Assembly (NCBI GenBank): GCA_947585595.1
Contig: CANPXB010000011.1
Location: 1-45,874, forward strand
DNA: 45,874 bases
Direction of reading: 5' to 3'
Source of the DNA: an uncultured Bacilli bacterium
GTDB taxonomy: Bacteria; Bacillota_I; Bacilli_A; RF39; UBA660
Shown here piece after piece: positions 1-45,874 of the stretch. The position numbers and the translations under genes were made by a program. Position 1 is the stretch's first letter; each line of letters opens with the position of its first letter. The notes below the pieces were generated by a model, which saw only the letters and a list, made by a program, of their open reading frames with translations, did no database searches and was not told the DNA's origin.

Positions 1-234
1 ATTAACAACCCTGACTTCTTAGACAATCATAAAAACATGATTACAGGTGGAGACTTCACAGGATCTATCGTAGGTGATGTAAAAGAAGGCGAAAGAATAA
101 CAAAAGCTGCTGCAGCCCAAGCAATTTTAGTTGGAAATGCAACAGTAAGTGATAATATTTTTAATAAAAATATAATCATCAAGCTCGTTGCAATAAAAAT
201 TTATATAAGTTATAATTTTTATATAAATTATTAA
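1..234 (+). CDS. 3' end of an unidentified gene (5' end outside window)
   Basis: The frame is open from the first base of the window and ends at TAA 232-234, so this is a C-terminal fragment of 77 residues. A methionine at 37 is not preceded by a convincing ribosome binding site, so the start lies upstream of the window. The first ~50 residues have normal protein composition with a Gly-rich stretch (ITGGDFTGSIVGDV) followed by an Ala-rich segment. The last ~27 residues are Ile/Asn/Tyr/Lys-rich and look like translated intergenic DNA. The family was not recognised. Confidence 0.5.
   Translation: MNNPDFLDNHKNMITGGDFTGSIVGDVKEGERITKAAAAQAILVGNATVSDNIFNKNIIIKLVAIKIYISYNFYINY
198..229. repeat. 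AT-only inverted repeat at the end of the first gene
   Basis: AATTTATATAA (198-208) and TTATATAAATT (219-229) form an 11-bp perfect stem around a 10-base loop. It lies inside the last codons of the upstream gene and has no T-tract after it, so it is at best a poor terminator or an mRNA 3'-end structure. Confidence 0.4.
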
Positions 235-252
235 TAAGAAAAGAGGTTTCTT

Positions 253-798
253 ATGAAAAAGAAAAATATAATTATTATAATTGCAGTTTTAGTAATAGTA
301 GTATTATTAGCATTACTAATAATAAATCTTAATTCAAATAAATTTACTGTTACCTTTGATACAGCAGGTGGAAGTACAATTAAGTCTGTTAAATTAAAAG
401 AAAATGAAACAGTTACTAAACCAAATGATCCAACTAAAGATGGATATAACTTTATAGGATGGTATTTAGATAATAAAGAATATGATTTTAATACTAAAAT
501 AACTAAAGATATTACTTTAGTAGCTAGTTGGTCAAAAATAACTGCTCAATATAATATTAAATTTACTGCTGAACATATGGCAACAGATAGTTTAGATATG
601 GTTTTAAGATATAAATATCAAGTTTTTGAAGGAGATAAAGAACTCACTGATTATCAAGGTTTTAAACTAGGTGATTCAATCTTTATACCAGGTGGAAATA
701 CAGCTGCAAAATCAGAATTAACTTCGAGAATAGATAAAACAGATCTTACATTAAAAGATGGTTCTATTGTAACTGCTTCAGTTACATATATTGATTAA
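253..798 (+). CDS. membrane-anchored protein with an InlB-type B-repeat
   Basis: 181 residues. A Lys-rich start followed by a hydrophobic segment (residues ~5-26) anchors the protein or serves as an uncleaved signal, leaving an extracellular C-terminal part. Residues ~31-95 match the Listeria-Bacteroides repeat (InlB B-repeat/Flg_new family): a beta-strand start with FDTAGG, a middle GYNFIGWY and a closing LVASW. Such repeats occur in surface proteins of gut Firmicutes. Residues ~96-181 form a beta-rich region that I do not recognise. AGAGG at 241-245 is the likely ribosome binding site. The next gene downstream also carries an InlB-like repeat, so the two may both be surface proteins. Confidence 0.75.
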   Translation: MKKKNIIIIIAVLVIVVLLALLIINLNSNKFTVTFDTAGGSTIKSVKLKENETVTKPNDPTKDGYNFIGWYLDNKEYDFNTKITKDITLVASWSKITAQYNIKFTAEHMATDSLDMVLRYKYQVFEGDKELTDYQGFKLGDSIFIPGGNTAAKSELTSRIDKTDLTLKDGSIVTASVTYID

Positions 799-825
799 AT
801 TAAAGTGCAAACTTTAATTTTTTTT
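798..825 (+). terminator. intrinsic terminator after the B-repeat protein gene
   Basis: AATTAAAGT (798-806), loop GCAA, ACTTTAATT (811-819), running into a T-tract that ends at 825. The stem begins on the last base of the stop codon. Confidence 0.75.
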
Positions 826-912
826 AACTAAAATTATTTATAATAAACGTTATAAAAAATAAAAGTGTAAAATTGGCAATAATTACTAGTTAAATAAAGG
901 TAAAGTCAGGAG

Positions 913-950
913 TTGTCAGATTGACAGTATATTGTCGTAAAGGGTATAAT
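913..950 (+). promoter_or_regulatory. sigma-A promoter of the giant surface protein, with overlapping dyad
   Basis: TTGACA at 921-926 and TATAAT at 945-950, spacer 18. The -35 overlaps a short inverted repeat, TGTCA (914-918) and TGACA (922-926), which could be a regulator site; the latter point is inference. Confidence 0.7.
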
Positions 951-981
951 TATATTAATAATATGAAAAGGAAAGATTTGT

Positions 982-3900
982 ATGAAAAAAGCTAATTTAT
1001 TCATTTATACACTAATCATAACAATATTATCAATTGTTAGTGTTAATGCTAAAATGATGAACGTAGAGGAGATAGGAAAAGAAGTAGAAAAATATTCTCA
1101 AAATGCTAGATATGTCTATGTTATTGGTAAGTACGTATATACATCTACATACAATAATTTTAATCTTCAAGACGTTATGTTAGCTGCTTCAGATAGTATA
1201 ACTATAAATAGTGGAACTGACGTTAAGAGTCAGGTAAATACTATGACTATCTATCGTATAGATAGAACTTATGATGGCTATACTCCAAATGGTTGGAAAT
1301 TGGGAGCAAACGAAATAGGTAATGGCTCAGAATTAAGCAATAGTGAAAAAGTAGATATTCGTTATATCGATTATAATCTTCTAGAAAACGAATCCACCGC
1401 TAAAGTTAGTGTTGATTTAGATGTTGAAGGCCATAGTGAATATAAAAAAGTATTAAAAGATGCTTTAGGATTCGAAGCAAAAGATAATTATGGAAGAACT
1501 GGAAATAAATTAACTGTAGAAAATGGAAAAGTTAAAGGATTATTATTAAGAAATAAAGAAAAAATAACTTTATCACCTGAAGACAAGCAAAAATATAATG
1601 GTAAAGATTATTATTTAGCTTATATCATAGAAGTCCCTAATGCTACAGACAAAACTAAAGTAACTGTAAAATCACCTAATAAAACTGATGGTGAAGAAGT
1701 AGACCACAATTCATTCGATGTAAAAATCGAAGAAAAAAATGAAAATAAAACTCCTGGTGTAGTAATGTTAGTTCCATTATCACCAGAAAGTGCTAAAACT
1801 GGTAAAATTGAAGTTACAATTGACTTAGACGGCGATAATAATGCTGAATATGGACCAACAACATACACATTAGATTTAAGTGAGTTAGAATTCCAAGAAG
1901 ATTCTAAAATAGAAGAAATTGGTCTTGGTAAAGATAAAGCAAGTAGTACAGATAAAGAAACATTAAGAAGTTGGGGTTACAATTCGGAAAGTAATAAAGA
2001 TTTATCACTTACTAAAGATGGAGAAAATGATTTTAATTATAAATTAACTGGTCAATTAGTTGAACAAAATTTACATAATGATGTATACGGTAAAGAAAAA
2101 TCTGATGCATATTACTTTGATTTCACTCTTGTACTAGGTAATAATAAAGACAAAAAAGCCGTAGTGAAAGCAACAGTAAATGGTAATTCTGATAGTAAAA
2201 CCTTCTTAACTAGTGATTATGATGAACAAGGTAATTTAACAATTTTACAAAGAATTGGAAAAGACACAGTATGTAATAAAGAAGATGTTCAAAATAAAAC
2301 AAATTGCATAATAAAACTTGAAATAGATTTAGATGGAAATGAGGATAAATATCTACCACAAACTTACACATTGGATTATAGTGCATTAACATTTGAAAAA
2401 ACATCATTATTTACGGTATCAGCTCTAGATCAAGAAGATACAAAACAATTTCCAGAGAATGATCATTCTTGGTATGATACTGAAAGTGGATATAATGTAG
2501 AAGTACAAGTAGATCCTGAAAATCCTACTAAATATAATGTATCAGGAGTTCTTCCAATATTTGAAGACGAAGATGTTTGGAAAGATGGACCATTTGACAC
2601 AGATGAAAAACTATATTATTTAGGCTTACAACTTAAATTAACAAATCCACCTGCAGATTTTGGTACTGGAAAAGATGTAAATGAAAATACAATTAATATC
2701 AAATTCTATCATGGTGATGAAGAAGATAGTCAATACCTAAAAGCCCACGGAAGTGATTTTGACACATCAAAAGAACTTTATATTCTAAAAGCTTTAACCG
2801 AAGAAGCAGCAGATGGAACTGTGATAGCAGATAGTGAAAAATACTTTACTATAACTGTTGATTTAGATGGAGAAACAGAAGATGAGTATGCTCCATATAC
2901 AGTAACTATTGATTGGAGTAAATTAAAACTTCAAAAACCAAGTTCTAGCACAATATCTAAAGATAATGTTCATGAAAATACAAAAAAGGAATTAACAGAA
3001 TGGGGTTATTCAGAAGATAGTAATAAAAATTTAACATTTACATTAGAACCAAATAGCAATACAGTAAAATTAACTGGAACATTAGTAGAACAAGAATTAA
3101 CTGGAGCACCATTTGGAGAAAACAATAAAGAGGGATACTACTTCACATTTACATTTGTTGTTCCTAATGGAACAGAAAGTGGAAAGGTTCTTGTTGAAAG
3201 ATTAAAGAACAAAGATGGAAGTGAAGTAAGTAAAACATTTAAGCAAGAAGAATTTGATGAGAACGGAAATTTAACAATTTTATACAAATTCAATCCTGAA
3301 ACAAAGAAATGCGAAACTAGCAATAATGAAAATTGCAAGTTATATTATAGAATTGACTTAGATGGTAATGGTAAAGCATATTTACCAACAACATATACAA
3401 TTGATTATAGCGAATTAGTATTCGAAAAATCATCTTTAGTAAAAATAGAAGCTATTGATTCTTCAGATATAACCAAAGAAAATGAACAATGGAAAAACTT
3501 TACTGAAGGTGAAAAATATAGTACCAAATTTGATGAAACAGGTGCTACATTCAAAGTAACAGGATTAATAACAATATTTGATGATGATAAATGGAAGGAT
3601 AATACTAATCCATTTGGACATGATGCATATGACTATTATCTAGCATTTAAATTATCAAAAATTGAAGGTGTATCAGGAAAAGAAGACAGCACAACAATTG
3701 TAAAATTCTTAACTGAAGGTAGTGGACATGGCGATAAGAATAAAATTGATTCTTCAGACTTCGGTGAAAATAACTCTATTTATGTATTAAAATATATAAA
3801 TCCTAATACTGATTATGAAAATCGTAAATTTGAAATTACAATCGATTATGATGGTGAAGATGAAGAATATGTACCTTATACAATCACAATCGATTGGAGT

Positions 3901-6900
3901 GAATTAGATTTCCAATATGAAAGTACTCATACAACAACAGAAGTTGTTAATAGTACAGCCAGCAAAGGAGAGTCTGGATACATTTCAGAAGAAGATAAAC
4001 AACAAATAACTAGTTGGGGATATAAATTTGAAGATTCCGGCGAAAATCTAAAAATTGAAAATAATGGAGTTACTATTCCATGGAAGATTACAGGTAAAAT
4101 TAAAGAGCAAAAGGTAAAAGCTGGATATAAAACAGAAGATGGATATTATTTAGTAATCAATGTTTATGGCCCAGATAAATCACAAGCAGAGCATAATCAT
4201 TTCTTGTCAGAAGAAGATGGACTTAGAAAATGGACATTTACATTAAAAAATGAAGAAGGCGAATATAAAACCGAATATACACCAACTAAAGAAGAATATG
4301 ATGCAGGTTATGCTACAGTATTATTAAAAATAAAAGAAGATGCTCGAGATAAGAAAATAACTATAAAAATTGATTGGGATGGATCAAATAGTGATGTATT
4401 CTTACCTTATGAAGAAACAATAGACTATAGCGAATTAGGATTTATTTCATTAAACACATTGACTTATAATTATAAAAATAATCAAGGTGAATCAATCAGA
4501 GAAATCAAAGAAGTTTATGAAGGAGTTAATATAACACCTAAAGAGATGACTACAGAAAACACTGATACTCGTACATTTACCAAATGGGTTGATGACAAAG
4601 GAAATGAAAAATCAGATGAATTTACAACATCTCACGATGAAAATGTAGTTCTAACTGCTCATTGGAGTTTGGATACTGATCAATTCTTTAAAGATATAAT
4701 AGACGATTTAAATGATGCTGATTCTGAGATTTCTGAAGATTATACTAATAAATTTGTTACATCAATGAATGGAAATACAATTACATTCGATGTTAAAGAT
4801 GCCGAAATGCTATTAAGCGCAATGGATGAAACAACAATTCCAAAAGCAATAGCATATATATTAAATAAAGAAGAAATTAAAGATATTACATTAACAACTG
4901 CTATTAAAGATAAAGCTAATCAATCAGTAAAATTTACAAAGAATGGCGCTAATAATGGAGTCCAAGCAGTTTCACTAACACCTGAATTAGAATCAATTGT
5001 TTCTTCAGTAAAAACCGGTGCTAACACATTATTCAAAACAGTTTTAGATGAAGAATTAGAAAATATGACTTTGAATAAAATGGCTATTACAAATAGTGGT
5101 TATACACTAACAATTGGTGAAGTTGATGAAACAGTAGAACTAAAAAATACAGAGCAAAAAACATATACATTTAATTTTACATCAGATGTAGCATTAGTTA
5201 AAAATGAAAAAGAATTAAAAGAAGCTTTAGATAACAAACAAAAGAATATTGAGGTTGCAAGCTCATTTACAATCAGCGAAAAACAAAATGTTAATAGACA
5301 AGTAAATATTTATGGTAAAGACGAAAATATTACATTAACTGGCGGAGAAAACCTAGAATCAATCTTTGAAGTTTCATCAACAAATGTTAATATTAGCAAT
5401 CTAAAATTAACAAATGCTAAAAAAGCGATTAAGGTAACAGGTACAGGTGCATTAACATTTACAAGTCTTGACTTAGCTGGAAATAAAGAAGCTGGAATTG
5501 AAGTTGATAATGGTGGAACAATTAGTGGCGACAAGTTAACTATGACCGATGAATCATATGATAAACCAGCTGTCAAAGCAAGTAAAACAGGAGCAACAAC
5601 AATCAGATTAACTGATAGTGAACAAAAAGATGCTCAAAAAATAATAAAACAAAAGATTATTAAATCTGATGGTGAAACAAGTAATACAGATAGCAAACAA
5701 GATGATACAGAATATGGATATTATAACTATTACAATAATGCTTTAAACTCAAAAATATATACAATTAAATTCTTTAATTACGAAGGTGGTTATAGACAAG
5801 AATTTACAAGATATAGTACTTATAATTCAAAAATAGATTTACCTCCAACTAATCTTGAGCAAGGAAAATTTTCAATAGTCGATGATTTTAGTTATGACGG
5901 ACATAAATATAATCTTATGGGCTATTCATTATACTCAAGTAGAAGTGTAGCTCCAAAAGATGCAACTTCTGAATGTGAAGTACCAAGTGATGTTTCAAAA
6001 GACCTTACAACAAAAGGAGATGCTCATTACTTCACGGCATATTGCGTAAAATTACCTGAAGGAACAGTAAAGGTAAGTAATACACAACAGTTTAAGGATG
6101 AATTAGCTAAATCAAGTGTTAACGCAATTTACATTGAACCAGGTGTTACAATTGATTATCAAAATGAAGAATTAACAATAGATAGAAAAGTAAGCATTGT
6201 TGGTAGAAGTGATACTGCCAAAATAATAGCTAAAAAAATTAATATAACTGCTGATGAAGTATTTATGCAACGATTAAATCTTGAATTAAATGCTGAAAGC
6301 AATCAAGAAGCTTTAATAAATGTAACAACTTCATCAGATAAGGCAAAACTTTCATTATGGCAAGTAAAAGTAAAAAATACTGGAGAGAATGCAAAAAGTG
6401 CTGTTAAAGTAAGTAATCCAAAAGAAGTAGTCATAGATGTAAGATGGTCAACATTTAGCGCTGAATATTTAAATAATTATATCTATGCTGATGGTCCGTT
6501 AGGAGAAGGAACAAATATTTACTTAAACACATTTAATGAATTAACTAATCCAGAATCAGGCAAATATAGTGATATCATAATAAAAAGCTTTGCTAAAGAT
6601 GCTGTCATAGAGGATGATGAAACAGATGTAATTATCAAATCTAACACATATAAAGGCGATAATTACGCAATTAAAATCTTAAAAGATGCTTCAAGCAATA
6701 GAGCAGATATCGATGTTGATATAACAGAAAACATTACAATAGCTGTAGAATATAATGATACGCAAAATCAATTTGAAAGCATTCATATTCTATCAAGAAG
6801 ACCTCAAACATTAAAAGATGTATATCTAAAAGAAAATTCAACTACAGAAGAAACAACCCCAGGTAGTGGAACAAGAATAAAATTCACTATTGAAGCAGAA

Positions 6901-6915
6901 ATTCCACAATTATAA
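982..6915 (+). CDS. giant secreted repeat protein with InlB-like and beta-helix regions
   Basis: 1977 residues, by far the longest gene here. AAAGGAAAG precedes the ATG. Residues 1-24 are a signal peptide (hydrophobic core, likely cleavage after VNA). Residues ~130-305 are a first divergent unit. Residues ~306-1154 hold five ~165-175-residue units, each ending in a DxDG element followed ~10 residues later by a YTIDYSEL-like strand; the units alternate between two types. Residues ~1156-1232 are InlB-repeat-like (WxxxxG core, LTAHW end) and ~1750-1800 of the C-terminal part follow another such stretch. Two regions (~1403-1527 and ~1694-1874) have short Ile/Val-rich strands typical of right-handed beta-helix proteins. 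There is no LPXTG motif, C-terminal membrane segment or recognised wall-binding domain, so surface attachment is unexplained. An adhesin or surface-structure role is inference. Confidence 0.8.
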   Translation: MKKANLFIYTLIITILSIVSVNAKMMNVEEIGKEVEKYSQNARYVYVIGKYVYTSTYNNFNLQDVMLAASDSITINSGTDVKSQVNTMTIYRIDRTYDGYTPNGWKLGANEIGNGSELSNSEKVDIRYIDYNLLENESTAKVSVDLDVEGHSEYKKVLKDALGFEAKDNYGRTGNKLTVENGKVKGLLLRNKEKITLSPEDKQKYNGKDYYLAYIIEVPNATDKTKVTVKSPNKTDGEEVDHNSFDVKIEEKNENKTPGVVMLVPLSPESAKTGKIEVTIDLDGDNNAEYGPTTYTLDLSELEFQEDSKIEEIGLGKDKASSTDKETLRSWGYNSESNKDLSLTKDGENDFNYKLTGQLVEQNLHNDVYGKEKSDAYYFDFTLVLGNNKDKKAVVKATVNGNSDSKTFLTSDYDEQGNLTILQRIGKDTVCNKEDVQNKTNCIIKLEIDLDGNEDKYLPQTYTLDYSALTFEKTSLFTVSALDQEDTKQFPENDHSWYDTESGYNVEVQVDPENPTKYNVSGVLPIFEDEDVWKDGPFDTDEKLYYLGLQLKLTNPPADFGTGKDVNENTINIKFYHGDEEDSQYLKAHGSDFDTSKELYILKALTEEAADGTVIADSEKYFTITVDLDGETEDEYAPYTVTIDWSKLKLQKPSSSTISKDNVHENTKKELTEWGYSEDSNKNLTFTLEPNSNTVKLTGTLVEQELTGAPFGENNKEGYYFTFTFVVPNGTESGKVLVERLKNKDGSEVSKTFKQEEFDENGNLTILYKFNPETKKCETSNNENCKLYYRIDLDGNGKAYLPTTYTIDYSELVFEKSSLVKIEAIDSSDITKENEQWKNFTEGEKYSTKFDETGATFKVTGLITIFDDDKWKDNTNPFGHDAYDYYLAFKLSKIEGVSGKEDSTTIVKFLTEGSGHGDKNKIDSSDFGENNSIYVLKYINPNTDYENRKFEITIDYDGEDEEYVPYTITIDWSELDFQYESTHTTTEVVNSTASKGESGYISEEDKQQITSWGYKFEDSGENLKIENNGVTIPWKITGKIKEQKVKAGYKTEDGYYLVINVYGPDKSQAEHNHFLSEEDGLRKWTFTLKNEEGEYKTEYTPTKEEYDAGYATVLLKIKEDARDKKITIKIDWDGSNSDVFLPYEETIDYSELGFISLNTLTYNYKNNQGESIREIKEVYEGVNITPKEMTTENTDTRTFTKWVDDKGNEKSDEFTTSHDENVVLTAHWSLDTDQFFKDIIDDLNDADSEISEDYTNKFVTSMNGNTITFDVKDAEMLLSAMDETTIPKAIAYILNKEEIKDITLTTAIKDKANQSVKFTKNGANNGVQAVSLTPELESIVSSVKTGANTLFKTVLDEELENMTLNKMAITNSGYTLTIGEVDETVELKNTEQKTYTFNFTSDVALVKNEKELKEALDNKQKNIEVASSFTISEKQNVNRQVNIYGKDENITLTGGENLESIFEVSSTNVNISNLKLTNAKKAIKVTGTGALTFTSLDLAGNKEAGIEVDNGGTISGDKLTMTDESYDKPAVKASKTGATTIRLTDSEQKDAQKIIKQKIIKSDGETSNTDSKQDDTEYGYYNYYNNALNSKIYTIKFFNYEGGYRQEFTRYSTYNSKIDLPPTNLEQGKFSIVDDFSYDGHKYNLMGYSLYSSRSVAPKDATSECEVPSDVSKDLTTKGDAHYFTAYCVKLPEGTVKVSNTQQFKDELAKSSVNAIYIEPGVTIDYQNEELTIDRKVSIVGRSDTAKIIAKKINITADEVFMQRLNLELNAESNQEALINVTTSSDKAKLSLWQVKVKNTGENAKSAVKVSNPKEVVIDVRWSTFSAEYLNNYIYADGPLGEGTNIYLNTFNELTNPESGKYSDIIIKSFAKDAVIEDDETDVIIKSNTYKGDNYAIKILKDASSNRADIDVDITENITIAVEYNDTQNQFESIHILSRRPQTLKDVYLKENSTTEETTPGSGTRIKFTIEAEIPQL
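1897..4443 (+). repeat. alternating A-B-A-B-A protein repeat block inside the giant surface protein
   Basis: Five units of about 165-175 codons. Type A units start with a WGY motif followed by LTGxLVEQ and end near DGN...YLPxTYTIDYSEL (about residues 306-473, 650-816, 979-1154). Type B units start with a Trp/Tyr-containing segment, then VTG...IFxDD.WKD and end near DGE...YxPYTxTIDWSxL (about 474-650 and 817-978). Each unit carries one acidic DxDG element. Boundaries were estimated by eye. Confidence 0.65.
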
Positions 6916-6920
6916 AAATA

Positions 6921-6954
6921 AAAAGCAAGATTTTCAGAATAAATCTTGTTTTTT
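6921..6954 (+). terminator. intrinsic terminator after the giant surface protein gene
   Basis: CAAGATTT (6926-6933) pairs with AAATCTTG (6941-6948), followed by six T residues. Confidence 0.8.
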
Positions 6955-6974
6955 ATAATAAAAGTTTAAAAAAA

Positions 6975-6983
6975 TGTTATAAT
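6975..6983 (+). promoter_or_regulatory. extended -10 promoter for the thioredoxin-like gene
   Basis: TGTTATAAT, an extended -10 element (TGnTATAAT), with no clear -35. Initiation would fall near 6990, inside the following hairpin. Confidence 0.55.
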
Positions 6984-6986
6984 GAG

Positions 6987-7007
6987 GGTGTGATGCTATA
7001 TCACACC
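6987..7007 (+). promoter_or_regulatory. 5'-UTR hairpin upstream of the thioredoxin-like gene
   Basis: GGTGTGAT (6987-6994), loop GCTAT, ATCACACC (7000-7007), then TTTATTTTTAGGAG leading into the ribosome binding site. It lies at or next to the predicted transcript start. It could stabilise the 5' end or act as a weak attenuator or operator. Confidence 0.5.
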
Positions 7008-7028
7008 TTTATTTTTAGGAGTTGTTTT

Positions 7029-7598
7029 ATGAAAAATTTTATATATACCTTAATTATAATGTTAATGTTATTACCTATAACTACATTAGCATTAGCTACT
7101 AATGCTGATGATTATGAACAATTAGAAGTCTTTGTTTTTACTAAGAAAAATTGTTCTGAATGTGATGAAGTTAAAGAATACTTAAATAATTATTTAAAAG
7201 ATAAAGTTAATCTTAAAGTAACTTATTTAGATTCTAAAGATAATAAAGATACTATTAAATCTTTAAAGCAAGAATTAGATATTAAACAAAATAAATATCC
7301 TTTAATAGTAATAGGTTCTAATTACTTAGTAGGTTATGATAATGAAGTAAAAGATAATCTTAATGATACTATAACGGCTTATCAAGATAATAATGTTTAT
7401 TGTAACTTAGTAAATAAAATAAATGAAGAAAAAGATTTAACTAATTGTAAATTAAATAATAAAGATATTATTAAACAAGTAGAATATAAGAGTACTAATA
7501 TACCATGGTTTATTATTGGCTTAATAGTTGGATTATTATTCGTCTTTATCTTCTTAAGAGTAATTAGAAAACCTAAAAAATTAAAAGTACATGTATAA
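7029..7598 (+). CDS. membrane-anchored thioredoxin-like protein with CxxC
   Basis: 189 residues from the ATG at 7029, chosen because TAGGAG (7016-7021) precedes it; the longer frame would translate the upstream hairpin. Residues 1-23 form a signal peptide or N-terminal membrane segment. The exported part has the start of a thioredoxin/glutaredoxin fold (beta strand VFVFTKKN, then C42-S-E-C45 and a helix). Residues ~157-178 form a C-terminal membrane helix with a Lys/Arg-rich tail inside. Such proteins usually act in thiol-disulfide exchange outside the membrane; the partner is unknown. The 3' end overlaps ogt by 8 bases, so the two are translationally coupled. Confidence 0.7.
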   Translation: MKNFIYTLIIMLMLLPITTLALATNADDYEQLEVFVFTKKNCSECDEVKEYLNNYLKDKVNLKVTYLDSKDNKDTIKSLKQELDIKQNKYPLIVIGSNYLVGYDNEVKDNLNDTITAYQDNNVYCNLVNKINEEKDLTNCKLNNKDIIKQVEYKSTNIPWFIIGLIVGLLFVFIFLRVIRKPKKLKVHV

Positions 7599-8079
7599 AT
7601 ATTTATATAAGTCCCCAATAGGGGATTTAATCTTTATAAGTGATGGTAACTATCTTACTAAGATTATTTTAACTAGTGAATTAAAAGAAGATAATTATTT
7701 AATAAATAATAATTTAGATATTTTTAAATTATGTCTTAAATATTTTGATATGTATTTTAATCAAAAAATACCTAATATCAATATACCTTATAAATTAGAA
7801 GGTACTGAGTTTCAAAAAGCTATATGGTCTATATTAAAAGATGTACCATATGGTCAAAGTATGACTTACAAAGATATCGGTGATATATATTTAAAAAAAT
7901 ATAACTTAAAGAATATATCTTATCAAGCAGTTGGTCATGCTATTAGTAATAATCCTTTATTAATTTATATACCATGTCATCGTATCTTAGGTCATAATAA
8001 TAAATTAAATGGTTTTAGAGTAGGGTTAGATATTAAAAAGAAACTCCTAAATTTAGAAAATATTAAATACCAAGAATAG
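7591..8079 (+). CDS. ogt: methylated-DNA-protein-cysteine S-methyltransferase
   Basis: 162 residues, normal length for Ogt. The protein removes O6-alkyl groups from guanine by moving them to its own cysteine in a one-time suicide reaction. The active-site motif IPCHR is present, with the acceptor Cys at about residue 129. The C-terminal DNA-binding domain is recognisable from FQKAIWSILKDVPYGQ (helix-turn-helix start) through YQAVGHAISNNP. The start overlaps the end of the thioredoxin-like gene. No terminator was seen directly after it; the next gene has its own promoter. Confidence 0.92.
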   Translation: MYKYLYKSPIGDLIFISDGNYLTKIILTSELKEDNYLINNNLDIFKLCLKYFDMYFNQKIPNINIPYKLEGTEFQKAIWSILKDVPYGQSMTYKDIGDIYLKKYNLKNISYQAVGHAISNNPLLIYIPCHRILGHNNKLNGFRVGLDIKKKLLNLENIKYQE

Positions 8080-8087
8080 ATGTATTT

Positions 8088-8138
8088 TTGACAATTAATA
8101 CCCCCTTAAGTTAAAATATTTAACTATAAGAAAGGGGG
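8088..8138 (+). promoter_or_regulatory. promoter overlapped by a large nested dyad, upstream of the AbrB-like gene
   Basis: TTGACA (8088-8093) and TAAAAT (8112-8117), spacer 18. A palindrome AGTTAAA-ATA-TTTAACT (8109-8125) covers the -10 and is nested in an outer pair, CCCCCTT (8101-8107) and AAGGGGG (8132-8138); the latter contains the ribosome binding site. Half of the outer dyad lies upstream of the expected transcript start, so it probably acts on DNA, for example as an operator. Confidence 0.6.
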
Positions 8139-8145
8139 ATTGGTT

Positions 8146-8628
8146 ATGTTTGCTGAACATGAAATAATTGGTGAAAGTAGTATTAAAGTAAGTAAAGGAA
8201 GACAAATTATCTTACCTAAGTTTACTTTTGCTGAACCTGGTGATAAATTAGGACTCTTTTATGGTATTTCCTTACCTAAAATACCTGAAGTAAGAGACCG
8301 TTTAGGTCGTATGAAAATAATTATTATGCGTCTTCAAGAATTTGAAGAACGTTTAGAGCGTTTTCAAACTAATTTAGATGCTGCTAGAAAAGATGGTCGT
8401 GTTTCTTATAAAGATTATTATGATTATCAACGCATCTATTTTGCGATGTTAGCTATTACTTATGAAGAAGTAACTAAATTAGGTAAGATAACTCTTGAAC
8501 AAATACCTGTGAGAAACTTAAACATAACTGATTCTGCTTATGCTGTTGGTAATGGTTATCATTTAGATATCTATCCATCTAAAGAAATATATATTAAAAC
8601 TAAGAATTTAAGAAGTCTTATAAAATAA
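8146..8628 (+). CDS. AbrB/SpoVT-type DNA-binding regulator (putative)
   Basis: 160 residues from ATG 8146, which sits 7 bases after AAAGGGGG; a TTG at 8140 is too close to that site. Residues ~10-40 (SSIKVSKGRQIILPKF and the following acidic turn) resemble the swapped-hairpin AbrB/MazE fold that binds DNA as a dimer. The rest is mainly helical and charged, with an EEFLERL-like heptad region (~65-85) that may be a coiled coil, and has no family I can name. A strong dyad over its own promoter suggests autoregulation, which is inference. Confidence 0.55.
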   Translation: MFAEHEIIGESSIKVSKGRQIILPKFTFAEPGDKLGLFYGISLPKIPEVRDRLGRMKIIIMRLQEFEERLERFQTNLDAARKDGRVSYKDYYDYQRIYFAMLAITYEEVTKLGKITLEQIPVRNLNITDSAYAVGNGYHLDIYPSKEIYIKTKNLRSLIK

Positions 8629-8633
8629 ACTAA

Positions 8634-8672
8634 AAGTAGATTATAAAACTATTTATAATCTACTTATTTTTT
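8634..8672 (+). terminator. intrinsic terminator after the AbrB-like gene
   Basis: AAGTAGATTAT (8634-8644) pairs perfectly with ATAATCTACTT (8655-8665), followed by ATTTTTT. Confidence 0.85.
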
Positions 8673-8680
8673 GATAAAAT
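8673..8680 (+). promoter_or_regulatory. -10 region for the D,D-carboxypeptidase gene at 8707
   Basis: TGATAAAAT spans this site: TAAAAT at 8675-8680 with the extended -10 TG just before it. It starts right after the upstream terminator and lies 26 bases before the ATG. No clear -35 was seen. Confidence 0.45.
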
Positions 8681-8706
8681 TAATAAGACTAGAAAGTAGA
8701 TGTTAT

Positions 8707-9915
8707 ATGAAAAAGTACTTATTATATCTTCTTATTTTATTACTTCCTATATCGATTAAAGCTCTTACATACCCCGAAATAAATTCTAAAAAAGCTATTA
8801 TTTATGATTTAACTACTAATGAAGTTATCTATGAAAAGAATAGTGAAGATGTAACTAGTATTGCTTCTTTAACTAAAATAATGACAACTATAACCGCAAT
8901 TGAAAATATTAAAGACTTAGAAGAGAAAGTAACAATTACTAAAGAAATGTTAAATCAAGTTAGATGGGATGCATCTATTGCTGGTTTAAAAGTCGGGGAT
9001 GTTGTTACTTATCGAGACTTGTTATATGCTTCTATCTTACCATCTGGTGCAGATGCTACTATTGCTCTAGCTGTTTCAACGAGTGGTTCAGTCAATAACT
9101 TTGTTAAAAAGATGAATGCTAAAGCAACTGAATTAGGACTTTCTAAAACTCATTATGTTAATGTAACTGGTTTAGATGCACCTACTCATCAAAGTAGTGC
9201 TAAAGATGTCTTAAATCTCTTATTATATTGTTTAAAAAATCCATTATTTAAAGAAATATATACTACTAAGCAATATACTTTATCTAATAATTTAGCTGTT
9301 TATTCTACTTTAAGATCATATAGTAGTAATGGCATTAATACTTCTAGAATCTTAGGTAGTAAAACTGGGTTTACTTTAGAAGCAGGTGTTTGTATTAGTG
9401 CTTTATTTAATTCCGATAATCATGATTACTTAATGGTTTTATTAAATGCCGAAAGAATTGATAATAAATCATATAATATTATTGATGCTCTTGATTTAAT
9501 TAAATTTATTGATGAAAACTATAATAATATTACTTTAATTAAAAAAGATGAAGTAGTTAAAACTATTAAAGTTAAATATGGTGACTCTAAAACTTATAAT
9601 CTTAAAGCTTTAGAAGATGTTACTTTATTTTTACCTAGTGATTATAATAAAGAATTATTAAAAATTGAATATGATGGTTTAGATACTATTTCTTATAAAA
9701 CTAAAGAGAAATCTTTAATTGGTACTATTAAATACTATTATGATAATAATTTATTAAAAGAAGATAAAATCTATTTAAATGAACAAATCAAGTTTAATCT
9801 TTTGACATTTATTAAAGATAATATTATAAGTATCGTGACAATCTTTATCATAGTGATTATAATATTAATTGTATATATGAAGATATGTACAAAGAAAAAA
9901 TTAGAAAGGTCCTGA
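8707..9915 (+). CDS. D-alanyl-D-alanine carboxypeptidase (PBP5/DacF type)
   Basis: 402 residues from ATG 8707; the longer frame starts at TTG and would remove the signal-peptide arrangement. The enzyme trims the terminal D-Ala from peptidoglycan stem peptides outside the membrane. Residues 1-20 are a signal peptide. The active-site motifs are S54-LT-K57, S113-G-A115 (the second motif, more often SxN) and K219-T-G221. A C-terminal region of ~100 residues is followed by a membrane helix (~375-395), unlike the usual amphipathic anchor. A paralogue lies at 15899. The stop is TGA, showing that TGA is not read as Trp. The copZ-like gene follows after 4 bases. Confidence 0.88.
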   Translation: MKKYLLYLLILLLPISIKALTYPEINSKKAIIYDLTTNEVIYEKNSEDVTSIASLTKIMTTITAIENIKDLEEKVTITKEMLNQVRWDASIAGLKVGDVVTYRDLLYASILPSGADATIALAVSTSGSVNNFVKKMNAKATELGLSKTHYVNVTGLDAPTHQSSAKDVLNLLLYCLKNPLFKEIYTTKQYTLSNNLAVYSTLRSYSSNGINTSRILGSKTGFTLEAGVCISALFNSDNHDYLMVLLNAERIDNKSYNIIDALDLIKFIDENYNNITLIKKDEVVKTIKVKYGDSKTYNLKALEDVTLFLPSDYNKELLKIEYDGLDTISYKTKEKSLIGTIKYYYDNNLLKEDKIYLNEQIKFNLLTFIKDNIISIVTIFIIVIIILIVYMKICTKKKLERS

Positions 9916-9919
9916 TTAT

Positions 9920-10138
9920 ATGTTTAGTAAAAAAGTAAAAAAGGTAATTAATATTGAAGGAATGCATTGTGATCATTGTGTTAAAAAAGTAACTGAAGCT
10001 TTAGAAAATATTGAAGGTGTATCTAAAGTAAAAGTAAATCTTGCTAAAAAAGAAGCTATAATTACTTCTGAAAAAGAAATAGATGATCAAGTAATTAATG
10101 CTAAAATAGATGAATTAGGTTTTAAAGTAGTAAGTTAA
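9920..10138 (+). CDS. copZ: heavy-metal-associated chaperone, CopZ-like
   Basis: 72 residues, the full HMA (ferredoxin-like) fold. The metal-binding motif GMHCDHC (MxCxxC) at residues ~14-20 binds Cu(I) in CopZ and metal-ATPase domains. The usual GVSKVKVNLAKKEA strand follows. It starts 4 bases after the carboxypeptidase stop, with AAAGG inside the end of that gene, so it is probably co-transcribed. No copper ATPase is present in the window, so the metal is inferred from the motif only. Confidence 0.85.
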   Translation: MFSKKVKKVINIEGMHCDHCVKKVTEALENIEGVSKVKVNLAKKEAIITSEKEIDDQVINAKIDELGFKVVS

Positions 10139-10168
10139 TTATAATAGGAAGAGAAGGAATGTGATAAT

Positions 10169-10906
10169 ATGGAAAATAATGAAAACAATATGAATCAAAG
10201 TAAAAAAAGAGGTTCTAGTATTGGCTTAATAATATGTCTTATAATTATTGTCGGTTTATGTTGTTATATAGCTTATGATAAAGGTTTATTTGGTTTATCT
10301 AATAAAGAAGTTCAAGTTGTAGATAATAAAGAAAATAAAGAAGATAAAAAAGAGGAAGAAACACCAGTTAAAGAAGAAACTCCTACAACAAATTTAACCC
10401 TACCATTTGATCCTAGTAAATGTAGTAATTGTGATAGTAATTATGACTATACTATCAATGCCGGTGGACAGCTTGCTTATACAGAACTTAGTGCAGATGG
10501 TAAAAGTATTATGATTTATTTAGAAGCAGAACAAATCAAAAATGCTGGTGATACCACAATCACCGTTAAAACAACTGAACAAAAAGTAACATTTAATAAA
10601 AAAGTAATAGATGTTATTTATACTGGTTATGGTCTAGATATAAGCTATGATACTTTATTATATTTAATGGAAGATGGTACTGTTGAATATACCCCAATAT
10701 TATATGCTGCCTCTAAAAATGATATAAAATCTTATGGTCAAGTAGGTAGTTTAACTAATATTGTTAAATTCTATACTAATATTGAAGCTAGTAGTAAAAG
10801 TGGTGTAGGTGGTTACAAAACAACTTTTGCTCAAAGTAGTGATGGAACAATCTACGATATCATGTCTATGTTAGCTGAAACATCTAATTATCCATATAGT
10901 GGTTAA
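10169..10906 (+). CDS. single-pass membrane protein of unknown function
   Basis: 245 residues; AAGGAA precedes the ATG. A short polar N-terminus with Lys/Arg is followed by a membrane helix (~18-38), then an acidic Glu/Lys/Pro-rich linker (~48-78) and a folded extracellular region of ~165 residues. That region contains a CSNC pair (~86-89) and a Gly/Ser-rich C-terminal part. No family recognised. It follows the copZ-like gene by 30 bases and is closed by a terminator, so it may end the transcription unit that began at 8707. Confidence 0.7.
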   Translation: MENNENNMNQSKKRGSSIGLIICLIIIVGLCCYIAYDKGLFGLSNKEVQVVDNKENKEDKKEEETPVKEETPTTNLTLPFDPSKCSNCDSNYDYTINAGGQLAYTELSADGKSIMIYLEAEQIKNAGDTTITVKTTEQKVTFNKKVIDVIYTGYGLDISYDTLLYLMEDGTVEYTPILYAASKNDIKSYGQVGSLTNIVKFYTNIEASSKSGVGGYKTTFAQSSDGTIYDIMSMLAETSNYPYSG

Positions 10907-10913
10907 ATAATAT

Positions 10914-10937
10914 AAGTAAGGTTAATCCTTACTTTTT
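10914..10937 (+). terminator. intrinsic terminator before uppP
   Basis: AAGTAAGG (10914-10921), loop TTAAT, CCTTACTT (10927-10934), T-tract to 10937. Confidence 0.85.
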
Positions 10938-10961
10938 ATTTATAATAATTTTTATTTATTA

Positions 10962-10970
10962 TGATATAAT
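10962..10970 (+). promoter_or_regulatory. extended -10 promoter for uppP
   Basis: TGATATAAT, extended -10 form, 18 bases before the ATG, with no clear -35. Confidence 0.6.
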
Positions 10971-10987
10971 TAACTAGGTGATAATAA

Positions 10988-11812
10988 ATGATTGAAATCT
11001 TAAAAGCTATTTTATTTGGTTTAGTTGAAGGTATAACAGAATGGTTACCTATCTCTTCAACAGGTCATATGATTTTATTAAATGAATTTATTAATTTAAA
11101 TGTTTCTGATGAATTCTATAAGTTATTTGAAGTAGTTATTCAACTAGGTGCTATCTTAGCTGTTGTAATCATGTATTTTAAAGTAATATGTCCCTTTGGT
11201 TTTGGTAAAAGTAAAAAAGGAAGAAAAAATACTTGGAACCTATGGGGTAAAATATTAGTTGCTTGTATTCCTGCTGCTATTATTGGTTTATTATTTGATG
11301 ATTGGTTAGATGAACATTTATATAATAGTGTTGTTGTTTCTTTAATGTTAATTATTTATGGCCTTGCCTTTATTATTATTGAAAGTAAAGGTTTAGGTAC
11401 TGGTAAAACTAAAGAGTTAAATGATATTACTTATAAGCAAGCCTTAGGTATTGGTGGTTTTCAATTACTATCATTAATTCCTGGTACTTCTCGTAGTGGA
11501 GCAACTATAATAGGTGGTTTAATATTAGGTTTAAAACGTAGTGTAGCTGCTGAATTTACTTTCTTCTTAGCTATCCCAGTTATGGCTGGAGCATCTATGC
11601 TAAAACTCGTTAAATACATCTTAGAAGTTGGTTTTACTTTTACTACTAGTGAATTACTTATCTTAGGAGTAGGTTGCTTAATCGCTTTTATTGTCAGTAT
11701 TTTAATTATTAAATTCTTAATTAATTATATTCGTAAACATGACTTTAAAGTCTTTGGTTGGTATCGTATCGCCTTAGGTATCTTAGTATTATTATATTTT
11801 ATCTTGAAGTAG
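10988..11812 (+). CDS. uppP: undecaprenyl-diphosphatase (BacA/UppP family)
   Basis: 274 residues, normal for the family. The integral membrane enzyme turns undecaprenyl diphosphate into the monophosphate so that the lipid carrier can be reused for peptidoglycan synthesis; overproduction gives bacitracin resistance in known cases. The two signature regions are present: residues 14-27 (EGITEWLPISSTGH) and 165-171 (PGTSRSG). Several hydrophobic helices span the whole length. It has its own promoter and terminator, so it is probably transcribed alone, yet its substrate links it to MraY and MurG in this window. Confidence 0.95.
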   Translation: MIEILKAILFGLVEGITEWLPISSTGHMILLNEFINLNVSDEFYKLFEVVIQLGAILAVVIMYFKVICPFGFGKSKKGRKNTWNLWGKILVACIPAAIIGLLFDDWLDEHLYNSVVVSLMLIIYGLAFIIIESKGLGTGKTKELNDITYKQALGIGGFQLLSLIPGTSRSGATIIGGLILGLKRSVAAEFTFFLAIPVMAGASMLKLVKYILEVGFTFTTSELLILGVGCLIAFIVSILIIKFLINYIRKHDFKVFGWYRIALGILVLLYFILK

Positions 11813-11829
11813 AGTAATCTACTTCTTTT
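11806..11829 (+). terminator. intrinsic terminator overlapping the uppP stop codon
   Basis: GAAGTAGA (11806-11813), loop GTAA, TCTACTTC (11818-11825), then TTTT. The 5' arm covers the TAG stop. Confidence 0.85.
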
Positions 11830-11830
11830 A

Positions 11831-11839
11831 TGTTATAAT
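11831..11839 (+). promoter_or_regulatory. extended -10 promoter for the RNA methyltransferase gene
   Basis: TGTTATAAT, extended -10 element, 20 bases before the ATG and directly after the uppP terminator. Confidence 0.55.
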
Positions 11840-11859
11840 TTATTAGTAAGAGGTGACTT

Positions 11860-12768
11860 ATGATTCCTGAATTCTTAAACAAATTATTAAATACTTATTA
11901 TCGTGCAGATATCGTATCTGAAATTATTAATGGTTATCAAAAACGAATCGTTACCTTAAGAGTTAACACTATCAAATCTAATCTTGAAGAAGTTATAAGT
12001 ATTTTAAAAGAAAATAATATTACTTATGAAACAGTTGATTGGTATTCTAATGCTTTAATTATAACTAATCCTAATGAAGATACTTTAAGAAACTTATCTC
12101 TTTATCAAGAAGGTAAGATCTATTTACAAAGTTTATCTTCAATGTTACCACCTTTATTTTTAGACGTAGAAGAAAAAGATCTTATCTTAGATATGGCCGC
12201 TGCTCCTGGAGGTAAAACAACTGAATTAGCAGCTTTAACTAATAATAAAGCCATGATTACGGCTATTGAAAAGAATAAGATAAGATCAGAAAAACTAAAA
12301 TATAATTTAGCATTACAAGGTACGAAAAAAGTCTCTGTCTTAAATCTTGATGCTAGTAATCTTGATTCATACTTTATGTTTGACAAAATTCTTTTAGATG
12401 CTCCATGTAGTGGTAGTGGTACTTTAATTAAAGACGAAATAAATCCTAAGTATTTTAATGAAGACTTAGTAAATCATTCTTCTATTATGCAAAAAAAATT
12501 ATTAGAAGAAGCAATCAAACATTTAAAAGTAAATGGTACATTAATCTATTCTACTTGTAGTATTTTAAAAAGTGAAAATGAAGAAGTAATTAATTATATC
12601 TTAAATAAATATCCTAATATCAAATTAGTTAAATTAAATCTAACTGGTATATCTAGTATTCCTTTATTACCATCAACTATCAATGAAGTGCTAACTATCA
12701 TGCCTACTAAGTATTATGAAGGTTTCTTCATTGCTAAACTAACTAAAATAGATTCTAGTCATAACTAG
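11860..12768 (+). CDS. RsmB/NOP-family RNA cytosine-C5 methyltransferase
   Basis: 302 residues. The family methylates C5 of cytosine in rRNA or tRNA with S-adenosylmethionine. Present are the N-terminal segment with LRVNTIK (~36-42), the SAM-binding motif LDMAAAPGGKT (~109-119), the first conserved Cys in DAPCSGSG (C183) and the second in STCS (C233), both needed for catalysis in RsmB and RsmF. It lacks the NusB-like N-terminal domain of RsmB and the C-terminal PUA-like region of long RsmF proteins, so the RNA target is uncertain. AGAGGTG precedes the ATG. Confidence 0.88.
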   Translation: MIPEFLNKLLNTYYRADIVSEIINGYQKRIVTLRVNTIKSNLEEVISILKENNITYETVDWYSNALIITNPNEDTLRNLSLYQEGKIYLQSLSSMLPPLFLDVEEKDLILDMAAAPGGKTTELAALTNNKAMITAIEKNKIRSEKLKYNLALQGTKKVSVLNLDASNLDSYFMFDKILLDAPCSGSGTLIKDEINPKYFNEDLVNHSSIMQKKLLEEAIKHLKVNGTLIYSTCSILKSENEEVINYILNKYPNIKLVKLNLTGISSIPLLPSTINEVLTIMPTKYYEGFFIAKLTKIDSSHN

Positions 12769-12778
12769 AATTTTTTTT
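12752..12778 (+). terminator. intrinsic terminator after the RNA methyltransferase gene
   Basis: ATTCTAG (12752-12758) pairs with CTAGAAT (12765-12771), then eight T residues. The stop codon lies in the 3' arm. Confidence 0.8.
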
Positions 12779-12780
12779 AA

Positions 12781-12807
12781 TAAAAAAAAGAATCTAAAAC
12801 GATTCTT
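12781..12807 (-). terminator. intrinsic terminator after mraY
   Basis: On the minus strand AAGAATC and GATTCTT (12801-12807 and 12788-12794 on the plus strand) form the stem, followed by a U-tract from the A-run at 12782-12789. It faces the terminator of the convergent gene. Confidence 0.8.
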
Positions 12808-13800
12808 CTATAACCAAACACCATATGTAATAGCAGCCATAGCCAGTAACAAACCAACTACATAGAATACTTTAACAATATCACTTTCTGCCCATCCTAA
12901 TTGTTCAAAATGATGATGTAATGGTGCCATTCTAAATATTCTCTTTTTAAAATAAATAATTGATATCATTTGAATTAATGATGATAATGTCTCTATTACA
13001 AAAACCCCACCAACTAATGCTAATGAAAGTTCATGCTTAGTTAATATAGCTGTCGCTGCTAAAGCCCCACCAAGTGCTAAAGATCCAGTATCACCCATAA
13101 ATATTTTAGCTGGATGAGAATTAAAGAATAAGAAACCTAATAAAGTACCAACTAAGACAAAACAGAATATTGCAACTTCTTGATTTCCTATCATCCATTT
13201 AGCATTCATCGCCAGCATTCCATAAGCTACAAAAGCAATAGCTGATAATCCAGTGGCTAGACCATCTAAACCATCAGTAATATTAACGGCATTAGATGTC
13301 CCAACTAATAAGAATAAAATAAATAAACCATAAAACCATCTTAAATCAATATCAAGTCCTAATGCTGATATCTCTAAAGTAGGAGAACCACCATTAGTTA
13401 TATAAATATAGAAAAATACTAAAGCAATTGCTGTTTGACATAATAATTTAAATAAAATACTTAATCCTTCATTATTATGACGTTTAAGTTTAACAAAATC
13501 ATCAGCAAAACCTAAAAGTCCATAACTAGCAAATACTATTAATATAATTTGTAAGTTATAAGATAATTCAATACTACCTTTAAATTTTAAAAGTAATAAT
13601 GTAACTATCGTTGGTATTATAAATATTATTCCTCCTAAAGTAGGAGTACCATTCTTTTTTAAATGTCTTTCACCAACAGTCATACTAACATTCTGACCAA
13701 TTTTTAATCTTTTTAATATAGGTATTAATACAAGCCCAGCAATAATTGAAAGAATAAATCCTAGCATCATAGCCATAGCTGCCTTAGCTAAAACGAGCAT
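12808..13800 (-). CDS. mraY: phospho-N-acetylmuramoyl-pentapeptide-transferase
   Basis: 330 residues from the ATG at 13800 (minus strand), preceded by AGAGGTG; a longer frame would translate that ribosome binding site. MraY transfers phospho-MurNAc-pentapeptide from UDP to undecaprenyl phosphate, giving lipid I at the inner membrane face. About ten membrane helices are visible. Family motifs: ADDFVK near residue 100, NITDGLDGLATG, FMGDTGSLALGG and HHHFEQLGW near the C-terminus; the conserved Asp and His residues are all present. It lies downstream of the PBP gene, without the murE, murF and murD neighbours usual in dcw clusters. Confidence 0.96.
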   Translation of the reverse strand: MLVLAKAAMAMMLGFILSIIAGLVLIPILKRLKIGQNVSMTVGERHLKKNGTPTLGGIIFIIPTIVTLLLLKFKGSIELSYNLQIILIVFASYGLLGFADDFVKLKRHNNEGLSILFKLLCQTAIALVFFYIYITNGGSPTLEISALGLDIDLRWFYGLFILFLLVGTSNAVNITDGLDGLATGLSAIAFVAYGMLAMNAKWMIGNQEVAIFCFVLVGTLLGFLFFNSHPAKIFMGDTGSLALGGALAATAILTKHELSLALVGGVFVIETLSSLIQMISIIYFKKRIFRMAPLHHHFEQLGWAESDIVKVFYVVGLLLAMAAITYGVWL

Positions 13801-13823
13801 AAAAACACCTCTTTCTATCAAAA

Positions 13824-13829
13824 ATTATA
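13824..13829 (-). promoter_or_regulatory. possible -10 element for mraY
   Basis: TATAAT on the minus strand, 24 bases before the mraY start. The -35 is weak, so mraY may also be read through from the PBP gene. Confidence 0.35.
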
Positions 13830-13886
13830 CTACAATTCATATAATTTAAGTTAATATATATCCAAAATTGACATATTAATAGACAA

Positions 13887-15791
13887 TTAACCTAACATTA
13901 TTTTTATTGTTCCATTTTCTTTAATATATATGTCAGGTTCTGGATCTTGATATATTATTTTATTTCCATTACCATTATATTCTACTTTAAATCCTTTAAG
14001 TAATGAAGAAGCTTCTTTTTTAGTTAAATTTAAAACATTAGGTGCTTTTACATATTTAGTATCTAACCATGTATATTCTCTAGGTATAACTTCACTAGCT
14101 GGTTTTATCTTTTTAATACTTATGATATTTTCCATTATTCCTTTAGCAATAGGTGCTGATACTGTTCCTCCATATTGGGTTATTCCTTTGGGATTATCAA
14201 TCGCTACATATACGACATATTCTGGTTTATCAGCTGGAAAAAATCCCATAAAAGAAACGATATAATTTCCTGTCATATAAGTTCCATTATTAACTTTCTG
14301 AGCAGTCCCTGTTTTACCACCAACTCTATAATTTTCAATATAAGCATTTTTACCAGTCCCATTAGCTACAACACTTTCTAAAGTATATCTCACCAACTTT
14401 GATGTCTCACTACTTATAACTTGTCTTACTTTAGTTGTTTTATTTTCTAAAATAATATCTTTAGTCTCTGGTTCAGTAATGTATTTAACAACATATGGTT
14501 TATTTAAAATCCCACCATTTATTGCTGCAGATACTCCCGTAACTTGTTGAATAGGGGTAACACTTATTCCTTGTCCAAAAGAAATAGTTGCTTGTTCAAC
14601 TGGCCCAATATCTTTTAGTTTAAACATAATACCTTTACTTTCTCCATTTAAATCAATTCCTGTTTTATCCATAAAACCAAATTTTTTAACATAATTATAT
14701 AATCTTTCTGTTCCAAGCCTCTGACCCATTACCACAAATCCTGGATTACATGAATTTTCGACTACTTGTAAGAAAGTCTCGGCTCCATGTCCACCTGCTT
14801 TCCAACATTTGATTCGGGCATTTTCAACATTTATCCCACCACCATCAAAGTAGGTATCAGTAAATAAATTAACCGTTTTTTCTTCTAAAGATGCTGCGAG
14901 TGTTAATATTTTAAAAGTTGATCCTGGCTCATAATTCTTCCAAATCGGTAAATTACGATTAATGGTCTCTAAATCATAATCTTGATAATTATTAGAATCA
15001 AATGTTGGTCTTGAACCCATTGCTAAGATTTCTCCCGTATTCGGATCCATAACAATTGCTAAAGCTGATTCCGGATTATATTTACTAGTTGCATTTTCTA
15101 ATTCCTTTTCTAACGCCAACTGGATATCTATATCAATTGTTAAAGTAATATCCATTCCATTCTGCGCCTGTTCATATATCTCTAAATTATTTAAGCGATT
15201 ACCTTTACCATCTGAAGTATACTTAATTGAACCATCTTTACCTGTTAAATATTCATCATACTTTAACTCTAAACCTGATAATCCTTGATTATCTATTCCT
15301 ACATAACCTAATACATGTGCTAAAACCTCATTATATGGATAATACCTTTTAGCTTCTTTCATTAAATATAAACCATCTATATTAAGATTATTTATTTTAT
15401 CCGCTATTTCACTATCTAATTGTCTTCCTTCCGGATTTATTTTCTCTAATGAAGTTCTTTTATTTAAATGTTTTAATATATCATCATAATTAGCATTAAG
15501 TATTTCACTTAATTTCTTAGCTGTTTTTTCTTTATCTTTAATTTGATTAGGTACAACATATAAAGTAGTCGTGGTAATATTAGTTGCTAATACTTTTCCA
15601 TTACGATCTAATATATTTCCACGATCAGCAGTAATTGGTAAATTACGATGCCATAAGGAATTAGCTAAATTATTTAATTTATTATAACTAAATACTTGAA
15701 TCCAAAATATTCTTATTAAAATAATTAATAAAATAAAAGCTATACTAAATAAGATAATCTTTATTCTTAATTGTTTATCTTTAATAAACAT
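13887..15791 (-). CDS. class B penicillin-binding protein (FtsI/PBP2B type) with a PASTA domain
   Basis: 634 residues. This is a septal peptidoglycan transpeptidase that cross-links stem peptides, normally as partner of an FtsW-type glycosyltransferase. Order: short cytoplasmic tail, membrane helix (~12-34), PBP dimerisation domain (~50-200, with RGNILDRNG), transpeptidase domain with S291-TF-K294, S347-C-N349 and K493-T-G495, and one C-terminal PASTA domain (~571-634). The start is supported by AGGGGTG upstream. The gene is divergent from the carboxypeptidase at 15899 and is followed by mraY, as in dcw clusters. FtsI versus SpoVD naming cannot be settled from the sequence. Confidence 0.93.
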   Translation of the reverse strand: MFIKDKQLRIKIILFSIAFILLIILIRIFWIQVFSYNKLNNLANSLWHRNLPITADRGNILDRNGKVLATNITTTTLYVVPNQIKDKEKTAKKLSEILNANYDDILKHLNKRTSLEKINPEGRQLDSEIADKINNLNIDGLYLMKEAKRYYPYNEVLAHVLGYVGIDNQGLSGLELKYDEYLTGKDGSIKYTSDGKGNRLNNLEIYEQAQNGMDITLTIDIDIQLALEKELENATSKYNPESALAIVMDPNTGEILAMGSRPTFDSNNYQDYDLETINRNLPIWKNYEPGSTFKILTLAASLEEKTVNLFTDTYFDGGGINVENARIKCWKAGGHGAETFLQVVENSCNPGFVVMGQRLGTERLYNYVKKFGFMDKTGIDLNGESKGIMFKLKDIGPVEQATISFGQGISVTPIQQVTGVSAAINGGILNKPYVVKYITEPETKDIILENKTTKVRQVISSETSKLVRYTLESVVANGTGKNAYIENYRVGGKTGTAQKVNNGTYMTGNYIVSFMGFFPADKPEYVVYVAIDNPKGITQYGGTVSAPIAKGIMENIISIKKIKPASEVIPREYTWLDTKYVKAPNVLNLTKKEASSLLKGFKVEYNGNGNKIIYQDPEPDIYIKENGTIKIMLG

Positions 15792-15843
15792 CTAATCACC
15801 CCTAAATAATATGATAAAAATTATCTTTTAAATACCTATAACA

Positions 15844-15872
15844 TTGAATAAACTATTATTATTTGTTAAAAT
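15844..15872 (+). promoter_or_regulatory. sigma-A promoter for the second D,D-carboxypeptidase gene
   Basis: TTGAAT (15844-15849), spacer 17, TAAAAT (15867-15872). Confidence 0.65.
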
Positions 15873-15898
15873 GTTTAAAGTAGCAAGGAAGTGATTAA

Positions 15899-17098
15899 AT
15901 GAAGAAATTAATTTATTTTTTTGTTCTTTTCTTTATTCTTTTAATTCCTTGTAAAGCTAAAGAGCTACCAGTTGATGTTACTGCTGATGGCGTTGTCTTA
16001 ATGAATGCTGATACTAAACAGATTATCTATGAAAAGAATCCTGATAAAAAGGAAATACTCGCTAGTTTAACTAAACTGATGACTGCTTATACAGCCATGA
16101 ATCGTATTAAGAATTTAGATCAAAAAATAACTATTAAACAAGCTGATATCTATAATTTATGGGGTTATACTATATGTGGTTTAGAAGTAGGGGATAAAGT
16201 AACATATCGTGATTTATTATATGGTGCTTTATTAAAGTCTGGTGCCGATGCCGCTTTAGCTTTAGCTAATCATATTGGTGGTAATGAAGAAAACTTTGTT
16301 AAATTAATGAATGAAGAAGCTCAAAAACTTGGGATGATTAATTCAACATTTACTGATTCCTATGGTGGTGATGAAGGTAATATCTCTACTGCTCGTGAAA
16401 TGGCCTTATTTTTAAAAGAAGCTTTATCTAATAAAGATTTTAAAAAGATTTTTAGTACTAGAACTTATAGGATGACAAATGGTATTGAAGTCATTAATTA
16501 TACTGGTGCTATTGAAACCTTCCATGGCTTAGATTCTAATTTACTTACTGGTAATAAATCTGGTTTTACTTTACCAGCTGGTTTACTACTAGCATCAACA
16601 GCTAAAATAAATGGTATTGAATATATCTTAATCGTTTGTAAATCTGAGGTTAATTCCTATTATAGTACAGCCATCTTAGAAACTCATAAAATCTATGATT
16701 ATGTTAGTACCCAAAAATTTATTGAAAAGACCATTGTTCCTAAAGGATCTTTACTTAAAACTATTTCCGTAACTGGTGGTACAACAAGTGAATATGCCGT
16801 TATTGCTAATGAAGATATTATTGCTACTATCTTAGAATCAGACGAAGATAAAATAACTTATGACTATAATTTAGTTGATACTATAACAACAGATAATAAA
16901 GTAGGGGATAATCTTGGTTATGTAGATATCCTAGTCGATGGTAATATTATCTATACTTATAATATCTATTTAACTGATAATATCTTCTATGAGCACGAAT
17001 CTCATTTTATCATTCTTATCATTACTGGTCTTGCTTTAGTTATACTTATCTTATTTAGTGTTAATATTATTAATAAACCTAAATCATCTAAAAAGTAA
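15899..17098 (+). CDS. D-alanyl-D-alanine carboxypeptidase (PBP5/DacF type), second copy
   Basis: 399 residues; AAGGAAGTG precedes the ATG. Signal peptide at residues 1-20, ending near CKA. Motifs: S56-LT-K59, S114-G-A116 and K220-S-G222. The third motif is KSG where the paralogue at 8707 has KTG; both variants occur in serine peptidases of this type. A long C-terminal domain (~270-360) is followed by a membrane helix (~367-388) and a short basic tail. It shares the layout and many residues of the 8707 paralogue. It is divergent from the PBP gene and upstream of ftsW, a cell-division context. Confidence 0.87.
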   Translation: MKKLIYFFVLFFILLIPCKAKELPVDVTADGVVLMNADTKQIIYEKNPDKKEILASLTKLMTAYTAMNRIKNLDQKITIKQADIYNLWGYTICGLEVGDKVTYRDLLYGALLKSGADAALALANHIGGNEENFVKLMNEEAQKLGMINSTFTDSYGGDEGNISTAREMALFLKEALSNKDFKKIFSTRTYRMTNGIEVINYTGAIETFHGLDSNLLTGNKSGFTLPAGLLLASTAKINGIEYILIVCKSEVNSYYSTAILETHKIYDYVSTQKFIEKTIVPKGSLLKTISVTGGTTSEYAVIANEDIIATILESDEDKITYDYNLVDTITTDNKVGDNLGYVDILVDGNIIYTYNIYLTDNIFYEHESHFIILIITGLALVILILFSVNIINKPKSSKK

Positions 17099-17122
17099 TA
17101 TTGTAAAAATATTATTTTTTTT
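17096..17122 (+). terminator. weak AT-only terminator between the carboxypeptidase and ftsW
   Basis: TAATATT (17096-17102) pairs with AATATTA (17108-17114), followed by eight T residues. All pairs are A-T, so read-through into ftsW is likely. Confidence 0.5.
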
Positions 17123-17155
17123 CTTTTATATTAATATTATTTAATAGGTGATTTA

Positions 17156-18247
17156 ATGAAATTTGATAAGACTTTATTGTTTTCAACTATTATCTTAATC
17201 TTATTTGGTATCTTAATGGTTTATTCTTCTAGTAATGTTTGGGCTTTATATAAATATCATGATTCTTTTAAGTATGTTAAATCCCAATTTATCTTTTTCC
17301 TTATTGGCTTATTTATTATTTATCTTCTTCTTAAAATCGATCCTCATCTTTATGAAAAATATGCTAATAAGATTTTATCCTTATGTTTTATTTTATTAGT
17401 CTTAGTTTTAATTCCTGGTATTGGTAAAGTAAGAAATGGTTCACGTAGTTGGTTTGGTCTTGGTCCTTTAGGTATTCAACCATCTGAATTTTCTAAAATT
17501 GGTTTAATAATATATACTTCTAAGTATCTAGCTCATAATAATAAAGATATCAAAGACATTAAAAAAGGTTTATTACCCTTATTTTTAATTATTTGTTTAT
17601 TCTTTTTACTTATTATGTTAGAACCAGACTTTGGTACCGCTATGGTTATTATTTTAACTTTAATTGGTCTTATCTTTATCTCTGGTCCAAAACTTGGTTT
17701 CTTTATTAAAATTGGTCTTATTGGTTTAGTTGGCATTGTTATTTTAATTGCTATTGCTCCATATCGTCTACAAAGAATTATCTCTTATCTTAATCCCTGG
17801 AGTGACCCACTAGGATCCGGTTTTCAAATAATTCAAAGTTTATATGCTATCGGTCCCTCAAGTTTACTAGGACAAGGCTTTGGTAAATCTATTCAAAAAA
17901 ACTTCTATCTTCCCGAACCCCAAACTGACTTTATCTTTAGTATTATCGCTGAAGAATTTGGTTTTCTAGGTGTCTTATTAGTTATTACTTTATTCTTTAT
18001 TATCTTTTATCGTTCGATAAAAATCGCTTTAAATGAAACAGATTTATTTAAAAAATACTTAGTCTTTGGTTTATCGTTTGGTATCATCTTACAAGTTATT
18101 TTAAATATCTTAGTTGTCACTGGAACAATTCCTACTACTGGTATTACTTGTATTTTCTTATCATATGGCGGTAGTAGCTTACTAGTAAGTATGATTTCCA
18201 TTGGAATTATTTTAGCTGTTAGTAAAAAAGAAAAAATGATAAAATAA
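17156..18247 (+). CDS. ftsW: FtsW/SpoVE-type peptidoglycan glycosyltransferase
   Basis: 363 residues with about ten membrane helices (SEDS family). SEDS proteins polymerise lipid II into glycan strands with a class B PBP. Signatures: NGSRSWFGLGPLGIQPSEF (~98-118), EPDFGTAM (~155-162, containing the family's conserved acidic residue), LPEPQTDFIFSIIAEEFG and TGITCIFLSYGGSSL (~330-345). The last two regions fit FtsW/SpoVE better than RodA. The start is supported by AATAGGTGAT. It is 1.4 kb from the divergent PBP gene, its likely partner. Confidence 0.92.
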   Translation: MKFDKTLLFSTIILILFGILMVYSSSNVWALYKYHDSFKYVKSQFIFFLIGLFIIYLLLKIDPHLYEKYANKILSLCFILLVLVLIPGIGKVRNGSRSWFGLGPLGIQPSEFSKIGLIIYTSKYLAHNNKDIKDIKKGLLPLFLIICLFFLLIMLEPDFGTAMVIILTLIGLIFISGPKLGFFIKIGLIGLVGIVILIAIAPYRLQRIISYLNPWSDPLGSGFQIIQSLYAIGPSSLLGQGFGKSIQKNFYLPEPQTDFIFSIIAEEFGFLGVLLVITLFFIIFYRSIKIALNETDLFKKYLVFGLSFGIILQVILNILVVTGTIPTTGITCIFLSYGGSSLLVSMISIGIILAVSKKEKMIK

Positions 18248-18267
18248 ATAAGAAAAGGAATGATTAT

Positions 18268-18846
18268 ATGAAGTTGACTTTAGCTAGTACTTCTAAATAT
18301 AAAAGAAGTATCTTAGATCGTGTTATGTTAAAACATGATAGTATTAAACCTCTATGTGATGAAATATCCGATAAAAAAGATCCTTATGAATACTGTATGG
18401 ATATTGCTAAACAAAAAGTATTAAGTATTGAAAACGAAGTTAATGAAGGAATTATTATTGCTTTAGATTGTATAGTTTTAATTGATAATCAAGTCTGTGA
18501 AAAACCTAAGTCTTTAGAAGAAGCTAAAAAGAACTTAGTATCATGTTCTAATAACTTTGCTAAAGTAATAACTGGTATCGCTCTTAAAAACAAAGATACC
18601 GGTGAACTTATAACTGATTATCAAGAATCAATTGTTTATTTTAAACCAATTACTGATGAAGATATCGATTTTTATCTAACTCATGAAGAGGGTATTTTAG
18701 AATCATCTGGTTTTATCATTGAAAATATTGCTTCTAATTTTATTGATCACATCGAAGGTAGTTTTTATAATGTCTTAGGTGTCCCTGTTGAAAAAATATA
18801 TTCTCTTTTAAATAAAATGAACATCTATTTAAAGGATATTAATTAG
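18268..18846 (+). CDS. maf: Maf/YhdE-family nucleotide pyrophosphatase
   Basis: 192 residues, normal length. Maf proteins hydrolyse non-canonical or modified nucleoside triphosphates to monophosphates and have been linked to septum control in Bacillus. The N-terminal LASTSKYKR motif (residues ~4-12, usually ASxSxRR) and the acidic motif at ~72-75 (ALDCIV, where family members have ADT) keep the catalytic Asp. KPKSLEEAKKNL and the VITGIAL strand are also family-like. It lies 20 bases after ftsW and is probably in the same operon. The deviations from consensus make substrate preference uncertain. Confidence 0.82.
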   Translation: MKLTLASTSKYKRSILDRVMLKHDSIKPLCDEISDKKDPYEYCMDIAKQKVLSIENEVNEGIIIALDCIVLIDNQVCEKPKSLEEAKKNLVSCSNNFAKVITGIALKNKDTGELITDYQESIVYFKPITDEDIDFYLTHEEGILESSGFIIENIASNFIDHIEGSFYNVLGVPVEKIYSLLNKMNIYLKDIN

Positions 18847-18871
18847 TTTTTAACAAAATATTAAGAAGAAT

Positions 18872-18900
18872 TTGACTACCCACCTTTTTTATAGTATAAT
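18872..18900 (+). promoter_or_regulatory. strong sigma-A promoter for the leader RNA
   Basis: TTGACT (18872-18877), spacer 17, TATAAT (18895-18900). Confidence 0.8.
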
Positions 18901-19018
18901 CGGACATACAGAAAAGGGAGTAGTTCTCGTAATATACGATATAGTTCGTCACTTCGACATTGTCCGGATTATATTTAAATGAACAAGACTTTTATGATAA
19001 GTAAAAGTCTTGTTTTTT
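18901..19018 (+). ncRNA. structured leader or small RNA, resembling a yybP-ykoY (Mn2+) riboswitch in part
   Basis: GGGAGTAG (18916-18923) is followed by a short hairpin TCGTA-ATA-TACGA (18927-18939) and TCGTCA (18946-18951), an order recalling the yybP-ykoY manganese riboswitch. CGGACA (18901-18906) can pair with TGTCCG (18961-18966) as a closing stem. Caveat: this 5' strand touches the -10 element, so with usual initiation near 18906 most of the closing stem would not be transcribed from this promoter. A strong terminator ends the RNA at ~19018. It may be an attenuating riboswitch or a free small RNA of ~110 nt. Confidence 0.4.
18982..19018 (+). terminator. strong intrinsic terminator in the leader of the gene at 19090
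   Basis: AACAAGACTTTTA (18982-18994) pairs perfectly over 13 bp with TAAAAGTCTTGTT (19002-19014), then further T residues. It lies between the promoter and the gene, so expression needs read-through, antitermination or a second start. Confidence 0.85.
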
Positions 19019-19053
19019 ATTCCCTAAAAAACTTCTTTCTTATCATTTAAGTC

Positions 19054-19085
19054 ATCACTTTTCTGTAAATAGAAAAGGAAGTGTT
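19054..19085 (+). promoter_or_regulatory. hairpin that can mask the ribosome binding site of the gene at 19090
   Basis: CTTTTCT pairs with AGAAAAG just upstream of the ATG, so that the AAGGAAGTG ribosome binding site is partly held in the 3' arm. A role in translational control is inference. Confidence 0.4.
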
Positions 19086-19089
19086 TTAA

Positions 19090-19683
19090 ATGACAGAAAA
19101 AGTAATTTTAAAAAGTGCTCATCCAGAAGAGTATGGGGATTTAGAAATTGAATGTCGTGTTATCCCTAATGCTGAAATTGGTGCTTATCTAGCTACAATA
19201 AGCGAAGACAAAAAACATGTAGCATGTAAGAAAGGAAAAGTTAGTGCTAGAAGAGGTACCCCAGGTGAAGTTGTTCATACTGTATTAAAAACCATTGTTG
19301 ATGGTCGTGAATACATCTTAAGTGAAGAAACAGCTACTGTGGGTGAAAGACCTGATGAATTTGGTGATATTGTTGCTGATATCGTTGTTACCAATATCTC
19401 AAGTACTTCAAATGAAGAATATGTTGTTAAAGCGATTAAATTTGCTCAAATGTATTACCAAGATGGACCATTTTATGTTCCAGAAGCTGAACCAAGAGTA
19501 TTAACTGAAGTACCAGAAAATGTAATTATTGTTACTAGTTGGGGCGCTAAAGCTATTTGTTTGAAAGGTAGTTTCATCGTTACTTATAATGCGGAAAATA
19601 ACGATTATAATACCTTAGAACGTGGTGCTTATCTTTCTACTTATGTACCAGTTGATGATGATCCAAAACTAACATTAGCTTAA
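19090..19683 (+). CDS. conserved-looking cytoplasmic protein of unknown function
   Basis: 197 residues, no signal peptide and no membrane segment. AAGGAAGTG precedes the ATG. The sequence alternates acidic turns and beta strands (for example RVIPNAEIGAYLATI, ATVGERPDEFGDIV), has two Cys only, and ends in an acidic tail. It does not match a family I can name. It stands alone between the leader terminator and its own terminator. It is not recognisable as a manganese exporter or P-type ATPase, so a metal-riboswitch assignment of the leader would be unusual. Confidence 0.7.
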   Translation: MTEKVILKSAHPEEYGDLEIECRVIPNAEIGAYLATISEDKKHVACKKGKVSARRGTPGEVVHTVLKTIVDGREYILSEETATVGERPDEFGDIVADIVVTNISSTSNEEYVVKAIKFAQMYYQDGPFYVPEAEPRVLTEVPENVIIVTSWGAKAICLKGSFIVTYNAENNDYNTLERGAYLSTYVPVDDDPKLTLA

Positions 19684-19691
19684 AATAAATT

Positions 19692-19717
19692 AATCAGGAT
19701 TAAACCTGATTCTTTTA
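19692..19717 (+). terminator. intrinsic terminator after the gene at 19090
   Basis: AATCAGG (19692-19698) pairs with CCTGATT (19705-19711), followed by CTTTTATT. Confidence 0.75.
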
Positions 19718-19741
19718 TTGCTTAAATAACACTTAAAAAAT

Positions 19742-19770
19742 TTGACAATAAAACCATTAAAGAATATAAT
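19742..19770 (+). promoter_or_regulatory. perfect consensus sigma-A promoter
   Basis: TTGACA (19742-19747), spacer exactly 17, TATAAT (19765-19770). With the CGGAGGG ribosome binding site at 19783 it predicts strong expression of the gene at 19797. Confidence 0.88.
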
Positions 19771-19796
19771 CTAAGCTATAAACGGAGGGTTTTATA

Positions 19797-20831
19797 ATGG
19801 GAATTAAAGAATTAAAAGAAAAGGCATCTAAATCAACATTATTAACTGGTGCTGCTAAAATAGCTACTACTACAACCTTAATTGCTGCTTTAATCGTTGG
19901 AGCTCCAACCGTAGCTCATGCTGATGTACCTGCTAGTAACATAGTTGGTGATGCTGAAACATGGGAAGACAGAAGTGATATTAAAGTACAAGATGGTGTA
20001 GATATTAGAGATTATTTTGAAGGATATAATCGTTATGGTGAATCTTATGTAACTGAAGATGAAGTAAGAAAAGCAATTGAATTATCAAATGCTTTAAATG
20101 CATATTACTTAGATCCATTGTATTACACAAATACTACTAAAGATGAAGTATTATCTTTAGATATCGATTCTTTATATGCTAATTATACTAATGCAGTTAA
20201 TAATAACTATAGCAATTCATTCTGTAATAATAATTTAACTAATAAACCAGCAATTGATGCTTATACTTTATTTGCTTGTGGAACTTTATCAAGAAATTTA
20301 AAAACATCATTAGCATCTAATATCTATAGTATTATTAGTAGTGAATATGGCTATAATGTATCATATCCAACAATTATTGTTAATAGTAATGAAGTATATG
20401 CTATCTTTACTATTAATGGTACAGTTCAAAAAGTTAATCTATATGGTGACTTAGTAGATAGTATTAAAAATAGTTGTGTAGCTTTAGATACTAGATATAA
20501 TACTGGATTAAATAATTTATCTGGTTATAGTAGTAATTATGAAAATTCATTTGCTTATAATGGTGTTGATCGTTATACAGACGAATCAGTATGGTTATCA
20601 TTCCCAGATGATGAACGTAAAGCTAATTTAACTGATGCTTTAAATCTAAGTGGTATTATGGCAAATAGTGATAACTATGAAGTATCTATTGATGCTTATA
20701 ATAGTGCTACATCATTATCTGATACTGAAAAACAAGAACTTAGAAATATGGGTTATAGTAAAGACGCCTTAAGATATGCTACTCATCGTAATGCATACTT
20801 AAATACTGTACCTAAATTTCAATTTAAATAA
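19797..20831 (+). CDS. secreted protein of unknown function, probably highly expressed
   Basis: 344 residues. Residues 1-42 form a long signal peptide: charged start, hydrophobic core (~26-36), cleavage expected after AHA (AHA-DV). The mature protein is rich in Asn, Tyr and Ser, has only three Cys and no membrane anchor or wall-binding motif. No family recognised. The consensus promoter and strong ribosome binding site suggest an abundant secreted or surface product. The next promoter starts right after the stop codon, so it appears monocistronic. Confidence 0.75.
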   Translation: MGIKELKEKASKSTLLTGAAKIATTTTLIAALIVGAPTVAHADVPASNIVGDAETWEDRSDIKVQDGVDIRDYFEGYNRYGESYVTEDEVRKAIELSNALNAYYLDPLYYTNTTKDEVLSLDIDSLYANYTNAVNNNYSNSFCNNNLTNKPAIDAYTLFACGTLSRNLKTSLASNIYSIISSEYGYNVSYPTIIVNSNEVYAIFTINGTVQKVNLYGDLVDSIKNSCVALDTRYNTGLNNLSGYSSNYENSFAYNGVDRYTDESVWLSFPDDERKANLTDALNLSGIMANSDNYEVSIDAYNSATSLSDTEKQELRNMGYSKDALRYATHRNAYLNTVPKFQFK

Positions 20832-20860
20832 TTGAATAAATACTTTATTTATAGTATGAT
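20832..20860 (+). promoter_or_regulatory. promoter of the pyrH leader
   Basis: TTGAAT (20832-20837), spacer 17, TATGAT (20855-20860). The -35 begins directly after the stop codon of the upstream gene. Confidence 0.65.
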
Positions 20861-20882
20861 ATTACTTAAGGAAGTGATGATT

Positions 20883-20951
20883 ATGTTAAAAAATACTTAT
20901 TTAATATCTTCATCATTACTTTTATTTAAGACTTATTATCTTTATTGGTAA
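20883..20951 (+). CDS. 22-residue leader peptide upstream of pyrH
   Basis: A small frame of 22 codons starting MLKNTYLISSSLLLF and ending TAA at 20949-20951; an in-frame ATG at 20877 is an alternative start. AAGGAAG (20868-20874) sits 8 bases before 20883, the same spacing and sequence as at proven-looking genes here. The frame runs through the 5' arm and loop of the terminator in front of pyrH and stops on the first bases of its 3' arm, so a translating ribosome would break the hairpin. The mRNA in this stretch is U-rich. A role as an attenuation leader is inference from this layout. Confidence 0.6.
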   Translation: MLKNTYLISSSLLLFKTYYLYW

Positions 20952-20965
20952 TAAGTCTTTTTTTT
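20928..20965 (+). terminator. attenuator-like terminator in the pyrH leader
   Basis: AAGACTTATTA (20928-20938) pairs perfectly with TAATAAGTCTT (20949-20959), then a run of eight T residues (20958-20965) that touches the pyrH ribosome binding site GGAGGG. Confidence 0.85.
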
Positions 20966-20975
20966 GGAGGGAATA

Positions 20976-21686
20976 ATGAAATATAAAAGAATCTTATTAA
21001 AATTAAGTGGTGAATCTCTAGCTGGTTCTAAAGAATTTGGTATTGATTTTACTAAAGTCTTAGATATCTGTCATGAAATAAAAGAAATAACTACTTTAGG
21101 AGTCGAAGTAGGGATCGTTGTTGGTGGTGGTAACTTCTGGCGCGGAAGAAGTAATGAGCAAATGGATCGTTGTACTTCTGATTATATTGGTATGTTAGGA
21201 ACAACCATGAATGCTTTAGCATTAGGTGATGCTTTTAAACAACTAGATGTTGAAGTAAGAGTTCAAACTGGTGTTGAAATGCGTCAGATAGCTGAATACT
21301 ATATTAAAGATCGTGCTTTAAAACATCTAAGTAATAATCGTGTTGTTGTCTTTGGTTGTGGTACTGGTTCACCATTCTTTAGTACTGATACTGCCGCTGC
21401 CTTACGTGCTGCTGAAATAAATGCTGATGCCTTACTTAAAGCAACTAATGTTGATGCTATTTACGATAAAGATCCTAAAAAATATAAAGATGCTAAAAAA
21501 ATCGAAGAAATAAGTTACTTAGAAGTCCTAAATCAAAAATTAAATGTTATGGATACAACTGCTACATCTCTATGTATGGATAATGATATTCCAATAATCG
21601 TTTTTGATATTAATGAAAAAGGTAATTTAAAAAAAGTTATTAAAGGTAATAAAATTGGTACTATCGTATCTAACAAAGAGAAGTAA
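20976..21686 (+). CDS. pyrH: UMP kinase
   Basis: 236 residues, normal for bacterial PyrH (amino acid kinase fold). It phosphorylates UMP to UDP with ATP and is usually regulated by GTP and UTP. Start at ATG 20976, 5 bases after GGAGGG; an upstream TTG frame would translate the ribosome binding site. Motifs: KLSGESL (residues ~8-14), GGGNFWRG (~48-55), TDTAAALRA and the Asp-rich [10 protein letters not shown] region (~160-175). In many Firmicutes it sits in rpsB-tsf-pyrH-frr; here it is ~19 kb from rpsB-tsf and has its own leader. Confidence 0.96.
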
Positions 21687-21701
21687 AAATACTTCTTTTT
21701 T
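21679..21701 (+). terminator. intrinsic terminator overlapping the pyrH stop codon
   Basis: AGAAGTA (21679-21685), loop AAAA, TACTTCT (21690-21696), then T residues to 21701. Confidence 0.75.
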
Positions 21702-21711
21702 CAACTAAATA

Positions 21712-21720
21712 TGGTAAAAT
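21712..21720 (+). promoter_or_regulatory. extended -10 promoter for the flavoprotein gene
   Basis: TGGTAAAAT, extended -10 form, 22 bases before the ATG at 21742. Confidence 0.45.
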
Positions 21721-21741
21721 AATGTAAGTAGGGTGATAAGT

Positions 21742-23292
21742 ATGCTTAGATTAGACAATATAAAAGTATATCGCGATATTGAAGATAATGAACTAGTAAG
21801 AAGAACATTACTTAAAAACTGGGTTGAACTTGAAGATGTTATAAGTGCTAATATCGTTCGTAAATCTATTGATGCTCGTGATAAAAAGAATGTTCATTAT
21901 ACTTATGCTATTGATTTCGCCGTTAAAGATGAAACTAAGTATCCTAAATTCAAACATATTGATTACCCTGAAGAAGAAAAAATTATTAAAAGAAGAAAAT
22001 CTAATTATAAACCAGTTATTGTCGGATCTGGTCCAGCTGGACTATTCTGTGCATTAACTTTAGTTGATAATGGATATGAACCAATTATTATTGAACAAGG
22101 TTCTAAAGTTGATGAACGATTAAAATATGTTAAAGAATATCGTGAAACTGGTAAGATAAATGAACTATGTAATGTCCAATTTGGTGAGGGTGGAGCTGGA
22201 ACATTCTCTGATGGTAAATTAACAACTGGTATTAGTTCGCCATATATTAAAAAAGTTTTAAATTACTTTTATGAATTTGGTGCTCCTAAAGATATTTTAT
22301 ATTCTAATAAACCTCATATTGGTACCGATAACTTAGTTGAAATATTAAAAAATATTCGTGAATATATTGAATCTAAAGGTGGGAAATATTATTTTAATAA
22401 TAAATTAACTAATATTCAAAAAGGTGAGAATTTAATTAAAGTAATATGTAATAAGAATGAGTTTATAACTGATACATTAGTCCTTGCTATTGGTCATAGT
22501 GCTCGTGATACATATAAAATGCTTTTAGATAATAAAATAAAAATTGAAAGAAAAAATTTCTCGGTTGGTGTTCGTATTGAACATAAACAAGATTTTATTA
22601 ATGAAGCTCAATATGGTACGATAACTGAACTTAAGTTACCACCCGCCGAATATAAATTTGCTTATCATGGTGCTAAACGTAGTTGCTATACTTTCTGTAT
22701 GTGTCCTGGTGGCGAAGTAATTGCTTCCGCATCTACTGGTGAATCTATTGTTACTAATGGTATGTCAACATATAAAAGAGATAAAGAAAATGCTAATAGT
22801 GCCTTACTAGTTAATATTATGACTACTGACTTTAAAGGTAATGATCCTTTAGCAGGTATGTATTTTCAAGAAGATTTAGAACATAAAGCTTATATCTTAG
22901 GTGGTGCTAATAACAATGCTCCAGTTCAAAGAGTAGAGGACTTTTTAAATAATGTTCCTAGTACCAAAATAGGTTCTGTTATTCCATCATATAAACCAGG
23001 ATATACCTTATGTAATTTAAATGATATATTACCAGAATTTATCTCTAGTACATTAAAAGAAGGTATCTTATCATTTGATAAAAAATTAAAAGGTTTTGCT
23101 AATCCAGATGCCATTTTAACCGGTGTTGAAACTCGTTCATCATCACCTGTAACTATCGTTAGAAACGAAGACTTAATGTCTAATATTGAAGGTATCTATC
23201 CTTGTGGTGAAGGTGCTGGCTATGCTGGCGGTATTACATCCTCAGCTGTCGATGGTATTAAAGTAGCTATAAAAATAATTGAAAAAGCTTGA
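21742..23292 (+). CDS. FAD-dependent dehydrogenase of the COG2509 type
   Basis: 516 residues from ATG 21742, preceded by AGGGTGAT; an upstream GTG lies within that site. An N-terminal domain (~1-85) precedes the dinucleotide-binding motif VIVGSGPAGLFCAL (~92-106). Later motifs are CNVQFGEGGAGTFSDGKL (~145-162), VLAIGHSARDTY (~250) and a C-terminal YPCGEGAGYAGGI that contacts FAD in this family. These proteins are widespread, conserved and uncharacterised; substrate and electron partner are unknown. It has its own promoter and is not obviously linked to its neighbours. Confidence 0.85.
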   Translation: MLRLDNIKVYRDIEDNELVRRTLLKNWVELEDVISANIVRKSIDARDKKNVHYTYAIDFAVKDETKYPKFKHIDYPEEEKIIKRRKSNYKPVIVGSGPAGLFCALTLVDNGYEPIIIEQGSKVDERLKYVKEYRETGKINELCNVQFGEGGAGTFSDGKLTTGISSPYIKKVLNYFYEFGAPKDILYSNKPHIGTDNLVEILKNIREYIESKGGKYYFNNKLTNIQKGENLIKVICNKNEFITDTLVLAIGHSARDTYKMLLDNKIKIERKNFSVGVRIEHKQDFINEAQYGTITELKLPPAEYKFAYHGAKRSCYTFCMCPGGEVIASASTGESIVTNGMSTYKRDKENANSALLVNIMTTDFKGNDPLAGMYFQEDLEHKAYILGGANNNAPVQRVEDFLNNVPSTKIGSVIPSYKPGYTLCNLNDILPEFISSTLKEGILSFDKKLKGFANPDAILTGVETRSSSPVTIVRNEDLMSNIEGIYPCGEGAGYAGGITSSAVDGIKVAIKIIEKA

Positions 23293-23297
23293 AAAAA

Positions 23298-23326
23298 TTG
23301 CTAAATAATGGAAAATAAGATAAAAT
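23298..23326 (+). promoter_or_regulatory. promoter for the adenylate-forming ligase gene
   Basis: TTGCTA (23298-23303), spacer 17, TAAAAT (23321-23326). The -35 context AAAATTGCTRAA recurs at 28420, before the acyltransferase gene. Confidence 0.55.
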
Positions 23327-23350
23327 AAAAAACAATTTAGGGGGCTCACT

Positions 23351-25261
23351 ATGGAAAAACAAGAATTAATAAATTTAAAAAGTAAAATAGCTGAATTATC
23401 AGAAAAAGAAGATAATTTAAGAAATCTATATTTAAGAAAAATGGCCAACGGCGAATTACAAGGACCACCTGTTGGATATCCTAGTCTTGATAAAATTTGG
23501 TTAAAATGGTATAACGAAGAACAAATATCATTCCAAGTACCTAAAAAAAAGATTTACGATGTTGTTTACGAGAGCAATAAAGAACACTTAGATGAAATTG
23601 CTTTAGAATACTATGGTAAAAATATCACTTATCGTGAACTATTTGCTAACATAGATCGTTTAGCGGCAGCATTTAAAGCTAATGGTGTTAAAAAAGGCGA
23701 GATTGTTACAGTTGGTATGTTAACAACACCTGAATCTTTATATGTAATGTTAGCTTTAAACAAAATAGGTGCAATTTCAAGTATGATTGATCCAAGAAGT
23801 AATGTTGAAGGATTACATAAATATTTAACTGACAATGGTTCAAATATAGTTATTATTACTGACTTATTTGGTGGAAAATTTAAAAAAGCATGTGAGGGCA
23901 CTAAAACTACTAAGATAATTTCTACATCTTTATTAGATTCAGTTAAGAATTGGCCACTAAATAGTGAGAGATTAATAAAACTTTACGAAAAACTTAATAT
24001 CACTAAAAAAGTAGATAATAGTTTTACTACTCGTTATACAGATTTCGTTGCTAGTGGTAAAGATTATCATGGAGCACTTGAAAGTGAATACATTGAAGAC
24101 AGTCCAGCTTTAATTGTTCACAGTGGTGGAACTACGGGATTTCCTAAAGCTGTAGTTATGAGTGATAAAGCCGTATTATCTTCTGTATATCAAGGTATAA
24201 ATTCTGGAATAAAATTTAAACGTGGTGAAACTTGGTTAGGAATTATGCCATTATTTATTATCTATGGTGCAAGTACAGGAACATTACTTCCATTAATTAG
24301 AGGAATAACAATTAATCTTGTTCCATTATTTGATCCTAAAAAATTACCTAAACTTCTTATAAAGAAAAAACCAATTCATATGACATTAGCACCATCTCAT
24401 TTTGAAAACCTAATATATAGTAAAAAACTAGCCAATGAAGACTTATCATATATCGTTGCTCCAACTGTTGGTGGCGATTCAATGGATCCTAAACTAGAAG
24501 AAAAATCAAATGAATGGTTAAGAAAACATGGTTGTATATACAAAGTCGCCAAAGGATATGGCTCATCAGAAACATGTTCAGGCGTAACGGTTAACGTTTC
24601 TAATGAATGTAATAAAGTCGGCAGTGTTGGAATTCCATTACCACTAACTACAGTTTCTGTTTTTAATCCAGATTCCGAAGAAGAATTAACTTATGGCGAA
24701 ATAGGTGAAGTATGTGTTCAAGGTCCAACAGCAATGAGTGAATATCTTAATAGTCCAGAAGAAACTGAACAAGTATTAAAAACTCATTCCGATGGTAAAA
24801 CATGGGTTCATACTGGTGATTTAGGATATATTACTAAAGATGGATTTATTTATATAACTGATCGTATAAAAAGAATGATTATTAATTACGGAGGATTTAA
24901 AATCCTACCATCATATGTTGAGTCTATTTTAAATAATTTCCCTGCAATAGAAAAAAGTGTTGTTATTGGTGTTAAAGATGAATTACATGCTCAAGGTGAA
25001 GTTCCTGTAGCTTGTATAACTTTAAGAGATCCATCAGCTAAAGTCTCTATAGAGGAAATTAAAAAGTATTGTAAGCAATATATTAAAGATGAACATCAAA
25101 TTCCAATTGATTTTGTTATCATAGATGAAATTCCTTATATTCCAACTAATGGAAAAATAGATATCAAAGAATTAAAAAGAATAGTTAATGAATCACAAAA
25201 TAAAGAACAATCAGAAAAAAAATTATATCAAAAGGTTATGAAAAAGGTATTACATAAGTAA
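23351..25261 (+). CDS. AMP-binding (class I adenylate-forming) ligase, acyl-CoA synthetase-like
   Basis: 636 residues, soluble. The family activates a carboxylate with ATP to an acyl-adenylate, then usually transfers it to CoA or a carrier thiol. Residues 258-267 (SGGTTGFPKA) are the ATP-binding P-loop, followed by GYGSSET (~404-410), the TGDLGYITKDGFIYITDR region, and the C-terminal catalytic Lys in TNGKID (K602). An N-terminal ~75-residue extension includes a possible coiled coil (residues ~3-25). All key catalytic motifs are present, so it should be active; substrate unknown. It heads a block with signalling and acyltransferase genes. TTTAGGGGG precedes the ATG. Confidence 0.88.
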   Translation: MEKQELINLKSKIAELSEKEDNLRNLYLRKMANGELQGPPVGYPSLDKIWLKWYNEEQISFQVPKKKIYDVVYESNKEHLDEIALEYYGKNITYRELFANIDRLAAAFKANGVKKGEIVTVGMLTTPESLYVMLALNKIGAISSMIDPRSNVEGLHKYLTDNGSNIVIITDLFGGKFKKACEGTKTTKIISTSLLDSVKNWPLNSERLIKLYEKLNITKKVDNSFTTRYTDFVASGKDYHGALESEYIEDSPALIVHSGGTTGFPKAVVMSDKAVLSSVYQGINSGIKFKRGETWLGIMPLFIIYGASTGTLLPLIRGITINLVPLFDPKKLPKLLIKKKPIHMTLAPSHFENLIYSKKLANEDLSYIVAPTVGGDSMDPKLEEKSNEWLRKHGCIYKVAKGYGSSETCSGVTVNVSNECNKVGSVGIPLPLTTVSVFNPDSEEELTYGEIGEVCVQGPTAMSEYLNSPEETEQVLKTHSDGKTWVHTGDLGYITKDGFIYITDRIKRMIINYGGFKILPSYVESILNNFPAIEKSVVIGVKDELHAQGEVPVACITLRDPSAKVSIEEIKKYCKQYIKDEHQIPIDFVIIDEIPYIPTNGKIDIKELKRIVNESQNKEQSEKKLYQKVMKKVLHK

Positions 25262-25271
25262 TACTTTTTTT
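25247..25271 (+). terminator. intrinsic terminator overlapping the end of the ligase gene
   Basis: GTATTAC (25247-25253), loop ATAA, GTAATAC (25258-25264), then seven T residues. Confidence 0.75.
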
Positions 25272-25280
25272 AAAATATTA

Positions 25281-25289
25281 TGATATAAT
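25281..25289 (+). promoter_or_regulatory. extended -10 promoter for the first hybrid kinase gene
   Basis: TGATATAAT; the ATG at 25316 is 27 bases downstream. Confidence 0.6.
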
Positions 25290-25315
25290 ATACACATATG
25301 ATAGGGGTAATTAAT

Positions 25316-27577
25316 ATGATGATAGCCATTAGTTTTGAAATTTGTTCTTTTCTATTCATTTTTTTAGCATCATGTTTTTATTTTTCTAAAGAGAGAATTA
25401 AGACAAAAGAAAATAAAATATATACAATAATTGTTTTTTGTACTTTTTTTGCTTTAATAGTAGAATTTCTTTGTGTATCATCATCATTTGAAAACTTTAG
25501 CCAACATAGCCTTTATATTTATATTATTTCTAGACTAATGTTAATTTCTATCTTTTTATGGGGAGCATTCTTCCTTGTCTATTTTTATAATATTACAATC
25601 GGCGAGAATAAAAAGTTTCCCAAAGTTGTCTTTATCTTATATCTTTTAATCACTACTATAGTATTAACAATAGCACCATTGGATTTCTATTATGATGGGG
25701 AAATGGCCTTTTCATATGGTTTTGCGGTAAACTTATTATACATAATTAGTGGTATTGAATTAATACTTGATATTATCTTTATGGCAATGAAATTTAAAAG
25801 CATTGATAAGAAAAAAGCTATTCCTCTTGTTTCGTTAATTGTTCTTATGGCATTATCTATAATTATTAGAGCTATTTTTCCTGGTATTAACTTAATAGCA
25901 ACTTCATTTGCTCTAGTTGTCTTTATTATGTACTTCACGATAGAAAATCCTGATGTTAAAATGCTTGAACAAGTATCAATAGCCAAAGAAAATGCTGAAA
26001 AAGCTAACCATGCTAAAACTGATTTCTTATCAAATATGTCTCATGAAATAAGAACGCCATTAAATGCTATCGTTGGTTTTAGTGAGTCATTAAAAGATGA
26101 TGATTTACCAGAAGCTGCTCGTGGCAAAGTTGATGATATTATAATGGCTTCAAATAATTTATTAGAAATAGTTAATGGTATCTTAGATATTTCCAAAATT
26201 GAAGCTAATAAATTAGAAATAATTAATAAAGAATATGATATTAAATCAATGTTAGATGAATTAGTTGCATTAACTGAAGCGCGAATAGGTGATAAAGGCC
26301 TAGATTTCCGTGTTAATATCGATCAGTCAATTCCTCGTGTTTTATATGGTGATTCTACTCGTCTAAAACAAATCTATTTAAATATTTTAACTAATGCTGT
26401 TAAATATACTAAAGAAGGTTTTATCGATTTTACTGTATCAACGGTTATTAAAGAAAATGTCTGTCGTTTAATTGTTTCTGTTGAAGATAGTGGTATTGGT
26501 ATCAAAGAAGAAAATATTAATAAGTTATTCTCTAAATTCGAAAGACTCGATGTTGAAAAACAACAAACTATCGAAGGTACAGGTTTAGGACTTGCTATAA
26601 CTAAAAAATTAGTTGAATTAATGAATGGTAAAATAGTTGTTCAATCAATTTATGGTCAAGGTTCTAAATTTACCGTTTCTATAGATCAAAGAATTATTGC
26701 TGTTGAACCACCAAAACAAAAAGAAGAAGTTGTTTCTGATGGTAAAATTATCGATGCTAATGGTGCTCGTCTTCTTATCGTTGATGATAATGAATTAAAT
26801 ATCAAAGTAGCTATTACTTTACTTAAAAAATATAATTTCAATATTGATTCATGTACTAGTGGTGGCTTATGTTTAGAAAAAATTAATAAAGGCGAACAAT
26901 ACGATATGATTTTCCTTGATGATATGATGCCTAAAATGAGTGGTAAAGAAACCTTACAAAGATTAAAACAAAATAAAGATTTTAATACTCCAGTAATTGC
27001 TTTAACTGCTAATGCTATCGCTGGTATGAAAGAAGAATATTTAGAAACTGGTTTTAATGACTATCTAGCTAAACCAATCGAAAAACCTGAACTAGAAAGA
27101 GTAATTAGACAATTCTTAAATAAAAAAATTAGTACTTCAACTAATACCACCCTAAAAAATGATATTAAATCAGTAATTAATACTAGAGTTATTGAATTAA
27201 GTAGTGATACTGCTACTAAAAAAGTTCTAATTGTTAATGAAGATAAAAATTTAAATCATACTCTAGAAAAATTATTAGTATCTCATGATTGCTCAGTTAT
27301 TACTTTAAATAGTGGTATTAGTGCTATTGAAAACGTTATTGATAATAAATATGACTTAATAATGATTGATAATAAATTATCTGATATGTCATCAGAAGAA
27401 TTAATGGAAAATATTACTTCTTTAGAAGGCTTTAATACGCCAGTTGTCTTACTAAAATCTAAAAAAGATAAAATAGCTAAAGATATGGTTTTAGAAAGTG
27501 GTTTTAAAGCTTATTTAAATAAAGAAGCTGACGAAGAAACTATCCTTAATATCTTAGAAAAAATATTGAATAAATAA
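25316..27577 (+). CDS. membrane hybrid histidine kinase with two receiver domains
   Basis: 753 residues from ATG 25316, preceded by AGGGG; ATG 25298 has no such site. About seven N-terminal hydrophobic helices (~1-210) form the sensor. A linker helix leads to HisKA with the phospho-acceptor H243 (SHEIRTP), then the ATPase domain with N-box (NAVKYT), G1 (DSGIGI) and G2 (GTGLGL). Receiver 1 has VDDN and phospho-Asp D535 in LDDMMP. Receiver 2 (~650-753) keeps an Asp (D685) but its first acidic box is NED and its Thr/Ser position is altered, so it is degenerate. No DNA-binding or other output domain. Closely similar to the kinase at 29479. Confidence 0.92.
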   Translation: MMIAISFEICSFLFIFLASCFYFSKERIKTKENKIYTIIVFCTFFALIVEFLCVSSSFENFSQHSLYIYIISRLMLISIFLWGAFFLVYFYNITIGENKKFPKVVFILYLLITTIVLTIAPLDFYYDGEMAFSYGFAVNLLYIISGIELILDIIFMAMKFKSIDKKKAIPLVSLIVLMALSIIIRAIFPGINLIATSFALVVFIMYFTIENPDVKMLEQVSIAKENAEKANHAKTDFLSNMSHEIRTPLNAIVGFSESLKDDDLPEAARGKVDDIIMASNNLLEIVNGILDISKIEANKLEIINKEYDIKSMLDELVALTEARIGDKGLDFRVNIDQSIPRVLYGDSTRLKQIYLNILTNAVKYTKEGFIDFTVSTVIKENVCRLIVSVEDSGIGIKEENINKLFSKFERLDVEKQQTIEGTGLGLAITKKLVELMNGKIVVQSIYGQGSKFTVSIDQRIIAVEPPKQKEEVVSDGKIIDANGARLLIVDDNELNIKVAITLLKKYNFNIDSCTSGGLCLEKINKGEQYDMIFLDDMMPKMSGKETLQRLKQNKDFNTPVIALTANAIAGMKEEYLETGFNDYLAKPIEKPELERVIRQFLNKKISTSTNTTLKNDIKSVINTRVIELSSDTATKKVLIVNEDKNLNHTLEKLLVSHDCSVITLNSGISAIENVIDNKYDLIMIDNKLSDMSSEELMENITSLEGFNTPVVLLKSKKDKIAKDMVLESGFKAYLNKEADEETILNILEKILNK

Positions 27578-27617
27578 ATGTATTGTAATAAAATTAAGTT
27601 AGGATTATGGTGATTAT

Positions 27618-28388
27618 ATGAAAGATATTAGTTACTTAAAAGAACATGGTGTTGATGTTAATAGTAGTTTAGAACTATTTGGTGATATTGATACTTATAA
27701 TGAAACATTAATTGAATTTAAAAATGGTATAGATGGTAAATTAGACCAAATAGATAAATTCTTTAAAGATCAAGATATGCCTAATTATGCTATTTATGTT
27801 CATTCTTTAAAGAGTGATTGTAAATATTTTGGTTTTCTTAAATTAGCTGAAATAGCTTATGAACATGAAATGAAAAGTAAAGCTAATGACTATGCCTATG
27901 TTAAAGATAGTTATGATTCTTTATTAGAAGAAGCTGCTAATGTTAAAAAGATAGTTAATGAATATTTAGGTGGTACAGAATCTATTTATCAAGATAAAGA
28001 AACATCTCATAAAGATATTATCTTAGTAGCAGATGATTCTGAAGTAATAAGAATCTTTGTTAAAAAAATATTTAATGAAGAATATGATTTAGCTTTTGCT
28101 AAAGATGGAGAAGAAACTTTAAATATCATTAAGTCTCATGAAAATGATAATCGTCTTAAAGCTATTTTATTAGATTTAAATATGCCTAAAGTTGATGGCT
28201 TTGCTGTCTTAGATTACATGAAAGAAAATAACTTATTAAGTAAAATGCCAGTCACAATTGTTAGTGGTGATTCATCAAGTGAAGCAATTAATAAAGCATT
28301 TACTTATGATATTGTTGATATGTTAAATAAACCATTTAGTGAAGCTAAAATTAAAGAAGTAGTTGAAAAGACTATAAATAATGAATAA
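27618..28388 (+). CDS. Hpt-receiver phosphotransfer protein
   Basis: 256 residues, soluble. Residues ~1-115 form a histidine phosphotransfer domain with the acceptor H62 in HSLKSD. Residues ~133-256 form a receiver domain with VADDSE, phospho-Asp D186 in LLDLNMP, the Ser of VSGDSS and the Lys of NKPF. It lies 40 bases after the hybrid kinase gene and is the natural next step in a phosphorelay from receivers of the two kinases to H62 and then D186 (inference). No output domain is attached, so the final target must be a protein encoded elsewhere or a direct protein contact. Confidence 0.88.
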   Translation: MKDISYLKEHGVDVNSSLELFGDIDTYNETLIEFKNGIDGKLDQIDKFFKDQDMPNYAIYVHSLKSDCKYFGFLKLAEIAYEHEMKSKANDYAYVKDSYDSLLEEAANVKKIVNEYLGGTESIYQDKETSHKDIILVADDSEVIRIFVKKIFNEEYDLAFAKDGEETLNIIKSHENDNRLKAILLDLNMPKVDGFAVLDYMKENNLLSKMPVTIVSGDSSSEAINKAFTYDIVDMLNKPFSEAKIKEVVEKTINNE

Positions 28389-28389
28389 T

Positions 28390-28412
28390 AGCTAGTAAAT
28401 CTAGCTTTTTTT
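28390..28412 (+). terminator. intrinsic terminator after the Hpt-receiver gene
   Basis: AGCTAG (28390-28395), loop TAAAT, CTAGCT (28401-28406), T-tract to 28412. Confidence 0.75.
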
Positions 28413-28421
28413 ATGTAAAAA

Positions 28422-28450
28422 TTGCTGAAATAAATATTTAATGGTAAAAT
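28422..28450 (+). promoter_or_regulatory. promoter for the acyltransferase gene
   Basis: TTGCTG (28422-28427), spacer 17, TAAAAT (28445-28450) with an extended TG. The -35 neighbourhood matches the one before the ligase gene. Confidence 0.6.
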
Positions 28451-28473
28451 ATAGCAAGTAATGGGGGATACTT

Positions 28474-29418
28474 ATGGAAAACTTGCTATCTTTATCAAAT
28501 CATGAATTAGAAGCTTTACCACTTTCACAAAAACAAGATTACTATCATCAACTAAAAAATTATTGTGAAGAATTAAAAGAACAAAGAAAAAGTATCAGAG
28601 CTAAAAAATTAATCAAAGGAATTTGTCCTTTTTTAAGAAGCTTTCCTTATGAACTTAGAGGAGTAGAAAATATTCCCGAAAACGATGAAGCGCTTTTTAT
28701 ATGCAATCATTCTAATTCTCATGATATTTTCTTAGCCCATGAGGTCCTTGAAAATCTTGGTCGTAAAGCTAGTGTTATGGTTGCTACAGATTGTTTATCT
28801 CTTGTTCATAAAACAGCTTTTTATCTTGCCGATGCTACTTTTATTGATCGTCGTAGTAAAGCATCATCAGTAAATGGTGTATATGAGTTAGCTAGTAAAA
28901 TGCTTGCTGGACAATGTGGTATTATTTTTGGTGAAGCAACTTGGAATTTACATCCAATCATCCCCATGCATACAATTAAAATAGGTGGAGCTAAAGTTGG
29001 TGCCATAACTGATAAAGTAGTTATCCCAACTATCTTTGAATATGTTGAAATACCAGAAATTCATAATAAAGAAAGTCACTTATATAAAAAATGTATTGTT
29101 TACTTTGGTAAACCACTTAAAATAGATCAAACTAAAAGTTTAGTTATGCAAAGCTTGTTAATTGAAAAATCAATGATTAAAATGCGTCGCGATTTATGGG
29201 AAGAATTAAATATTAAAAGAGATAAATTATCTGATATAGATCCATCTTTATATCTTAATCATACTTATCTAAAAAAATTTAAAGCCTTTGGTTTTACATA
29301 TGATTCAGAAAAAGAAGCTAAATTTTTATTCTCTCCAAATAACCAAAATGTTATTAATGAATATCATCTAGATGAAAATAATAATTTTGTTCCTGGAATC
29401 ACATTAAAAAAAAAATAA
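28474..29418 (+). CDS. PlsC-like (lysophosphatidate) acyltransferase
   Basis: 314 residues. The family moves an acyl chain to a glycerophospholipid or similar acceptor at the membrane. The catalytic HX4D motif is H79-SNSH-D84 (NHSNSHD). The second family motif, usually PEGTRS, is replaced by GEATWN near residues ~151-156; the Glu is kept and the change may affect acceptor choice. There is no clear membrane helix; the N-terminal ~45 residues are Lys/Glu-rich and helical. ATGGGGG precedes the ATG. Placed between two hybrid kinases and near an acyl-activating ligase, it may belong to a lipid- or acyl-linked pathway (inference). Confidence 0.8.
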   Translation: MENLLSLSNHELEALPLSQKQDYYHQLKNYCEELKEQRKSIRAKKLIKGICPFLRSFPYELRGVENIPENDEALFICNHSNSHDIFLAHEVLENLGRKASVMVATDCLSLVHKTAFYLADATFIDRRSKASSVNGVYELASKMLAGQCGIIFGEATWNLHPIIPMHTIKIGGAKVGAITDKVVIPTIFEYVEIPEIHNKESHLYKKCIVYFGKPLKIDQTKSLVMQSLLIEKSMIKMRRDLWEELNIKRDKLSDIDPSLYLNHTYLKKFKAFGFTYDSEKEAKFLFSPNNQNVINEYHLDENNNFVPGITLKKK

Positions 29419-29424
29419 AAAAAG

Positions 29425-29453
29425 TTTACGCCAGGTCAATGATTTGATATACT
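29425..29453 (+). promoter_or_regulatory. promoter for the second hybrid kinase gene
   Basis: TTTACG (29425-29430), spacer 17, TATACT (29448-29453), with an extended TG before the -10. Confidence 0.5.
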
Positions 29454-29478
29454 TAAAATATAATAGGAAGTGTATCAA

Positions 29479-31392
29479 ATGAGTAGTTTATATTTTACAA
29501 TATGTGGATTATTTTGCATAACACTATTAATGCTTTTATTCTTTTCCCGTAAAAGAATTGAATCAAAAGAAACTAAAATCTATGGTTTTATGATAATCAG
29601 TAGTTTTATTGATATTATTTTAGTAATTGCTGAATTATTAATAACTGGTTTATATCTTAATAATCAAACTTTAATTATCGTTGAAATTCTTAATAAAATA
29701 GACTTTATTCATTACATTATATGGCCGACATTAATGTTCTTTTATATCTTTTATATAACTTACGAAAATTCTCATAAATATGACATTATCAAAAATATCG
29801 CCTTAATTTTTGACGTTATTTGTATTGCTATAGAGTTTTTCTTACCCATCGAAATAATTAAACAAGGAAATACAATGGGTGTTATAGGTTTAGCTACTTA
29901 TTTTGTCTATTTTATAGCTTTAATCTATTTCTTAGCTATTATAATTATTATTCTTATTAATATTAAAAGGGTCTTTTCTAAGAAATATGCCCCATTTATT
30001 ATTTTATTTTTCTTATTTATTGTAGCTTTAATTGTTAGAGCTGTAGATCCAACATTAGTTGTTCTACCAGCTATTATTGTTTATATTAATATGATTATGT
30101 ATTTTACTATTGAAAACCCCGATGTCAAAATGTTAGAACAAATATCTTTAGCTAAAGATCAAGCCGAGAAAGCTAATGCTGCTAAAACCGATTTTTTATC
30201 AAGTATGTCTCATGAAATAAGAACGCCATTAAATGCCATTGTTGGTTTTAGTGAAGCTATTAAAGAAGAAGAAACTTTAGAAGCTGCTAAACAAGATGCT
30301 AAAGACATTATCCTAGCATCACAAAACCTACTCGAAATAGTTAATGGTATTCTAGATATATCTAAAATTGAAGCCAATAAAATGGAAATCGTTAATACGG
30401 AATACGATTTAGTTGAAGAATGTAAGTTAATTGCTAAACTAATTAAACCAAGAATAGGGGAGAAACCTATTGAATTAGAAGTTAATATCGCCCCAGATAT
30501 TCCTCATACTTTATATGGTGATAAATCTAAAGTTAAAGAAATATTATCTAACTTATTAACTAATGCTGTTAAATATACTGAAAGTGGAACAATTAGCTTC
30601 AATGTCAGTTGTATTAATAAAAATGAAGAATGTTCTTTAGTATTCTCTGTTGAAGATACCGGTCGTGGTATTAAACCAGAAAAAATTGATCGTTTATTTA
30701 AAAAATTCGAACGTTTAGAAGAAGATCGTAATACAACTGTTGAAGGAGCAGGATTAGGTCTTGCCATAACTAAAAGCTTAGTTGAGATGATGGATGGTAA
30801 AATAATCGTTCAATCTGTCTTCGGTAGTGGCTCTAAATTTACTGTTTATTTAAAACAAAAAATCATCCCAGAAAAGAGATATCATCTAAATAGTGATTTT
30901 GCTAAAGAACCATTAGATTTATCAGGTAAACGTATTTTAATCGTTGATGATAATGAACTAAATATTAAAGTTGCTGAACGACTATTAAAAAAATATAACT
31001 TAATTATTGATACTTGTTCATCTGGTATAAGCTGTTTAGAAAAAATCCAAGATGGTGAAATATATGATTTAATCTTAATGGATGATATGATGCCTAAAAT
31101 GAGTGGTACTGAAACCCTACATCTTCTAAAAGAAATTCCTTCCTTTAAAACCCGTGTTGTTGCTCTAACTGCTAATGCTATTGAAGGAATGAAAGAAAAA
31201 TACTTAAGTGTCGGTTTTGATGATTACTTATCTAAACCAATGGAAAATAAAGAAGTTGATCGTATCTTACGTAAATTCCTAAATAAAGAATATCATCCTA
31301 ATGAATTTGCTCCATTACCAGATGACTTCTATGAAATATCTGAAACAGCTATTTTAAATGTTAATAACTTAGAAGAAAAAGCCAAAAAATAA
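29479..31392 (+). CDS. membrane hybrid histidine kinase with one receiver domain
   Basis: 637 residues from ATG 29479, 9 bases after AGGAAG; a GTG at 29470 lies too close. Layout mirrors the kinase at 25316: about seven membrane helices (~1-210), the same linker (YFTIENPDVKMLEQ), HisKA with H245, ATPase boxes (NAVKYT, DTGRGI, GAGLGL) and a receiver with VDDN and D535 in MDDMMP. It lacks the second, degenerate receiver; instead ~40 residues of tail follow. The helices of the two kinases differ more than the catalytic parts, which suggests a duplicated kinase with two different inputs feeding one Hpt protein (inference). Confidence 0.92.
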   Translation: MSSLYFTICGLFCITLLMLLFFSRKRIESKETKIYGFMIISSFIDIILVIAELLITGLYLNNQTLIIVEILNKIDFIHYIIWPTLMFFYIFYITYENSHKYDIIKNIALIFDVICIAIEFFLPIEIIKQGNTMGVIGLATYFVYFIALIYFLAIIIIILINIKRVFSKKYAPFIILFFLFIVALIVRAVDPTLVVLPAIIVYINMIMYFTIENPDVKMLEQISLAKDQAEKANAAKTDFLSSMSHEIRTPLNAIVGFSEAIKEEETLEAAKQDAKDIILASQNLLEIVNGILDISKIEANKMEIVNTEYDLVEECKLIAKLIKPRIGEKPIELEVNIAPDIPHTLYGDKSKVKEILSNLLTNAVKYTESGTISFNVSCINKNEECSLVFSVEDTGRGIKPEKIDRLFKKFERLEEDRNTTVEGAGLGLAITKSLVEMMDGKIIVQSVFGSGSKFTVYLKQKIIPEKRYHLNSDFAKEPLDLSGKRILIVDDNELNIKVAERLLKKYNLIIDTCSSGISCLEKIQDGEIYDLILMDDMMPKMSGTETLHLLKEIPSFKTRVVALTANAIEGMKEKYLSVGFDDYLSKPMENKEVDRILRKFLNKEYHPNEFAPLPDDFYEISETAILNVNNLEEKAKK

Positions 31393-31393
31393 G

Positions 31394-31420
31394 CATACAC
31401 TTACGAGAGTGTATGTTTTT
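31394..31420. terminator. bidirectional terminator between convergent genes
   Basis: CATACACT (31394-31401) pairs with AGTGTATG (31408-31415). T residues follow on the plus strand, and the A-run at the end of the kinase gene gives a U-tract on the minus strand. Confidence 0.8.
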
Positions 31421-32330
31421 ATATTTTATTTTCTAAATATTTCTTTCTTATATAACGATTAATAAAACCATTTCTGATATCAATATATTCAATAGAAAGC
31501 ATATAATAATTTATATTATCTTTACTATTATTAAATTTACTTTCTAATTCATCTAATCTCTTACTAATCTTTTTATAAGTATTTTTACCTAATACTTTAT
31601 CAAATTCTTTCTCTAAGATATTATTACTTAATAAAATATTATTTTTAATTAATTCTTTTGTTTCTTGATAATCATAAAGTGGTCTAAATAGATTAACTAA
31701 GATATCTAAACCTTCTATTTTATATGTTTCTAAATCAATATCATTAAGTTTTACTAAACAATTATTAATTTTATTATTTTTAATCTTTATATCCCTAAGT
31801 TTTAAAATATTCATTATAATCTCTTCAACAGATAATAAATTAAATACTTTATCAATTGTATAATTGTTTTTATTATCTATAATTCCTGTCTTATAGTAAT
31901 CATATCTAATTTTAATCTTATCAGTTAAAGAATATTTTTTATTTTTATTAAATAATATTAAATTTAACTCATAAGTTAAATATTCTAAAGTTTTAATAAA
32001 AGAATTATCTATTTTTCTAAATAATAATTCATTTTGGATATTAATTGTTGGAAAATCACAAGATAAATCTAACCATTTAGTTTTATAGTTATTATGTACT
32101 GGATTAATATAATACTTATCATCTAAATTAGTAGTTATATTGTATTTTGTACAAGTAATTATGGCATAAATATCACTAATAAAATCATCACCATATTTTA
32201 AAATCATCCCTAAAGTAATTAAATAAAGATAATCCAGTAATTCTTGCGGATAATTATATTTATCACAAAGAGTATCAATAGTGAAGGTAACATGGTTAAT
32301 TAATGTATTAATATTTATCTTATCATTCAT
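31419..32330 (-). CDS. soluble protein of unknown function
   Basis: 303 residues. GGGAGGG (32336-32342, minus strand) precedes the ATG. No signal peptide or membrane segment. The sequence is very rich in Ile, Asn, Lys, Tyr and Leu, looks mainly helical, and ends with a Lys/Arg-rich tail. No family recognised. It is alone on the minus strand between the second kinase and murG. A possible minus-strand promoter (TTGCTT, spacer 17, TAGTAT) lies around 32355-32383. Confidence 0.65.
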   Translation of the reverse strand: MNDKININTLINHVTFTIDTLCDKYNYPQELLDYLYLITLGMILKYGDDFISDIYAIITCTKYNITTNLDDKYYINPVHNNYKTKWLDLSCDFPTINIQNELLFRKIDNSFIKTLEYLTYELNLILFNKNKKYSLTDKIKIRYDYYKTGIIDNKNNYTIDKVFNLLSVEEIIMNILKLRDIKIKNNKINNCLVKLNDIDLETYKIEGLDILVNLFRPLYDYQETKELIKNNILLSNNILEKEFDKVLGKNTYKKISKRLDELESKFNNSKDNINYYMLSIEYIDIRNGFINRYIRKKYLENKI

Positions 32331-32354
32331 GATTTTCCCTCCCTGTTGCAGTGT

Positions 32355-32383
32355 ATACTAGCACTCAAGCTTTAAAAAAGCAA
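32355..32383 (-). promoter_or_regulatory. possible promoter for the unknown minus-strand gene
   Basis: On the minus strand TTGCTT (32378-32383), spacer 17, TAGTAT (32355-32360). Confidence 0.35.
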
Positions 32384-32474
32384 ATTTAAGTATAAATTTA
32401 AACTAATTAAATTTAACATCTTTTTTATTTACATAGGAAACATTTATAATAGTCAAAAAAATTAAATCTTATAG

Positions 32475-32480
32475 TATAAT
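32475..32480 (+). promoter_or_regulatory. -10 element for the murG-murB-ftsQ operon
   Basis: TATAAT, 18 bases before the murG ATG; the -35 is not clear. Confidence 0.5.
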
Positions 32481-32498
32481 TATAATAGGTGATATACA

Positions 32499-33584
32499 AT
32501 GAAAATTATCGTCTCAGCTGGAGGTACTGGTGGACATATTTATCCCGCTCTAGCTATTATAAATAAATTTAAAGAAAAAGAAAAAGATCTTGATGTTTTA
32601 TATATTGGTACGCATAATCGTATGGAAAAAGATCTTATTCCTAAAAGAGGTATTAAATACGAACCAATTGAAATATATGGTTTTTCTAAAAAAGATTTAT
32701 TACTAGATGTTAAAAATCTTTTCTTAATAAATAAAGCCTATAAAAGATGTCTTAAATTAATGCAAGACTTTAAACCTGATTTAGTTTTAGGTATCGGTGG
32801 TTATGTTACATATCCTGTTATTAAAGCCGCTCATAAATTAGGTATTAAAACTTTTATTCATGAACAAAATAGTATTCCTGGTAAATCTAATTTAGCTTTA
32901 CAAAATAAAGTTGATTTAATTGGGGTATCATTTAAAGAAACAATGAATAAATTTACTAAAGTAAAAGGTGATATCTTCTATTCTGGTAATCCTTGTGGTG
33001 AGAATGCCTTATCGTTACCACCAATGGATAAAAAAGAATTAGGACTTAATAAAAACAAAAAATTAGTTGTCGTTGTTGCTGGTAGTTTAGGATCCGCCAC
33101 TGTAAACGAAAAGATGACTGAATTCCTTAATGAAGTAAAAAAAGAAGATTACGAAGTATTATATATTACTGGTAAAGACTTATATGAAGAATTCATCAAA
33201 GGTAAAAAATTTCCTTCTAATGTTAAAGTATTACCATATTTAGATAATTTACCAGCTTTACTTAAAAATGCTGATTTAATTGTTACTCGTGCAGGTGCTT
33301 CAACTATGAGTGAAATATTATCTTTAAATTTACCAGCTATCTTTATTCCATCCCCATATGTTGCTAATAATCATCAATACTATAATGCCTTAGAAATAAA
33401 AAACAATGGTGGTGGCGAGATAATTGAAGAAAAGTATTTGACTTCTGCTAAATTGCTCAGTACAATTAATGAAGTACTCAAAGATCCCGAAAAATATGCT
33501 AAAATGCGTCATAATCTAGCTAAAATGAGTATGAATAATAGTAGTGATCTAATTTATAAAAAATTAAAGGATTTGATAAAATGA
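32499..33584 (+). CDS. murG: lipid I N-acetylglucosaminyltransferase
   Basis: 361 residues, normal length (GT28 family). MurG adds GlcNAc from UDP-GlcNAc to lipid I, giving lipid II on the inner face of the membrane. GGTGGH (residues 8-13) is the N-terminal glycine-rich loop; HEQN (~124-127), the second Gly-rich loop VVAGSLGSATVN (~198-209) and TRAGASTMSE (~265-274) are also present. ATAGGTGAT precedes the ATG. The stop overlaps the murB start (ATGA), so translation is coupled. Confidence 0.96.
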   Translation: MKIIVSAGGTGGHIYPALAIINKFKEKEKDLDVLYIGTHNRMEKDLIPKRGIKYEPIEIYGFSKKDLLLDVKNLFLINKAYKRCLKLMQDFKPDLVLGIGGYVTYPVIKAAHKLGIKTFIHEQNSIPGKSNLALQNKVDLIGVSFKETMNKFTKVKGDIFYSGNPCGENALSLPPMDKKELGLNKNKKLVVVVAGSLGSATVNEKMTEFLNEVKKEDYEVLYITGKDLYEEFIKGKKFPSNVKVLPYLDNLPALLKNADLIVTRAGASTMSEILSLNLPAIFIPSPYVANNHQYYNALEIKNNGGGEIIEEKYLTSAKLLSTINEVLKDPEKYAKMRHNLAKMSMNNSSDLIYKKLKDLIK

Positions 33585-34477
33585 TCGATGAATTAAATAA
33601 ATATGGTACTGTTGAAGAACATGCTACCTTAAAAAATTTAAATACTTACCATATTGGTGGAACTGCCAAATACTTAGTTTCACCCAATTCCATTAAAGAT
33701 TTAATAAGTATTCTAAAAATAACCAAAGAAAATAAACTTAAATATTTTATTTTAGGCAATGGCTCTAATATTGTCTTAAATGATCGTGAATACGATGGGG
33801 TAGTCATTCGTTTAAATAAATTAAATGGCTATAATATCGAAGAAGATAAACAAATGGCTTATGCTGAAGCTGGTGTTATGTTACCAACCTTAGTTAAAGA
33901 TGCAGTTGATCGTTCATTAACTGGTTTAGAATTCGCCTCTGGTATTCCCGGTACAATTGGTGGTGCCATTTATGGTAATGCCGGAGCATATAATTCCTGT
34001 ATTATGGATTATGTTGCATCCGTTACCGTTATTAATGAGAACTTAGAACTTGAAACTATTGAACATGAGGATATCAAATATAGTTATCGTATGACAATGT
34101 TTAAAGAAACTAAAAAATATATTATTGTCGCTGCTAAGTTCTTCTTAAAGAAAGGCGATAAACAAAGTTCCTTAGATTTAATCGAAGAACGTCAAAAAAG
34201 ACGTGTTGAAACGCAACCACTTGAATATGCCTCTGCAGGTTCTGTCTTCCGTAATCCCGAAGGCGACTTTGCTGGTCGTTTAATTGAATCATCCGGCTTA
34301 AAAGGTTATAAAATAGGTGGCGCCGAAGTATCAGAAAAACATGCTAACTTCATTATTAATAAAAATAATGCCACCGCCAGTGATATATATAAATTAATAA
34401 ACTATGTTCATGATACCGTCTTAGCTAAAACCAATGTTGATTTATTAATAGAACAAGAATTTATAGATTGGGAGTAA
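33581..34477 (+). CDS. murB: UDP-N-acetylenolpyruvoylglucosamine reductase
   Basis: 298 residues, type II MurB. The FAD enzyme reduces UDP-GlcNAc-enolpyruvate to UDP-MurNAc with NADPH. Motifs: NTYHIGGTAKYLV (~20-32), LGNGSNIVLND (~58-68), SGIPGTIGGAIYGNAGAY (~119-136), the catalytic Ser in SAGSVFRNP (~218-226) and the EKHANFI segment near the end with the conserved Glu. It starts inside the murG stop and runs to within a few bases of ftsQ, forming a murG-murB-ftsQ operon of the kind seen in Bacillus dcw clusters. Confidence 0.96.
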   Translation: MIDELNKYGTVEEHATLKNLNTYHIGGTAKYLVSPNSIKDLISILKITKENKLKYFILGNGSNIVLNDREYDGVVIRLNKLNGYNIEEDKQMAYAEAGVMLPTLVKDAVDRSLTGLEFASGIPGTIGGAIYGNAGAYNSCIMDYVASVTVINENLELETIEHEDIKYSYRMTMFKETKKYIIVAAKFFLKKGDKQSSLDLIEERQKRRVETQPLEYASAGSVFRNPEGDFAGRLIESSGLKGYKIGGAEVSEKHANFIINKNNATASDIYKLINYVHDTVLAKTNVDLLIEQEFIDWE

Positions 34478-34482
34478 TAAAT

Positions 34483-35295
34483 ATGGAGAAAAAGATAGAA
34501 CAACCAAAACATAAAAGAAAAAGACGTTTAAGAGTTAAATTTCTCTTAAAATGTTTAACTTTTATTCTTTTGCTAACTCTATCTATCATCTATCTTAAAA
34601 ACTTCTATATTAAAAATATCTATATTAATGGTAATGAAACAATTCCTGATGTTAAAATAATTGAAACTTTAGGCATTAAGAATTATCCTAAAATGTCTAA
34701 ATTAAATGTTAAAAAGGGAAAGCAAAACATCTTAACTCAGTATCCTATAATTGAAAAAGTCTCAATTAAAAGAAACTTATTAGGTAAAGTAACCATTGAT
34801 ATAACTGAATCTAAAATCCTATTTTATTATAAATATAATAGTAAATATATTACAACGACAGGAAAGTCTATTGATGATCAAAATAATGAATATTATGGTT
34901 ATCCAACCTTAATTAATTTCACTCCAGATACTATTTTTGAAGATTTACTTAAAGGTTTAAATAAAGTTGATTATAATATTATTAAAATGATTAGTGAAAT
35001 AGAGTATAATCCTTATAAAGGAACTGATGGTACTATTATTGATAATAATCGTTTTACTTTAAAAATGAATGATGGCAATACTGTTATTATCGATATTGTT
35101 AATATTAAAAATTTAAATTCCTATAATAAAATATATGCTTCTTTAGGTATGGATAAGGAAAAAGGTATTTTATACTTAGATACTATTACGGAAGATAATA
35201 TATACTTTAAAAGTTATGATACTATTGCTAAAGAAGAAGAGGAAGCTAAAAAAGAAGAAGAGAATAAAGAGGAAAATAAACCAGAAGAAGAGTAG
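34483..35295 (+). CDS. ftsQ: cell-division protein FtsQ/DivIB
   Basis: 270 residues from ATG 34483, preceded by GGGAGTAAT; an upstream TTG overlaps murB and the ribosome binding site. A basic cytoplasmic tail (~1-22) is followed by one membrane helix (~23-43), a POTRA domain (~46-115, beginning FYIKNIYINGNETI) and a C-terminal beta domain, then an acidic Glu/Lys tail (~250-270). FtsQ/DivIB links FtsL and the FtsW-PBP pair in the divisome. Position after murB is classical and the layout is typical; sequence identity is too low to be recognised by motif alone. Confidence 0.85.
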   Translation: MEKKIEQPKHKRKRRLRVKFLLKCLTFILLLTLSIIYLKNFYIKNIYINGNETIPDVKIIETLGIKNYPKMSKLNVKKGKQNILTQYPIIEKVSIKRNLLGKVTIDITESKILFYYKYNSKYITTTGKSIDDQNNEYYGYPTLINFTPDTIFEDLLKGLNKVDYNIIKMISEIEYNPYKGTDGTIIDNNRFTLKMNDGNTVIIDIVNIKNLNSYNKIYASLGMDKEKGILYLDTITEDNIYFKSYDTIAKEEEEAKKEEENKEENKPEEE

Positions 35296-35302
35296 TGATT
35301 TT

Positions 35303-35941
35303 ATGAATTATGACAAAGTAATGCAAGAAATAATTACTAAAGAAAAAAGTACGAAGACTATTCCTAGTCTTCTTTTACATAGTTGTTGTGCACCATGTTC
35401 TTCTCATGTTATTGATACCTTAACCCCATATTTTAATATTACGATATTCTATTATAATCCTAATATTGAACCAAAAGAAGAATATGAAAAAAGAAAACAA
35501 GAAGAAATACGTTTCTTAAAAGAATATCCAGCTCAAAATAAATTAGATATTATTGATTGTGATTATGACAATAATTTATACCATGAAAAAATTAAAGGAT
35601 TAGAAAATTTAGGTGAACGTAGTGCAAGATGTCATGCTTGTTATGCCTTACGTTTAGAAAAAACCGCTTTAAAAGCCCAAGAAATAGGTTATGATTACTT
35701 TGGTACTACTTTAACTGTAAGTCCATATAAAGATAGTAATAAACTAAATGAAATAGGTAATATCTTAAGTACTAAATATCATCTTAAATACTTATATTCT
35801 GATTTTAAAAAGCAGAATGGTTATCTTCATAGTATTGAGTTAGCTAAAAAATACAATCTATATCGTCAAGATTACTGTGGCTGTATTTATTCTAAAGCTG
35901 AAAGAGAAAAAATAAAAGAACAAAAAAGTACGGAAAACTAA
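35303..35941 (+). CDS. queH: epoxyqueuosine reductase QueH
   Basis: 212 residues from ATG 35303. An upstream frame overlapping ftsQ gives a Lys-rich tail that no QueH has. QueH performs the last step of queuosine formation in tRNA wobble positions and is an alternative to cobalamin-dependent QueG. Family cysteines are visible: HSCCAPCSSH (~28-37), ARCHACYALR (~110-119) and DYCGCIYS near the C-terminus, which ligate an iron-sulfur cluster and metal. The SPYKDSN stretch also fits. It begins 7 bases after the ftsQ stop, so it is probably in the same operon. Confidence 0.9.
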   Translation: MNYDKVMQEIITKEKSTKTIPSLLLHSCCAPCSSHVIDTLTPYFNITIFYYNPNIEPKEEYEKRKQEEIRFLKEYPAQNKLDIIDCDYDNNLYHEKIKGLENLGERSARCHACYALRLEKTALKAQEIGYDYFGTTLTVSPYKDSNKLNEIGNILSTKYHLKYLYSDFKKQNGYLHSIELAKKYNLYRQDYCGCIYSKAEREKIKEQKSTEN

Positions 35942-35953
35942 TTTCGTACTTTT
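35924..35953. terminator. bidirectional terminator between queH and the gatD-like gene
   Basis: AAAAGTACG (35924-35932) pairs with CGTACTTTT (35945-35953), with a short loop region between. T-runs on both strands are short. Confidence 0.65.
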
Positions 35954-36671
35954 ACTTTGTATAAAAATTCTTAAGATATTCATGATAAGCTTTATAAGCT
36001 ACACCATCTTTTTTCTCATTCTTATACTTAACATTTAAATACTTACATATTTCTTTAACTAAATAATCAGTAAAGTAGGGGTTTCTTACTAATAATGGAC
36101 CAATTAAATAAGTTCCATAAAAGTTATTATAATGAATACCTTCATTCATCTCTTTAGGACTATAACCAGTACCATCTATTACTTTAAATAAACTTTCTTT
36201 AGCATCCCTAATAACACTATTACGATTTTGAAAACCAATAATCTTTTCTTTAATTAATGAAGTTTCATAATATTGTGGTCCTACAATTCTAAATTCTTCT
36301 TCATAAGCTTCATAAGTAAAGGCCCCAAGACATTTTAAAACATTACCATTCTCCTTAGTTAAAGAACTACCAAATAAATCTATGGCATTCCCAGTTATTA
36401 AGAAAAATTTATTTTTATTAATTGCTTCAATAACTTTATCTTTATATTTCATTAAATTATTTAAAACAATCTCTTGGTTTTCTAAACTTCCCATGCCAAT
36501 ATAGTAAAAATCATATTTATCAAAATCAATTTTATCTTCTATACTTAAAAAATATACTTCAGTTTCAATATCTTGTTTATCTAAAACTCTTTTTAAATAT
36601 CTAATATTACCATTCTCGCCATATAGATTCATTAAATCATAATACAAATGAGCAATTTTAAACTTTTTCAT
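35952..36671 (-). CDS. GatD-like glutamine amidotransferase lacking both catalytic residues
   Basis: 239 residues from ATG 36671, the ATG best placed after GAGG within the murT end; two ATGs slightly upstream are possible. GatD supplies ammonia from glutamine to MurT for amidation of D-Glu in lipid II. The N-terminal YYDLMNLYGENGNI and the GTYL-GPLL region identify the family. The catalytic nucleophile position (ICGGYQ in GatD) reads ITGNAI, with Thr93 instead of Cys, and the catalytic His in GTYLHGP is Ile190 (GTYLIGP). Both changes are in clean sequence. It overlaps murT, so the partnership is kept although glutaminase activity is not expected. Confidence 0.85.
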   Translation of the reverse strand: MKKFKIAHLYYDLMNLYGENGNIRYLKRVLDKQDIETEVYFLSIEDKIDFDKYDFYYIGMGSLENQEIVLNNLMKYKDKVIEAINKNKFFLITGNAIDLFGSSLTKENGNVLKCLGAFTYEAYEEEFRIVGPQYYETSLIKEKIIGFQNRNSVIRDAKESLFKVIDGTGYSPKEMNEGIHYNNFYGTYLIGPLLVRNPYFTDYLVKEICKYLNVKYKNEKKDGVAYKAYHEYLKNFYTK

Positions 36672-38007
36672 TTTCATCATCCTCAATTAATTTTAAAATA
36701 TTAGCTGTCATATCAAAACAAACCATTGTATAAATATCACCAATACTATCTTTTTTAACTTTCTTAATTAATTCATTTAAATCATCAATTAAGACAATCT
36801 TATCTTTTGGTATATCCGTAAAAGAAAGTCTTGTTATAACATCATATCTAAATCGACCAATACAATATATCTTATCGATATTTTTACTATCTAATAATTC
36901 AAAATCAACATCCCATAACCAAGATACATCATTAAACTTATATCTTCTTGATACATTATCAAAACCTAAAATAATTGTTTTTTTACCTTTTTGATTATTG
37001 ATAAATCTAATTGATTGATAATAACTTAAATTATTTTCATTTTTACTTTCTAGCATTGTTAGATTACGTCCATCTAAACTTAGTACTTTAGCTCTTTTAG
37101 AAGCTATCTTATCATTATTAATAGCTTTTAAGATTACTTCATCACTAACTCCCATACTACGACATATTGCATAAGCAGCAACCGTATAATAAACGGCATA
37201 CAATACATCTTTATTTAAATATATGTCATTACCATTAATCTTAATACTATGTTTACTAAAATCGACATCAGTTGCTTCATAATCAACAACTCCACGTTTA
37301 TAATCACATTTCTTACAACGATAATTACCAATATGTCCATAATGATAATAATCATAAGTTAATTTACTTTTACATTTAGGACAATATGCATAATCAACGG
37401 CTTCAATATTACTTTTAATATAACTATCTTTCGTTCTAGCAACCCCATAAGTAACACGATCATTTTTAAAAAGATAAGTCATTCTATTTACTAAAGGATC
37501 ATCAGCATTAATAATTAATTTAGTTTCTTTACTAACAACTTTTAAAATATCACTAAAGACTAAATCAGGTTCACCATTACGAGGAGGTTGATCTCTTGTA
37601 ATATTGGTAATTGCTAAATGAGTAACTTTATTTTTAGTAAATATCTTCTTTAAATGTCTTTCATCACATTCTAAAAGTAAAACATCATGTTTAAACTTAC
37701 CACCTAAAGTACAATTATTTAAAATTAACGTTAAAGCAGCTAAAACCCCATTACTACCATTTTTGTTATAACATACATCATATCCTGCATCCGTTAAAAT
37801 ATGATTAACTAATTCTGTTGTTGAACCCTTACCAGAAGAACCACTAATTGCTATAACAAAATCCGGATATTTAACTTTCTCTAAAATAGTATGTTGTTTT
37901 AATAAGTCATAAATAACATATCCAGGATATACAGAACCATTCTTTCCAAACAACTTACATATTCTTGTAATTAAACGACATAATATAATCATTATTGTTA
38001 AACGCAT
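36658..38007 (-). CDS. murT: MurT, lipid II isoglutaminyl synthase ligase subunit
   Basis: 449 residues from ATG 38007, preceded by AGGTGG; a GTG three codons upstream lies inside that site. MurT is a Mur-ligase-like ATPase that, with GatD, amidates D-Glu in the stem peptide of lipid II. Residues 51-61 (VIAISGSSGKG) are the ATP-binding loop. A four-Cys zinc ribbon inserted in the central domain, C209-x2-C212 and C231-x2-C234, is typical of MurT. The C-terminal ~170 residues are the DUF1727 domain. Length and domain order are normal. It is transcribed with the gatD-like gene. Confidence 0.92.
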   Translation of the reverse strand: MRLTIMIILCRLITRICKLFGKNGSVYPGYVIYDLLKQHTILEKVKYPDFVIAISGSSGKGSTTELVNHILTDAGYDVCYNKNGSNGVLAALTLILNNCTLGGKFKHDVLLLECDERHLKKIFTKNKVTHLAITNITRDQPPRNGEPDLVFSDILKVVSKETKLIINADDPLVNRMTYLFKNDRVTYGVARTKDSYIKSNIEAVDYAYCPKCKSKLTYDYYHYGHIGNYRCKKCDYKRGVVDYEATDVDFSKHSIKINGNDIYLNKDVLYAVYYTVAAYAICRSMGVSDEVILKAINNDKIASKRAKVLSLDGRNLTMLESKNENNLSYYQSIRFINNQKGKKTIILGFDNVSRRYKFNDVSWLWDVDFELLDSKNIDKIYCIGRFRYDVITRLSFTDIPKDKIVLIDDLNELIKKVKKDSIGDIYTMVCFDMTANILKLIEDDENEKV

Positions 38008-38134
38008 ATAAACCACCTAAACAAATTATATCAAATAATAATCTATTTAAATTAGAAATAAACAACTTTTTACATATTTTGTCGAACTTCTAGCCTCTAA
38101 AATTAAAATTTGTTATATTAATGATGGTGATAAT

Positions 38135-38362
38135 ATGGAAATGATTTATACCAATAATACCTTATATATTAATATTGAAGATCGTATTAATTTCTCCTTA
38201 ATTAATAATTTACAAAAAAAGCTATATCGCATTATTGATTCTTATCATATTTCTAATATTGAAATAAGTATTTTAAATGATACTCATTATGATCGTAGTC
38301 TGATTACTGATTTAGTAAATGATTATAAAATAAAATATAATGGTAAAATAATTGTTAAATAA
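38135..38362 (+). CDS. small protein of unknown function
   Basis: 75 residues; AATGATGGTGAT precedes the ATG. No membrane segment. The pattern (an N-terminal strand, an amphipathic helix, ISNIEISIL strand, LITDLVNDYKI helix, final KIIVK strand) resembles a small alpha/beta fold such as STAS, but identity is not recognisable. It is followed within 37 bases by a membrane-protein gene and is probably co-transcribed with it and ylmH. Confidence 0.5.
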   Translation: MEMIYTNNTLYINIEDRINFSLINNLQKKLYRIIDSYHISNIEISILNDTHYDRSLITDLVNDYKIKYNGKIIVK

Positions 38363-38398
38363 TTAAGTTTTATTGTATAATGAAAAAGAGGTAATTTT

Positions 38399-38908
38399 AT
38401 GCAAAGATTTTTAAATTATTTAACATTTATTCCTTGGTTATTATACTTTGTTGAACTATCGAGGAATGCTATTAAAATTATTAATACTAATGAAATAAAT
38501 AAAGAATGGTTAAAAAAGAACTTCTTTAATATTTTTCGTTTTGACACATTAATTTTAATTGGTATTTTTATCTATTTTATGATTACTTATTATCATAAAG
38601 CTGATCAAATATGGTTAGTTGAAATCTTATTATTTTCAGCCATTAATCTATATTTATATTTTAATTCCTACTATGATAAGAATAAAACTGATTATCACAT
38701 TGATACCAAAGATTTAAGTACAATCTTAATTATTTTAATTATTATTTTAATCCCTTTAATCTATTTCATCTCTACTAAGAATAGTTTAATTACTTATTAT
38801 ATTTTATTTGGTTATACTTTCTTTAATTTTATTATTGTCTATTTAGCCAAAAAGATTAATGACTTAATTATTAAATTAATTCTTAAGAAAAATCATGAAA
38901 ACAAATAA
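38399..38908 (+). CDS. membrane protein of unknown function, four helices
   Basis: 169 residues; AAGAGG precedes the ATG. Hydrophobic segments at ~5-22, ~50-65, ~72-90, ~108-126 and ~132-152 suggest four to five membrane helices, with a basic tail (KKNHENK). No family recognised. The 3' end overlaps ylmH by 14 bases, so the genes are coupled. Confidence 0.65.
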   Translation: MQRFLNYLTFIPWLLYFVELSRNAIKIINTNEINKEWLKKNFFNIFRFDTLILIGIFIYFMITYYHKADQIWLVEILLFSAINLYLYFNSYYDKNKTDYHIDTKDLSTILIILIIILIPLIYFISTKNSLITYYILFGYTFFNFIIVYLAKKINDLIIKLILKKNHENK

Positions 38909-39587
38909 TTATAATGTTGAAAAGATTATTGATGCTCTAAATAATCATGGTTATACTAACTTTTTAACGCGTCAAGAACTAATGCTTGTTAAAGGTAAAT
39001 TAAGGCATAATGAATATGAATTATATGAATTATATCCTGAATGTAGCAAAGTCATTTTATATCATGATAAACTACCTGATATAAAGTTATTTAAAATTGA
39101 AAACTCATCTTCTTTAACTCATCGTGATATCTTAGGCACTATTTATTCCTTAGGACTTAATGAAGATACTTTCGGTGATATAATTAAATACCATGATTCT
39201 TTTTATTTCTTTATTATGGCTCATCTAGATACATATTTTAAGACTAACTTAACAAATATTAAAAATTTAAATGTTACTTTAACGGAAGTTCCTCTAAGTT
39301 TAAAAGACGAATTTGCTCTTACTTATTATCCAAAAGAATATATTGTCTCTTCTTTAAGAATTGATAATATCGTCAGTACTATAACTAATGAAAGTCGTAA
39401 AAGTGTCTTAGCTAAATTTACTAATAACGAAGTTAATTTAAATTATAATGATAATGTTAAACCAACTAAAGTCTTAGAAGTAGGGGATATCTTTAGTATT
39501 AGAAGGTATGGTAAATATAAATACAATGGGATAAAAAAGATTACCAAAAAAGGTGGCTTTATCATCGAAATTTTAATCTATACTTAA
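38895..39587 (+). CDS. ylmH: YlmH-like S4-domain RNA-binding protein
   Basis: 230 residues, somewhat shorter than Bacillus YlmH. The N-terminal region has FLTRQELMLV (~23-32), the HRDILGTIYSLGL core (~77-89) and the GDIIKYHDSFYFFI segment typical of YlmH. The C-terminal S4 domain (~150-230) contains the conserved Arg/Lys-rich helix and ends in VGDIFSIRRYGKYKY. YlmH binds ribosomal RNA and acts in ribosome-associated quality control or peptide rescue in some Bacilli. In Bacillus it sits in the ylm-divIVA region near division genes; here the neighbours are an unknown membrane protein and the murT pair. Confidence 0.8.
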   Translation: MKTNNYNVEKIIDALNNHGYTNFLTRQELMLVKGKLRHNEYELYELYPECSKVILYHDKLPDIKLFKIENSSSLTHRDILGTIYSLGLNEDTFGDIIKYHDSFYFFIMAHLDTYFKTNLTNIKNLNVTLTEVPLSLKDEFALTYYPKEYIVSSLRIDNIVSTITNESRKSVLAKFTNNEVNLNYNDNVKPTKVLEVGDIFSIRRYGKYKYNGIKKITKKGGFIIEILIYT

Positions 39588-39594
39588 GAAAAAA

Positions 39595-39623
39595 TTGACT
39601 TCAATTATGACTTGTTGTACAAT
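39595..39623 (+). promoter_or_regulatory. sigma-A promoter for the gene at 39658
   Basis: TTGACT (39595-39600), spacer 17, TACAAT (39618-39623). Confidence 0.75.
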
Positions 39624-39657
39624 TCATTTTATCATTTATTGATGGGGGAAAAATTTT

Positions 39658-40347
39658 ATGAGCAAACATATTGCTGAAGAAGAAACTAATTTAGAGCATA
39701 AAACAGGCGCTAAAAAAGGTGCTAAAACTATTGCAACAATTGTTGTAGCTGGTGGTCTTATTGTTGGTGGAATAACTGGAACAATTAAAATAGTAAATAA
39801 TTTAGAAAGTACAAAGGTTAGAAACTTAGTTAATGAATATACAAGTTATGATTGTTTAACTTTACCTAAAAAGGTAACTATTAATCAAGCTTATGATTTA
39901 AACTATTGTGATGGTAAAACATTATATAATGCTATTACTAAATCTGGGGTTAAATACTGTGAAGTATTAGATGAATATTATACTGAAGATGGCCGTGAAA
40001 TTGCTGTTTTAACTATTACTGGTACATGTACTGAATCAATTCCTGCTGAATGCGTTGAAATAAACGGTGCTAAAGTATATATGGCTCCAACTGGTTATGA
40101 GTTAAATGGTGAAAACGCTTATCGTACAATTAACCAAAGTTATACGCAAATAATTGAAAAACAAGATGATTATTCTAATATCGTTGTTAATGGTTTAGAT
40201 AATGTTAATATCGAAGTTAAAGAAGTACAAAGTCGTCCATTTAGTGATATCATTTCTGAAACTTTAATTGTTGATGTTCCTGATGGTGCAACACTTAATT
40301 CCAATAAAGAATGCACTGCTTCCTTTAGATTAGTTCCAAAAGAATAA
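39658..40347 (+). CDS. membrane-anchored extracellular protein of unknown function
   Basis: 229 residues; ATGGGGGAA precedes the ATG. A charged N-terminus with a Lys-rich stretch is followed by one Gly-rich membrane helix (~24-46, GGLIVGGITGTIKI). The outside region has five Cys (possible disulfides), is beta-rich and ends without a wall signal. No family recognised. A good promoter and terminator bracket it, so it is monocistronic. Its expression signals resemble those of the secreted protein at 19797, but no homology was found by eye. Confidence 0.7.
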   Translation: MSKHIAEEETNLEHKTGAKKGAKTIATIVVAGGLIVGGITGTIKIVNNLESTKVRNLVNEYTSYDCLTLPKKVTINQAYDLNYCDGKTLYNAITKSGVKYCEVLDEYYTEDGREIAVLTITGTCTESIPAECVEINGAKVYMAPTGYELNGENAYRTINQSYTQIIEKQDDYSNIVVNGLDNVNIEVKEVQSRPFSDIISETLIVDVPDGATLNSNKECTASFRLVPKE

Positions 40348-40355
40348 AAAATGTT

Positions 40356-40385
40356 AAAAAGTACTTGTTATAAGTACTTTTTTTT
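40356..40385 (+). terminator. intrinsic terminator upstream of rpsB
   Basis: AAAAAGTACTT (40356-40366), loop GTTAT, AAGTACTTTTT (40372-40382), T-tract to 40385. The -35 of the rpsB promoter overlaps its loop. Confidence 0.85.
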
Positions 40386-40393
40386 GGTACAAT
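40365..40393 (+). promoter_or_regulatory. rpsB promoter embedded in the upstream terminator
   Basis: TTGTTA (40365-40370) lies in the terminator loop, spacer 17, TACAAT (40388-40393) with an extended TG. Transcription would begin near 40400. Confidence 0.65.
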
Positions 40394-40399
40394 ATTACC

Positions 40400-40509
40400 G
40401 GCTTTAAAAAGCAAATAAACATGTTTGTGAATTTTATTCTCTAGTGCTTAAGAATTAAGTGAGAATATTTAGAAACAAGCAGAAGTAAAAACGAAGGAGG
40501 GAAATTTTT
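40400..40509 (+). ncRNA. structured 5' leader of rpsB-tsf (candidate autoregulatory leader)
   Basis: A ~110-nt untranslated leader. It has a short start hairpin GCTTT-AA-AAAGC (40401-40412) and a larger one: ATTCTC (40436-40441) with GAGAAT (40461-40466), enclosing CTTAA-GAA-TTAAG (40447-40459). The ribosome binding site AAGGAGGG follows. In other bacteria S2 is known to regulate its own operon through such leaders; binding here is inference. Confidence 0.45.
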
Positions 40510-41475
40510 ATGGCCGTAGTTTCTTTAAGTTATTTATTAGAAGCTGGAGTTCATTTTGGACATCAAACTAAAAGATGGAATCCTAAAATGAAAGAGTATA
40601 TTTTTACAACAAGAGATGACATTTATATTATCGATTTGCAAAAAACCTTAGCAAAAATCGAAGAAGCATATGCAGAAATCAATAAGATAGCTGCAAATGG
40701 AGGTACATTCCTATTTGTAGGAACTAAAAAACAAGCTAGCGAGGCAGCTAGAGAAAATGCCGAAAGAACAAAATCATATTATGTAACTGAAAGATGGTTA
40801 GGAGGAACATTAACAAACTTCCGTACTATCAGAAGTAGAGTAAAACGTCTAGAAGAAATCGAAAACATGGAAAAAGATGGAACATTTGATGTTTTACCTA
40901 AAAAAGAAGTTATTAATCTAAAGAAAGAATATGAAAAATTAAATAAATTATTATGTGGTATCCGTGCTATGGATAAATTACCACAAGCTTTAATTATTGT
41001 TGATCCTAAAAAAGAAATCAATGCTATAAGAGAAGCTAGAAAATTAAATATACCTATTTTTGGTATCGTTGATACAAACTGTGATCCTGATGACGTTGAT
41101 TATGTTATTCCTGGAAATGATGATGCTGTAAGAGCAGTTAAAGTTGTTTTAGGTGTATTAGGTAACGCTATTTGTGAAGCAAATGGTGGCGAAATCATCG
41201 ACTATGTAACTGAAGATGATAAAAAAGCTAAAAAACCTGAAAGAATGGAAGACGCAATGGCTGAAATAGATAAAGCTAAAGAAGAAGCTCTAAAAGCTAA
41301 AGCTAAAAAAGAAGTAGTTACTGAAGTTGAAGAAGTAGAAGAGGAAGAAACTACTGAAACTGAAGACTTAAGTTCTAAAACATTAACTGAACTAAAAGCC
41401 ATGGCTAAATCATCTGGTATCAAAGGATACTCATCAATGAAAAAAGATGAACTAATTGCATCTTTAAGTGAATAA
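40510..41475 (+). CDS. rpsB: ribosomal protein S2 with a C-terminal extension
   Basis: 321 residues, ~65 longer than typical S2. Residues 1-~232 are canonical S2: [19 protein letters not shown] near the start, [18 protein letters not shown]-like [14 protein letters not shown] and the [15 protein letters not shown] stretch. S2 binds the 30S head near S1. The extra C-terminus begins with a Lys/Glu/Ala-rich linker (~240-285) and ends in a ~35-residue segment ([13 protein letters not shown]...MKKDELI) resembling the Rho_N/SAP-type helical motif. The canonical AAGGAGGG site precedes the ATG. Tsf follows after 35 bases. Confidence 0.95.
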
Positions 41476-41510
41476 TAAAAAAATAATTAAATAAGAAAGA
41501 AGGGTTACAA

Positions 41511-42383
41511 ATGATAAGTGCAAGCTTAGTAAAAGAATTACGTGAACAAACTGGAGCTGGAATGATGGATTGTAAAAAAGCCTTAGCTGAATGCGATGGT
41601 AATCTAGAAGCTGCAGTTGATTGGTTAAGAGAAAAAGGTATTGCTAAAGCTGGAAAGAAAGAATCAAGAATTGCTGCTGAAGGTTTAGCTGATATCTTTG
41701 TAAAAGGTAATAAAGCTGTTATGATTGAAATCAATGCTGAAACAGACTTCGTTACTAAAAATGAAGAATTCAAAGAATTAATCAAAACAGTAGGTGAAAC
41801 TATTTTAAATAGTAACGCTAAAACCCTAGAAGAAGCTAATGAATTACCTTGTGGTGATGGTACTATTAAAGACTTAATAGTTGCTAAAACTGCTAAGATT
41901 GGTGAAAAATTAGACTTCCGTCGTCTAGCTGTTATTGAAAAGAAAGACGATGAAAACTTTGGTACATATTTACATATGGGTGGTAAAATTGCTGTTGTTA
42001 CAGTAATTAAAGGTGCTAATGCTGAAGTTGCTAAAGATGTAGCAATGCAAGCTGCAGCTATGAAACCTAAATATGTATTCAAAGAAGATGTTCCAGAAGC
42101 TGAAATTGCTCGTGAAAGAGAAGTTCTAAAAGAACAAGCTATGAACGAAGGAAAACCTGCTGATATAGCTGAAAAAATGGTAGATGGAAGATTAAATAAA
42201 TTCTTTAAAGAAATATGTTTATCAATGCAAGCATTCATTAAAGATGGCGACATTGATGTAAATAAATACGTAACTAACAATGGAGGAGAATTAATTGCTA
42301 GTACAAGCTTTGTTGTAGGTGAAGGTATTGAAAAACGTCAAGATAACTTTGCTGAAGAAGTAATGGCTCAAATTAACAATTAA
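41511..42383 (+). CDS. tsf: elongation factor Ts
   Basis: 290 residues, normal length. EF-Ts is the nucleotide-exchange factor of EF-Tu. The N-terminal UBA-like domain holds the VKELREQTGAGMMDCKKAL signature (~7-25), followed by the TDFVTKNEEF motif (~78-87) that contacts EF-Tu and two dimer-like subdomains. AAGAAGGG precedes the ATG. It is co-transcribed with rpsB. A long minus-strand frame across this gene is a shadow, not a gene. Confidence 0.97.
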   Translation: MISASLVKELREQTGAGMMDCKKALAECDGNLEAAVDWLREKGIAKAGKKESRIAAEGLADIFVKGNKAVMIEINAETDFVTKNEEFKELIKTVGETILNSNAKTLEEANELPCGDGTIKDLIVAKTAKIGEKLDFRRLAVIEKKDDENFGTYLHMGGKIAVVTVIKGANAEVAKDVAMQAAAMKPKYVFKEDVPEAEIAREREVLKEQAMNEGKPADIAEKMVDGRLNKFFKEICLSMQAFIKDGDIDVNKYVTNNGGELIASTSFVVGEGIEKRQDNFAEEVMAQINN

Positions 42384-42391
42384 TATAAATT

Positions 42392-42419
42392 AGACACTTT
42401 TTAGACAAGTGTCTTTTTT
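42392..42419 (+). terminator. intrinsic terminator after tsf
   Basis: AGACACTT (42392-42399) pairs with AAGTGTCT (42407-42414), followed by T residues. Confidence 0.85.
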
Positions 42420-42444
42420 ATTGACCGATAAACTCTTTCATTCA

Positions 42445-42453
42445 TGATATAAT
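42445..42453 (+). promoter_or_regulatory. extended -10 promoter for the gene at 42476
   Basis: TGATATAAT; a TTGACC at 42421-42426 is 21 bases upstream, too far for a standard spacing. Confidence 0.55.
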
Positions 42454-42475
42454 AACTATTAGGAAGTGAATTTTC

Positions 42476-43063
42476 ATGAATCCCAAAACTAAAAGTATAA
42501 TAAGAAAAATAATTTATATAATTTTATTTCTTTTAATGGCTACTGCTTTTGTATATCTAAGTGAAAAATATGCTAGTAATAGTGAACCTAAAATCTATAC
42601 TATAACTGATTACTATGCTGATAATACTAATAGTTATTATGAAGTTGTATCTGGTAATAAAATGATTAATTTATTACGTAATGGTCATAATATAATCTTT
42701 ATTGGTAGTAGTAGTTCAAAATACAGTCAAAAATATATTGAAGAAATTGATAAAATATTTAATAATCTAAAAATTGATAAAGTATATTATTATGATTTAA
42801 ATAATGATAAATACCAACAAAACTCTAATTACTATAAAATAAGAGAATTACTTAATGGTTACTTAACAACTACTGATGATAGTGATAACAACTTACTAGC
42901 TCCTAGTTTATATATCGTAAATAATGGTACTGTTGAATATTACAATACTGAAACATCAACTATGAAAAATACCGCTGATGTCGAATCCTATTGGAGCTAC
43001 GAACAAGAACTAATCTTCCAAGGGGAAGTAACTAATGCTATAAATAAATATTATTTGAATTAA
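42476..43063 (+). CDS. membrane-anchored thioredoxin-like protein without any cysteine
   Basis: 195 residues; AGGAAGTG precedes the ATG. Residues ~10-28 form a membrane helix, the rest is outside. The order NIIFIGSSSSKYSQKYIEEI (~72-91), VYYYDLNND (~103-111) and LLAPSLYIVNNG (~140-151) follows the thioredoxin-like fold of bacteriocin-accessory/thioredoxin families, including the Pro before the third strand. Where relatives have CxxC, the sequence is S81-K-Y-S84; the whole protein contains no Cys. It therefore cannot work as a thiol oxidoreductase by the usual mechanism. Fold assignment is by eye and moderate. Confidence 0.6.
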   Translation: MNPKTKSIIRKIIYIILFLLMATAFVYLSEKYASNSEPKIYTITDYYADNTNSYYEVVSGNKMINLLRNGHNIIFIGSSSSKYSQKYIEEIDKIFNNLKIDKVYYYDLNNDKYQQNSNYYKIRELLNGYLTTTDDSDNNLLAPSLYIVNNGTVEYYNTETSTMKNTADVESYWSYEQELIFQGEVTNAINKYYLN

Positions 43064-43083
43064 TAATAAATATGCATTATAAT
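43055..43083 (+). promoter_or_regulatory. sigma-A promoter for frr
   Basis: TTGAAT (43055-43060), spacer 17, TATAAT (43078-43083). The -35 overlaps the end of the preceding gene. Confidence 0.7.
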
Positions 43084-43109
43084 TTAATCATGAAGGAGAG
43101 AATATAAAA

Positions 43110-43649
43110 ATGATTGATACTGAAGTTGAATTTCAAATGATGAGTGCTCTTGAAGTAATGGATAATCGTTTTACAACTATTAGAGCAGGACGTGCTAATG
43201 CTGCTATGGTAAATGGTATAAATGTTGATTATTATGGAACTCCAACACCTATTCAAAGTCTAGCTAATATAACTGTTCCTGAAGCTAAAACATTAATGAT
43301 TAAACCATTTGATAGATCTTGTTTAAAAGAAATAGTTAAAGCTATTCAAGAAGCTAATCTTGGTATAAATCCAACTGATAATGGTGAATCAGTAATACTT
43401 ACAATGCCTGAACTTACTGAAGATAGAAGAAAAGACTATGTTAAACAAGCTAAACAAATTGCTGAAGAAACAAAAGTCGCTTTAAGAAAAGTTCGTCAAG
43501 AAGCTAATGAAGATATTAAAAAAGATGAATCAATCACTGAAGATGATGAAAAAAGAATGCTTGACGAAGTTCAAAAATTAATTACTGAATACAATAAAAA
43601 AGTTGATGAAAAACTAAAAGAAAAAGAAGACGAATTAATGGCTATCTAA
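43110..43649 (+). CDS. frr: ribosome-recycling factor
   Basis: 179 residues, near the usual 185. With EF-G it splits post-termination ribosomes. Motifs: RAGRANAAMVNGINVDYYGTPTPI (RRF signature, ~23-46 in part), IQSLANITVPEAKTL and the long C-terminal three-helix bundle arms with EDRRKDYVKQAK (~112-123). GAAGGAGAG precedes the ATG. In many bacteria frr follows pyrH; here it has its own promoter and terminator, ~22 kb from pyrH. Confidence 0.96.
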   Translation: MIDTEVEFQMMSALEVMDNRFTTIRAGRANAAMVNGINVDYYGTPTPIQSLANITVPEAKTLMIKPFDRSCLKEIVKAIQEANLGINPTDNGESVILTMPELTEDRRKDYVKQAKQIAEETKVALRKVRQEANEDIKKDESITEDDEKRMLDEVQKLITEYNKKVDEKLKEKEDELMAI

Positions 43650-43671
43650 GCAAACAAAAAGTTTGCTTTTT
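43648..43671 (+). terminator. intrinsic terminator overlapping the frr stop codon
   Basis: AAGCAAAC (43648-43655), loop AAAAA, GTTTGCTT (43661-43668), then T residues. Confidence 0.85.
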
Positions 43672-43686
43672 CTATACTAAAAAATA

Positions 43687-43716
43687 TTTACATCATCCAT
43701 TAAAGTAATATATAAT
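43687..43716 (+). promoter_or_regulatory. sigma-A promoter for the ClpX-like gene
   Basis: TTTACA (43687-43692), spacer 18, TATAAT (43711-43716). Confidence 0.65.
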
Positions 43717-43746
43717 AAAGACTATTACGTAAAAAAGGTGATTACT

Positions 43747-45333
43747 ATGGGTGAAAATAAAGTAGATTATGGAATAGTTTATACCAAAGCTAAAATTGGT
43801 CAAAATCGTTACCTTTTATTCCCTTTAGATATCGTTGAAGGTTATAGTATGGGAAGTGAATTTTTAAGTGATCCTATCTATAAAACAGCAACATCTATGG
43901 AAAACATTCAAAATAGTGATTTATTAGTTGATACAATATATAGTTATAATGATTTACTTCGTCACTATGAATATGATGATATTGACTTTGTTAAAGAATA
44001 TTACTTAGCTGAAGCTAAAGACTATTTTTATTATATCGAAATAACTCCTAAAGAAATAATTAAAAGAAAACTAGATATGCATATCTTAACTTCATTAAAT
44101 CCTCGCGAAACATATGAATCCAAAAATAAAGAACCAGCGGTTACTTTAAATAATGATGCCTTAAGTCTTTTACTAAGTATTACAAGTTTAGATTCATTAA
44201 GACAAGAACTATTAAGATATCAAAATTTAGTTGGTAAATATAAAGCTGAGGAACAAAAGAAAGGAACAACGAAGATAGTTGTTGAAAATGGCCATGTTGT
44301 CGAAATTCAAACTGAACATCAAGTAAAAAATGTTCCTCAAGTCACACCACAAGTAGATGATACAGATGTCAAAGTAATGCCTGATAAAAAAGGTGTTAGT
44401 TTAAGTGGCTTAGAAAAATATATTAAAGAACGTGTTTTTGGTCATGATGAAGAAATTAAAGTAATTGCCAAAACCTTATTAATGAATTATCGTGCTCATC
44501 CCAAATATGGTACAGAACCAATCCTTATTCTAGGTCCTACTGGTACTGGAAAAACTGAAACTATAAAAGCAGCATCTGAGTATTTAAATATACCTTTTAT
44601 TGAAATAAATAGTGCTAATTTAGTTCCTCAAGGTATTAAAGGTCCATCTATTGAAGACTATCTTTATTTTCTTATTGTTTCTTGTAATTATGATTTAGAT
44701 AAAACTGAACGAGCAATGGTCTTCTTTGATGAATTTGATAAAATAGGAGAAAGTGACTTAGATATAAAAAGTGCCGTTAAAGAAATAATGCTTAAATTCT
44801 TTGAAGGAGCAACTTTCTTAATTGATAAACCAACTGATGATTATAACTTTAATACCCGTATGTTAAATAAAGTTTATGCTGGCGCCTTTCAAAATTTATT
44901 CGATGCTAAAAAAAGTATTGGCTTTGGTGGTACTACAAACGCCACTCCAACTTTAAATCGTTCACGTATTTATGAAGATCATTACTTTGGTAAAGAACTA
45001 GTAACACGAATTCCTCATATCATAACCTTTAATCCTTTAGATCGTGAAACCCAAAAAAGAGTAATTCTTGATTCCAAATTAAGTGTCTTACTCCGTAAAA
45101 AGCAAAGATATGAAGAAGAGTTTCATACTAAGTTAACTGCTACTGATGAATATATAGAAGCTGTTTTAGATAAATTAGCAGCCTCTGAAAAAAGTATGCG
45201 TGATTTAAATAATATTATCATCGCTACATTAAACCAAGTAGAATGTGCTTTATTAGAAAATGAAAATCATACTAGTGAAGTAGTTTTAACTAGTGAAACA
45301 GTTGATGATCCATATAAATTTACTTTAAAATAA
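43747..45333 (+). CDS. ClpX-like AAA+ ATPase with an unusual N-terminal region
   Basis: 528 residues from ATG 43747, preceded by AAAGGTG; an upstream GTG lies in that site. The N-terminal ~215 residues are not the ClpX zinc domain: they have no Cys pairs and include a coiled-coil-like stretch (~150-180). The AAA+ core has Walker A GPTGTGKT (263-270), Walker B with D328-E329, the IGFG motif (391-394) matching the ClpP-docking loop of ClpX, and the sensor-2 Arg in SMRDLN. The pore-1 position (GYVG in ClpX) reads GIKG, without the aromatic residue. Family placement is firm, but canonical ClpX function is doubtful. Confidence 0.75.
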   Translation: MGENKVDYGIVYTKAKIGQNRYLLFPLDIVEGYSMGSEFLSDPIYKTATSMENIQNSDLLVDTIYSYNDLLRHYEYDDIDFVKEYYLAEAKDYFYYIEITPKEIIKRKLDMHILTSLNPRETYESKNKEPAVTLNNDALSLLLSITSLDSLRQELLRYQNLVGKYKAEEQKKGTTKIVVENGHVVEIQTEHQVKNVPQVTPQVDDTDVKVMPDKKGVSLSGLEKYIKERVFGHDEEIKVIAKTLLMNYRAHPKYGTEPILILGPTGTGKTETIKAASEYLNIPFIEINSANLVPQGIKGPSIEDYLYFLIVSCNYDLDKTERAMVFFDEFDKIGESDLDIKSAVKEIMLKFFEGATFLIDKPTDDYNFNTRMLNKVYAGAFQNLFDAKKSIGFGGTTNATPTLNRSRIYEDHYFGKELVTRIPHIITFNPLDRETQKRVILDSKLSVLLRKKQRYEEEFHTKLTATDEYIEAVLDKLAASEKSMRDLNNIIIATLNQVECALLENENHTSEVVLTSETVDDPYKFTLK

Positions 45334-45363
45334 AATAGTATCAGAATTTTGATACTATTTTTG
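45333..45363 (+). terminator. intrinsic terminator after the ClpX-like gene
   Basis: AAATAGTATCA (45333-45343) pairs perfectly with TGATACTATTT (45350-45360), followed by TT and G. Confidence 0.8.
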
Positions 45364-45383
45364 TTTTTATAATCCATTTTATC

Positions 45384-45412
45384 TTGTATGCTAAGTGCGT
45401 ATTTGATACAAT
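45384..45412 (+). promoter_or_regulatory. promoter for the small hydrophobic peptide gene
   Basis: TTGTAT (45384-45389), spacer 17, TACAAT (45407-45412) with an extended TG. Initiation is expected at GGAACATT (45420). Confidence 0.65.
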
Positions 45413-45419
45413 TATATTA

Positions 45420-45447
45420 GGAACATTCAATAGTTGGGTGGTTGCCA
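45420..45447. repeat. left arm of an inverted repeat around the small-peptide locus
   Basis: GGAACATTCAAT (45420-45431) and GTTGGGTGGTTGCCA (45433-45447) recur inverted at 45623-45634 (12 of 12) and 45601-45614 (one base shorter). Each arm begins 7 bases after its own -10 element. Confidence 0.85.
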
Positions 45448-45476
45448 ACTTTCTTTATGAAAGGAGGCATGATATT

Positions 45477-45554
45477 ATGACTAAAAAAGATTTCATAATC
45501 TATTTACTGTTCATAATTATTTTTTTACTATTTGGATTATTATATCTAAAATGA
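45477..45554 (+). CDS. 25-residue hydrophobic peptide, candidate type I toxin
   Basis: 25 residues: a charged start MTKKDF, one continuous Ile/Leu/Phe membrane helix and a final Lys. The full AAAGGAGG ribosome binding site lies 9 bases before the ATG, the best Shine-Dalgarno in the window. CTTT-ATG-AAAG (45453-45463) can hide it in part. The mRNA leader of 57 nt and the inverted repeats fit a type I toxin: a small membrane-active peptide silenced by an antisense RNA and by mRNA folding. No match to Fst, TxpA or Ldr by sequence; assignment rests on layout. Confidence 0.6.
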   Translation: MTKKDFIIYLLFIIIFLLFGLLYLK

Positions 45555-45589
45555 AAAAAACACCTAACTCAAGCAACTTGATTTAGGTG
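45554..45589. terminator. convergent terminator hairpin shared by the peptide mRNA and the antisense RNA
   Basis: CACCTAA (45561-45567) and TCAAG (45569-45573) pair with CTTGA (45577-45581) and TTAGGTG (45583-45589). On the minus strand the A-run 45554-45560 gives a 7-U tail, so it is a good terminator leftward; rightward no T-tract follows. Confidence 0.75.
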
Positions 45590-45600
45590 CCCCAATTTTA

Positions 45601-45634
45601 TGGCAACACCCAACAATGAGAAATTGAATGTTCC
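45601..45634. repeat. right arm of the inverted repeat around the small-peptide locus
   Basis: TGGCAACACCCAAC (45601-45614) and ATTGAATGTTCC (45623-45634), followed by ATTTTTT (45635-45641). In the plus-strand RNA these can pair with 45420-45447 to bring the 5' and 3' ends together. Confidence 0.85.
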
Positions 45635-45641
45635 ATTTTTT

Positions 45642-45672
45642 ATTATATGAAGTTTCCTTCATCTGTATTCAA
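45642..45672 (-). promoter_or_regulatory. promoter for the antisense RNA
   Basis: Minus-strand TTGAAT (45667-45672), spacer 19, TATAAT (45642-45647). The -10 is perfect, the spacing is long. Confidence 0.5.
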
Positions 45673-45680
45673 TATAACAT

Positions 45681-45706
45681 AAAAACGTACTTTATACAAG
45701 TACGTT
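45681..45706 (-). terminator. intrinsic terminator of the tRNA-Arg transcript
   Basis: On the minus strand AACGTACTT and AAGTACGTT form a 9-bp stem (45698-45706 and 45684-45692), followed by a U-tract from the A-run at 45681-45685. Confidence 0.8.
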
Positions 45707-45715
45707 ATTATTATA

Positions 45716-45792
45716 TGGTGTCCCCGAAGTGATTCGAACACTTGACCGATCGCTTAGAAGGCGATTGCTCTATCCAGCTGAGCTACGAGGAC
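45716..45792 (-). tRNA. tRNA-Arg (anticodon UCU)
   Basis: 77 nt on the minus strand including an encoded CCA. Acceptor stem GTCCTCG with CGGGGAC (one T-G pair), discriminator A, D-arm with AGCTGGATA, anticodon stem ATCGC/GCGAT around loop CTTCTAA (anticodon TCT), and T-arm AAGTG-TTCGAAT-CACTT. All cloverleaf elements are intact. It reads AGA codons, which are common in this window. Confidence 0.95.
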
Positions 45793-45812
45793 ATAACCAA
45801 CTGACAAATAAA

Positions 45813-45841
45813 ATTATATAACAAAGTTGTAAAAAATGCAA
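45813..45841 (-). promoter_or_regulatory. promoter of tRNA-Arg
   Basis: Minus-strand TTGCAT (45836-45841), spacer 17, TATAAT (45813-45818), ~20 bases before the tRNA 5' end. Confidence 0.75.
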
Positions 45842-45874
45842 TAAAATTAAGAAAAATATAATTTTTTCTATAAT

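Follow-up and report, generated by a model that had tools for sequence, protein, structure and literature searches.

The locus poses the question of whether a 25-residue open reading frame (ORF), enclosed by inverted repeats and faced by a convergent RNA gene, forms a type I toxin-antitoxin module of a kind not described before. It occupies an intergenic site at the end of the analysed window, the 45,874-nt contig CANPXB010000011.1 of an uncultured Bacilli bacterium (GCA_947585595.1). Comparison among related copies shows a conserved peptide, conserved arms, predicted hairpins and promoters, and a candidate LexA-type operator, and we consider it highly probable that the locus is a type I toxin-antitoxin system of a previously undescribed multi-copy family, with putative toxicity and putative transcripts. 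Within this assignment, SOS control of many family members is the best reading of the sequence data. The combination of antisense control and mRNA fold-back that had originally been predicted is thus the best-supported explanation, carried by compensatory changes and strand-specific wobble pairs; the accompanying idea of an identical 12-base 5' end on both RNAs is wrong for the minus-strand RNA.

Locus anatomy and the conserved peptide

The site is bordered by an AAA+ ATPase-like gene and a tRNA-Arg gene (Table 1). The ORF with its Shine-Dalgarno sequence (SD) was found between the inverted-repeat arms as claimed, and the plus-strand arm indeed follows its own −10 element at a distance of 7 nt, with the TACAAT of a TTGTAT-N17-TACAAT promoter ending 7 nt upstream of GGAAC at 45420. 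The predicted toxin mRNA has the 5' sequence GGAACATTCAATAGTTGGGTGGTTGCC. Among the family copies, a TTG-N16–18-TANNNT promoter lies 6–10 nt ahead of the arm in 148 of 171, with a 17-nt spacing in 135. The 3' end is assumed to lie at the T-tract, where the local hairpin is weak, and the mRNA would be roughly 220 nt long.

Table 1 Features read from the sequence of the locus, with positions in the window
Feature	Position	Strand	Description
AAA+ ATPase-like gene	43738–45333		Gene on one side of the site
Toxin promoter	45384–45412	+	−35 TTGTAT (45384–45389), N17, −10 TACAAT (45407–45412); sequence reading
mRNA 5' arms	45420–45446	+	A GGAACATTCAAT (45420–45431), B GTTGGGTGGTTGCC (45433–45446); start predicted at 45420
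Leader hairpin over SD	45442–45469	+	Predicted partial sequestration of SD AAAGGAGG (45460–45467)
Toxin-candidate ORF	45477–45554	+	25 residues, hydrophobic, single helix, group I; MTKKDFIIYLLFIIIFLLFGLLYLK
Antitoxin terminator hairpin	45554–45590	−	CACCTAA..TTAGGTG + U7; ends at the peptide stop codon
Antitoxin RNA	45554–45664	−	~110 nt, presumed start ~45664; covariance model R1
mRNA 3' arms	45601–45641	+	B' (45601–45614), A' (45623–45634), T-tract (45636–45641); presumed 3' end
Antitoxin hairpin 2 (A/B element)	45602–45634	−	GGAACATTCAAT..GTTGGGTGTTGCC
Antitoxin 5' hairpin	45647–45662	−	ATGAAG-GAAA-CTTCAT, GNRA tetraloop
Antitoxin promoter	45671–45699	−	−35 TTGTAT (45699–45694), N17, extended −10 TG-T-TATATT (hexamer 45676–45671)
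tRNA-Arg	45716–45792	−	Gene on the other side of the site

The window peptide belongs to what we term group I, characterised by M[NST]KKDFLI followed by ~20 mostly hydrophobic residues. The peptide profile matched 96 of the 193 genomes in the host's GTDB family, spread over 85 of its 148 genera. A dN/dS of ~0.19 indicates purifying selection; K4 and D5 are invariant among 109 27-mers, and the KKD head of this single-helix peptide is almost invariant. The locus thereby has the small, hydrophobic, selected peptide with an SD that marks the type I class, conserved throughout the family. The peptide family was not recognised in the original prediction, and searches of Pfam, NCBIfam, and PHROGs returned nothing credible for it and no match above cut-off. 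We infer that the peptide inserts in the membrane and slows or arrests the cell, and refer to it as a putative toxin.

A putative convergent antitoxin RNA with its own promoter

On the minus strand, transcription had been expected to start at the arm, 7 nt past an adjacent TATAAT −10 element. This arm-adjacent promoter has a −35 element in only 11 of 164 copies, against 160 of 164 with an equivalent of the upstream promoter in Table 1 (TTG-N17-TANNNT; extended TGN in 151; 9% of shuffles), which ends ~34–35 nt upstream of its arm. An additional 5' hairpin precedes the repeated block in the predicted antitoxin and, because the promoter lies ~34 nt farther upstream, the 12-nt block would be shared internally by the two RNAs and not as the first bases of both. 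The original prediction was correct about the other end of this RNA, a hairpin with a U7 tail beside the peptide stop codon. At the sequence level, the locus thus contains the complementary antisense RNA gene with its own promoter and terminator that is typical of type I systems. In the covariance model R1, changes on both sides (compensatory changes) occur in 11 of 19 pairs.

The 5' hairpin with a 4-nt loop is found in 117 of 164 antitoxin copies (0.29 in shuffled sequences) and is thus not universal; 91 of the 117 loops are of the GNRA type. CAAG-GAAA-CUUG and GAAG-GAAA-CUUC are typical forms, and the fourth pair is C-G in 76 copies and G-C in 35. From this hairpin to the arm runs an A-rich stretch, the complement of the mRNA T-tract. 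The palindrome at the minus promoter was also considered as an operator and rejected, as an RNA hairpin is the likelier explanation for its GNRA loops (GAAA, GGAA, GCAA) and for a site on the downstream side of a well-conserved promoter. Separately, the antitoxin −35 element is located inside a terminator-like hairpin (AACGTACTTGTATAAAGTACGTT plus T-run, 45684–45706) between tRNA-Arg and the antitoxin, and a similar hairpin is present at this place in 47 of 163 copies versus 1.5% of shuffles; such a hairpin may keep read-through transcription out of the antitoxin gene.

Copy number, distribution, and related peptide groups

A DNA search yielded seven matches in the host genome, with 22 of 59 relatives also matched, and the 5'-end pattern recovered at least 118 stretches in named genomes. 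Nearly all of the 5'-end matches listed were from uncultured gut MAGs labelled Bacilli, Tenericutes, Mollicutes, or Erysipelotrichaceae, with Candidatus Onthousia also among them. Of 296 genomes sampled across the class, 14 had a peptide match, and every one of these belongs to the host's GTDB family. The search for peptide plus repeat arms in relatives, which had been proposed as a check, found both kept together with the two promoters and the terminator over dozens of genera. One outlier in the class-wide sample, detected with the antitoxin model, is a complete group II locus (L382, genome G371) in another family, which may reflect horizontal transfer or a misbinned contig. Rfam at the gathering score recognised only the neighbouring tRNA, and our literature search found nothing on the host group. 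Two pattern matches on viral contigs were each dismissed as chance occurrences within unrelated coding sequence.

Searches with R1 located 12 antitoxin loci in the host genome, a draft MAG (96% complete, 6% contamination) for which copy numbers are therefore approximate, and up to 23 in another genome; copies are partly tandem and form arrays. Six of the 12 host loci face an intact toxin, and the other six (L300, L301, L303, L304 at 501–596, L305 at 550–644, and L308) face a relic or nothing. Such toxin-less antitoxins are the pattern expected if the peptide is harmful, since a toxin can decay while its antitoxin must stay. The copies L305 and L308 have lost the 5' hairpin.

Reading the strand opposite R1 loci revealed three further peptide groups on the same RNA scaffold: group II (M..KTF.IK.L...IILFLL...VIKK; 89 of 193 genomes), group III (MRK.EKYLC.IIILLIIVILIILIKIVPT; 39 of 193 genomes), and group IV (MTKRE...FIIIILLF..V..LYK). 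Their arm sequences are group-specific, each matching its own antitoxin, and the peptides had no match in Pfam or NCBIfam. Loci bearing groups II–IV include L302, L304, L306, L307, L310, L313–L316, L318, and L319.

Predicted fold-back of the toxin mRNA

The longest exact inverted repeat comprises the 12 bp of A and A', a length reached in one of 200 shuffles, and B and B' form a second arm pair. Pairing of the 5' and 3' mRNA ends over both arm pairs, as originally proposed, was recovered when 45420–45641 was folded (−68.4 kcal/mol, z = −8.2, ends paired). The main pairing tests were based on a peptide-anchored set, that is, copies picked irrespective of their arms, because in the pattern-based set the 5' arm is predetermined by the way the copies were selected. 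In this set, 5' arms pair with their own 3' ends at a mean of −29.0 kcal/mol, compared with −23.1 for the 3' ends of other copies and −14.6 for shuffled sequences. The arms of L287, L262, L272, and L281 are wholly or largely divergent, yet 5' still matches 3'. The predicted fold-back pairing probability averages 0.97 (72 copies).

Mismatches between the arms are strongly biased on the mRNA strand, with 172 G.U versus 37 A.C cells (110 versus 34 distinct contexts), although related copies are among them and the cells are therefore not independent observations. On the mRNA strand, fold-back seems to be under selection as RNA pairing, since maintenance of a repeat at the DNA level would not be expected to favour G.U over A.C in this way; the excess could in part be due to constraint on antitoxin hairpin 2 or on a weak mRNA 5' hairpin. 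Covariation and prediction together point to a conserved long-range 5'–3' pairing of the toxin mRNA of the kind found in hok.

The same bias bears on a reading of the locus as a MITE-like short mobile element, in which the arms would be terminal inverted repeats and the ORF incidental. Inverted repeats in multiple, partly tandem copies are what such an element would produce, whereas subfamilies with diverged arms that remain paired with more G.U than A.C are not, nor are an ORF under purifying selection and a conserved block that extends beyond both arms and through two promoters. DNA and peptide searches of phage and plasmid records gave no match, although low-complexity filtering may hide peptide matches, and we regard a mobile element as highly improbable.

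The arms might instead serve the antitoxin RNA only, as a duplicated regulatory hairpin maintained by gene conversion, and the mRNA would then not fold back at all; this, too, would be a type I locus. Hairpin 2 is indeed strongly selected on the antitoxin strand, where it has a G.U excess and folds at −12.1 kcal/mol versus −7.0 for the mRNA strand (means of 66 copies; stabler on the antitoxin strand in 63 of 66), and this constraint could shape the 3' arm. It would leave unexplained the preference for G.U over A.C where the 5' arms meet the 3' arms on the mRNA strand, and also that the B element pairs more stably with the stop-proximal sequence of the same copy than with those of other copies in 72 of 75 cases, a preference that suggests staged folding of the growing mRNA. 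We therefore judge antitoxin-only arms unlikely and favour an mRNA closed by its own ends.

Sequestration of the SD was assessed on predicted leader structures. The probability of an unpaired SD averages 0.17 versus 0.33 with shuffled leaders (72 copies); for the 5' fragment of the window copy it is 0.40, with no gain over shuffled sequences. Alignment of the leaders distinguishes two types that pair differently, UUGCC..GGCGA and ACCUC..GAGGU.

LexA boxes in toxin promoters

All family genomes of the first relatives sample encode lexA, and the motif RAACAWWTGTTYG recurs upstream of lexA and recA in family genomes. The same motif occurs at a fixed position between the −35 and −10 elements of toxin promoters: a LexA box with at least 9 of 10 core positions is present in 73 of 171 (~43%; 5.1 in shuffles), compared with 3 of 170 antitoxin promoters (Fisher p = 2e-22). 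Boxes are also found in groups II and III, including a perfect AAACAAATGTTTG in a group III copy on another contig (C2) of the host genome. The toxin promoter of the window copy lacks a LexA box at this threshold (best score 7 of 10), and SOS control is therefore ascribed to many family members and not to the window copy. The comparison thus points to a LexA-type operator conserved in many toxin promoters, from which we infer SOS induction. One class of LexA-less promoters has a spacer that is conserved near GAAATTAATATGATACTAT and might be a further operator (L071, L086, L087, L114, L161, L165, L231, and others). Many LexA-less promoters also have TGTTCG just 5' of the −35 element (L212, L234, L239, L251, L266, L273, L016, L158), perhaps a displaced half-box or a different operator.

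LexA boxes in many copies would also suit a small SOS-induced membrane regulator, such as a modulator of division or respiration of the SidA or DinQ sort, silenced by antisense RNA without being a toxin, and the almost invariant head of the single helix could be a protein contact. A history as toxin-antitoxin better fits the many divergent copies per genome, their tandem arrays, and the toxin-less antitoxin relics, and several unrelated-looking peptide groups on one scaffold also speak against a dedicated regulator, which we consider quite unlikely.

Putative mechanism and significance

Under the preferred type I model, the toxin promoter would give rise to an mRNA for the membrane peptide that is closed by its paired ends and has its SD hidden. 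The convergent antitoxin, expressed from its own promoter, would be fully complementary to the 3' region of this mRNA. As antitoxin hairpin 2 repeats the A/B element of the mRNA 5' end, the antitoxin would have to displace that end in order to pair with the mRNA 3' end. The resulting duplex would then probably be cleaved by RNase III, by analogy with bsrG/SR4; repression through a duplex and RNase III is known for bsrG/SR4 and txpA/RatA (PMC6562991, PMC4147584). Where a LexA box is present, DNA damage would raise toxin mRNA above the antitoxin, as damage shifts the ratio toward the toxin for tisB (PMC4147584), and the peptide would enter the membrane, where it would slow the cell or bring it to arrest.

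There is about an even chance that the groups together form a superfamily of SOS-linked type I modules, in which a single scaffold, made up of a closed mRNA and an antitoxin that copies its 5' element and opens the closure by invasion, serves four or more peptide groups, each with pairing arms of its own, reaching up to ~23 antitoxins, many with their own toxin, per 1–1.5 Mb gut-bacterial genome. In the literature consulted, SOS-controlled type I toxins are described only for E. coli, with symE, tisB, and dinQ named as the examples in a review (PMC6562991); small-genome gut Bacilli, a separate lineage, appear to have E. coli-like SOS wiring, repeated many times within a genome. The co-evolving RNA pair, with an antitoxin that repeats the mRNA 5' element, offers dozens of natural compensatory variants for studying how fold-back and strand displacement time toxin production and how paralogous antitoxins retain specificity.

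Comparison with known type I systems

Closure of the full-length mRNA by structure is a likeness to hok/sok. In hok mRNA, closure involves long-range 5'–3' pairing and metastable 5' structures. Sok targets the 5' UTR and works via the mok reading frame (PMC4147584), whereas the antitoxin described here overlaps the 3' region only and no upstream ORF was seen. Hok peptide matches at cut-off were not found; one relative had a HokA score of 12.4 bits versus 89.

Convergent RNAs, a Gram-positive setting, and repeats in both RNAs are shared with fst/par of pAD1 (RNA I/RNA II; PMC4147584). The par repeats are direct (DRa/DRb) and make the RNAs complementary there, whereas the arms of the present family read as inverted, as had been noted originally, so that its RNAs are alike at the repeats and complementary in the 3' region only. 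The terminator is shared in fst/par and the RNA ends are separate here, and the peptide has no Fst match in Pfam or NCBIfam.

A similar layout is that of bsrG/SR4, bsrE/SR5, and txpA/RatA of Bacillus subtilis, whose RNAs overlap at the 3' end by ~100–140 nt (PMC4147584, PMC6562991). With bsrG/SR4 and bsrE/SR5 the family has in common the 3'-end overlap, a small hydrophobic peptide, and an antitoxin of several stem-loops, and with bsrG an SD held in a short stem (PMC4147584, PMC6562991). It differs in that the peptide has no Pfam or NCBIfam match to the BsrG/TxpA family (Rfam BsrG 13.3 bits versus a gathering score of 55), the A/B element is repeated in both RNAs, and many members have a LexA box; for bsrG, bsrE, and yonT, a review describes temperature-dependent RNA decay (PMC6562991).

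A LexA-controlled, tiny, single-helix membrane peptide with an RNA antitoxin is also the design of tisB/istR-1 and dinQ/agrB of E. coli, and DNA damage induces tisB and not istR-1 (PMC4147584, PMC3567139). The tisB/istR-1 genes differ in being divergent with a 21-nt pairing in the 5' UTR, and their sequences are unrelated and from another phylum. As judged from sequence and RNA models, the new family thus resembles bsrG/SR4 in layout and, in many of its members, tisB in control, and is a member of neither.
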